Origin: Symbiobacterium thermophilum
GTDB taxonomy: Bacteria; Bacillota; Sulfobacillia; UBA995
Length of the DNA stretch: 46,184 nucleotides
Assembly (NCBI GenBank): GCA_020725145.1
Contig: DYFO01000013.1
Location: 1-46,184, forward strand
Reading direction: 5' to 3'
Shown: one piece after another, positions 1 to 46,184 of the stretch
How positions within the stretch are numbered: position 1 is the first letter of the stretch
Layout of the letters: every line of letters begins with the position of its first letter
The notes under the pieces: generated by a model
What the model was told of the DNA's origin: nothing
Database searches by the model: none
The model's input: the letters and a program-made list of their open reading frames with translations, nothing else
Position numbers and translations under genes: made by a program

Positions 1-49
1 TTTTGTCTGAGTGAGCCAATGTCCCTTCGGCTACATTTTAGCTGAGTGA
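1..49. repeat. Two direct repeats, possible transposon end
   Basis: The 14-base unit TTTTGTCTGAGTGA at 1-14 recurs as TTTTAGCTGAGTGA at 36-49, with two differences and a period of 35. Multiple short terminal repeats of this kind are known at the ends of IS21-family elements, and they lie at the left edge of the window with no gene between them and the tmRNA promoter. I infer a transposon terminus whose body would lie to the left. The assignment to IS21 rests on general resemblance only, and no transposase is visible here. Confidence 0.3.
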
Positions 50-59
50 TCGCGTGCCC

Positions 60-88
60 TTGCGGAGTCTTTAGAAACATGTTAGTAT
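60..88 (+). promoter_or_regulatory. Promoter of ssrA
   Basis: TTGCGG at 60-65 and TAGTAT at 83-88 are separated by 17 bases. The predicted start near 95 leaves a short 5' precursor before the mature tmRNA end at 124, as expected for RNase P processing. The position fits, but the -35 is only a moderate match. Confidence 0.5.
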
Positions 89-123
89 GAAAGTCCACCC
101 CTGCTTTTGCGACGAAACACTTT

Positions 124-476
124 GGGGGCGAGTCAGATTCGACGGCGGCAGTGCCGGGAGGAGTAGCAGGCCGGGGACCAGGACCCCGCACCAACCTGGA
201 AAAGCAGAAACGCCAACGAGAGCTACGCTCTGGCTGCCTAGCGCAGCCACGTTCCTCCAGTCCCCTCCCGCGGGACTGCCAGGAGCGTCAAACTAGCGGG
301 ATACTTCTGGGGAAACCGGCCCGGGTCCCCAGAGGAAACCTGACGGGCCTGGCCCGAGCCGGATCCTTCCCTTGGGAGACGGGGAGGGCGACCAAAGCAA
401 AGCAAGGGATAAGCCTGTAGAAGCTCCTTACGGTGCGCCGGCGGACCCGCCGGGCAGCTCGGCGGCGCCTCCACCA
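124..476 (+). ncRNA. ssrA: tmRNA (transfer-messenger RNA)
   Basis: tmRNA rescues stalled ribosomes and adds a degradation tag. The 5' acceptor strand GGGGGCG (124-130) pairs with CGCCTCC (466-472), followed by ACCA. The conserved block AGATTCGACGG lies just inside the 5' end. An internal reading frame encodes ANESYALAA followed by TAG (213-242), the usual ALAA tag ending; the exact resume codon is uncertain. AAGCCTGTAG in the 3' half is also typical. Odd point: the T-arm position (447-465) forms a 6-bp stem CCGCCG/CGGCGG with loop GGCAGCT, not the expected TTCGA-type loop. The tag should be recognised by ClpXP and Lon-type proteases, which are encoded downstream in this window. Confidence 0.9.
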
Positions 477-482
477 CTTTCG

Positions 483-515
483 AGCGGCTCCGGAAAGCGT
501 TACCGGAGCCGCTTT
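483..515 (+). terminator. Terminator of ssrA
   Basis: A perfect 11-bp inverted repeat, AGCGGCTCCGG (483-493) and CCGGAGCCGCT (503-513), with a 9-base loop, followed by a short T run. It begins seven bases after the tmRNA CCA end. Confidence 0.8.
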
Positions 516-561
516 CGCGTTCGCCAGAAGGGTAAGTGCGCCGGGTCGAGAAATAGTAGGC

Positions 562-1471
562 ATGCCCTACCAGGGATTCCGCATCATCGACTTTCACGTG
601 CACTTCCCGCTGGGCTGGCGGCTGGGTGCTGCCGCCCCACAGCCTGCGGATGCCCATATCCCCTCGCCCCAGGAGTACGCGCGGCGCCGCCGCGCCGAGT
701 GGCGGCGGGACAGAGCCCGGCGGGCCCGAGGAGACGGCCGACCGCTGGGCGGCCGAGGTCGACCGTTACGGTCTGGAGCGGGTGGTGGTGGTCACCGGCG
801 GCGGGAACGCGACGCTCGCCGGGCTGGTGGCGCGCCACCCTGGCAAGCTGGTGGGGCTTGCCCATCATTCGTTGCTCGATCCCGACCCGGCGGGGGAGCT
901 CAAGCGTGCCCTTGATGAGTTCGGGCTGCGGGGTTACAAGGTCATCGCCACGGGTCAGGACTTCGACCTGGACGATCCCGCCTTTGAAGCGGTTTGGAGC
1001 TTGCTCGAAGAGCGCGCCGCCCCGTTGCTCATCCATTTCGGCTTCCTGGGGCTGGGCGGAGGATGGATGACCCATCCCAACCAAAATCCCCTGGCCATCG
1101 CGGGCGTGGCGCACCGTCATCCCGGCCTGCCGATCGTCATCCCCCATTTCGGCTCCGGTTACTGGGAAGAGGTGCTGCGGTTGTGCTGGGGCTGCCCAAA
1201 CGTTTTCGTGGACAGCTCGGGGTCCAACCAGTGGGTGAGATGGTTGCCATACCGGCTCGACCTTGAGGACCTCTTCCGCAAGGCCTACGAGACCATCGGG
1301 CCCGGCCGTTTGATCTTCGGCACCGATTCCAGCTGGTTCCCACGGGGCTTTTGCTTCCGTTACCTCCAGGAGCAGATGCGGGTCTGCCGGCAGATCGGGA
1401 TGGGAGAGCAGGACATTCAGGCCGTCTTCGCCGGCAACGCCGCCCGCCTGCTGGGTCTGCCATGGCCTTGA
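562..1471 (+). pseudogene. Amidohydrolase (TIM-barrel), frameshifted
   Basis: The N-terminus starts at ATG 562 and carries the metal-binding HxH motif (IIDFHVHFP). The rest of the protein, from about TEPGGPEETADRW onward, lies in the +1-shifted frame through the stop at 1471. It contains the other amidohydrolase_2 signatures: LIHFGF, VIPHFG and a late LIFGTDSSW aspartate. The two frames meet near 701-715, around the run GGCGGCGGGA, as if one base had been gained or two lost. Read across the shift the protein would be about 302 residues, normal for the family. It may be a recent pseudogene or a sequencing error, since the downstream coding region shows no other damage. The substrate cannot be told. 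Its 3' end overlaps the amidase start. Confidence 0.75.
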
Positions 1472-3087
1472 AGACCGTCGCAGGCAGGAGGCCTGCTGCC
1501 GTTGGCCCGTACGTGACCTTGCTTGCGGCGGCGATGGTATGCGCACTGCTCTGCCTGGCCTCCGGCCGTGCAGAGGCCACCACGGCGAGCGCCGGTCGGG
1601 TGCTCGGCCTGGACTGGCGGGTGGCAAACGACCGCGCTGCGCTGGTGATCGGGGTGGCCGGACGTCCGGCGTTCGCCGTGCGGGACCTGGACGGCGAGCC
1701 TCCCCTGCTGGTGGTCGATGTGTTGGGCTCACCGCTTCCCTCCGGACTGGTCCTGCCCCTGACCGCCGGCGAGGCCGGACTGCGGCGGGTGTCGTGGGAG
1801 CATCAGGCCGGTTCCGGTCTCACGAGGATCGTTCTCGAGCTGGAGGCCCCGGTTAGCTACCGCGTTCGCTTCGACGCCCTCACCTCATGCGTGCTGGTGG
1901 AAATCGACTACCAGGTCATCCGCGTGGCCCATGAGGGCGAAGGCAACGACAGCCGTCTGCTCATCGAGACCAACGGACCGGTAAGCTACCACATGGTGCC
2001 GCCGGGAGGGAACGGCCGCCTGGTCATCGACGTGCCTTGTGCGGGGCTGTCGCCTCACCAGCCCGCGGGCTCCTTCGCGGTCCGGGGTTCGCCGGTGCGG
2101 CGGGTGACCGTGACCGCGGGCCAGCCCGGAGGTGTCAGGATCGCGGTGGACGTGGATCCGACCGTGGTCCCCTATCCCGTGCACGATGGCCGGGGCCTGC
2201 AGATCACCTTCACCCCACGGGTGCGAAAGGTAAGCCTTCGAATGGCGGGAGGGGCACCCCAGCTGGTGGTGCTCACCACCACGCGCGTCGGCGTCCAGGC
2301 GGCTTTTCTGCTGCGGCCCGCACGATTGGTGCTCGACCTCCAAGGGGCTTCGCTGGCGTTGGATGTTCCCCCGGAACTCGAGGGTGTGGGAGCGGTGACG
2401 GCCGTCAGCGTCACCCAGCAGACCGATCCCCTCGCGGTGCGCATCGTGGTCGGCCTCGGGCAGTACGCCGGCCACGTGGCGAACTGGAGCCAGGCGGGAA
2501 CCGTGCTTCGCGTGGATTTCCCCCTGCCCGACCTGCGAGGGGTGGTGGTGGCCGTGGACGCCGGTCACGGAGGATACGACCCGGGCGCGCTCTCGCGAAG
2601 CGGGCTGCAGGAGAAGGATGTGACGCTGGATCTGGCCCTCGCCCTCGGAGCTCGTCTACGCCAGGCGGGGGCAACGGTGGTGCAGACCCGTACCGAGGAT
2701 GTGTTCGTTAGCAACGAGCGTCGCGCGGAGATCGCCAACACAGCGAGGGCACGTGTGTTGATCTCCATCCACCTCAACTCCTACCGTGACCCCTCGGTCA
2801 GGGGGGCCGAAACCTACTACTCCCGTGTCAACCGCGGCGGCGCCGGACTTGCCGAACACCTGCAGGCGTCGCTGGTGGAGCGTACCGGCCTTTGGGACCG
2901 TGGCCTGCGGACCGAGGAATTCGTGGTGCTCCGTGAAGCGGCCATGCCGGCCGCCATGGTGGAAGCGTTGTACCTGTCCAGCCCCGACGATGCCGCGCTG
3001 GTGGCCGATCCCGCCTTCCGCGAGCGTCTGGTGGAAGGCATCTTCGCCGGGCTGCTCAGTTACCTCGCCGTTCACGGAAAGCGCTAG
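1462..3087 (+). CDS. N-acetylmuramoyl-L-alanine amidase with AMIN-like region
   Basis: This is a secreted cell-wall hydrolase that cleaves the bond between N-acetylmuramic acid and L-alanine. Starting at ATG 1462 it has 541 residues. A basic N-terminus and hydrophobic core ending near residue 39 form a signal peptide. About 300 residues of repeated beta-rich sequence resembling AMIN domains follow. The Amidase_3 domain covers about 358-540: DAGHGG (zinc ligand His369), a Glu near 383 in QEKDVTL, SIHLN (His437) and catalytic Glu501 in MVEALYLS. The start overlaps the preceding gene by ten bases and has no clear ribosome site, suggesting translational coupling. In Bacillus, gerM sits before rph; here the amidase takes that place. 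A role in spore or cell wall turnover is inferred. Confidence 0.88.
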   Translation: MALKTVAGRRPAAVGPYVTLLAAAMVCALLCLASGRAEATTASAGRVLGLDWRVANDRAALVIGVAGRPAFAVRDLDGEPPLLVVDVLGSPLPSGLVLPLTAGEAGLRRVSWEHQAGSGLTRIVLELEAPVSYRVRFDALTSCVLVEIDYQVIRVAHEGEGNDSRLLIETNGPVSYHMVPPGGNGRLVIDVPCAGLSPHQPAGSFAVRGSPVRRVTVTAGQPGGVRIAVDVDPTVVPYPVHDGRGLQITFTPRVRKVSLRMAGGAPQLVVLTTTRVGVQAAFLLRPARLVLDLQGASLALDVPPELEGVGAVTAVSVTQQTDPLAVRIVVGLGQYAGHVANWSQAGTVLRVDFPLPDLRGVVVAVDAGHGGYDPGALSRSGLQEKDVTLDLALALGARLRQAGATVVQTRTEDVFVSNERRAEIANTARARVLISIHLNSYRDPSVRGAETYYSRVNRGGAGLAEHLQASLVERTGLWDRGLRTEEFVVLREAAMPAAMVEALYLSSPDDAALVADPAFRERLVEGIFAGLLSYLAVHGKR

Positions 3088-3124
3088 CACGTCCGCCCGC
3101 CGTGGGGCCCGATAGGAGGCGCGA

Positions 3125-3153
3125 TTGACCGCATCCCTGCCCTCTGCTATGAT
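3125..3153 (+). promoter_or_regulatory. Promoter of rph operon
   Basis: TTGACC (3125-3130) and TATGAT (3148-3153) with a 17-base spacer, 39 bases before the rph GTG. This is a strong vegetative-type match. It would drive rph, rdgB and the phosphoesterase gene. Confidence 0.75.
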
Positions 3154-3191
3154 CCTGATCATCCTGGTCCTGCTCCCGGGAGGGAAATGCG

Positions 3192-3950
3192 GTGCGCGAG
3201 GATGGCAGGCACCCTTCGGAACTGCGCCCCTGCACGCTCAACCGAGGCGTGCTGAAGTACCCCGAGGGATCGGCGCTGATCCTGCTCGGAGACACCCGCG
3301 TGATCGCCACCGCCTCGGTCGAGGACAAGGTGCCTCACTTCCTCAAGGGGACCGGGCGAGGGTGGATCACCGCGGAGTACGCCATGCTCCCCCGTGCCAC
3401 CCCCGAGCGCAACCCGCGGGAGGTCGCCGCCGGCCGGCCGGCCGGGCGCACGCAGGAGATCCAGCGCCTGATCGGTCGATCGCTGCGGGCGGTGGTGGAC
3501 CTCGAGGCCTTGGGCGAGCGGACGTTGTGGGTGGACTGCGATGTGCTGCAGGCCGACGGCGGAACCCGCACCGCGGCGATCACCGCCGGCTTCGTAGCGC
3601 TGGTCGAGGCCCTGGCGCGGCTACGCCTGGCGGGCAGGCTGGAGGACTGGCCGGTCCGCGACCATGTCGCCGCCATCAGCGCCGGCCTGGTGGACGGTTC
3701 CGCGGTCCTCGACCTCTCCTACGCCGAGGACTCGCGCGCGCGGGTGGACTTTAACGTGGTGATGACGGGACGCGGCGAATTCGTGGAGGTGCAGGGCACG
3801 GGAGAAGGCGGACCGTTCACCGCCGACGAGCTTGACGGGCTGTTGCAGCTGGCCCGCCAAGGCGTGGCGACCCTTATCCGTCTCCAGCAAGAGGCCCTCG
3901 CCGGCCTCGAGGGCCTCCCCCGGGAAGAGAGGGAGCTGGGCTGCGTCTGA
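3192..3950 (+). CDS. rph: Ribonuclease PH
   Basis: Phosphorolytic 3'-5' exoribonuclease that trims tRNA precursors to the CCA end. The GTG start at 3192 follows GGGAGG and gives the standard opening R-DGR...ELRP...RG. Family blocks present are [43 protein letters not shown] and [16 protein letters not shown]. The length of 252 residues is normal. It is the first gene of a three-gene overlapping operon (rph, rdgB, phosphoesterase), the same order as rph-ysnA-ysnB in Bacillus. Confidence 0.96.
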
Positions 3951-4570
3951 CGCTGGTACTTGCCACCGCCAACCGTGGGAAGGCAGCCGAACTCGTGCGC
4001 GGTCTGGAACCTTTGAGGGCGCTGGGTCTTCAGCTGCGCACGGCAGCCGATTTCCCCGAGGTGCCTTCCCCGGAAGAGACCGGTGCCACCTACCGTGAGA
4101 ACGCATCGCTGAAGGCGACCTGGTGGGCGACGCGGACGGGCCTCTGCGCGCTGGCCGATGACTCGGGGCTCGAAGTGCGGGCGCTGGGGGGAGCGCCCGG
4201 GCCGTACTCGGCGGTCTGGGCCGGACCCGAGGCCTCGGATGCGGACAACAACCGCGAACTCCTGGCCGCGTTGGCCGGTGCCACCGACCGGCGGGCGATC
4301 TTCCGCTGCTGCCTGGCCCTGGCCTGGCCGGACCGACGGGTCCGCTTCTTCGAAGGCAGTTGCGAGGGAACGATAGCAGAGCGCCCGGCGGGAGACCACG
4401 GATTCGGCTACGATCCCCTGTTTTACCTGCCGGAGGCGGGAGCCACGCTGGCCGAGCTTCCGCCGGAGGTGAAGGATCGCCTGAGTCACCGCGGCCGCGC
4501 GCTGGGCCGGCTGCGGTCGTTTCTCGCCCGCGAACTCGGGGCGGAAGGGGAGTGCGGGTCCTGCGGATAG
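3941..4570 (+). CDS. rdgB: XTP/dITP pyrophosphatase (RdgB/HAM1)
   Basis: House-cleaning enzyme that hydrolyses non-canonical purine triphosphates to monophosphates. The family N-terminus [14 protein letters not shown] begins upstream of the first in-frame GTG (3995), so the start must be one of two CTG codons, 3941 or 3947. CTG 3941 is six bases after AGAGAGGGAG; CTG 3947 would overlap the rph stop as CTGA. Later motifs are [28 protein letters not shown] and [15 protein letters not shown]. From 3941 it has 209 residues. The 3' end overlaps the next gene by 19 bases. Confidence 0.92.
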
Positions 4571-5061
4571 CGGTGGTATCCGACACCCACGGACACCTTG
4601 GGGCCGTGCAGAAGGTGCTGGGCGCGGCCGGTCCCTTTGACATGCTGCTGCACGCCGGCGATCACTATCAGGACGGCCTGCGGCTGGGACAGGCGCTCGG
4701 GATCGCCGTCAAGGCGGTAGTGGGAAACTGCGATCTGGGCGTGGCCGGGCCCGAAGAGGAGCTTCTGCGGGTGTGGGATCGCCGCATATTGCTCACCCAT
4801 GGTCACCGCTACCGGGTGAAGCGCACCATGAAACTGCTTCAGTACCGCGCACTTCAGGTGGGGGCGGACGTCGTCATCTTCGGCCACACTCACCTGCCGG
4901 TGAAACTGCTGGACGGAGGGACTCTCTTCCTTAACCCCGGCAGCCCGGTCTGGCCGGAGGGACGGGATCGCCGCCGGACCTGGGCCACGCTCGACCTCGG
5001 CGCGCAATGCCGCGTGGAGATGCTCACCGTGGAACCGCCGGCCGACGAACACGAAAACTAG
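4552..5061 (+). CDS. YfcE/MJ0936-type metallophosphoesterase
   Basis: Small dimetal phosphodiesterase of 169 residues. Metal motifs run in order: SDTHGH, HAGDHYQD, VGNCD (the usual GNHD with Cys in place of His), LTHGH and FGHTHLP, ending with LNPGSP. The GTG start at 4552 lies directly after GAAGGGGA inside the end of rdgB, so translation is probably coupled. It matches Bacillus ysnB in position. The natural substrate of this group is uncertain. Confidence 0.9.
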   Translation: MRVLRIAVVSDTHGHLGAVQKVLGAAGPFDMLLHAGDHYQDGLRLGQALGIAVKAVVGNCDLGVAGPEEELLRVWDRRILLTHGHRYRVKRTMKLLQYRALQVGADVVIFGHTHLPVKLLDGGTLFLNPGSPVWPEGRDRRRTWATLDLGAQCRVEMLTVEPPADEHEN

Positions 5062-5140
5062 TGGTCGTCCTCCGCTGACTAGCCGATACCTCCTTGTCCC
5101 ATACTAACGGGGCAGACTTCAGGACAAGGGGGGGGTTACG

Positions 5141-5374
5141 GTGCATCATCACTCCAACATCACCCAGCGCGAGCTCCTGGATCTGGGTGAGCTCTGCCGG
5201 GCCGAGGCTACGGTAGCCGAGAAGCTTGCCTTCTTCTCCGAGCACGTCGGCAATCCCGAGATCCGGCGCGTCTGCCAGGAGCATCTGTCGCGGCATATCC
5301 ACCACTACAACACCCTGGTAGGCCAGGTCCAGCGCATGGCAGGCGGCGCGGGACCCGGGCCCCGGCACTCGTGA
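5141..5374 (+). CDS. Small CotF-like spore coat protein
   Basis: A 77-residue, mostly helical, His-rich protein: MHHHSNITQRELLDLGEL, then an acidic/basic helix pair ending HLSRHIHHYNTL. This resembles the short partner of CotF-family coat proteins, which have a ferritin-like helical fold. The GTG start at 5141 follows AAGGGGGGG. It lies nine bases upstream of the larger CotF-like gene, so the two are probably co-expressed. The role in the spore coat is inferred from family resemblance and pairing. Confidence 0.65.
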   Translation: MHHHSNITQRELLDLGELCRAEATVAEKLAFFSEHVGNPEIRRVCQEHLSRHIHHYNTLVGQVQRMAGGAGPGPRHS

Positions 5375-5389
5375 GAAGGGGGGATGGAA

Positions 5390-5842
5390 ATGCAGCCCGA
5401 TCTGAGCGGACGTCACCTCAGTGACCGCACCATCGCCATGGATACCCTGGCGAGCTGTAAGTATCTGTCGGAGCTTTACCACGTGGCTTCGCAGGAGGCG
5501 GCCGACCCGTCCTTGCGTCGCACCCTCGACCATCTGATGCGGGCGAACCTGGAGATGGGTGAGGAGGTCTTCCGCCTGAGCCACCGCCACGGCTGGTACC
5601 AGGTTCCCAACGCGGATCACCGCCAGGTAAGCGATTTCCTGCACCACCACCGCACCATCGAGGGTGGTCAGCGCCAGCACGAGCGCTTCGGCGGCCATGA
5701 AGTGCGTTACGGCGAGCGCATCGGCCCCGAGGCAGGCGGCTTTCCCTATGCCACCGCGCCCGGCTACGGACCTCCCGTCGGTGCCGAAGGCTTCGGCATC
5801 GAGCGTCACGAAACGGTAGGTTGGGGCCCGCGTCAGTACTAG
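5390..5842 (+). CDS. CotF-like spore coat protein
   Basis: About 150 residues with the CotF-type core: LSDRTIAMDTLASCKYL, then ASQEAADPSLRRTLDHLM, ending in a motif near WYQVPNAD typical of the family. The C-terminal third (about 90-150) is low-complexity, rich in Gly, His, Tyr and Pro. ATG 5390 is preferred because AAGGGG ends seven to nine bases upstream; an in-frame ATG at 5384 is almost inside that site. It indicates that the host forms spores. Confidence 0.75.
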   Translation: MQPDLSGRHLSDRTIAMDTLASCKYLSELYHVASQEAADPSLRRTLDHLMRANLEMGEEVFRLSHRHGWYQVPNADHRQVSDFLHHHRTIEGGQRQHERFGGHEVRYGERIGPEAGGFPYATAPGYGPPVGAEGFGIERHETVGWGPRQY

Positions 5843-5911
5843 TCGACGGGGCGGGAAGGCGCCGGATGTGGCTGGCCGGCGCCTTCGCGCTGTTTGGCCG
5901 ATCTCCGCAAA

Positions 5912-5940
5912 TTGACTGCCCAACGCGACCGCAGTATACT
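5912..5940 (+). promoter_or_regulatory. Promoter of tRNA cluster
   Basis: TTGACT (5912-5917) and TATACT (5935-5940) with a 17-base spacer, 12 bases before tRNA-Pro. It is a strong match in a region with no coding sequence. Confidence 0.85.
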
Positions 5941-5952
5941 GAAATCGCGCGG

Positions 5953-6029
5953 CGGGGCGTGGCGCAGCTTGGCAGCGCGCCTGCTTTGGGAGCAGGAGGT
6001 CCCGGGTTCAAATCCCGGCGCCCCGACCA
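5953..6029 (+). tRNA. tRNA-Pro(TGG)
   Basis: Acceptor CGGGGCG pairs with CGCCCCG. The anticodon loop TTTGGGA has anticodon TGG, the T-arm is CCGGG-TTCAAAT-CCCGG, and A73 with an encoded CCA follows. It is the first of seven tRNA genes. Confidence 0.97.
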
Positions 6030-6085
6030 GCCGATGTCCACGGGCGAGTGCCGGTCGCGCGCATCCGGCCGCGCGGCCCGTGTCT

Positions 6086-6115
6086 TTGACGATCGCAGCG
6101 CCGCTATGCTATACT
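6086..6115 (+). promoter_or_regulatory. Second promoter in tRNA cluster
   Basis: TTGACG (6086-6091) and TATACT (6110-6115) with an 18-base spacer, 25 bases before tRNA-Gly. It would give the last six tRNAs their own start. Confidence 0.75.
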
Positions 6116-6140
6116 TGGTGGCGCGGGTTTGGGAAACAAC

Positions 6141-6214
6141 GCGGGAGTAGCTCAATGGTAGAGCCCTGCCCTTCCAAGGCAGTTACGTGGGTTCGATTCC
6201 CATCTCCCGCTCCA
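6141..6214 (+). tRNA. tRNA-Gly(TCC)
   Basis: Acceptor GCGGGAG pairs with CTCCCGC. The anticodon loop CTTCCAA contains TCC, discriminator U73 is as expected for glycine, and CCA is encoded. Confidence 0.97.
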
Positions 6215-6222
6215 GGTTCGGG

Positions 6223-6299
6223 GCGCCTGTAGCTCAGTTGGACAGAGCACGGTCCTTCTAAGTCCGGGGCCGCAGGTTCGAATCCTGCCAGGCGCGCCA
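6223..6299 (+). tRNA. tRNA-Arg(TCT)
   Basis: Acceptor GCGCCTG pairs with CAGGCGC; anticodon loop CTTCTAA (TCT); T-arm GCAGG-TTCGAAT-CCTGC; G73; encoded CCA. The anticodon stem CGGTC/GTCCG has a U-U opposition at pair 30-40. Confidence 0.95.
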
Positions 6300-6332
6300 A
6301 AGGTATTGGGAGCCGATAAGGACTCCCTGCGT

Positions 6333-6409
6333 GGTGGATGTAGCTCAGTGGTCAGAGCACCAGGTTGTGGCCCTGGGGGTCGGGGGTTCAAATCCCCTCA
6401 TTCACCCCA
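6333..6409 (+). tRNA. tRNA-His(GTG)
   Basis: Acceptor GTGGATG pairs with CATTCAC with one G-U pair. The extra G(-1) at 6333 faces C73, the hallmark of tRNA-His. The anticodon loop TTGTGGC contains GTG, and CCA is encoded. Confidence 0.97.
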
Positions 6410-6453
6410 AGTTTGCGGGACGGAGACAGGTGCCGTCCTCTGGTTTTGTCTGC

Positions 6454-6527
6454 TGGGGCGTAGCCAAGCGGTAAGGCAGCGGCCTTTGGAGCCGCCAGCG
6501 TTGGTTCGAATCCAGCCGCCCCAACCA
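6454..6527 (+). tRNA. tRNA-Gln(TTG)
   Basis: Acceptor TGGGGCG pairs with CGCCCCA. Anticodon stem GCGGC/GCCGC has loop CTTTGGA (TTG). A73 and CCA are encoded. Confidence 0.97.
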
Positions 6528-6536
6528 TGTTGCCGT

Positions 6537-6612
6537 GGGCCATTAGCTCATCTGGTAGAGCGGCGGTCTTTTAAACCGCGGGTGGAAGGTTCGAGTCCTT
6601 CATGGCCCACCA
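6537..6612 (+). tRNA. tRNA-Lys(TTT)
   Basis: Acceptor GGGCCAT pairs with ATGGCCC. Anticodon stem GCGGT/ACCGC has loop CTTTTAA (TTT). T-arm is GAAGG-TTCGAGT-CCTTC; A73 and CCA are encoded. Confidence 0.97.
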
Positions 6613-6620
6613 GCGTTGAC

Positions 6621-6704
6621 GCGGGCGTGGCGGAACGGCAGACGCGCTAGACTTAGGATCTAGCGGGAAACCCCATGGGAGTTCGAGTCTCCCCGCCCGC
6701 ACCA
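6621..6704 (+). tRNA. tRNA-Leu(TAG)
   Basis: Acceptor GCGGGCG pairs with CGCCCGC. The anticodon loop CTTAGGA contains TAG, and a long variable arm as in class II tRNAs is present. A73 and CCA are encoded. It is the last tRNA of the cluster. Confidence 0.97.
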
Positions 6705-6719
6705 AAGAAGCGACCGGTG

Positions 6720-6741
6720 CCGGGGCCCCGCGGGGCCCCGG
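6720..6741 (+). terminator. GC hairpin after tRNA cluster
   Basis: A perfect 22-base palindrome made of CCGGGGCCCCG and its reverse complement, 15 bases after tRNA-Leu. It lacks a T tract, so it may act as a processing barrier or as a weak terminator before tig. Confidence 0.5.
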
Positions 6742-6797
6742 TCCCATGCTGCGGGTGGCGGCGGGCGGCATAAACTGGCACAGCGGAGTTGACGACA

Positions 6798-8120
6798 TTG
6801 AAGGTAGAGATGGAGAAGCTCGAGCGCAGCAGAGTGCGGCTCGAGGTGGACGTCGGGACCGACGACATCCGCCAGGCCTGGGAGAAAGCGGCGCGACGGG
6901 TGGTCGGCAGGGCCACCATCCCCGGATTCCGCCGCGGTCGGGCGCCGCGCGGGCTGGTTGAGCGCCACCTTGGCAAGGAGCTTTTCCGGAAGGAGACTTT
7001 GGACCTCCTGCTGCCCGAGGCGTACGCGCGAGCGGTGAGGCAGGTCCAGCTGGAACCGGTTGATCTCCCGGACCTTGAGGTGCTGGAGTTCGACGAGGAC
7101 AGAGTGCTGCGCTTCAAGGCCACGGTGGACGTGCGCCCGGAAGTGGAACTCGGCACCTACCGGGGAATGGGACTTGAACTGGCGCCTCCAGAGGTTACCT
7201 CTGAGCAGGTGGAGGCGGAGATCGGGCGGCTCAGGGAAGCTCACGCCCAGCTTGAGGACAGGGGAGAGGAGCCGCTCCGCCCCGGATGGCTGGCGGTTGT
7301 GAACTACCGCATGGTGATCGGCGAGGGATCGCTGGAGGAAGCTCCCGACCAGGACGCACTGCTCGAGCTGGGATCGGCGGGATTGCTGCCGGGAGTAAGC
7401 GAAGCCCTGGACGGGGCCTGTGCGGGCGAGGTGCGGGAGTTCGACGTGAACGTGCCCGAGGACCCCGCATGGGGAGCCGCGTCAGGGCAAGAGGTGCGGT
7501 TCCGGGTGGCGGTGAGGGCGGTCAAGGAGAAAGTCGTGCCGGCTCTGGATGAGGACTTCGCGCGCACCGTGGCGGGGCTTGCGTCACTGGAGGAATTGCC
7601 CGAGCGGGTCAAGAATAGACTGACGGAGGTCGCCAGGCTGGAGGCGCTGGCGAAAGTGCAACAAGCCGTTCTGGCCCGGGTCGTCGAGGAGGCCCGGGTT
7701 GACCTTCCCGAAGCCCTTATAATCCGCCGCCAGCTCGAGATCCGAGAAGAGCTGCATCGCGACCTTGCCCGTCGGGGTTTCACGATGGAGCAGTATCTTT
7801 CCTCCAGGGGCTTGGACGCCGCGGCGCTGGAGGCGGGGATTCGATCCCAGGCCGAACAGGAGGTCAAGTTGAACCTCGTGCTGGACGCCATCGCGGCCGC
7901 GGAGGGGATCCGGGCAACCGCCGAGGACATCGAGGTGGAGACCCAGAGCCTGGCGCTTCGCCACGGCCTTCCGGTGGAGGCAGTGCGGAAGTGGCTGGCG
8001 AAAGCCGACGCGCTGGACAAGCTGCAAAAGAGCCTGGTCAGGCAGAAAACACTGGATTTCCTGGTACAGGTGAACACCTCGGGGCGGAACGGTCCCCCCG
8101 AACGGGAGGAAGGCGTGTGA
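6798..8120 (+). CDS. tig: Trigger factor
   Basis: Ribosome-bound chaperone and peptidyl-prolyl isomerase. TTG 6798 is chosen because it gives the normal opening [19 protein letters not shown] and leaves about ten bases to GGAG at 6784-6787; an in-frame TTG at 6789 sits against that site. The protein then has 440 residues. The ribosome-binding loop GFRRGRAP lies at about 43-50, and an FKBP-like domain at about 150-240 is followed by the helical C-terminal domain. It heads tig-clpP-clpX-lonB-lon, an order combining the tig-clpX-lonB-lon of Bacillus with the clpP position of Proteobacteria. The stop overlaps the clpP start (GTGA). Confidence 0.95.
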
Positions 8121-8746
8121 GCAACGGTCATCTGGTTCCCATCGTGGTCGAACAGAGCGGCAGAGGCGAGCGGGCCTACGACATCTACTCGAGGCTTTTG
8201 AAAGAGCGAATCATTTTCCTGGGGACGGCGCTTGACGACGTCGTTGCCAACCTGGTGGTGGCGCAGCTTCTGTACCTTGAGAGCGAGGATCCGGACAAGG
8301 ATATCATGCTCTACATCAACTCCCCCGGAGGCTACCTCCACGCCGGCCTCGCCATCTACGACACCATCCAGTACGTGCGTCCGGACGTGCAGACCATCTG
8401 CGTGGGCCTGGCGGCGAGCGCGGCGGCCGTGGTGCTTGCCGGAGGGGCCAGGGGCAAGCGTTTCGCCTTGCCCCACACGCGCGTGATGATCCACCAGCCG
8501 ATCGGCGGCGCCCGCGGTCAGGCGGTAGAGATAGAAATCGAGGCTCGGGAAATCATAAGGATGCGCGAGATCACCAACCAGATCCTGGCCCGGCATACCG
8601 GCCAGCCCCTGGAACGGATCGCGCGGGACACGGACCGCAATTTCTACATGTCGCCGGAAGAAGCCAAAGCCTACGGGATCCTGGACGAAATCCTGACGGT
8701 CCGCCCTTCGAAGGGCAAGTTGGTCCCCGACGCCCGAGCGAGGTGA
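8117..8746 (+). CDS. clpP: ClpP protease subunit with Asn in the catalytic triad
   Basis: Serine protease subunit (209 residues) that forms the barrel loaded by ClpX. GTG 8117 follows GGGAGGA and overlaps the tig stop. Conserved parts: [20 protein letters not shown], the oxyanion SPGG (69-72), nucleophile Ser101 in LAASAAA (usually AASMG), and His126 in VMIHQP. The third triad residue, normally Asp in RDTDRDNF, is Asn175 here (RDTDRNF, codon AAT at 8639). The same change is known in the less active ClpP1 paralogue of Listeria. Reduced activity or the need for a second ClpP elsewhere in the genome is inferred. Confidence 0.93.
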
Positions 8747-8750
8747 GACG

Positions 8751-10025
<1,275 letters not shown>

Positions 10026-10068
10026 GGCGGACGGATAAAGGCAATCGCGGCGGCGGAAGCTACGAGGG

Positions 10069-11769
10069 GTGGCCGAAGCCGCGATGCATCTGGGAAGCAT
10101 CCTTTACCTCCTCCAGTTCGCCTTTGCCGCGATAATCGGTATATATTTCTGGAACCTTTTGCGCAATCAGCAGGGCACCCGGCACGCCGTGGACCGGGAA
10201 TCCCGCCGGGAGCTGGAACGGCTGCGTAAGCTGCGGGAGATCTCGCTGACGGAGCCGCTTTCGGAGAAGACCCGTCCGACCCGCTTTGAGGAGATCGTCG
10301 GACAGGAAGAAGGCCTCAGAGCGCTGCGTGCCGCGCTTTGCGGTCCCAATCCCCAGCACGTTCTGATCTACGGACCCCCGGGGGTGGGCAAGACGGCGGC
10401 GGCCCGGCTGGTGCTGGAGGAAGCCAGGCTCAACCCGGCCTCACCGTTCAAGCAGCATGCCCGCTTCGTCGAGATCGACGCCACCACGGCCCGTTTCGAC
10501 GAGCGCGGGATCGCCGATCCCCTGATCGGATCGGTCCACGATCCCATCTACCAGGGGGCGGGTCCCCTGGGGATCGCCGGCATTCCACAGCCCAAACCGG
10601 GGGCGGTAACCCGGGCCCACGGCGGGGTGCTGTTCATCGACGAGATCGGAGAACTGCATCCCGTCCAGATGAACAAGCTCCTCAAGGTGCTGGAGGATCG
10701 GAAGGTGTTTTTGGAGAGCGCCTACTACTCGTCCGAAGATCCGAGCATTCCCCGCCACATTCACGACATCTTCGAGAACGGACTGCCGGCGGATTTCCGG
10801 CTGGTCGGGGCAACCACCCGCCTGCCCCAGGATATCCCACCCGCCATCCGTTCCCGCTGCGTGGAGGTGTACTTCCGGGGCCTTCTCCCCGACGAGGTGG
10901 GGACCATCGCGGTCAACGCCGCCCGCAAGATCGGCGCCCGGCTGGCCCCCGGGGCGCTCGAGGTGATCACCAGGTACGCGGTGAGCGGCCGCGACGCCGT
11001 CAACATCATCCAGATCGCCGCCGGACTGGCGCAGTCAGAAGGACGTGATGAGGTGTCGACCCAAGAAGTCGAGTGGGTGGTGTCCAGCGGTCAGCTGTCG
11101 CCACGCCCTGAGAGGCGCCTGCCCGACCGGCCCCAGGTAGGCCTTGCCCACGGCCTCGCCGTCCACGGCCCCAACATGGGGATGGTGGTGGAGATCGAGG
11201 TCACCGCCTCTCCGTGCGCTCCCGGACGGGGGACGATCACGGTCACCGGGGTGATCGACGAGGAGGAGATGGTCAATCCCCAGCGCACCGTCAGGCGCAA
11301 GAGCACGGTGCGGGGTTCGGTGGAGAACGTGTTGACCGTACTGCGTCGCTGCGTGGGAGTCGATCCGCGCGACTTCGAGCTTCACGTGAACTTTCCGGGA
11401 GGGGTACCCGTGGACGGTCCTTCCGCCGGTGTGGCCATCGCCGTGGCCATCGCCTCCGCCCTGACCTCAAGACCGGTGGACAGCCTCTTGTGCCTTACCG
11501 GTGAGCTGTCGATACGGGGTCTGGTAAGGCCGGTAGGAGGCATTCCGGCGAAGCTGGAGGCCGCCCGGCGCGCCGGCGCCAGGCGGGTGCTCATCCCGGC
11601 CGAGAACTGGCAGGAGATGTTCGGCAAGCTCCCCGGACTCCGGGTGACGCCCGTTGAGTCGCTGGACGAAGTGCTCCGAGAGTGTCTGCTCGATCCCGGC
11701 CGCCGGCAGGTCATGATGGTGCCGGTGGCCGCCGTGTCTCCGGCAAGCGGCTCCCCGACGCTTGCCTGA
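10069..11769 (+). CDS. lonB: LonB-type ATP-dependent protease
   Basis: Membrane-anchored AAA+ serine protease of the Bacillus LonB type, expressed in the forespore in Bacillus. An N-terminal hydrophobic helix (ILYLLQFAFAAIIGIYF) acts as the anchor. Walker A GPPGVGKT lies near 102 and Walker B VLFIDEIGEL near 186. The C-terminal Lon protease domain has Ser452 in VDGPSAG and Lys495 in IPAKLEAA. The total is 566 residues, shorter than LonA because the large N-domain is missing. The start is uncertain: GTG 10069 abuts GAGGGG, and ATG 10084 (MHLGSILYLL) is 15 residues-to-base steps less well placed, lying about 15 bases after it. Confidence 0.92.
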   Translation: MAEAAMHLGSILYLLQFAFAAIIGIYFWNLLRNQQGTRHAVDRESRRELERLRKLREISLTEPLSEKTRPTRFEEIVGQEEGLRALRAALCGPNPQHVLIYGPPGVGKTAAARLVLEEARLNPASPFKQHARFVEIDATTARFDERGIADPLIGSVHDPIYQGAGPLGIAGIPQPKPGAVTRAHGGVLFIDEIGELHPVQMNKLLKVLEDRKVFLESAYYSSEDPSIPRHIHDIFENGLPADFRLVGATTRLPQDIPPAIRSRCVEVYFRGLLPDEVGTIAVNAARKIGARLAPGALEVITRYAVSGRDAVNIIQIAAGLAQSEGRDEVSTQEVEWVVSSGQLSPRPERRLPDRPQVGLAHGLAVHGPNMGMVVEIEVTASPCAPGRGTITVTGVIDEEEMVNPQRTVRRKSTVRGSVENVLTVLRRCVGVDPRDFELHVNFPGGVPVDGPSAGVAIAVAIASALTSRPVDSLLCLTGELSIRGLVRPVGGIPAKLEAARRAGARRVLIPAENWQEMFGKLPGLRVTPVESLDEVLRECLLDPGRRQVMMVPVAAVSPASGSPTLA

Positions 11770-11810
11770 CCTCCATCACCGGGGCACGACCCATACGGCA
11801 GGGAAAGGAA

Positions 11811-11839
11811 TTGACAATCGAACCGGAGAATAATACGAT
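11811..11839 (+). promoter_or_regulatory. Promoter of lon
   Basis: TTGACA (11811-11816) and TACGAT (11834-11839) with a 17-base spacer, 50 bases before the lon start. A consensus -35 in a non-coding gap suggests that lon is transcribed separately from lonB. I see no CtsR or CIRCE box. Confidence 0.7.
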
Positions 11840-11888
11840 ACAGTAAGCATTTCCCCAGTTACGATGGGATATCCGGAGGGATCGATTC

Positions 11889-14300
11889 TTGGGCCAGGCG
11901 ACCGGGGGCAACGCCCGCGTCTACCCTCTGCTGCCACTGCGGGGGATGCTGGTCTTTCCCCACATGGTGGTGCATCTGGAAGTGGGACGCGAACGGTCGG
12001 TGGCCGCGGTGGAAGAGGCACTGGCCGGCGACCGCCTCGTCGTGCTGGCCAGCCAGCGTGACACCCGGGTGGACCATCCCGAACCCGCCGAGATCCACGA
12101 GATCGGTACGGTGGCCGAGGTCAAGCAGCTCATCAAGCTTCCCAGTGGAACCATCCGCGTGCTGGTGGAGGGGCTGACCCGCGCCCGCGTGCATCAGTAC
12201 CTGGCGGAGGATCCCTGCTTTCGGGTGCGCGCGGAGGAGATCTCACCGCCGGATCGGCGAACGCCCCAAGCCGAGGCCTTGATGCGGGCTGCATTGCAGC
12301 AGTACGAGCAGTACGCCAGGCTTTCAAAGCGGGTTCCCACCGAGACGATCTCCCAGGTGGCGGCCGAGGACCGGCCGGGGCGCATGGCCGACGTGATGGC
12401 CTCACACCTGCACGGGGTGCTCAAGCCGGAGGACCGCCAGGACTTGCTGGAGGCAGTCGACCCCTGCGTGCGCCTGGAACGGCTTTGCCACATGATCACC
12501 CGCGAGATCGAGATCCTTGAACTGGAGCGGCGTATCTCCAGCCGGGTGCGCAAGCAGATGGAGAAGACCCAAAAGGAGTACTACCTTCGCGAGCAACTGA
12601 AGGCCATCCACAAGGAGCTGGGCGAGAAGGAGGACCGCCTCAGCGAGGTGGAGGACTACCGTCGTAAGATCCAGGAAGCGCGGTTGCCCGCCGAAGTGGA
12701 GGAACGCGCGCTCCGCGAGCTGGAGCGCCTGGAGAAGATGCCGCCCATGGCCGCCGAGGCGGTCGTGGTGCGTACCTATCTTGACTGGATCGTCTCTTTA
12801 CCCTGGAGCGTGGAGACCGAGGACCGGCTGGACGTGGCCCGCGCCCGGGCCATCCTCGATCAGGACCATTACGGCCTCGAAAAGCCCAAGGAGCGCATAC
12901 TCGAATTCCTGGCCATCCGGCAGCTGGCCCAGAACCTGCGCGGCCCCATCCTGTGCTTCATAGGCCCGCCGGGCACCGGCAAGACCTCCATAGCCCGATC
13001 GGTTGCCCGGGCGCTTGACCGGCGCTTCGTGCGCATCTCGCTGGGTGGAGTGCGCGATGAGGCGGAGATTCGGGGTCACCGCCGCACCTACGTGGGAGCC
13101 CTCCCCGGCCGCATCATCCAGGGCATGCGCCGTGCCGGCTCGCGCAACCCCGTGTTCCTTATGGACGAGGTTGACAAGATGGCCAGCGACTTCCGGGGCG
13201 ACCCCGCGGCGGCGCTGCTGGAAGTGCTTGACCCCGAGCAGAACCACGCCTTCTCCGATCACTACCTGGAATTGCCTTTCGACCTGTCCAGGGTGCTGTT
13301 CATCACCACCGCCAACACCCCGCACACCATCCCGCGGGCCTTGCTTGACCGCATGGAGGTCATCAGCCTCCCGGGCTACACCGAGGAGGAGAAGGTCGCC
13401 ATCGCCGTTGCGCACCTTTTGCCGCGCATCGTGCCCGAGCACGGTCTGCAGCCCGGACAGATGGAGATATCCGAAGATGCCATCAGATGCATCATCCGCG
13501 AGTACACGCGGGAGGCCGGGGTACGCAACCTTGAACGTGAGCTGGCCACCATCTGCCGGAGGACGGCCCGCGACATCGTGGAAGGCAAGGAGATGGCGAT
13601 GCGGGTAACGCCGCAGAACCTCCACCTCTTCCTGGGGCCGCCGCGGTTCCGCGTGAGCCTGGCGGAGAAGGCGGACGAGATAGGGGTGGCCACCGCCGTG
13701 GCGGTCACCGAGTCGGGCGGCGACATCATGCCCATCGAGGTCACGGTGATGCGCGGCAAGGGAACGCTCCTGCTCACGGGCAAGCTCGGAGATGTGATGC
13801 GGGAGTCGGCGCAGGCCGCCTTCAGTTACATAAGGTCGCGCGCCCGCGAACTCGGTATCGACGAGAACTTCCACGAGCGGTACGACCTGCACGTTCACAT
13901 CCCCGAGGGGGCCATGCCCAAGGAAGGGCCGTCTGCCGGCATCGCCATGGCCACCGCCGTCGTCTCTGCCCTCTCAAACCGCCCCGTCCGGCGCGACCTG
14001 GCCATGACCGGCGAGATCACGCTTCGGGGCCGCATCCTCCCGGTCGGAGGGGTCAAGGAGAAGGCGCTGGGAGCCCACCGCGCAGGGATAGCGGTGCTCG
14101 CGCTGCCCCGGGACAACGCCAAGGATGTGGAGGAGATCCCCCTTCCCATCCGACAGGCCTTGGAGATCGTGCTGGTGGACCACATGGATCAGGTGCTGGA
14201 ACTGGCCCTGCTGCCCCCGGTCGACTCCGAAGCCGACTTCGCCGCGCTACCCGCCGGGCCCGAGCTGCCCGGGGCGGGAACCCAGGACCACCCGACCTGA
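11889..14300 (+). CDS. lon: ATP-dependent protease La (LonA)
   Basis: Cytosolic AAA+ serine protease for damaged and regulatory proteins. TTG 11889 follows GGAGGGA by about seven bases and opens into the Lon substrate-binding domain ([17 protein letters not shown]). A coiled-coil region around 200-260, Walker A GPPGTGKT near 360, Walker [11 protein letters not shown], and the proteolytic domain with Ser682 in KEGPSAG and Lys725 follow. Its 803 residues are typical. The last 54 bases overlap the end of the convergent exporter gene. Confidence 0.97.
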
Positions 14301-15188
14301 CCGCCGGAGCCTGGGGGCCTCTGCGACCGCCGTTCCCAAGACCACCAGCAGTCCGCCCAGCCAGCCACGAGGGGCCAGGATCTCGCCTGCCAGCAGGTAT
14401 CCCCCGGCGGCGGCGAACACCGGCTCGGTGGCGAAGATGAGGGCGGTATGGGCGGCGGTGGTTTCCCGCTGCGCCCAGTTCTGCACGGCCATGGCCAGCG
14501 CGCTGGCGAAAACCCCGGTCAGCACGATCGCCGGCCACACCACGGTAGGTACCGGTCGCAAGCCCTCGAATGCCAATCCCGAGAGCGTGCTCAGCGCGGC
14601 GGTGGCCCCGAGCTGCAGGGTCGCGAGGGCCAGCGGGTCGAAGCGCGGGGCGAACTTGCCCACCGCCACGATGTGCAGGGCGAAGAACAGCGAGCCCATC
14701 AGCACCAGGGCGTCACCTCTGCCGGGCAGCAGGCTGCCTTCCAGGGTGAGCAGCGCGAGGCCGGCGGTAGCCGACACCACTCCGGCGAGCACCGGCCGTG
14801 ACGGTGCCTGGCGGAACAGCAAGCTCCCCAGGCACGGCACGAGTACCACGGACAGCCCGGTGATGAACCCCGCCTTGGAGGCCGTGGTCAGTCTCAGCCC
14901 AAAGGTCTGAAAGGCGTAGCCCCCGAAGAGGAAAAGCCCGATCAGCAGCCCCGGCCCCAGTGCTTGCGGCAGTGAATCCCTCACCCTGCGGTAGCAAAGA
15001 GCCACCATGACTGCCAGGGCCACCCAGAAGCGCACGGCGAGGAAGTTGAAAGGGGGTAACGCCTCTACCGCCAGCTTGACGGTGACGAAGGTGAAGCCCC
15101 ATATGCAGGACACCCCGAGCAGGGCGGCGTCGGCGCGGAGAGCACGGTATGCTCTACCTCCTGCGTGACCGGCGGCGAAGGGTTTCAT
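14247..15188 (-). CDS. DMT/EamA-family transporter
   Basis: Inner-membrane permease with ten predicted helices in two EamA repeats (first opening [17 protein letters not shown], second opening [17 protein letters not shown]). It is similar to RhaT/YdcZ-type metabolite exporters, and the substrate cannot be told. ATG at 15188 gives 313 residues beginning MKPFAAG; the upstream in-frame codon at 15227 adds 13 unlikely residues. The 3' end runs 54 bases into the end of lon on the other strand. The C-terminal tail is charged and Pro/Gly-rich. Confidence 0.85.
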
Positions 15189-15496
15189 CTCGCCTACCAC
15201 TATAGCACCGCGAACCCGGTCGGGCAATGCCGGTCACCGCCGAGCCACGCCGAAAGGGGGACCTCGGCAGCAGCCAGGCGTCCAATGGCTGGGCGCCGCC
15301 CTGGGAGGGCCTGGCGTCCAGTTGACCGGGATCCCGGTTGCCGTGCCGCGTGGGAGGACCGGTAATACCGCGCGAATGCTGGAGGAATTCGTCCAGCGTC
15401 TGTACCGTCCCGGCAACGCCATCCCTTGGCAGGTGAAGCTCGGGCTGTGAGGTCTGCCGAGCCCCAACCGGCCGCGGACCACCCGCGAAACACCCG
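15189..15496. other. Intergenic region without convincing gene
   Basis: About 300 bases between the exporter and the promoter of the Ddl-like gene. A plus-strand open frame ending at the TGA at 15448-15450 could encode MLEEFVQRLYRPGNAIPW and a few more residues from ATG 15376, but it lacks a ribosome site of good spacing and I recognise no family. No clear RNA or repeat is seen. Confidence 0.5.
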
Positions 15497-15524
15497 TTGA
15501 CAGGCCGTGGCGGGGGCGTATAAT
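15497..15524 (+). promoter_or_regulatory. Promoter of Ddl-like gene
   Basis: Consensus TTGACA (15497-15502) and TATAAT (15519-15524) with a 16-base spacer. It is the best promoter match in the window and leaves a leader of about 245 bases before the ATG at 15777. Confidence 0.88.
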
Positions 15525-15530
15525 GAATTC

Positions 15531-15776
15531 AAGATCCAGCCCGAACGTCATAGCGGTCGAACCCCGTTACCGCAGCGTTGACCCCTGGTGCGAGGCAACC
15601 TGACCAGGGGTCTTGGATGCTCGGGCCTCCGTGGCGGGAAAGGAGGCGATGTCTGGAGGGTAGCCCAGACGCTTTGCGAACGAGTGGAGACCACGGAATG
15701 CCGATGCAGTCCTTTTTGCCGGAGCCGGCGACGATGATGTGAAATACCCCGTCCCACGGGAGGGAGCAGGATTCAG
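15531..15776 (+). promoter_or_regulatory. Long structured 5' leader, unidentified
   Basis: The transcribed leader contains a perfect 10-bp stem (15580-15589 with 15603-15612), then GCCTCC/GGAGGC (15625-15630 with 15642-15647), GTCTGG/CCAGAC (15651-15656 with 15665-15670) and GTGG/CCAC (15684-15687 with 15691-15694). A short frame, MPMQSFLPEPATMM, runs 15698-15742 with GGAG eight bases ahead, partly inside the last stem. CCCGT/ACGGG (15748-15752 with 15756-15760) abuts the ribosome site of the ligase gene. I find no T-box, SAM, TPP, cobalamin, lysine or FMN signature. It could be an unknown riboswitch, a leader-peptide attenuator or a separate small RNA. Confidence 0.5.
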
Positions 15777-16799
15777 ATGGGACTGACGATTGGTCTCCTC
15801 TACAACCTGGGGAAGGACGAGGCTCCCCGGGATGATGAACCTCCAGACATCCATGCCGAACTGGACCGCGAGGAAACCATCTGCGCCGTAACCGAGGCGT
15901 TGCGCAGCTACGGGCACCACGTGGTATGCATCGAGGCCAACGAGCACGCCTGGGGTCAGCTGCTCCAGAGCAGGCCCGATATCGTCTTCAACCTTGCCGA
16001 GGGTCTGCGGGGCGAAAGCCGCGAGTCCCATTTCCCCGCGCTGCTAGAGATGCTGGGCATCCCCTACACGGGTTCGGGAGTGCTGGCCCTGGCCTTGAGC
16101 CTGGACAAACCCATGGCCAAGCGCGTGTTCCTGGCCGAGGGGATTCCCACGCCGGCGTTCGAAGTGGTGCCTCCGGGGGCGGCGCCGGTGTCCGCGTTGC
16201 GCTACCCCCTGTTCGTCAAGCCCGCCCACGAGGGCTCCAGCATGGGCATCGGCCCGGAGTCGGTAGTCCGCGATCCTTGCGCGCTCGGCCAGGCGATAGC
16301 ACACATCCACCGCTGGTACCGGCAGCCCGCGCTGGTGGAGGAGTTCCTGCAGGGCCGCGAGTTCACCGTCGGCATCCTGGGTAACACCGAGCCCTGCTTT
16401 CTGCCGATCATCGAGCTCAACTTCGAAGCCTGTCCCCCCGAGCACGGAAGGGTCTACTCGTACCAGTTCAAGCAGGAGTGGGACGACTGGCGCTACTACC
16501 GCTGCCCTGCGCCCCTGAGCGCCGAGGAGACGGCCCTGTTGCAGGCCACGGCCCTCCGCGCCTGCCGGGCCCTGGGCTGCCTCGACGTGGCGCGGGTCGA
16601 CCTGCGGCTGGACGACGAGGGAGTTCCCAACGTGCTGGAGGTCAACCCGCTGCCGGGCATGACCCCCGGATTCAGCGATCTCCCCCGCATGGCCGAGGTC
16701 GCCGGCATGGCCTATGCCGAGCTGGTCAACCGCATCCTGGAGGCGGCTCTGGAACGCTACGGCATGCTGCCCGCGGCCCGGAGCTTGCAGACCGCCTGA
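15777..16799 (+). CDS. D-alanine--D-alanine ligase-like ATP-grasp protein
   Basis: Cytosolic ATP-grasp ligase of 340 residues. ATG 15777 follows GGGAGGGAG. The N-domain ends in FNLAEGLRGESRESHFPALLEML, then GIPYTGSGVLALALSLDKPMAK. ATP-grasp motifs include FVKPAHEGSSMGI, LVEEFLQGREFTVGIL and the metal-binding EVNPLPGMTPGFSDLP near the end. The usual Ddl HG..GEDG loop is replaced by AEG..GESRES, as in a divergent Ddl-like subgroup, so the substrate may not be D-Ala-D-Ala. It stands alone behind its own promoter and long leader. Confidence 0.82.
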   Translation: MGLTIGLLYNLGKDEAPRDDEPPDIHAELDREETICAVTEALRSYGHHVVCIEANEHAWGQLLQSRPDIVFNLAEGLRGESRESHFPALLEMLGIPYTGSGVLALALSLDKPMAKRVFLAEGIPTPAFEVVPPGAAPVSALRYPLFVKPAHEGSSMGIGPESVVRDPCALGQAIAHIHRWYRQPALVEEFLQGREFTVGILGNTEPCFLPIIELNFEACPPEHGRVYSYQFKQEWDDWRYYRCPAPLSAEETALLQATALRACRALGCLDVARVDLRLDDEGVPNVLEVNPLPGMTPGFSDLPRMAEVAGMAYAELVNRILEAALERYGMLPAARSLQTA

Positions 16800-16802
16800 G
16801 GG

Positions 16803-16834
16803 CCGAAGGGGGGCGCGGCCGCGCTCCCCTTCGG
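16803..16834. terminator. Bidirectional terminator
   Basis: CCGAAGGGG (16803-16811) and CCCCTTCGG (16826-16834) with GCGC pairing inside. It lies between the convergent ends of the Ddl-like gene and the MFS gene and probably stops both. Confidence 0.75.
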
Positions 16835-16837
16835 AGT

Positions 16838-18196
16838 TCAGAAGGGATCGCCGCCCCGCCACCAGGTCGCCGGGGCGTCGGCTTTTCGCGGACTTGATTT
16901 CACCGGGCGGGGCAGGTCAAGACACACTGGCGGCTCGCGCTCGTCGCCGGTAGCCGCCTTGTCGGCGGTTCCTTCACGCCGGAGGCCGGAGTCCTCTTCG
17001 TCCAACAGGGCATGCCCGTCCAGGTAAAGCACGGTGACCACCAGTGCCAGCACCGCCACGGCTACTCCCCCGAGGTAGGTGGGCTTGGCGCCCCAGTGCC
17101 CGACCATACCGAACACCGGTGGGCCCAGCGCCACGCCCAGGAAACGGACCGCACCGTACAGCGCGGTCACCAGTCCCCTCCCCGCAAAAGGCACCGAGCT
17201 GGTGATAAGCGTGTTGAGGGACGGAAGCGCCAGCCCCACGCCGAGCCCAAGGGCGGTGGCGCTCGCCGTCCAGAGCCAGGCTTCCTCCAGCCACGGCAGG
17301 AGCCCCGTGCCCACGGCGGCCAGCCCGAGCCCGCAGATCACCGCCGCCCTGGCCCGCCGGGCCAAACGGTGTTGCAGCGCGGTCCCGGCGACGTAGGCGG
17401 TGACGGCCAGGCCGAGGACGGGGAGGGAGATAACCAGGCCCCGCGTGAACCCGCCCACGCCGAACCGCCGCTCCAGCGTATCCGACAGATTGGCGAGCAC
17501 TCCGAACAAGAGGAACAGGCAGACCATGCCCGCCAGGAAGGCCGCTCCCAGCGGGAGGGCCTTGCGGTGGGCGGCTCGGGCCAACGCGGCGAAGTACGCC
17601 CGCAGGGGCCGGGACCGTCGCGCGGCCCGCGAGTCGCGTACCACATACCAGACCAGCGCGGCGGCCGGGAGGGCCAGCAGCCCGTAAACGAAAAAGGGTG
17701 CGAACCAGGCGAGAAGGGCTGCCGCGGCACCGGCCACCGGGCTGACCACCTTTCCCAGCCCGTTGGCCGCTTCCAGCAATCCCAGGGCCTTGCTACGCTC
17801 ACGGCTCTGGAAGACATCGCCTGCCAGTGCCAGCGCAAGCTGGTAGGTGCCGCCGGCGCCCACGCCCTGCACCGCTCTGGCCACCAGGATGGGGGTGAAG
17901 GGGTGGGGAGCCAGCGCCGCCACCAGGCCGGCGCCGAGGCCGCCCAGGCCGTAAAGCAGCAACGCGGGCGCGATGACGGTGACCCTCCCCACCCGGTCCG
18001 ACAGCATGCCGGCCCAGGGTATGGTGAGCCCCGCCGGCAAGGAGAACGCCGTGATGAGCAGGCCGACGCGGGCCTGATCGAGCTTCAGAGCCGTGCCGAT
18101 CTGGGGAAGCACGGGGATCAACATCGAGTTACCCAAAACCATGATGAAGGGCACGGTGGCCAGGGCGGCCAGCTGGATCCGCATCGCCGTACGCAT
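16838..18196 (-). CDS. MFS transporter
   Basis: Twelve-helix major facilitator, probably a drug or metabolite exporter of the DHA1 type: 452 residues with LIPVLPQIG in helix 1 and the motif-A loop SDRVGR between helices 2 and 3. The second half begins near residue 215. A hydrophilic tail of about 50 residues (EEDSGLRREGTADKA and following) is longer than usual. The start is ATG 18196 or the in-frame ATG four codons later; neither has a clear ribosome site. The small membrane gene lies 42 bases upstream on the same strand, so the two may form an operon. Confidence 0.85.
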   Translation of the reverse strand: MRTAMRIQLAALATVPFIMVLGNSMLIPVLPQIGTALKLDQARVGLLITAFSLPAGLTIPWAGMLSDRVGRVTVIAPALLLYGLGGLGAGLVAALAPHPFTPILVARAVQGVGAGGTYQLALALAGDVFQSRERSKALGLLEAANGLGKVVSPVAGAAAALLAWFAPFFVYGLLALPAAALVWYVVRDSRAARRSRPLRAYFAALARAAHRKALPLGAAFLAGMVCLFLLFGVLANLSDTLERRFGVGGFTRGLVISLPVLGLAVTAYVAGTALQHRLARRARAAVICGLGLAAVGTGLLPWLEEAWLWTASATALGLGVGLALPSLNTLITSSVPFAGRGLVTALYGAVRFLGVALGPPVFGMVGHWGAKPTYLGGVAVAVLALVVTVLYLDGHALLDEEDSGLRREGTADKAATGDEREPPVCLDLPRPVKSSPRKADAPATWWRGGDPF

Positions 18197-18238
18197 GCTG
18201 AGGGTAGCGTGTCCCCCGCCCCGCGATTTATCCGCAGT

Positions 18239-18427
18239 CTACCAGCGACGGCACTTCCTGCGGGTGCGCGCGCCGAGCAGTAGCCACCCGGCCAGGGCGA
18301 GGAGCAGGCCGAAGGCGATCAGCGCCCAGTTGGGCATGGACAGGAGCACCACCACCACGCCGATGGCCACGAGCAACCTGGCAACGGTGCGGGTACGAAT
18401 GTGGGCGGGCGCACGCAACCGGCGCAC
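18239..18427 (-). CDS. Small two-helix membrane protein
   Basis: A 62-residue protein with a basic N-terminus (VRRLRAPAHIRTRT), two hydrophobic helices (ARLLVAIGVVVVLLSM and LIAFGLLLALAGWLLLGA) and a basic C-terminus (RTRRKCRRW), suggesting both ends are cytosolic. GTG 18427 is selected because AGGAGGTGAG ends about four bases upstream; GTG 18436 overlaps that site. I do not recognise the family. The strong ribosome site supports it as a real gene. Confidence 0.6.
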   Translation of the reverse strand: MRRLRAPAHIRTRTVARLLVAIGVVVVLLSMPNWALIAFGLLLALAGWLLLGARTRRKCRRW

Positions 18428-18770
18428 CCGGCTCACCTCCTGCCGCCGCTCCCGGTGACCTTGACATCATCAAGGTATGCGGAGGCACTGGGGGCGGTTG
18501 CGGGCATTTTCCGACCTGGTACGAGGCGGAAGCCGGGTGCTTTGCTTAGAATACCGGTGATCCAGAGAAGGAGATCGCCGAACTTTCGTCGAAAACCTTA
18601 GCCTGTCGCGCCGGGCATTCGTGACGCCCGTGGCGGGAGATTCGTGCTAACCGGCACCCGCTGTGGGGAGGGGGGGATAGATCAGCGAGCTTGCCGAAGC
18701 TCTTCGAAGAAGGTAGCCGGCAATGCTTACTACCGGCAGCACTGGGAACTCAGAACCGAGGAGGTGCAAC
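18428..18770. other. Divergent intergenic region
   Basis: About 340 bases between the small membrane gene and the ABC operon. It contains the 19-base palindrome listed separately. Apart from a short inverted repeat GCCGG/CCGGC near 18716-18737 and the ribosome site GAGGAGGTG just before 18771, I see no clear promoter, RNA or gene. Confidence 0.5.
18458..18476. promoter_or_regulatory. 19-base palindrome, possible operator
   Basis: ACCTTGACATCATCAAGGT is a 7-5-7 inverted repeat about 30 bases upstream of the small membrane gene on the minus strand. Its size suits a dimeric regulator such as a MerR-type protein, but no regulator gene is adjacent, so the assignment is inferred. Confidence 0.4.
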
Positions 18771-21245
18771 ATGACGAGGAGGATTGTCGCGTTCGCCCTG
18801 CTGACGGCTATGGTGTTGGGCCTGTCGGCGGGCAGCGCCGCGCAGACCGTCCGGAGGGGAGCGTGGCTCGACGAGATCGTGGTTGTGGAAGAGCCGTCGT
18901 CTCCGGCCGCCCTCACGCGGATAGAGGCGGGCGACATCAACGCCTTTTTCTGGGGCATGGCCGCCGCGGACCTCTACCGCTACCGCCGCATAGTCGAGTC
19001 GCCCGCCATGAGCTACGTGGAGTCGGTGGGCTCCTTCGACGAGCTGACGTTCAACCCCCACGGTCCGACCTTCCGCGACGGCCGGCTGAACCCGTTCGCG
19101 GTCCCCCGCATCCGCGAGGCCATGAACTGGCTGGTCGATCGCGACTACATCGTGAAGGAGCTTTACGGCGGCCTGGCGGTTCCGCGCTACACCATGGTTC
19201 ACACCGCGGCGGCCGACTATGCGCGCCTGGCGGACATCATCCGGGTGATCGACCGTAAGTACGCTCCCAACGCCACCTTGGCGCAGCAGGTAATCACCGA
19301 GGAGATGCGCAAGCTGGGTGCGGAGCTGGTCGGCGGCAAGTGGCAGTACAAGGGCAAGCCGGTCACCCTGATCTTCGCCATCCGCATAGAGGACGTGCGC
19401 AAGCAGGTCGGCGACTATGTGTCCGGGCTGCTCGAAGGCATCGGCTTCACCGTAGAGCGCCGGTACGGGACTTCAGCTGAGCTGTCGCCGCTATGGTACT
19501 CGGGCGATCCCGCGGACGGCAAGTTCCACATCTACACCGGCGGGTGGATCCGCGGCGCCATCAACCGCGACGAGGGTGGCAACTTCGACTTCTTCTACAC
19601 CCCGCGCAGCACCATGGTCGTCCCGCTTTGGCAGGCTTACAAGCCCGATCCCGAGTTTGACGCGGTTGCGCTGCGCCTTTCCAAGCGGGAGTTTTCCAGC
19701 ATGGAGGAGCGCCGGGAGCTGTTCGCCAAGGCGCTTGAACTTTCGCTCAAGGACTCGGTCCGCATCTGGCTCGTCGACCGCAAGAGCATCTGGGCGACCC
19801 AGAAGGGCGTCCAGGCAGCGGCCGACCTGTGCGGCGGTCTGTCCGGCTCATTGCTCTGGCCCTACACCATCAGGTATACCGACCGCGTCGGCGGTTCCAT
19901 GCGGATAGCTTCGACCAGCATGCTCACCATGCCGTGGAACCCGGTGGGCGGCAGCAACTGGATCTTCGACATGACGCTCATCCGCGCCACGTCGGACTTC
20001 GACCTGCTGCCCGACCCGTATACCGGGCTTTTCTGGCCGCAGCGGCTGGCACGGGCTGAAGTCTATGCGAAGCAGGGCCTGCCCATCGCCCGCAGCCTGG
20101 ACTGGGTTACCCTTAACTTCGTGGAAACCAACAAGGTGCCCGCCGACGCCTGGGTCGACTGGGATGCCAAGGCTCAGCGCTTCATCACCGCGGGCGAGAA
20201 GTTCCCCGAGGGCAGGGAGTCGCTCATCAAGACGGTCCTTCGCTATCCGGCCGACCTTTTCCAGACGAAGTGGCACGACGGCAGCAACTTCTCCCTGGGC
20301 GACATGGTGCTACGCATCATCATGCTCTTTGACCGGTCCAAGCCCGAAAGCGCGATCTACGACTCCGCCTCGGTGCCCGGCTTCAACAGCTTCATGGGAC
20401 ACTTCCGGGGCGTGAAGATCGTCTCGCGCAACCCGCTGGTGATCGAGTGGTACACGGATCGGTACTACCCCGACGTCGAGTGGGTCGCCGCGGACGGGTC
20501 CGCGTTCGTGTGGCCCTACTATGCCCAGGGTATCGGCCCGTGGCACACCTTGGCGCTCTCGATCCTGGCCGAGGCCGACAAGAAGATAGCCTTCACCGCC
20601 GCCAGGGCCACCGCGCTCAAGGTTGAGCACACCAGCCTGATCGCCGGTCCGAGCCTGACGGTGCTGCGCAACATGTTGCCGGGGGCGGCCCGCGATAAGA
20701 TCCTGCCCTACGAGCCCACCATGAGCCAGTTCGTGCCGCGCGAGGAGTCCTGGGCGCGGTGGAACAACCTGGTCAGGTGGTTTGCGCAGCGCGGGCACTT
20801 CTGGGTAGGAAACGGTCCGTACTACCTCGAGAAGGTCTTCCCGGTGGAAAAGGTTGTTCACTTGAAGCGTTTTGCCGACTTCCCGGATCCCGCGGGTAAG
20901 TGGGATCGCTTCGGTGTAGCGGCCAGGCCGTCGGGCACGATCACCGGTCCTGCCCGTATCACCATCGGCCAAGCGGCCACGTTTGACGTGCGGATAACCA
21001 CCGGCGGCAAGCCCTACCCGGTGAAGGATATGCAGGAAGTCAGCTTCCTGCTGTTCGACGCCAAGGGTGAGCTTGCGTTGACCGGACCGATCACCGCCGT
21101 GAGCGACGGGCTCTGGCGGCTGACGCTCACCGCCGCACAGACCGGCCGCCTGCCGGCCGGCACCACCACCCTTGAGGTGGTAATGGTGTCCAAGCTCGTA
21201 GCCGTTCCCAGCTTCGTCTCGCTCGACATCGTCACGCGCCGCTAG
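18771..21245 (+). CDS. Peptide-type ABC transporter substrate-binding protein, large
   Basis: Secreted solute-binding protein of the SBP_bac_5 family, 824 residues against the usual 500-600. ATG 18771 follows GAGGAGGTG. A signal peptide ends near residue 24 (AGSAA); there is no lipobox Cys. The block REAMNWLVDRDYIVKELYGG, normally in the second half of the family, lies at about 115-134. The blocks usually near the start, KWHDGSNFSLGDMV, and the GxGPY motif (GNGPYYLEKV) lie at about 502-515 and 681-690. A beta-rich C-terminal domain of about 100 residues follows (ITGPARITIGQAATFDVRI). The order of halves thus looks reversed. It probably delivers oligopeptides or sugars to the permeases downstream; the ligand is unknown. 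Confidence 0.82.
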   Translation: MTRRIVAFALLTAMVLGLSAGSAAQTVRRGAWLDEIVVVEEPSSPAALTRIEAGDINAFFWGMAAADLYRYRRIVESPAMSYVESVGSFDELTFNPHGPTFRDGRLNPFAVPRIREAMNWLVDRDYIVKELYGGLAVPRYTMVHTAAADYARLADIIRVIDRKYAPNATLAQQVITEEMRKLGAELVGGKWQYKGKPVTLIFAIRIEDVRKQVGDYVSGLLEGIGFTVERRYGTSAELSPLWYSGDPADGKFHIYTGGWIRGAINRDEGGNFDFFYTPRSTMVVPLWQAYKPDPEFDAVALRLSKREFSSMEERRELFAKALELSLKDSVRIWLVDRKSIWATQKGVQAAADLCGGLSGSLLWPYTIRYTDRVGGSMRIASTSMLTMPWNPVGGSNWIFDMTLIRATSDFDLLPDPYTGLFWPQRLARAEVYAKQGLPIARSLDWVTLNFVETNKVPADAWVDWDAKAQRFITAGEKFPEGRESLIKTVLRYPADLFQTKWHDGSNFSLGDMVLRIIMLFDRSKPESAIYDSASVPGFNSFMGHFRGVKIVSRNPLVIEWYTDRYYPDVEWVAADGSAFVWPYYAQGIGPWHTLALSILAEADKKIAFTAARATALKVEHTSLIAGPSLTVLRNMLPGAARDKILPYEPTMSQFVPREESWARWNNLVRWFAQRGHFWVGNGPYYLEKVFPVEKVVHLKRFADFPDPAGKWDRFGVAARPSGTITGPARITIGQAATFDVRITTGGKPYPVKDMQEVSFLLFDAKGELALTGPITAVSDGLWRLTLTAAQTGRLPAGTTTLEVVMVSKLVAVPSFVSLDIVTRR

Positions 21246-21253
21246 GAGGGTAT

Positions 21254-21283
21254 GAGGGCGCGGGCAGCCTCGCCCGCGCCCTC
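21254..21283 (+). terminator. Hairpin between binding protein and permease genes
   Basis: GAGGGCGCGGGC (21254-21265) and GCCCGCGCCCTC (21272-21283), 12 bp, then TTCTTCC. Such hairpins inside ABC operons usually let the binding protein mRNA outnumber the permease mRNA. Confidence 0.65.
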
Positions 21284-21319
21284 TTCTTCCTGAGGGTGAC
21301 CTGAGGTGAGAACAAGCAA

Positions 21320-22438
21320 ATGACCGCTGCATCCACAACACAAGGCGCCCGGCGGGCCGAAAGCTCCTTTGTCCGGGTCGCCCGGTACACCGGCGTTAGA
21401 CTGATCGCCGTACTCGTAACCGTGGTCGTCGGAGTGTATCTAACAATACTTATCGCCAACATGGGAGGCTACGTCGACGAGATCCGCATGGGGCAGATCC
21501 GCGAGGCCGTCGGCCTGATGGCGGGAGCCAATCCCGACCTGCCGTTCATGAGTGACGAGGAGCGCATCGCCTATGTTGAGCAGCTGGTGGCCATTGAGGT
21601 GGAGCGGCTGGGCATGGACCGTCCCTTCTTGCTCAGGAGCTTCACCTATCTGGCAAACGCCCTCACCCTGAATTTCGGGCGGGCCGAGCAGCTGATCAGC
21701 GACAGCGGCTCGCGGCTGGTCAGGTTGATCATCATTGAACGGCTGCCGTCCACGCTTTACCTTTTTGCGACCGGGCAGCTTCTGCTATTTGGCAGTGCTA
21801 TCCTGCTCGCTCTGTACCTCTCGCAACGTTACGGCAGCTGGCTTGACCGCTTGGTGGTGGCCCTGGCGCCGACCTCGGCCGCTCCCGGGTGGTTTTACGG
21901 TATCTTCCTGATCCTGATCTTCGCAGGCATCCTGCGGCTGCTTCCTTTCGGCGGCATGGTCGACACCCCGCCGCCTGCCGACAGGCTTCAGTACGCCCTC
22001 AGTCTGCTCAAGCACCTCATTCTGCCGATCAGCGCGATCCTGATGGGCGCCCTGTGGCAGACCACCTATTTCTGGCGCACCTTCTTCCTCATCTACTCGC
22101 GCGAGGACTACGTGGAAATGGCAAGGGCGAAGGGTCTCCCCCCGCACCTGGTGGAGAGGCGTTACATCCTAAGGCCGACGCTGCCCGCCATCGTGACCTC
22201 CTTTGCGCTGCAGCTCATCTCGATGTGGATGGGGGCCATCGTGCTGGAGACCGTTTTCCGGTGGCCTGGCATCGGCCAGCTGTTCTTCAGGGCTATTGGC
22301 AGCTACGATACGCCGGTTCTACTGGGGATCGTCGTGACCTATGCCTACCTCCTGGCGGTGACAGTGCTGGTCCTGGAGATCGTATACGCCATCCTCGACC
22401 CACGGGTGAGGATAGAGGGGAGGAAGGCTGAGGCATGA
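21320..22438 (+). CDS. ABC transporter permease, DppB type
   Basis: Inner-membrane permease of 372 residues. ATG 21320 is nine bases after AGGTGAG. One helix near 28-50 is followed by an external loop of about 80 residues (GGYVDEIRMGQIREAV and following, to DRPFLLRSFTYLANALTLNFGRA). The binding-protein-dependent transport domain runs from about 135 to the end with the EAA-like loop YVEMARAKGLPPHLVERRYI. The gene overlaps the next one by four bases. Confidence 0.92.
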   Translation: MTAASTTQGARRAESSFVRVARYTGVRLIAVLVTVVVGVYLTILIANMGGYVDEIRMGQIREAVGLMAGANPDLPFMSDEERIAYVEQLVAIEVERLGMDRPFLLRSFTYLANALTLNFGRAEQLISDSGSRLVRLIIIERLPSTLYLFATGQLLLFGSAILLALYLSQRYGSWLDRLVVALAPTSAAPGWFYGIFLILIFAGILRLLPFGGMVDTPPPADRLQYALSLLKHLILPISAILMGALWQTTYFWRTFFLIYSREDYVEMARAKGLPPHLVERRYILRPTLPAIVTSFALQLISMWMGAIVLETVFRWPGIGQLFFRAIGSYDTPVLLGIVVTYAYLLAVTVLVLEIVYAILDPRVRIEGRKAEA

Positions 22439-23784
22439 GAGCCTTGCTGGCAAGGGCGCAGGAACTGCGACGCTATCCCTCGGCGATCCTGGGTTTGGCG
22501 ATGATCTGCACTTTGGTGATCCTCGCAGTCTACGCTATGGCGACCATGCCTTACCGCGAAGCCGTGCGGCTGTGGCAGGGAGGAGAAGGCGTATGGGACG
22601 AGAATCCCCGGCTCGCCAAGCCCAGCTGGTTCAACGCCTTCCGGAAGGTCAAGCTGCCACCGACCATCGTCGTTGACAGCGCGGGCAGACCCGAGACGAA
22701 ACAACGCATCGAGTTCGAGGAGGAAGGTGAGGCGGACGTCCTCATCACCCTCGCGTTCGACTACCAGTACGACGTTTTCCCCAAGGAGCTCGCGGTCTAC
22801 CTGACAGCCAACTTCGAAAAGGTGGCGCCGTTTGCCTCTTTCATCTGGCGCACTCCCGACGGCCGCGAGTTCCCGATGACGAGCACGTCGGTGCGCACCC
22901 GTGACAGCTATCGCATCTCGCAGGACCGCAAACTACAGGCAGAGCTTGGCGGCCGACAACCAGAAATAGGGTTATTGGCAGCTGATCCCTGGGCCGAGAC
23001 CCCCGTGCCGTTGAAGGGCCGTCACGAGCTCATAGTCGACGGCATCGTGTTTGAGCCCGGGTCGGACCTTGACGCCCGGTTGGTCGTATACGGTCAGGTG
23101 CACGGCATTGCCGGCACCGATCACCTGCGCCGCGACATCACGGTAGCCCTGCTTTGGGGGACTCCCATAGCCCTGTGCTTCGGTCTTCTGGCAGCGGTGG
23201 GCTCGATGAGCACCACCATGGTGCTGGCTGCCACTGGGTCATGGTACGGCCGTTGGGTTGACGGCCTGCTACAGCGCCTCAATGAGCTGGTGATGATCCT
23301 GCCGATGCTCCCCATCCTCGTGATGGTGGGAACCCTGTATTCGCGCAGCATCTGGCTGATGCTGGGGCTCATCATCCTCCTGAGCATTTTCGGCGGAGCG
23401 CTCAGGATCTATCGCGCGATGTTTCTGCAGACGCGGGAGGCGCCTTACATCGAGGCGGCACGGGCCTACGGCGCGGGCAATCTCCGGATCATCTTCCTTT
23501 ACCTCATACCGCGCATAATACCGGTGCTGGTGCCCCAGTTCGTGAGCTTGATCCCGACCTTCGTGTTCCTCGAGGCTACGCTTTCTCTCCTGGGACTGGG
23601 AGACCCGACCATTCCTACCTGGGGGAAAGTGTTGAACGACGCCTCCCAGAACGGGGCCCTGTTCATGGGGCACTATTACTGGGTACTGGCGCCTTCTCTT
23701 TTGCTGATCTTCACCGGGCTTGGCTTCGCCATGCTGGGCTTCGCGCTTGACCGAGTCTTCAACCCGAGGCTGAGGGAGCAATGA
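22435..23784 (+). CDS. ABC transporter permease, DppC type, with large external insert
   Basis: Partner permease of 449 residues, longer than the usual 280-320. Helix 1 lies at about 18-36. About 180 residues between it and the transport domain look soluble and beta-rich (PPTIVVDSAGRPETKQRIEF, then LIVDGIVFEPGSDLDARLVV). This places an extra domain outside the membrane. The transport domain from about 225 has the EAA loop YIEAARAYGAGNLRI and ends in the usual LGFALDRVFNPRLRE. ATG 22435 overlaps the previous stop (ATGA). Confidence 0.9.
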   Translation: MRALLARAQELRRYPSAILGLAMICTLVILAVYAMATMPYREAVRLWQGGEGVWDENPRLAKPSWFNAFRKVKLPPTIVVDSAGRPETKQRIEFEEEGEADVLITLAFDYQYDVFPKELAVYLTANFEKVAPFASFIWRTPDGREFPMTSTSVRTRDSYRISQDRKLQAELGGRQPEIGLLAADPWAETPVPLKGRHELIVDGIVFEPGSDLDARLVVYGQVHGIAGTDHLRRDITVALLWGTPIALCFGLLAAVGSMSTTMVLAATGSWYGRWVDGLLQRLNELVMILPMLPILVMVGTLYSRSIWLMLGLIILLSIFGGALRIYRAMFLQTREAPYIEAARAYGAGNLRIIFLYLIPRIIPVLVPQFVSLIPTFVFLEATLSLLGLGDPTIPTWGKVLNDASQNGALFMGHYYWVLAPSLLLIFTGLGFAMLGFALDRVFNPRLREQ

Positions 23785-24737
23785 TGGAACAGGTACTACG
23801 CGTCGAACAACTCAATCTCCACTTCCGTACCACCAGGGGACCTGTCCAGGCGGTAGACCGCGTCAGCTTCGATTTGCCCCGCGGCTTTACGCTCGCGGTG
23901 ATCGGCGAATCAGGCTGCGGCAAGACCTCCATGGCCCGTGGTGTGCTGAGACTTCTGCCCCGCAATGTCCAGACCTACACGGGGAGCGTCTTCCTCAACG
24001 GCACCGACGTCATGCGCCTGGACGAGGATCGCTTTCGCCGAGAGATTCGGTGGGTGCGCATGGCACTGGTGCCCCAGGCCGCGATGAACTCCTTGAACCC
24101 CGTGCTACGTGTGGGGGACCAGGTGGCCGAGCCCTTGATCCTACACCGCCGGGTGTCCGACAAGAAGCAGGCGCTTGAGCGAGTCCGCGAGGCCTTCAGG
24201 CTCGTCGGCGTGCCCGAGGACTTCACCCACCGGTATGCCTTTGAGCTCTCAGGCGGCATGCGGCAGCGCGTCGCCATCGCTATGGCGTTGGTAACGCGAC
24301 CGGAACTGGTGGTGCTGGACGAGCCGACCAGCGCTCTCGACGTGCTCACCCAGGCCAACCTGATGAACGTGCTCAAGCGGCTCAAGCGTGATTCGGAGAT
24401 CAGCTTCATGCTGATAACCCATGACATCGCTACTTCCAGCGAACTTGCGGACCGGGTAGCCGTGATGTACGCGGGACAGATCGTGGAGATCGCCGACGCT
24501 CGCCACTTTTACCCCGACCCGATGCACCCGTACTCCAAGAAACTGATGGCTAGTGTACCTACGCTGCGCCAGGATAAGAAGCTCGAGTTCATACCGGGTC
24601 AGCCGCCCAGCCTGATCCAGCCGCCCACGGGTTGTCGCTTCAAGGATCGTTGCGCGTCGCGCAACGAGCGCTGCGCGGAGGAACCACCGCTGCTTGAGAC
24701 CCGGGACCGGAAGGTGAGGTGCTGGCTGTATGCCTGA
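23781..24737 (+). CDS. ABC transporter ATP-binding protein, DppD type
   Basis: First ATPase of the transporter, 318 residues. Walker A GESGCGKTS, signature LSGGMRQRV, Walker B LVVLDEPTSALD and switch LITHD are all present. The C-terminal oligo/dipeptide region has the Cys cluster CRFKDRCASRNERC and a final CWLYA, as in family members that bind an iron-sulfur cluster. The start is ATG 23781 or ATG 23784, overlapping the previous stop. Confidence 0.95.
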   Translation: MMEQVLRVEQLNLHFRTTRGPVQAVDRVSFDLPRGFTLAVIGESGCGKTSMARGVLRLLPRNVQTYTGSVFLNGTDVMRLDEDRFRREIRWVRMALVPQAAMNSLNPVLRVGDQVAEPLILHRRVSDKKQALERVREAFRLVGVPEDFTHRYAFELSGGMRQRVAIAMALVTRPELVVLDEPTSALDVLTQANLMNVLKRLKRDSEISFMLITHDIATSSELADRVAVMYAGQIVEIADARHFYPDPMHPYSKKLMASVPTLRQDKKLEFIPGQPPSLIQPPTGCRFKDRCASRNERCAEEPPLLETRDRKVRCWLYA

Positions 24738-25728
24738 GGCGAGCAACGGCAACGCTTTGCTCTCCGTTCAGAACTTGCAGACGTGGTTCGAGATGCGGCG
24801 CTGGGGTTTCATCCGCGTGGGATTCGTGCAGGCGGTCGACGGCGTTAGTTTCGAGCTCAAACACGGTGAAGCTATCGCCGTGGTGGGCGAAAGCGGTTGC
24901 GGGAAGACAACGCTCGCCCGCACCATCCTTGGCCTTTATCCGCCGACCAGCGGCCGGATCACCTTCGAAGGTCGCGAGGTCAAGGGTTCGGCCCTGCGCC
25001 AATACCGGGCGAACGTGGGCTACGTGCAGCAGGATCCCTACGGCGCGCTTCCGCCCTTTCTGCCAGTGCAGCGGATCCTTGAGGAACCACTGATCATTCA
25101 GGGAGTGCGCGACCCTGCGGAGCGCAACCACCGAGTACGCAAGGCGCTTGAGGCCGTCAAGATGACGCCGGTGGACAATTTCCTTTCGAAGTTCCCCCAC
25201 ATGCTCAGCGGCGGCCAGCAGCAGAGGGTGGTCCTGGCGAGGGCCAAGATTCTGGAACCCAAGCTAATCGTGGCCGACGAGCCGGTGTCGATGCTCGACG
25301 CATCGGTGCGCGTGGAGATCCTGGAGCTTCTGCGGGAGCTACAGCGTAAGTCGAACCTGGGTGTAATCTACATCACCCATGACCTCTCAACCGTGCGCTT
25401 TTTCACCGAGCGCATCATGGTGATGTACGGCGGCAAAGTGGTCGAAGAGGCTCCGGTGAAGGAGCTGCTCGCCAACCCGCTGCACCCGTACACGCGGGCC
25501 TTGCTGGCGGCCATCCCCGACCCGGACCCGCACAACGCGGAGGTGCAGAAAGAGGTACCGCCGGGCGAGCCGCCCAGCCTGCTCAATCCGCCTCCGGGTT
25601 GCCGCTTCCACCCGCGGTGTGCCTCGCTGATCGCGGGCCGGTGCGACGCCAAGGAACCGCCCATCGCCGAGCCCGCGGCGCCCGGTCACCGTACGGCCTG
25701 CTGGCTGTATGCCGATGGAGACGCTTAG
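24730..25728 (+). CDS. ABC transporter ATP-binding protein, DppF type
   Basis: Second ATPase, 332 residues. Walker A GESGCGKTT, signature LSGGQQQRV, Walker B LIVADEPVSMLD and switch YITHD are seen. The C-terminus has the Cys cluster CRFHPRCASLIAGRC plus CWLYA, parallel to its partner. ATG 24730 overlaps the preceding gene by eight bases. Confidence 0.95.
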   Translation: MPEASNGNALLSVQNLQTWFEMRRWGFIRVGFVQAVDGVSFELKHGEAIAVVGESGCGKTTLARTILGLYPPTSGRITFEGREVKGSALRQYRANVGYVQQDPYGALPPFLPVQRILEEPLIIQGVRDPAERNHRVRKALEAVKMTPVDNFLSKFPHMLSGGQQQRVVLARAKILEPKLIVADEPVSMLDASVRVEILELLRELQRKSNLGVIYITHDLSTVRFFTERIMVMYGGKVVEEAPVKELLANPLHPYTRALLAAIPDPDPHNAEVQKEVPPGEPPSLLNPPPGCRFHPRCASLIAGRCDAKEPPIAEPAAPGHRTACWLYADGDA

Positions 25729-25918
25729 CCCCGCTAAACTGGCGGTCATCGGGGCGGTGCTGGCGTTGGTCGGCTGGATGGCGCCGCTTTTGATGATACT
25801 CAGGGTTGTAGAGCCGAGCTTCGGATTGTGCTTCGTCAGCTACGGTCTCGTGGTCGCCGGGATGACGGCGGCCGCCGTGGGCGCCCTGCAGCACGTCAGG
25901 GTCCGGGAGCGCGACTGA
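25709..25918 (+). CDS. Small membrane protein at end of ABC operon
   Basis: A 69-residue protein with two hydrophobic helices (KLAVIGAVLALVGWMAPLLMIL and FVSYGLVVAGMTAAAVGAL) and a basic tail. The start at ATG 25709 or ATG 25715 overlaps the end of the DppF gene by up to 20 bases. A terminator follows eight bases after the stop, so it is probably the last gene of the transporter operon. I do not recognise the family; an accessory role with the transporter is only an inference. Confidence 0.65.
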   Translation: MPMETLSPAKLAVIGAVLALVGWMAPLLMILRVVEPSFGLCFVSYGLVVAGMTAAAVGALQHVRVRERD

Positions 25919-25925
25919 AGAAGCA

Positions 25926-25966
25926 AAGACCCCGGGGAGGCCGTCTCGCGGGCTCCCCGGGGTCTT
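25926..25966 (+). terminator. Terminator of ABC operon
   Basis: AGACCCCGGGGA (25927-25938) and TCCCCGGGGTCT (25954-25965), a perfect 12-bp stem, extended by an A-T pair, with a short T-rich tail. Confidence 0.85.
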
Positions 25967-25992
25967 GTCCCCCTCCTGCGGCCGGTGTGCCC

Positions 25993-26021
25993 TTGACACC
26001 TGGGTTGCCGGCGTCTATCAT
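25993..26021 (+). promoter_or_regulatory. Promoter of valS T-box transcript
   Basis: TTGACA (25993-25998) and TATCAT (26016-26021) with a 17-base spacer. The predicted start near 26028 begins the T-box leader. Confidence 0.85.
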
Positions 26022-26027
26022 GAGGGC

Positions 26028-26300
26028 AAGCAACCCGCACAAAAACCGGCCATGAAGGGGAGTAGTAGGGACGGCCGCCCCCAAGAGAGGGAAGACCCTG
26101 CCGGCTGCGAGGTCTCCCGGGTTGTACGGTCCCCCGAAGTCGCCCCCGAGCCGCCGGTGTAAAGGCCGAAGCAGGCCCAAGCCCGGACGGGATCGCCCGT
26201 TATCGCGAAGCTAGCCGTCTCCCATCGCGGGGGGCGGGAACTGAGGTGGCACCGCGGAAGGTATCCCCTTTCGCCCTTGGGCGAGAGGGGATCGTCTTTA
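26028..26300 (+). promoter_or_regulatory. T-box leader (valine)
   Basis: tRNA-sensing riboswitch that lets transcription proceed when uncharged tRNA-Val accumulates. The T-box core GAGGTGGCACCGCG lies at 26243-26256. It is followed by a terminator stem at 26263-26276 with 26279-26292 and a T-rich tail. Stem I shows AGTAG on the 5' side and CGAAGTCG on the 3' side between GGTCCCCC and GCCCCC. The specifier is read as GTC (Val) at 26139-26141, followed by a purine. The tRNA-end binding bulge reads TGGC, which pairs with a G73 tRNA, whereas most bacterial tRNA-Val have A73. Confidence 0.88.
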
Positions 26301-26317
26301 ACAGGGAGGTGCGGCCG

Positions 26318-28965
26318 TTGACGGCAAACCCGAGGGCGGTGGTGGAGCTGCCGCCGGTTTACAACCCATCCGAGGTGGAGCCCCGCATCTACCGGCGGTG
26401 GCTGGAGGAGGACTGCTTCCTGGCCCGTGTCAGGGAGGACAGGCCGAGCTTCACCATCGTCATCCCCCCGCCTAACGTCACGGGGTCGCTGCACATGGGG
26501 CACGCTCTGGACAACTTCATCCAGGACGTGCTCATCCGCTGGCACCGCATGTTGGGAGACGAGACACTGTGGCTTCCGGGCACCGACCACGCCGGTATCG
26601 CCACCCAGCATGTGGTGGAGGAGCGGCTGGCCAGGGAGGGCTTGGGCCGTCACGACCTGGGCAGAGAGGCATTCCTCGAGCGCGTCTGGGCGTGGAAACA
26701 GGAGTACGAGGCGGTGATCATCGATCAGCTACGCAGGCTGGGGGCGTCGTGCGACTGGTCACGTCTGCGCTTCACCATGGACGAGGGATGCTCGCGGGCG
26801 GTGCGCGAGGTGTTCGTCACCCTGTGGGAGAGAGGCTTGATCTACAGGGGAGATCGCATCATCAACTGGTGCCCCGATTGCCGGACGGCGCTTTCGGACA
26901 TCGAGGTGGAGCACGAGGAGGTGGACTCCAGGCTCTGGACGGTACGGTACCGCCTACCCGAAGGCGGGCACATCAGCGTGGCCACCACGCGCCCGGAGAC
27001 CATCCTCGGCGACACCGGGGTGGCCGTGCATCCTGACGATCCACGCTACCGCGCCCTGGTGGGTCGGGAGGCACTTCATCCTTTGCTTGACCGTAGGCTG
27101 CCGATCGTGGCCGACCCGGTGGTTGACCCTGCTTTCGGCACCGGAGCCGTCAAGGTGACCCCGGCGCACGACCCCACCGACTTCGAGATAGCGGGCCGCC
27201 ACCGTCTGGAGGCGGTGCGGGTGATCGACGACCAGGGCCGCATGACGGAAGCCGCCGGGCGCTACCACGGCATGGAACGACTGGCCTGCCGCGAGGCGGT
27301 GCTCGCCGACTTGGAGGTCCAGGGCCTGCTGATCGGTAGCGAGGAACACCACCACGCCGTCGGCCACTGCTACCGCTGCCATACCGTGGTGGAGCCCGTG
27401 CTGTCGCGGCAATGGTTCGTCCGCATGAAGCCGCTGGCCGCGCCGGCCATGGAGGCCGTGCACCGGGGCGGGTTACAGTTCGTGCCCGAGCGGTTTGCCC
27501 GTGTCTACCTGAATTGGCTGGAGAACATCCGCGACTGGTGTATCTCGCGTCAACTGTGGTGGGGGCACCGTATACCCGCGTGGTACTGCAGCGAATGCGG
27601 CGAAACCACGGTCTCCCGTGAAGACCCGGCAGGCTGTGCCGCCTGTGGTTCACGTGAGCTGGACCAGGATCCAGACGTGCTGGACACCTGGTTCAGTTCG
27701 GCGCTGTGGCCTTTCTCTACCCTGGGATGGCCCGAACCCACGGCCGACCTCGGCTACTTCTTCCCGACCTCCGTGCTGGTCACGGGCTACGACATCATCT
27801 TCTTCTGGGTGGCGCGCATGGTCTTCATGTCGCTGGAGTTCACCTCCAAGCTTCCCTTCAGCCACGTGCTGATTCACGGGCTTGTGCGGGATGCCCGCGG
27901 GCGGAAGATGTCCAAGTCGCTGGGCACCGGGCTGGACCCGCTGGAGGCGGTCGAGCGGCACGGCGCCGACGCCTTGCGCTTTTGCATGCTCACCGGCAAC
28001 ACCCCCGGAAACGACATGCGCTTTCACTGGGAACGCCTGGAGGGGAGCCGCAACTTCGCCAACAAGCTATGGAACGCGGCGCGCTTCGCCCTCCTTAACC
28101 TGGGAGATTTCGATTCCCCGTCGGAACGGCCGCTGACGGAGTTGGCCGACCGGTGGATACTGTCCCGGTTGCGGCGTGTGGTGGAGGAAACCAACCGGCA
28201 CCTCGCGCGCTTCGAGCTCGGCGAGGCTGCCCGGGAGCTATACGACTTCACCTGGAGCGAGCTGTGCGACTGGTACATCGAACTGGCCAAGCCTCGACTG
28301 CAGGCAGCTGCCTCCGATACCCGGCGTCAGGCGCAGTACGTGCTCTGGCGCACGCTGGAGACCACCCTGCGCCTCCTTCATCCGTTCTTGCCCTTCGTCA
28401 CCGAGGAGATCTGGCAGCACCTGCCCCACTGCTCGGGAATGCTCTGCCGTGCTGCTTGGCCCCATGCGGAGGCTTACCCTGCCGACCCGGAAGCCGAGGA
28501 ACTGATGGGGACGGTGATGGAGGTCACGCGCGCCATCCGCACCGTCCGAGCGGAGTTCAACGTGCCGCCGGCCGCCAGGGCTACCGCCCTACTGGTACCC
28601 GGGGATGGGGTGGCGGCAGCGGCCTTGCAGGTCGCCGGATCCTACGTGACGCATCTTGCGGGCCTTTCGGCGCTCGAGCTGTCGCCTTCGCTGCCCGAGC
28701 GCCCGACGGGGGCCGCGGCGGCGGTGGCCTCGGGGGTGGAGGTCTACGTGCCCTTGCGGCAACTCATCGACCTCGAACGCGAGGCGGCCCGGCTGCGTCG
28801 TCAGCTGGCGGATGCGCAGCGGGAGGCCGAGCGCTCCCGTGCCAAACTCGCCGATCCCCAGTTCCTCGCCAGGGCCCCCGAAGAGGTGGTCGCCCGCGAG
28901 CGAGAGCGAGAGCGGGAGGCGGCCGAGAGGGTGAGGAAACTCAAGACCTGTTTGGAGGGGTTACA

Positions 28966-28969
<4 letters not shown>
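26318..28969 (+). CDS. valS: Valyl-tRNA synthetase
   Basis: Charges tRNA-Val with editing of threonine. TTG 26318 is eight bases after AGGGAGG; any start further upstream would lie in the T-box terminator. It has 883 residues. HIGH motif HMGH is at 59-62 within PPNVTGSLHMGHALDN, the CP1 editing domain has TTRPETILGDTGVAVHP, and KMSKS is at 530-534. The C-terminal coiled coil (LRRQLADAQREAER and following) is typical. The stop overlaps the next start. Confidence 0.98.
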
Positions 28970-30262
<1,293 letters not shown>

Positions 30263-30327
30263 TCGGTGCCGACCCGGAACCCAGCCCCGCCTTCGAACGT
30301 CTTTGTCTTTCAGGGGAGATGCACCGG

Positions 30328-31068
30328 GTGCTGGCGTTGCGGGATGTCCAACGGGTCTACCGTACCGGGCGCGTGGAGGTCCACGCGCTGCGCGGTGTGG
30401 AGCTTGAGATCGCTGCGGGTGAGTTCGTGACCATCATGGGGCCTTCCGGCTCCGGCAAGTCCACCCTGCTCAACGTGCTGGGGTGCCTTGACCGCCCCAC
30501 GCGGGGTAGTTATGCCGTCAACGGCCAGACGGTAGAGGGTCTTTCCGACCGCGAACTGGCCTGGCTTCGCAATCGGGTCTTCGGTTTCGTGTTCCAGACC
30601 TTCAACCTGCTTCCGCGCCTGACCGCTCGTCAGAACGTGGAGCTTCCCCTGGTTTACCGAGGTGTGCCAGCACGGCAAAGACGCGAGAAGGCGTTGGCCG
30701 CCCTCGCCATGCTGGGGCTAGGGGCACGCGGCCACCACTTCCCCACGGAGCTGTCCGGCGGCGAGCAGCAACGGGTGGCGATCGCCCGCGCCCTCGTCGG
30801 CGAGCCCCGGGTAATCCTGGCGGACGAACCCACGGGCAACCTCGATACCGCCACCGGGGACGAGATCATGGCCGTTTTCCGCCGGCTCAACGCCGAGCAC
30901 GGGCTGTGTATCGTGCAGGTAAGCCACGATTACCGGATCGCCCGGCATGCCTCGCGCATCGTCTTCATCAGGGACGGTCTTGTCACGGGCGAGGAGAAGG
31001 TCGGGGAGCGGTCGCCGCTTGCCGGCAAACCCACCGCGCGCTCTGAAGGAGGTCGTCAAGGTGACTGA
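30328..31068 (+). CDS. MacB-like ABC exporter, ATP-binding subunit
   Basis: LolD/MacB-type ATPase of 246 residues. Walker A GPSGSGKST near 38, signature LSGGEQQRV near 142 and Walker B VILADEPTGNLD near 162. GTG 30328 gives the family opening MLALRDVQRVY and is nine bases after GGGGAG; the in-frame ATG 30319 sits against that site. The last codons overlap the membrane-fusion gene by eight bases. It forms a three-gene MacAB-like exporter with the next two genes. Confidence 0.92.
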   Translation: MLALRDVQRVYRTGRVEVHALRGVELEIAAGEFVTIMGPSGSGKSTLLNVLGCLDRPTRGSYAVNGQTVEGLSDRELAWLRNRVFGFVFQTFNLLPRLTARQNVELPLVYRGVPARQRREKALAALAMLGLGARGHHFPTELSGGEQQRVAIARALVGEPRVILADEPTGNLDTATGDEIMAVFRRLNAEHGLCIVQVSHDYRIARHASRIVFIRDGLVTGEEKVGERSPLAGKPTARSEGGRQGD

Positions 31069-32656
31069 GATGGCCCGCAAGCTCGTTGCGCCGCTGGCGA
31101 TCGCCGCCCTGCTGCTGTACAGCGGCTACCAGGTGTTACTCCGCCTTCTTCCCCCGCCCCCCGGGCAGTCCGAGCCCGTGTACGCCACTGCCGAGGTGGT
31201 GCGGGGCACCATGCGGGTAGCGGTGGAGGGAGTGGGTAGCCTGCAGCCCATCTTTCTCAGCAGCCTTGAGGCGCCGGTTGAGGGGTTTGTGGAAACGGTA
31301 CTCATCGACCGCGGCCAGCGGGTACAGGCGGGTCAGGTGGTCATGACCCTGCGTAACGACCAGATCGGCTACGAGGTTGCCGAACTCGAGTTCCAGGTTG
31401 AGCGCATGCGACTTGAGCTCTCGCAGCTGCTCGGGGTGCCGCCCGATCGGGTGACCCACGTCGACCCTACACGGGGGGTAACCATCCTGGCGCCCATCTC
31501 CGGACGGGTGGCCGAGCTTTTCCTGACGGCCGGCGACACCGTGGCCAAGGGTAGCCCGGTGGCGCGCATCGTCGACGACTCCCGCGTGGTGGTGGTAGCC
31601 GAGCTGGTGGCTTACGAGATCGAACGTGTAGCCGTGGGACAGGAGGTCGAGCTGCGCGTGGAGGAGTTCGACGGCTACGCGCTGGGTCGGGTAACGGCGG
31701 TGGATCGCACCGCCGTTCCCAAAGAGACGCATTTCGTCTACCGCGTGCACATCGAAGCGGAGAATCCGGGACTGCTGCGGCCGGGTCAGCAGTGCATGCT
31801 CACTTTCCGGACCCAACAGGGGCTGCTCGGTGTGCCGCGACCGCAGACCATCGACCGTTTCGGGGAAGAGATGCTGGTGCGCAGCCAGGCGCAGGGAGCG
31901 GTGGAGCGCCTGCACGTCAAGCAATGGGCGCGTGTCGCCGCGGGTGAGGTGTTGGTCACGCTGGGTGGTGAGGCCACGGCCCGTTTCATCCAGGGACAGC
32001 AGCTGGACATCCGCCAGAAGGAACTGGAGCTGGCCAAGAAACAGGACATCCGAGAGCAGCTGGTAGTGCGTTCGCCCATCGCCGGGACCGTGGAATGGGT
32101 GCACGTGAAGCCGGGCACCAAGGTGATGCCGGGGTGGAGCCTGGCGGCGATCTTCGACCAGAGCCGGATGAACCTCCACATCCAGGTGGACGAGCTGGAC
32201 GTGGTGCATCTGGTCGAAGGCCAGGAAGCACGCATCACCGTGGAGGCCTTGCCGGGCAGAAGCTGGCGGGCCACCGTGTTGCGCGTCGACATGATGGGGC
32301 GGAGCCAGGATGGCATAGCCCAGTATGGGGTGTTTCTGGAGGTAGAGGAGACAGCCGAGCTCAAGCCGGGGATGACCGCGACGGTGAGCATCTTCATCGC
32401 CGAAAAGGCCGACGTGATCCTGGTGCCCATCGAGGCGGTGTTCGAGCAGGACGGCCAAGCCATGGTCGAGCTGATGGGTCCGCGTGGTCCGCAGGCCGTG
32501 CCGGTGGTGCTGGGTCTGGTGAACGACCGCTGGGCGGAAGTGGTGGAGGGCCTGGAGGTGGGCCAGCGGGTGGTGACGGGGAGCCCGCTTGACCGCCTGC
32601 AGCGCAGCGAGGAGCCCGCCAAGGAACCGTTCCCCGGGTTCGGGGGAGGCCGGTGA
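31061..32656 (+). CDS. Membrane-fusion protein with two modules
   Basis: HlyD/MacA-type periplasmic or wall-facing subunit, 531 residues. GTG 31061 follows AAGGAGG. One N-terminal helix (VAPLAIAALLLYSGYQVLL) anchors it. Two complete lipoyl/barrel-sandwich and beta-barrel modules follow. The first (about 40-265) has EGFVETVLIDRGQRVQAGQ and ILAPISGRVAELFLTAGD. The second (about 270-480) has QGAVERLHVKQWARVAAGE and VRSPIAGTVEWVHVKPGT. A C-terminal membrane-proximal domain ends the protein. Most MacA proteins have one module. Confidence 0.85.
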   Translation: MTEMARKLVAPLAIAALLLYSGYQVLLRLLPPPPGQSEPVYATAEVVRGTMRVAVEGVGSLQPIFLSSLEAPVEGFVETVLIDRGQRVQAGQVVMTLRNDQIGYEVAELEFQVERMRLELSQLLGVPPDRVTHVDPTRGVTILAPISGRVAELFLTAGDTVAKGSPVARIVDDSRVVVVAELVAYEIERVAVGQEVELRVEEFDGYALGRVTAVDRTAVPKETHFVYRVHIEAENPGLLRPGQQCMLTFRTQQGLLGVPRPQTIDRFGEEMLVRSQAQGAVERLHVKQWARVAAGEVLVTLGGEATARFIQGQQLDIRQKELELAKKQDIREQLVVRSPIAGTVEWVHVKPGTKVMPGWSLAAIFDQSRMNLHIQVDELDVVHLVEGQEARITVEALPGRSWRATVLRVDMMGRSQDGIAQYGVFLEVEETAELKPGMTATVSIFIAEKADVILVPIEAVFEQDGQAMVELMGPRGPQAVPVVLGLVNDRWAEVVEGLEVGQRVVTGSPLDRLQRSEEPAKEPFPGFGGGR

Positions 32657-32662
32657 AGGCGC

Positions 32663-33952
32663 GTGGAGACGTTGCACGGACTGGCGGTGCGGATGGGGTT
32701 TGGGCTGGAGCAGGCCATCGGCGGCGTCTTCAGGAACCGCCTGCGGTCGGTCCTCACCGTGTTGGGGGTCACCATCGGCGTGGCATCGGTGGTCAGCCTG
32801 GTCGCCCTCGGCGAAGGGGCGCGCCTGGCCATCGTAAGGCAGTTTGAAAGCCTGGGCACCAACGTCATCAAGATCGAAAGCCATCACTGGATGGCGGGAC
32901 TCACGGTAGACGACGCACGCGAACTCGTGGAGCGGGTTCCTACCCTGAGTGCAGCGATGCCCGTGGTTCGGGCGGAGGCGAAGGTGAAGTGGCGCCGCAC
33001 CGTGCAGGATATCGGCGTGCTGGGGGTCAGCGAACACTTTCCCTTCGTGCGCGACCACGAGGTCGCGGCCGGGCGGTTCTTCTCGCACCTGCACGTGCGC
33101 GAGCGGCTGCGGGTGGCCGTGGTGGGGGCCGCGCTGGTCGACACGCTTTTCGAAGGCAGAAACCCCATCGGCCAGCGGCTGTACGTCGGCAACCAGCGAT
33201 TCACGGTGATCGGGGTGCTGAGTTCCAAGGGAGCCGGCCTGGCCGATGACATCGACCGCCGACTGGTGATCCCGGTAACCGCCGCGCAGCGACTCACCCA
33301 GAGCTTCCGGGTGAGCGAGATCTGGGCAAAGGCTTCCAGCAAGGAAGCGGTCGAGCCGGCCGTGGTCCAGATAGGTCGCATCCTGCGCAGCCGCTTCAAA
33401 GTGATCGATGGTGGGGTGCAGCCCGATGTCTTCCAAGGGTACGGGTACAAGATGTACCACGACCCCTATACTTCTGAGGTCAGGCTGAAGCTGCCCACCG
33501 GGCAGGGGGAAGCCATCACCGTGACCAGTCTGAACGAGCTGGTGAGGGAGGCCAACGCCGCCAACCGGGTGATGACCCTTATGCTGGGGGGCATCGCCGG
33601 GGTCTCACTACTGGTGGGCGGTCTGGGGATCATGAACATGATGCTGGTGTCGGTGACCGAGCGCACCACGGAGATCGGCCTTCGCAAGAGCCTGGGGGCT
33701 ACCCGGGGCGACCTCATGTATCAGTTCCTGCTCGAGGCCTTCCTGCTCAGCGCGTTGGGCGGTGTGCTCGGGCTGGGACTGGGGACGGCCGCCGCCGGCG
33801 TCATGGGACGCTACGGCATGGAGGCGGTGGTGTCCCCGGGCGGGGCGCTGGCCGCGCTCGCCGCCGCCCTCATCGTGGGCCTGGTGTTTGGAGGTTATCC
33901 GGCCCACCTGGCTTCGGGGCTGGCGCCGGCGGAGGCGCTGCGGCGCCAGTAG
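32663..33952 (+). CDS. MacB-like ABC exporter, FtsX-type permease
   Basis: Permease of 429 residues. Helix 1 at about 25-50 is followed by the MacB core domain and a C-terminal FtsX domain with three helices (near 310, 355 and 400). It has the conserved loop MLVSVTERTTEIGLRKSLGA. GTG 32663 lies six bases after the previous stop. The substrate (lipid, peptide or drug) is not evident. Confidence 0.9.
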   Translation: METLHGLAVRMGFGLEQAIGGVFRNRLRSVLTVLGVTIGVASVVSLVALGEGARLAIVRQFESLGTNVIKIESHHWMAGLTVDDARELVERVPTLSAAMPVVRAEAKVKWRRTVQDIGVLGVSEHFPFVRDHEVAAGRFFSHLHVRERLRVAVVGAALVDTLFEGRNPIGQRLYVGNQRFTVIGVLSSKGAGLADDIDRRLVIPVTAAQRLTQSFRVSEIWAKASSKEAVEPAVVQIGRILRSRFKVIDGGVQPDVFQGYGYKMYHDPYTSEVRLKLPTGQGEAITVTSLNELVREANAANRVMTLMLGGIAGVSLLVGGLGIMNMMLVSVTERTTEIGLRKSLGATRGDLMYQFLLEAFLLSALGGVLGLGLGTAAAGVMGRYGMEAVVSPGGALAALAAALIVGLVFGGYPAHLASGLAPAEALRRQ

Positions 33953-34009
33953 CAGGAGAGGGCCCACCCGGCGAGAATCCTTCCTCCACCAAGCGGGAAG
34001 GAGACTTCC

Positions 34010-35338
34010 ATGTCCTACGAAGAAGCCCTAGCGTGGATCCACTCGCTCGCACGGTTCGGCAGTCGTCTGGGTCTTGAGCGGATCACCCGGCTCCTCGAGC
34101 TGCTGGACAATCCGCACCACGGCTTACGCGTCGTTCACGTGGGCGGCACGAACGGCAAGGGGTCGGTTACGGCGGTGACCGCTTCCATCCTCCGGGAGGC
34201 CGGATACCGCGTGGGCCGTTACATTTCACCCTACCTTGAGGACTTCCGCGAACGCATCACCCTGGACGACCGACCGATTCCACCTGATCGGCTCGCTTCC
34301 CTCGTCGCCCGGGTGCGGCCGGCCGCGGACCAGATGATCCGGGCCGGTCAGGACTCACCCACCGAGTTCGAGGTGGTCACCGCCCTGGGTTTTTTGTACT
34401 TCGCCGAGGAGGCCGCCGACTTCGTGTGCCTCGAGGTAGGGCTGGGAGGAAGGTACGACGCGACCAACGTCGTCCGGACGCCCGAGGTGGCAGCCATCAC
34501 CACCATAGCGCTTGACCACACCGAACAGCTCGGCCGAACGCCCGAACGCATCGCCTGGGAGAAGGGCGGCATCATCAAGGCCGGACGGCCGGTGGTAACC
34601 GGCGTTACCTCCCCCGGTCCCCTGGCGGTACTGGAGGACATCGCCCGCCGCCAGGGAAGTCGAATGCTGTGCGCGGGACGGGATTTCCGTTGGGAGCCGC
34701 GACAGGTCGGCCCCGATGGACAGACCTTCGACCTTGATTCCGCCCGCCACTATCGCGGCCTTGCGCTTGCCCTGCGCGGACGCCACCAGCTGCACAACGC
34801 TGCCATTGCCGTGGTCTGCGCGGAGGTGATGGAGGATGACGGAGTAAGGATCGGCGAGGCCGCCATCCGCCGGGGCCTTGCCCTCACCCACTGGCCCGGA
34901 AGGCTGGAGCTGCTTCAAGGGGATCCCGAAGTGCTGCTGGATGCCGCCCACAACCCCGAAGGGGCCCGGGCGCTGGCCCAAGCGCTGGCCGAGCTATGGC
35001 CGGATCGCCGAAAGGTGCTGGTGATGGGGGTGCTCGCCGACAAGGATGCCGAGGCGATGTTGGGTGAGCTCGTGGGGGCCACCGACGCGATGGTGTGCGC
35101 AAGACCGCTCAGTCCCCGGGCCCTGCCGCCCGAGCGGCTGGCCGCCCTCGCCGGTCGCCTGGCAGGCAGCCCGGGCAGGGCTTTGCCGCTCGTGGTGGCG
35201 GAAGACCTCGACGGCGCGCTGGAACGCGGGCGGGAACTTGCGCGGCCGGATGGTCTGGTGGTGGTGGCCGGATCGATCTACCTTGTGGGTGCGGCGCGCT
35301 CGACCCTGCGCCGGAAGGGCTATGCAGTTGAGGGATAG
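34010..35338 (+). CDS. folC: Folylpolyglutamate/dihydrofolate synthase
   Basis: Adds glutamate to folates and forms dihydrofolate from dihydropteroate. It has 442 residues. P-loop GTNGKGSVTA near 46, SPYLEDFRERI near 76, FEVVTALGFLYF, LEVGLGGRYDATN and the late LLDAAHNPEGARAL are all present. ATG 34010 follows GGGAAGGAG. It belongs with valS in many Bacillota; here a methyltransferase, a cysteine synthase remnant and an exporter lie between them. Confidence 0.96.
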   Translation: MSYEEALAWIHSLARFGSRLGLERITRLLELLDNPHHGLRVVHVGGTNGKGSVTAVTASILREAGYRVGRYISPYLEDFRERITLDDRPIPPDRLASLVARVRPAADQMIRAGQDSPTEFEVVTALGFLYFAEEAADFVCLEVGLGGRYDATNVVRTPEVAAITTIALDHTEQLGRTPERIAWEKGGIIKAGRPVVTGVTSPGPLAVLEDIARRQGSRMLCAGRDFRWEPRQVGPDGQTFDLDSARHYRGLALALRGRHQLHNAAIAVVCAEVMEDDGVRIGEAAIRRGLALTHWPGRLELLQGDPEVLLDAAHNPEGARALAQALAELWPDRRKVLVMGVLADKDAEAMLGELVGATDAMVCARPLSPRALPPERLAALAGRLAGSPGRALPLVVAEDLDGALERGRELARPDGLVVVAGSIYLVGAARSTLRRKGYAVEG

Positions 35339-35379
35339 TGTCGACGGTACCGGAATACCCATAGGGGGGAGGGACCACC

Positions 35380-35793
35380 GTGCGGTTCACCCGGATTGAG
35401 CTGGTCACTCCGGAACCCATCAAGGAATGCGATGCTCCCAGGTACCTGGTGCTGACCCGAAGGGAAGAGCTGCTTGCCGCCTATCAGGTTAGCGACTACG
35501 AGCCCCCCGTTGACTTCGAGCGTTGCTTCCTGGTGGCGGCACATCGCGGCTTCTGCCCCAGCGGCGGTTACGGTGTCCGCATCCGCGGCCTCGAGCAACG
35601 CGGTGATCAGGTCGTGGTGCGTCTGGCGCATCGCAACCCTCGTCCCGGGGAGTTCGTGACGATGGTCGTCACCTACCCGCGTGACGTGGTCGGGGTGGAG
35701 CGTTCGGAGCTGAACCCACGCGGCGTGCTTCATTTCCACTTCGTCGACGAGCAGTCGGCGATCCTGGGGCGCGTCACCGCAAGCGTCACCTAA
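35380..35793 (+). CDS. PrcB-like C-terminal domain protein
   Basis: A 137-residue protein in which HRGFCPSGGYGVRI, then RLAHRNPRPGEFVTMVVTYP, match the PrcB C-terminal domain first described in a dentilisin complex of Treponema. GTG 35380 follows GGGGGGAGGGA. There is no signal peptide, so it appears cytosolic. Function in Bacillota is unknown; family assignment is by motif only. Confidence 0.7.
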   Translation: MRFTRIELVTPEPIKECDAPRYLVLTRREELLAAYQVSDYEPPVDFERCFLVAAHRGFCPSGGYGVRIRGLEQRGDQVVVRLAHRNPRPGEFVTMVVTYPRDVVGVERSELNPRGVLHFHFVDEQSAILGRVTASVT

Positions 35794-35801
35794 GACGCGG
35801 C

Positions 35802-35838
35802 CGGCGTGCGTGCCCGCGCGGGTGGTCCCGGCACGCCG
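35802..35838 (+). terminator. Hairpin after PrcB-like gene
   Basis: CGGCGTGC (35802-35809) and GCACGCCG (35831-35838), 8 bp around a GC-rich loop, without a T tract. It is a possible weak terminator in the gap before the SPOR gene. Confidence 0.4.
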
Positions 35839-35883
35839 AACCCAGACCCGGCCTAGGCGCCGGGCTGCAGGGAGGGGGAGGGC

Positions 35884-36759
35884 ATGGACTTCCCGCGTAC
35901 CCGGCGCACCCGCCGGTCAACTTCTTCCGGGGCCATGAGGTCCCCGATGGCGCTCGTGCTGGCGGCCTGCGTGTGCATCAGCGCGGTGGCCGCCGGCATG
36001 TGGCTGGGCAAGTACGTCTACCGCGCGCTGCTGGTTGCCGGACGGACATCTGAAACCCCCGACGGGTCTTCAGCCCTGGACTCGCGGCCGGCAACGACCG
36101 AAACCTGGTCGGTACTGCCGCCAGGCGCGGAGCTCTGGTGGGTGCAGGCCGGAGCGTTTTTGGACCTGGCGCGGGCGGAGACGGTGATGACCGCGCTTCA
36201 GGCCAAGGGCTTTCCCGCCTCCGTCTCCTCGCGCGGCCCGTCCCCCGTGCTGCACCGCGTGCGGGTCGGGGTATTCGCGCGTCGCGAGGCTGCCCAGGTC
36301 CTGGCCCAGGAGCTCCGGTTGGCCGCTTTCGAGGTTTACCTGGGCGAGCTTCCGTTGAACGCTCACCCCGTCACCATCTCCGCCACCGACCGCGGTTATC
36401 TGGAAGAGCTTGCGCACGCGCTCGAGGTGCTGGGAGGATTCGTGGCCGATCAGTGCACCTGGTGGGGACAAGGAGGTGGATGGAGTCTGGGGCGCGACCA
36501 GGTCAGGGCAGCACTGGGCGTCGTGGCTCCTTCCATCCGCCAGACCCACCTTGAGCTTGCGGGCAAGCAGGTCCCCGGCGATGCGGCCGCGCTGCACCAG
36601 AGGGTTACCGCGCTGTTCGAGGTTGCCCTCCGCAACCTGAGCGAGCTCGAGGCGTTCGTAGAGCGAGGAGAGCGCTCCCACATGGTGCGGGCCATGACCG
36701 AGCTGATGCAGCTCGTGGATCAATACGACGCTTTCTGGTCCTCGGAAGGCGCGGACTGA
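35884..36759 (+). CDS. SPOR-domain membrane protein
   Basis: A single-pass protein of 291 residues: basic N-terminus, one helix at about 22-42, a linker, then a SPOR domain at about 84-155 (WWVQAGAFLDLARAETVM, RVRVGVFARREAAQVLAQEL) that binds denuded septal peptidoglycan. The last 120 residues are helical. The locus, between folC and maf, is where Bacillus has spoIIB, a SPOR protein of the engulfing septum, so a sporulation or division role is inferred. ATG 35884 follows GGGAGGGGGAGG. Confidence 0.78.
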   Translation: MDFPRTRRTRRSTSSGAMRSPMALVLAACVCISAVAAGMWLGKYVYRALLVAGRTSETPDGSSALDSRPATTETWSVLPPGAELWWVQAGAFLDLARAETVMTALQAKGFPASVSSRGPSPVLHRVRVGVFARREAAQVLAQELRLAAFEVYLGELPLNAHPVTISATDRGYLEELAHALEVLGGFVADQCTWWGQGGGWSLGRDQVRAALGVVAPSIRQTHLELAGKQVPGDAAALHQRVTALFEVALRNLSELEAFVERGERSHMVRAMTELMQLVDQYDAFWSSEGAD

Positions 36760-36780
36760 GCGTGGGGCCGGTATGGGCGC

Positions 36781-36815
36781 GCCGGGCCGGAGGCAACACT
36801 AAGATCCGGCCCGGC
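36781..36815 (+). terminator. Hairpin after SPOR-domain gene
   Basis: GCCGGGCCGGA (36781-36791) and TCCGGCCCGGC (36805-36815), a perfect 11-bp stem with a 13-base loop and no T tract. Confidence 0.6.
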
Positions 36816-36924
36816 CTGCATGCATTTTCCGGCGACAGAGTTCTCGGCCGACAAGGAATTCGCCCTGGGGCAGGGAATTACGCCCGTGAAGGAACGCCTC
36901 GGCACGGTCGCGGAGTGAGCGCTG

Positions 36925-37170
36925 GTGCGACGCCATCGGCACTACTGGCTGCTTCTCCTCCCGGTGATCGGGATGGGCGCGCTCGGCAACCTGATCGGTG
37001 AGCTGCTGGGCCAGTACCTCCCCGTCCTCACCCAGGGCGTCGAGTTCAGCATTGGCCCGGTAGCGGTCGACCTGTACGTGGTTGGCATCACGCTGGGGGC
37101 GTCGCTGTCGCTCAATCTCGCGGGATTCGTGGGAGCCCTGATAGGGTTCCTCCTCTTCCGGAGGTTCTGA
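36925..37170 (+). CDS. DUF4321-type small membrane protein
   Basis: An 81-residue protein with two helices (YWLLLLPVIGMGALGNLIGELLG and the C-terminal LNLAGFVGALIGFLLF) and a middle stretch FSIGPVAVDLYVVGITLGASLSLNL, which matches the DUF4321 pattern often found next to maf in Bacillota. GTG 36925 is nine bases after GGAG. The function is unknown. Confidence 0.75.
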   Translation: MRRHRHYWLLLLPVIGMGALGNLIGELLGQYLPVLTQGVEFSIGPVAVDLYVVGITLGASLSLNLAGFVGALIGFLLFRRF

Positions 37171-37179
37171 GGTCCAGGC

Positions 37180-37839
<660 letters not shown>

Positions 37840-38539
37840 CGAGCGTCCCCGCGAGCGGTTGTCCGCCCACGGTGCTGCTGCCCTGTCCACCGCGGAGCTC
37901 GTGGCGATTCTCCTGGAGACGGGCACGTGTTCGGCGTCGGCGCTGGACATCGCCCGCGCACTCCTGGCGGGGGATCCGAGGGAAGGTCGGCCGGCCGGAC
38001 TCCGCCACCTGGCCGAAATGAGCTGCCACGAGCTGCAGAAGTTCCCGGGCGTCGGCCCGGCCAAGGCTGCCAAGCTCAAGGCGGCACTGGAGCTGGGGAG
38101 GCGACTTGCCGGCAGTTCGTTGGGGCGTCCGCAGATCCGGTCCCCCGCCGACGCCGGTCAGCTGCTGATGGAGGAGATGCGCTATCTTGACCGTGAGCAC
38201 TTCCGGGTCATCCTGCTCAACACGCGCAACCACGTCATCGGTGTCGACCGGGTATCGGTGGGGAGCCTGGCCTCTTCGGTGGTTCACCCCCGTGAGGTCT
38301 TCAAGACGGCGCTGGCGCGGAGCGCCGCGGCCGTGATCCTGGTGCACAACCACCCCAGCGGGGACCCTACTCCCAGCCGCGAGGACCTGGACGTGACCGG
38401 CCGGCTGGTGCAGGCGGGCAGGCTCCTGGGCGTGGAGGTGCTTGACCACATCATCATCGGGGATAATGCGTTTGTAAGCCTCCGGGAGCGGGGCGCCTGG
38501 GGAGCATAGGCACAGAGCAGGGGAAGGGACGGTAGGCAC

Positions 38540-39592
38540 TTGGCGATGTTCCAATTCCTGTACGGCTGGTTGTCCCGTGACATGGGGGTTGACCTGGGGA
38601 CCGCCAACACCCTCGTTTACGTCAGAGGGCAGGGGATCGTCCTCCAGGAACCGTCGGTGGTGGCCCTCCAGCGCGATAACGGCGCCATTTTGGCGGTGGG
38701 CGAGGAAGCCCGCCAGATGATCGGGCGTACTCCCGGCAACATCGTGGCCATTCGCCCCATGAAAGATGGGGTGATCGCCGACTACGAGGTCACCCAGACC
38801 ATGCTGCGCCACTTCATCGCCCGGGCCGCGCGGCGAAGGGGACTCCTACGTCCCCGGGTGGTGGTAGCGGTTCCCTCGGGCTGCACCGAGGTGGAGAAGC
38901 GCGCGGTCATCGACGCCACGCTGCAGGCGGGCGCGAGGGAGGCCTACACGCTCGAGGAGCCCATGGCCGCCGCCATCGGTGCCGGCCTGCCGGTGCAGGA
39001 ACCCACCGGCAACATGATCGTCGACGTAGGCGGGGGGACGACGGAGGTGGCCATCATCTCCCTGGGGGGTATCGTGGCCACCCGCTCGATAAGGGTTGCC
39101 GGTGACGAACTGGACGAGGCGATCGTCTCCTACGTCAAACGCACCTACAACTTGCTTATCGGCGAGCGAACCGCGGAGGAGGTCAAGATCCGCGTCGGCT
39201 CTGCTCACCTCCCCGACGGCAAGCAAGACGAAGAGACCTACGAGGTCAGGGGCCGCGACCTGGTGACCGGGCTGCCGCGCACGCTGACGGTGACGGCCCG
39301 CGAGATCCACGACGCGCTCGCTGACCCCATCGCCGCCATCATCGAGGCCATAAGGGTAACGCTGGAGCGCACGCCGCCCGAGCTGGCGTCGGACATCATG
39401 GACCGCGGCATCGTGCTGACCGGGGGTGGCGCCCTGCTGCGCGGTCTGGACCAGAGGATCAGCAAGGAGACGGGTATGCCGGTGCACGTTGCCGACGAAC
39501 CCTTGCTATGCGTGGTTCGGGGGGCGGGCCGCGTGCTGGAAGAGCTCGAGACCCTGCGGAGGATGGTCTCCAGCCCTCGCCGGGCGGTGTAG
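38540..39592 (+). CDS. mreB: Rod-shape actin MreB
   Basis: Actin-like filament protein that organises lateral wall synthesis. Phosphate 1 motif [14 protein letters not shown], phosphate 2 [16 protein letters not shown] and adenosine motif [13 protein letters not shown] are seen. The start is TTG 38540 or the in-frame ATG 38546; the ribosome signal (GGTAGG) does not decide. It has about 350 residues and is first of mreB-mreC-mreD-mrdA. Confidence 0.98.
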
Positions 39593-39616
39593 GCGACCGG
39601 GGAGCGGGTCGGCGCG

Positions 39617-40474
39617 ATGAACAGGTACCGCAAACCAATCGTCTCGGTGCTGCTGGTGCTGGCGACCGTGGTGCTCATGGGCCTTACAGCCCGCGAGCGA
39701 GAACGCGTTACCCTGCTCGAGCAGCAGATCGTAGAGCTTTTGGCCCCGGTGCAGGCCGTCTTCAGCCGTGCCGCCCAACGCGCCCGCGAGACGGCTGCCG
39801 ACCTGGCAGAACTCGCGCAGGTGAGGGTGGAGAACGAACGGCTGCGAGGCCGGCTGGAACTCGTGCCCTGGCTCGAGCAAGAGCTGGCTCAGGTGCGCGC
39901 GGAAAACGCCCGCATGCGCAGGCTCCTGGGGTTCGCCGAGACGCAACCCTTCGCGTTCATCGCGGCCCGGGTGATCGCCCGCAACCCCGATAACTGGTTC
40001 AGCTACGCGGTGCTTGACAAGGGCGCCGCCGACGGCGTGTCGCGGGACATGGCCGTCGTGACCTACGGTGGGCTGGTCGGGCGTGTGGTGCGGGTGGGCC
40101 AGCGCACCTGCACCGTGCTTTTCATCCTGGATCGCGACAGCGGGGTGGCCGTGGGGGTATACCGTGGCGAAGCAAGCGGTGAGACCGCCACCCAGGTGCC
40201 CGTCCCCCAGCTTGAGAGCTTCGGAGTGGTGCTGGGCCACGGAGCCCAGCGGCCCCTTCTTCACCTGCGGATCTTCTCGCCCGACGCCGCCGTCAAACCC
40301 GGGGACAGCGTGCTTACCTCCGGCCTCGGCGGCGTGTTCCCCGCCGGCCTGTACGTGGGACGGGTGGAGGAGGTGGGCTGGGGAGAAATGGGTCTCGTGA
40401 AATGGGCGACGGTGCGACCGGCGGTGGACTTCGACCGGCTGTCGGAGGTGCTGATCGTCACCGGAGCGCGCTAA
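39617..40474 (+). CDS. mreC: Rod-shape-determining protein MreC
   Basis: A bitopic protein of 285 residues with a helix at about 8-22, a coiled coil at about 55-105 (LAQVRVENERLRGRLEL and following) and the beta-rich C-terminal domain beginning ARVIARNPDNWFSYAVLDKG. It links MreB to the outer synthesis enzymes. Confidence 0.96.
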   Translation: MNRYRKPIVSVLLVLATVVLMGLTARERERVTLLEQQIVELLAPVQAVFSRAAQRARETAADLAELAQVRVENERLRGRLELVPWLEQELAQVRAENARMRRLLGFAETQPFAFIAARVIARNPDNWFSYAVLDKGAADGVSRDMAVVTYGGLVGRVVRVGQRTCTVLFILDRDSGVAVGVYRGEASGETATQVPVPQLESFGVVLGHGAQRPLLHLRIFSPDAAVKPGDSVLTSGLGGVFPAGLYVGRVEEVGWGEMGLVKWATVRPAVDFDRLSEVLIVTGAR

Positions 40475-40478
40475 GGAG

Positions 40479-40994
40479 GTGGCGGGGACGAGGACGTGGG
40501 TCTTCGTGGCCGTGGTGGGCATGGCCGTGGTGCTTCAGGGTGCGGTGGTTCCCCACTTGATCGTCCACCGCGTCAAACCCGACCTCGTCTTGCTGACCAC
40601 CTTGGCATGCGGTCTTCTTTACGGACCTGCCACGGCAGCCCGTGTCGGGCTGGCCGGCGGCCTCCTCCAGGACATGCTCCTGGGCAAGTACGTGGGGGTG
40701 TTCGCCCTCACACGCATGACGGTCGGGTACCTCGCAGGGGTGGCGGAAAGGCGGCTGTACCGCGAGAACGTGCTGATCCTCATCGCCGTGGCCGGTCTGG
40801 CCTCGGCGCTGACCGATTTGATGTTCATAGGGCTTCTCCGCGGCTTCGGTTACCCGGTGTCTCCGGTGAGCGACGCCCGCGCCGTGGTGCTCCCGGCCGC
40901 GCTGTACAACGGACTGCTGGCTCCCTTCGTCTACCGGGGGCTCCATGCGCTGCGGCGCTGGGAGCTGGCCCGGCGGGAGTTCCGAGAGGCCTGA
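40479..40994 (+). CDS. mreD: Rod-shape-determining protein MreD
   Basis: A polytopic protein of up to 171 residues with five or six helices and the family feature RVKPDLVLLTTL, then GFAGGLLQD-like AGGLLQDMLLGKYVG. GTG 40479 overlaps its own AAGGAGG, so the true start may be a later in-frame GTG such as 40509. It works with MreC. Confidence 0.92.
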   Translation: MAGTRTWVFVAVVGMAVVLQGAVVPHLIVHRVKPDLVLLTTLACGLLYGPATAARVGLAGGLLQDMLLGKYVGVFALTRMTVGYLAGVAERRLYRENVLILIAVAGLASALTDLMFIGLLRGFGYPVSPVSDARAVVLPAALYNGLLAPFVYRGLHALRRWELARREFREA

Positions 40995-41018
40995 ATCTGA
41001 GCAGGAGGGTATGTCCAG

Positions 41019-42905
41019 GTGCAAGCACGGGGAGACGAGCGAAAGGAAGCGGCCCAGCGGCGACTTGTGGCCTTCCGTGTGTTGCTGGCGCTCATCCTGC
41101 TTGCCCTGCTGACGCGCTCCGCCTACCTCCAGGTGGTCAGGGGTGCCCAGTTCGAGCAGTTGGCGCGTGGGAACGCGCTGCGCCTGCTGCCGTTGCCCGC
41201 CCCCCGCGGCCGCATCTTCGACCGCCACCACGAGCTCATGGTCGGCAACCGGCCCGCCTATCACGTTTCGCTGGTGCATCCGGGACCGGGCAAGGTGGAC
41301 GAGGTGATCGCCCGGCTCGCCCCGTTGTTGGAGATGGAGGTAGACGAGATCCGCGAGGCCATCCGGCGCCGGGCGGATCGTCTGTACGAGCCCGTGCGGC
41401 TCAAGCTGGACGTTGATCCCGTCACCCACAGCCGGGTGGAGGAGAACCGGGGGGAATTGCCCGGGGTGGTGGTCGAGGTAGCACCGGTGCGCGATTACCC
41501 CGGGGGAAGTCTGGCCGCCCATCTCCTGGGGTATGTGGGCGAGATCGATGCCCTCGAACTGGCCCGGCTTGAAGGCTACCGCCAGGGCGACATCATAGGG
41601 AAGATGGGCCTGGAAGCCGCCTATGACGCCGAACTGCGCGGCCGCGACGGCGGGAGGCAAGTGGAGACCGACGCCAACAACCGCCCGGTGCGGGTCCTGG
41701 GACAGGTTGACCCCATTCCTGGTAACACCCTGGTGCTCACCATCGACGCCGAGCTCCAGCGGGTGGCAGAGGCCGCGTTGCAGGCCACCCTTGCCGCGGT
41801 GCGCGCCCACCCCAGGACCCCCTACCGCGCCACCTCCGGGGCGGTGGTGGTGCTCAAGGTGAACACCGGCGAGGTGCTGGTCATGGCCAGCCATCCAGGC
41901 TTCGACCCCAACCAGTTCGCCAGCCGCACCCCCCGTAGCTACCTGGACGCCCTTCGCGCCGATCCGCTCAGCCCCTTCCTCAACCGTGTCATCTCGGGGC
42001 TGTACGTGCCGGGCTCCACCTTCAAGATGATCACCGCCATCGCGGCGCTCGAAGCGGGGAAGGTTACCCTGGGCGAGACGCTCGTCTGCACCGGGACCTA
42101 CCGGGTCACAGCGGACCACTCCAAACGCTGCTGGCGGAGCGAGGGACACGGTGCGGTGAACATCTTCGACGCCATCAGCCACTCCTGCAATGTATTCTTC
42201 TTCGAGATGGGCAGAAGGGTCGGCGTCGATCTCCTTGCCTACTACGCCCGCGCTTTCGGCCTGGGTCAGCCCACAGGCATCGATCTGCGGCCGCTGGAGA
42301 AGGCGGGTACCGTTCCCGACCGCGAATGGAAGCGCTCCCGCTTCCCCCGCGACCCCACCTTCTGGCTTGCTGAAGAACTTGACGCCGCCATTGGTCAGGG
42401 ATTTCACGAGTACACCCCCCTGCAACTCGCCCACTACGTGGCGACCATCGCCAGTGGGGGCATCCGCTACCAGCCCTACCTGGTGAGCAGGGTGGTGGAC
42501 CCCTCCGGCCGCATCGTCAGGGAGTCCGGCCCCCGCGTGATCGGCGAGGCTCCCGTTTCATCCCCGACCCTGGCCGTGATCAGGGAAGGCATGCGCCGCA
42601 CGACGGTGTCGGGCACCGCCGCCTGGCTGTTCGGCCCGCGTTTCAAAGACCGCTACGGATTCGAGGTGGCGGGCAAGACGGGAACGGCCGAGGCCCCCAA
42701 GGGTTCCGGCAGAGACCCGAACGCCTGGTTCCTCGCGTTCGCCCCGTTGGACGACCCGGAGATCGCCATCGCCGTGCTCGTTGAAGAGGGCGGAAGCGGC
42801 AGCCTGGCCGCGGCCCCGGTGGCGCGCGCGCTCATCGACCACTACTTCGGGCTGGTGGCCGGTCGCCGCAGCCCTGAAGATGCGCCGGCGGAACCCGGCG
42901 ACTGA
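41019..42905 (+). CDS. mrdA: Penicillin-binding protein 2 (transpeptidase)
   Basis: A class B transpeptidase of 628 residues for cell elongation. One helix lies at about 20-40, the dimerisation domain has GRIFDRHHELMVGNRPAY, and active-site motifs are STFK (Ser333), SCN (389-391) and KTG (553-555). GTG 41019 is nine bases after GCAGGAGGG. Together with RodA at 44876 it forms the elongation synthase. Confidence 0.97.
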   Translation: MQARGDERKEAAQRRLVAFRVLLALILLALLTRSAYLQVVRGAQFEQLARGNALRLLPLPAPRGRIFDRHHELMVGNRPAYHVSLVHPGPGKVDEVIARLAPLLEMEVDEIREAIRRRADRLYEPVRLKLDVDPVTHSRVEENRGELPGVVVEVAPVRDYPGGSLAAHLLGYVGEIDALELARLEGYRQGDIIGKMGLEAAYDAELRGRDGGRQVETDANNRPVRVLGQVDPIPGNTLVLTIDAELQRVAEAALQATLAAVRAHPRTPYRATSGAVVVLKVNTGEVLVMASHPGFDPNQFASRTPRSYLDALRADPLSPFLNRVISGLYVPGSTFKMITAIAALEAGKVTLGETLVCTGTYRVTADHSKRCWRSEGHGAVNIFDAISHSCNVFFFEMGRRVGVDLLAYYARAFGLGQPTGIDLRPLEKAGTVPDREWKRSRFPRDPTFWLAEELDAAIGQGFHEYTPLQLAHYVATIASGGIRYQPYLVSRVVDPSGRIVRESGPRVIGEAPVSSPTLAVIREGMRRTTVSGTAAWLFGPRFKDRYGFEVAGKTGTAEAPKGSGRDPNAWFLAFAPLDDPEIAIAVLVEEGGSGSLAAAPVARALIDHYFGLVAGRRSPEDAPAEPGD

Positions 42906-43060
42906 CCCCCGGCCGCGGCAGGACGAAAGGCGTCCCCCGGTGTCCGCATTTGCCGGAAAATCTCCCACGATACCGGCGAGGCCGCCCGTACTTCCGGAAG
43001 GAACCTGGCATCTCTTTCCAGAAGCCATTCCAAGCCCATTGGCGGGGAGGGTGCTAGCCC

Positions 43061-43645
43061 TTGAAACCCAGGAAGCGTGCCGGTTATCGAAACTCCCCCC
43101 CGCAAGGCCGGCGAACTCCCGAGACCGGGCCGGCCCCCTCTCCTCAGGGCCTGCCAGACGCGACCACGGGTCTGACCGCTGCGAGGCCCGATGCCTGCAC
43201 CCCACCCGACGCCGCCGGGGGGCAGTCGCCGCTAGCCGTCGAAGGCGAACGGCCATACCCTGATCGCTTTTTCACCTGGGGAGGGCGTGAGGGCGACACC
43301 CTCCTGGTTCGACGGACGCTCCGTTCGGGGCAACACGTCGGCCACCGCGGCAACGTGGTGGTACTGGGAGACGTGAACCCCGGAGCAGAGGTGGTGGCCG
43401 GCGGCGACATTCTGGTGATGGGGTCCTTGCGAGGGGTGGCCCATGCCGGGGCCCCGGCCGACGATCGTGCGGTGGTAGCCGGTTTCCGCCTTCGTCCCAC
43501 CCAGTTGCGCATCGGAAACTACATCGCCAGAGCCCCCGACGGAGACATCACGGGGCCGGAAGTGCCCGAAGTCGCCCACGTGAAGGAAGGCAGGGTGGTC
43601 ATCCGGCCCTACCACCCGGCGGGCAGGGGCCGTCCGCGGTCGTAG
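43061..43645 (+). CDS. minC: Septum-site protein MinC lacking N-domain
   Basis: The C-terminal half (about 80-185) is a clear MinC beta-helix dimerisation and MinD-binding domain: LLVRRTLRSGQHVGHRGNVV, then GDVNPGAEVVAGGDILVMG and LRPTQLRIGNYIARAP. The first 75 residues are Pro-, Arg- and Gly-rich and do not resemble the FtsZ-inhibiting MinC_N domain. TTG 43061 is ten bases after GGGGAGG, and 155 non-coding bases precede it. No MinC_N-like sequence is seen in any frame upstream. Confidence 0.85.
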   Translation: MKPRKRAGYRNSPPQGRRTPETGPAPSPQGLPDATTGLTAARPDACTPPDAAGGQSPLAVEGERPYPDRFFTWGGREGDTLLVRRTLRSGQHVGHRGNVVVLGDVNPGAEVVAGGDILVMGSLRGVAHAGAPADDRAVVAGFRLRPTQLRIGNYIARAPDGDITGPEVPEVAHVKEGRVVIRPYHPAGRGRPRS

Positions 43646-43675
43646 GAACGCCAAGTTGGAAGGGGGGAAAGACGG

Positions 43676-44476
43676 ATGGGCGAGGTGATCGTGGTTACCT
43701 CCGGAAAGGGGGGGGTGGGCAAGACCACGACCACGGCCAACCTCGGAATGTCGCTTGCGTTGCTGGGACATCGGGTGGCCCTCGTGGATGCGGACATCGG
43801 CCTTCGTAACCTCGACATCGTCCTGGGGCTGGAGAACCGCATAGTCTACGACCTCGTCGACGTGGTCGAGGGGTTTTGCCGACTGAAGCAGGCACTCATC
43901 AAGGACAAGCGCCTTGACGGCCTGAGCCTGTTGCCCGCCGCCCAGACCCGCGACAAGTCCGCGGTCAGTCCCGAACAGATGAGAAACATCTGTGCCGAGC
44001 TTGCCCGCGAGTACGACTACGTGCTGGTAGACTCACCGGCAGGCATCGAACAGGGCTTTCGCAACGCCGCTGCCGCGGCACGCCGCGCCATCATCGTGAG
44101 CACGCCGGAGGTGATGGCGGTGCGGGACGCCGACCGCGTCATCGGGCTTCTGGAGGCGATGACCATTCGCGAACCGGAACTCATCATCAACCGCGTGCGT
44201 CCCGCCATGGTCCGCCGGGGCGACATGATGGACATCGACGATATCATCGACATCCTGGCCATCGAGCTTTTAGGCGTGGTGCCGGAGGACGATGCGATGC
44301 TGGTTTCCGGCAACCGGGGGGAACCTGCCGTGCTCAACGGCTCCTCCCGGGCGGGAGAAGCCTTCCGGCACATTGCCCGCCGCCTGCGGGGCGAGAACCT
44401 GCCCCTGTACGACCTCGAGCGACCGCGCGGGGTGCTGGGGCGCATCAGGAGGCTGGTCGGCGTTGAGCGGGGCTAG
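43676..44476 (+). CDS. minD: Septum-site ATPase MinD
   Basis: Membrane-binding ATPase that positions MinC, 266 residues. Deviant Walker A KGGVGKTTTT, VDADIGLRNLDIVLGLENR, and VDSPAGIEQGF with an LDRVIGL-like ADRVIGLLEA. The C-terminal amphipathic helix is LGRIRRLVGVE. ATG 43676 follows AAGGGGGG. The end overlaps minE by 14 bases. Confidence 0.98.
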   Translation: MGEVIVVTSGKGGVGKTTTTANLGMSLALLGHRVALVDADIGLRNLDIVLGLENRIVYDLVDVVEGFCRLKQALIKDKRLDGLSLLPAAQTRDKSAVSPEQMRNICAELAREYDYVLVDSPAGIEQGFRNAAAAARRAIIVSTPEVMAVRDADRVIGLLEAMTIREPELIINRVRPAMVRRGDMMDIDDIIDILAIELLGVVPEDDAMLVSGNRGEPAVLNGSSRAGEAFRHIARRLRGENLPLYDLERPRGVLGRIRRLVGVERG

Positions 44477-44783
44477 GGAACGGCTGGGGAAGGTACTGCG
44501 AGGGCTCGCCGGGTGGGCCCGCGGTGCGGGATGGAGGGGCCGTCCAAGCGGGCTGCTGGCCCGCGAGCGCCTGCGACTGGTGCTGGTCCACGACCGTACC
44601 AGCACATCCCCCGGCTTGTTGGAGATGCTGCGGGAGGACCTGATCGACGTGATCTCCGGATACATGGAGATCGACCGCGACGGCATGGAGGTCAGCCTCT
44701 CACGGGCCTCCGACTCGGTGATGGTGGTGGCGAGCATTCCGGTTATCAGGGTAAAGCGGCAGGCCAGCGGGGTCGGGTGCTGA
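44463..44783 (+). CDS. minE: Cell-division topology factor MinE
   Basis: A protein of 106 residues that stimulates MinD and moves the Min zone. The anti-MinCD helix RERLRLVLVHDRTSTSPGLLEMLREDL and the dimerisation part VISGYMEIDRDGMEVSL match the family; it ends VASIPVIRVKR. TTG 44463 is ten bases after GGAGG and overlaps minD. Presence of MinE means an oscillating Min system. Confidence 0.93.
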   Translation: MSGARERLGKVLRGLAGWARGAGWRGRPSGLLARERLRLVLVHDRTSTSPGLLEMLREDLIDVISGYMEIDRDGMEVSLSRASDSVMVVASIPVIRVKRQASGVGC

Positions 44784-44793
44784 GCTCTATCGA

Positions 44794-44822
44794 TGGACAA
44801 GGTCCCGCAGGCGTCCTATAAT
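44794..44822 (+). promoter_or_regulatory. Promoter of rodA
   Basis: TGGACA (44794-44799) and consensus TATAAT (44817-44822) with a 17-base spacer, 53 bases before the rodA ATG. It gives rodA a start independent of minCDE. Confidence 0.8.
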
Positions 44823-44875
44823 CCAGGTAAGGCCACGTGCGGTCGGCCCGTAGTGCTGGGAACCGGGGTGTGACC

Positions 44876-46012
44876 ATGCGGCACTGGGGCAAGCGCGTCC
44901 TGCGCAACCTGGATTATGCCCTGCTGGTTACCGTCCTCCTACTGGTGGCCATCAGTCTGGTGATGGTTACCAGTGCGACGTTCCATCGCCCGGTGGGGGG
45001 AGATCCTTACTACCACACCAAGAAGCAGGCTGCCTGGGCGCTGCTGGGGCTGGGCCTGATGGTGGTCATGACCCTCGTCGACTACATCAACTTCCAGCGC
45101 TATGCCCCTTACCTGTACGTTACCATGATCGTGCTCCTGGGGTTGGTGCTGGTCTTCGGCCGCTCTGCTTACGGGGCCCAGCGCTGGCTGCCCCTGGGCG
45201 TGATCGGCCTGCAGCCTTCCGAGGTCGCCAAGCTCCTGATCATCCTGTCGCTCGGAGCTCTGCTAAGCCGCCGCGGCCCCTTGCGTACCTGGTGGGATTT
45301 CGTGCCGCCGTTGACCGCCGTGGCCCTGCCCGCAGTGCTGGTGATGAGGCAGCCCGATCTCGGGACGTCGCTGGTGTTCTTCGGGATCCTGGTGGGGATG
45401 TTGTTTGTATCCGGGGCCTGTGTTAAACGGCTGCTGGTGCTGGTCGCCGGAGGGCTGGGGGCGGTGGTCGGGGCGATCACGCTGCACCTGCGCTACGGCC
45501 TGGCGCTGCCCTTGCGAGAATATCAGCTCAAGCGGTTGATGGTGTTCCTGAACCCCCAGATAGACCCGCTGGGTGCAGGTTACCACCTGCGCCAGTCCTT
45601 GATAGCGGTGGGAGCGGGTCGCATCTGGGGGCAGGGGCTGTTCTCCGGCAGCCAGAACCAGCTCAAGTTCCTCCCCGAACAGCACACCGACTTCATCTTC
45701 GCCGTGATCGGCGAGGAGCTCGGTTTGGCAGGAGTATGCCTGCTGCTCGTGCTTTACGCGGTGCTCCTCATCCGGGCGGTCGGCATCGCCATGGAGGCCC
45801 GCGAGTTCTACGGCACCCTGCTGGCGGGAGGGGTGGCCTCCATGATCGCCTTCCATGTGCTGGTGAACGTGGGCATGGCCATGGGGGTCATGCCCATTAC
45901 CGGCCTGCCGCTGCCCTTTGTGAGCTACGGGGGCAACAACCTCATGGTCAACTTCGCAGCCGTTGGAGTGCTGCTGAGCGTGAGGTTGCGTCGTCACGGC
46001 ATCTTCTTCTAA
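44876..46012 (+). CDS. rodA: Peptidoglycan polymerase RodA
   Basis: A SEDS-family glycosyltransferase of 378 residues with about ten helices. Family blocks: AYGAQRWLPLGVIGLQPSEVAKL, MRQPDLGTSLVFF, NPQIDPLGAGYHLRQSLIAVGAG, GQGLFSGSQNQLKFLPEQHTDFIFAVIGEELG and LPFVSYGGNNL. ATG 44876 is six bases after GGGGTG. It polymerises glycan strands with PBP2 for elongation. Confidence 0.96.
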   Translation: MRHWGKRVLRNLDYALLVTVLLLVAISLVMVTSATFHRPVGGDPYYHTKKQAAWALLGLGLMVVMTLVDYINFQRYAPYLYVTMIVLLGLVLVFGRSAYGAQRWLPLGVIGLQPSEVAKLLIILSLGALLSRRGPLRTWWDFVPPLTAVALPAVLVMRQPDLGTSLVFFGILVGMLFVSGACVKRLLVLVAGGLGAVVGAITLHLRYGLALPLREYQLKRLMVFLNPQIDPLGAGYHLRQSLIAVGAGRIWGQGLFSGSQNQLKFLPEQHTDFIFAVIGEELGLAGVCLLLVLYAVLLIRAVGIAMEAREFYGTLLAGGVASMIAFHVLVNVGMAMGVMPITGLPLPFVSYGGNNLMVNFAAVGVLLSVRLRRHGIFF

Positions 46013-46033
46013 TCGTCGGGAGGCGGTGCCGCG

Positions 46034-46184
46034 CTGATACCGTTTGTCGAAGTCAGGGGAACTCCCCGGGAAATGGGCAGACAACTGGGCGAGGAATTCC
46101 GCGACATCCTGAGCCGCGCGGCCGCACGCCTCGAGCTCTCGGTTGCCCGTTGGGGTCGGCAACTGCTGAATGCTCAATTGAAAT
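46034..46184 (+). CDS. C45/AAT-like hydrolase, N-terminal fragment
   Basis: The first 50 codons read LIPFVEVRGTPREMGRQLGEEF, resembling the opening of the peptidase C45 / acyl-CoA:6-aminopenicillanate acyltransferase family. The likely start is CTG 46034, eight bases after GGGAGGCGG. The gene runs off the window, so the catalytic Cys is not visible. Confidence 0.6.
   Translation, partial: MIPFVEVRGTPREMGRQLGEEFRDILSRAAARLELSVARWGRQLLNAQLK

Follow-up and report, generated by a model that had tools for sequence, protein, structure and literature searches.

Swapped halves in a Symbiobacterium thermophilum SBP_bac_5 substrate-binding protein point to natural circular permutation

Introduction

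How does a two-lobed substrate-binding protein (SBP) come to be encoded with its halves in reversed order? We addressed this question for a gene of Symbiobacterium thermophilum lying on a contig of 46,184 nucleotides, which was analyzed over its whole length and is referred to here as the window. An earlier note, made from the sequence, had proposed circular permutation or a fusion of two partial domains.

A precedent exists in another class of SBP. TpMglB-2 (Tp0684) of Treponema pallidum is a naturally circularly permuted SBP that binds glucose and whose crystal structure has been solved; its description reports it also from other treponemes and from Gram-positive bacteria, proposes a subclass "Cluster Bc / Type Ic", and discusses tethering (PMC4990184). 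The same account notes poor sequence conservation of the permuted part and allows an origin from a different gene. Our literature search, which left most subscription papers outside its reach, found no report of a permuted SBP_bac_5 protein among the papers listed, and this is weak evidence of novelty; PMC2588589 names SBP_bac_5 in a single table entry and circular permutation in a single reference.

Results

Gene and conserved blocks

The features of the locus are listed in Table 1. A second in-frame ATG lies upstream of the assigned start, at 18723. No lipobox was seen in the sequence of the signal region (residues ~1–24), and cleavage between SAA and Q is our guess for the putative signal peptide. 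The conserved blocks are found at residues 119–126 (NWLVDRDY), 502–504 (HDG) and 680–685 (GNGPYY, in place of the usual GTGPY), as the earlier note had described in placing an NyaiDRd block (~120) ahead of HDG (~505) and GTGPY (~685). R124, H502 and G504 are invariant across an alignment of 47 homologues, and N119, D123, D503, G682 and P683 almost invariant. Nine strands are predicted within residues 721–823, bearing out the extra C-terminal beta domain that had also been noted. By sequence, this domain gave no PDB match better than E 0.26; weak Ig-like matches were observed, FlgD_ig reaching E 3.9e-5 at best and being matched by 9 of 23 members, and we tentatively consider its fold class to be Ig-like.

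Table 1 Features of the locus (positions in the window).
Feature	Position	Strand	Basis or remark
Shine-Dalgarno-like GGAGGT, upstream of ATG 18771	18760..18765	+	sequence
CDS, permuted substrate-binding protein	18771..21245	+	824 aa, ATG 18771
Putative signal peptide, residues ~1–24	18771..18842	+	sequence; low pLDDT at residues 1–3 and 11–24
Natural C-terminal half, residues ~28–372, comes first	18852..19886	+	VIA-align Z 26.7 to 7fi3_A 336..755; Pfam 31–265
Junction VGG, residues ~373–375, natural C-end to natural N-start	19887..19895	+	structure, breakpoint and spacing comparisons
Natural N-terminal half, residues ~374–712, comes second; HDG and GNGPYY	19890..20906	+	own AF2 model; Z 29.7 to 7fi3_A 35..347
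C-terminal beta domain (Ig-like?), residues ~718–823	20922..21239	+	predicted strands; weak Ig-like matches
Permease PermB (OppB-like)	21320..22438	+	PF00528 E 2.6e-27; conserved downstream neighbor
Permease PermC (OppC-like), insert before permease core	22435..23784	+	PF00528 at residues 264–447
ATPase (DppD/OppD-like)	23781..24737	+	PF00005 and oligo_HPY
ATPase (DppF/OppF-like)	24730..25728	+	PF00005 and oligo_HPY

Order of the halves

We compared the protein with family profiles and with sequences of known structure. SBP_bac_5 (PF00496) was the sole Pfam family found (E 8.7e-19), in two stretches, the better of which aligned residues 31–265 with profile positions 146–352. The score of 68.3 bits is above the cut-off of 32.4, and the standard order of the halves is absent; we therefore regard the protein as a permuted variant and not as an ordinary member of the family. 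As controls, the genome's four other SBP_bac_5 proteins each gave one collinear match from profile position 2 to 362–366, whereas the window protein covered the model only at 146–353. In an NCBIfam search, every match (to Opp4A, GsiB and nickel-binding proteins) scored far under the cut-off. The sole PDB sequence match with E below 0.1 was OppA of T. kodakarensis (TkOppA, 7fi3_A; E 1.4e-24), and it consisted of two swapped stretches, residues 491–708 on 99–310 and residues 95–262 on 390–569.

We then rotated the sequence, setting the second half ahead of the first. The rotated sequence matched 7FI3 in one stretch (118–579 on 99–569) at 98.4 bits, whereas the native score of 89.6 bits is split over two stretches (62.8 and 30.0); SBP_bac_5 was matched in one stretch at 78.3 bits, compared with 68.3 bits in two. 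Profile alignment after rotation, a check suggested in the earlier note, thus yielded a single collinear match to both Pfam and 7FI3. These results clearly indicate that the swapped order of the halves is beyond chance.

Predicted structure

The AlphaFold2 (AF2) model of the full-length SBP, built from a 47-row alignment, had a mean pLDDT of 91.4 and a pTM of 0.87. Since the structure search rows obtained with this model covered residues 27–372, the second half was folded and searched separately (residues 376–716; pLDDT 94.8, pTM 0.93); both models draw on the same homologues. VIA-align placed model residues 28–372 on 7fi3_A 336–755 (Z 26.7, rmsd 2.4, 337 aligned) and the second-half model on 35–347 (Z 29.7, rmsd 2.3, 296 aligned), so that the two halves jointly cover 35–755 of this normal-order protein in swapped order, with a small overlap at 336–347. 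The predicted models have the two-lobed cluster C fold, and topology comparison, the other check that had been suggested, recovered the halves of 7FI3 in reversed order and no standard SBP topology. From these alignments, the cut would lie at ~336–347 of TkOppA and the natural ends would meet at about window residue 373, rather than at the rotation point of ~430 given in the earlier note.

TkOppA is the nearest solved relative of both halves and shares the enlarged N-half, but its chain of 732 amino acids has the normal order, and it is 21% and 18% identical to the window protein over the two aligned parts. Ordinary cluster C proteins, which belong to the same Pfam family and transporter type, resemble the C-half in fold (B. 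subtilis AppA, 1XOC, Z 22.7; E. coli DppA, 1DPP, Z 20.8); their halves, in contrast, are in the opposite order, and their N-half is much less alike (~Z 9), the next-best structure for the N-half model having a Z of 9.4 against 29.7 for 7FI3.

Circular permutation, fusion or artifact

Both halves are complete, their order is swapped, and the natural ends are joined; 7FI3 and two proteins of our set, L176 and L214, are the normal-order homologues. The single collinear match on rotation, the swapped coverage of 7FI3 and a near-constant short linker together support circular permutation. Linker length was assessed as the alignment-column spacing from the W of LWPY (last part of the C-half) to the W of PWNP (N-half): among 48 permuted rows of the tree described below, it was 22–27 residues in 43, being 25 in 26 rows and 26 in 8. 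This near-constancy is compatible with a single origin of the permuted proteins, or else with strong limits on how long the linker can be. We consider it very probable (about 95%) that the window protein is a large SBP_bac_5 (cluster C) binding protein of the TkOppA type that was circularly permuted in nature.

Of the two origins named in the earlier note, permutation of one protein is supported as a far better fit than the joining of unrelated pieces. In the latter case, two partial domains of different SBP genes would have fused in reversed order and been complementary by chance. The two Pfam stretches can be read as separate pieces, and there is room for separate histories in that the N-half profile hardly matches ordinary SBPs and the N-half fold falls from Z 29.7 to 9.4 beyond 7FI3; trees of the separate halves also disagree in places, TkOppA standing with L150 in one and beside the L176 group in the other. 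Against this, 7FI3 is the nearest solved relative of both halves by sequence as well as by fold and is covered from 35 to 755, and the half-trees concur both on the group of L174, L183, L184, L176 and L214 and on the window protein with L001, which stand in the same bacterial group. We therefore rejected fusion as very improbable. Misjoining of two adjacent SBP genes through an assembly or frame error is still harder to credit: the source genome is fragmented (77 contigs) and the window is one contig, but the gene is a single continuous frame, its operon is the same as in relatives, and 158 non-redundant open reading frames (ORFs) from many genomes have the identical order. These independent copies led us to reject an artifact.

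As a permutant, the mature chain would begin at the loop that follows the GPYYL strand of normal-order relatives, run along the natural C-terminal half as far as the natural C-end, where a linker of a few residues leads over to the natural N-terminus, and stop at the cut site, followed by the small beta domain; the models predict that it folds as an ordinary two-lobed clamp. Such a chain probably arose when the gene was duplicated in tandem, the copies fused and their outer parts were lost. Permuted genes do occur as tandem copies, two at L022:3988-9473 and three (one partial) at L029:1-7502, 53–70% identical to each other, and would provide raw material for this route.

Distribution of the permuted form

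We retrieved 64 related loci (best-segment identity 30–62%), mostly metagenome-assembled and titled in their records as Chloroflexi/Anaerolineae, Halanaerobiaceae, Bipolaricaulota/Acetothermia, Thermotogota, Spirochaetales, Planctomycetota, Thermodesulfovibrionales, archaea and others. Half-profiles built from the alignment found 149 ORFs with both halves in a first scan, 148 permuted and 1 normal, and a further 42 matched by one half only; copies of one gene in several loci were treated separately in this count. With retrained half-profiles and more loci, the numbers were 183 permuted, 7 normal and 47 single-half. Two proteins, L176/L181 and L182/L214, account for four of the seven normal-order ORFs as copies, and the other three are weak matches (13–24 bits) on ordinary SBPs. 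Requiring more than 40 bits for each half, the non-redundant ORFs comprised 158 permuted (partial ones included) and 2 normal. The permuted order is no error; the proteins that have it make up an old family, widespread among archaea and bacteria.

Sampled genomes were also surveyed by phylum. In the phylum of the archaeon G061, 141 of 200 genomes gave a match at E ≤ 0.001, and in 110 of these it lay below 1e-50; the 30 loci returned from this sample (L087, L106–L134) were all permuted, and the matches beyond them were checked for half order in part. In the phylum of the window, 211 of 398 genomes had a match, 17 below 1e-50, and the weaker matches listed cover part of the profile, mostly the C-half, as ordinary SBPs do. 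Among the genome of the window and 60 relatives (61 in all), we found a match in 8, strong in 4 (G000, G001, G003 in two pieces, and G008). A 717-aa protein of an archaeal-phylum genome (L175:4213-6366) has the C-half near its N-terminus (39–362), and the N-half profile found no second half in it.

Phylogeny of the half order

For tree inference, ORFs with fewer than 280 profile positions in either half were excluded and 11 ordinary SBPs served as outgroup. A limit of 62% identity brought the 163 unique half-pairs down to 82, to which TkOppA (residues 99–569) was added; dropping 26 rows for speed (22 permuted, 4 outgroup) and adding L214 left 58 rows, and removal of L215, whose branch was too long, gave the final 57 rows and 686 columns. 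The 7 ordinary SBP rows separated from the rest with support 100/100. A clade supported at 99/99 unites permuted L150, normal TkOppA, normal L176 and L214, and permuted L174, L183 and L184; within it, L176 and L214 group with L174, L183 and L184 (100/99). Long branches and odd composition were flagged in the trees, L176 and L214 among them.

The permuted label requires three changes on the 57-row tree. Across 200 bootstrap trees, the 5–95% range of changes was 3–3 and no tree had a single change; a single clade of all permuted rows was rejected (lnL 54.7 lower, p-AU 0.0003). Placing TkOppA with the outgroup is not rejected by the AU test (p 0.106), and one permutation and one reversion would then remain. 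Trees of the N-half and of the C-half both place L176/L214 with L174/L183/L184 (99 and 98), and both place the window protein with L001 inside the same bacterial group. They differ on TkOppA and inside the L176/L214/L174/L183/L184 group: in the N-half tree, L176/L214 stand beside L183/L184 with L174 outside, whereas permuted L174, L183 and L184 hold together in the C-half and joint trees.

The normal-order pair comes from two archaeal genomes and is nested among permuted proteins with the same breakpoints. L176 starts, directly after its signal peptide, at the junction site of the permuted proteins, whose mature N-terminus in turn falls in the middle of L176. It is 38–46% identical, in swapped order, to permuted proteins of G092, G185 and G116, and 79% identical, in the same order, to the protein of G203; with the permuted profile, the best matches in G124 and G203 had E 2.0e-16 and 1.7e-9, neither amounting to a strong permuted copy. 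Such nesting with shared breakpoints indicates that the order changed at least twice, by permutation and reversion or by parallel permutations. On the tree, three separate permutations are exactly as costly as one permutation followed by two reversions; one origin with reversion is tentatively favored because of the near-constancy of linker length.

In the main clade, the 16 bacterial rows fall into one group (100/99) within a clade that also contains archaeal rows, which suggests that most bacterial copies, the one in the window included, were acquired from archaea; L149 and L150, which belong to the phylum of the window, sit outside the main bacterial group. The membrane anchor may differ with the order. 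It is presumed to follow the natural C-end in normal-order L176 and the cut site in the permuted archaeal proteins examined, so that the tether would move when the order changes. By simple rules, a hydrophobic C-terminal stretch was found in 64 of the 158 non-redundant permuted ORFs and a lipobox-like motif in 38. A history in which half order toggled, being permuted once in archaea at a fixed breakpoint, spreading to bacteria, and reverting in at least one archaeal lineage (L176/L214) with the same breakpoints and operon type and a moved membrane anchor, is a tentative reconstruction to which we give slightly less than even odds.

Operon and ligand

The window holds the gene set of an Opp/Dpp-type ABC importer, namely an SBP, two permeases and two oligo_HPY ATPases. 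We judged the gene order in 42 of 65 loci (window and L001–L064), those in which 5.2 kb or more follows the SBP, the other 23 being too short; the order SBP, PermB, PermC and the two ATPases (ATPD, ATPF) was present in 38. In the remaining four the operon was incomplete: L013 had none of it, L014 showed overlapping frames, and L033 and L043 had the permeases only. From archaea, 21 loci were considered (leaving out L175), of which 16 were judged and 10, normal-order L214 included, were complete; the genes were absent from L169, L170 and L215 and present in part at L213, L216 and L218.

PermC of the window has a weak OppC_N match, below cut-off, at residues 10–40, followed after these first ~40 residues by an insert of about 200 (~41–235). 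This insert (41–235) is matched in every PermC that adjoins a permuted SBP among L001–L063; archaeal PermC proteins are 385–583 aa long, most of them without a BLAST match to it.

The window SBP is most likely the exported receptor of this importer. It would bind its ligand between the lobes and pass it to the adjacent PermB, PermC and two ATPases, the operon being conserved. By analogy, the ligand is most likely an oligopeptide, which we favor over sugar because the nearest solved relative, 7FI3, was crystallized with an endogenous pentapeptide, as its entry title states. An oligosaccharide bound by the same permuted fold is the main, less likely alternative. Solved sugar complexes exist among the structural neighbors (TM1223 with mannobiose, chitin-oligosaccharide binders, and the cellobiose binder 2o7i), and the placing of Sulfolobus di- and oligosaccharide binding proteins in the oligo/dipeptide transporter family also counts for it. 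The pentapeptide in the closest solved relative speaks against it, as does the fact that, by eye, no glycosidase was recognized among the recurrent neighbors. Clustering of neighbors as a clue to substrate yielded no recurrent catabolic gene; it gave transporter genes, other SBPs, out-of-frame ORFs and genes common to a few related loci. OppA and DppA carry an Asp relevant to peptide binding; a search for its equivalent through the alignment with 7FI3 yielded no clear argument at residue level for a peptide ligand.

Discussion

TpMglB-2 is the nearest precedent found for a natural circularly permuted SBP, and it belongs to another SBP class. It is described as having the cluster B fold, which would set it apart from the window protein, whose sequence family and listed fold matches are cluster C; its described breakpoint also differs, with the first three N-lobe strands moved to the C-terminal end and a fourth crossover present. 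A large, old permuted family in a second SBP class constitutes a natural experiment on new chain ends in a two-lobed clamp, and bears on where such a clamp may be tethered and on how docking to the permease works. It also explains the partial annotation of these proteins, which family models read as two short matches. Furthermore, with two normal-order proteins nested among permuted relatives, repeated changes of order can be put to the test within one protein family.

Permuted SBPs also occur in larger or altered contexts. At L047:4983-12272, one lies within a 2429-aa protein, with repeats before and Ig/TIG-like parts behind (by eye), and the same genome (G070) has an additional permuted copy of 863 aa (L079). 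At L048:576-4283, another is part of a 1235-aa protein that ends at the contig end and has FG-GAP-like repeats before it (by eye). The copies at L061:7836-10670 and L073/L014:615-3032 are split or shortened by apparent frame breaks.
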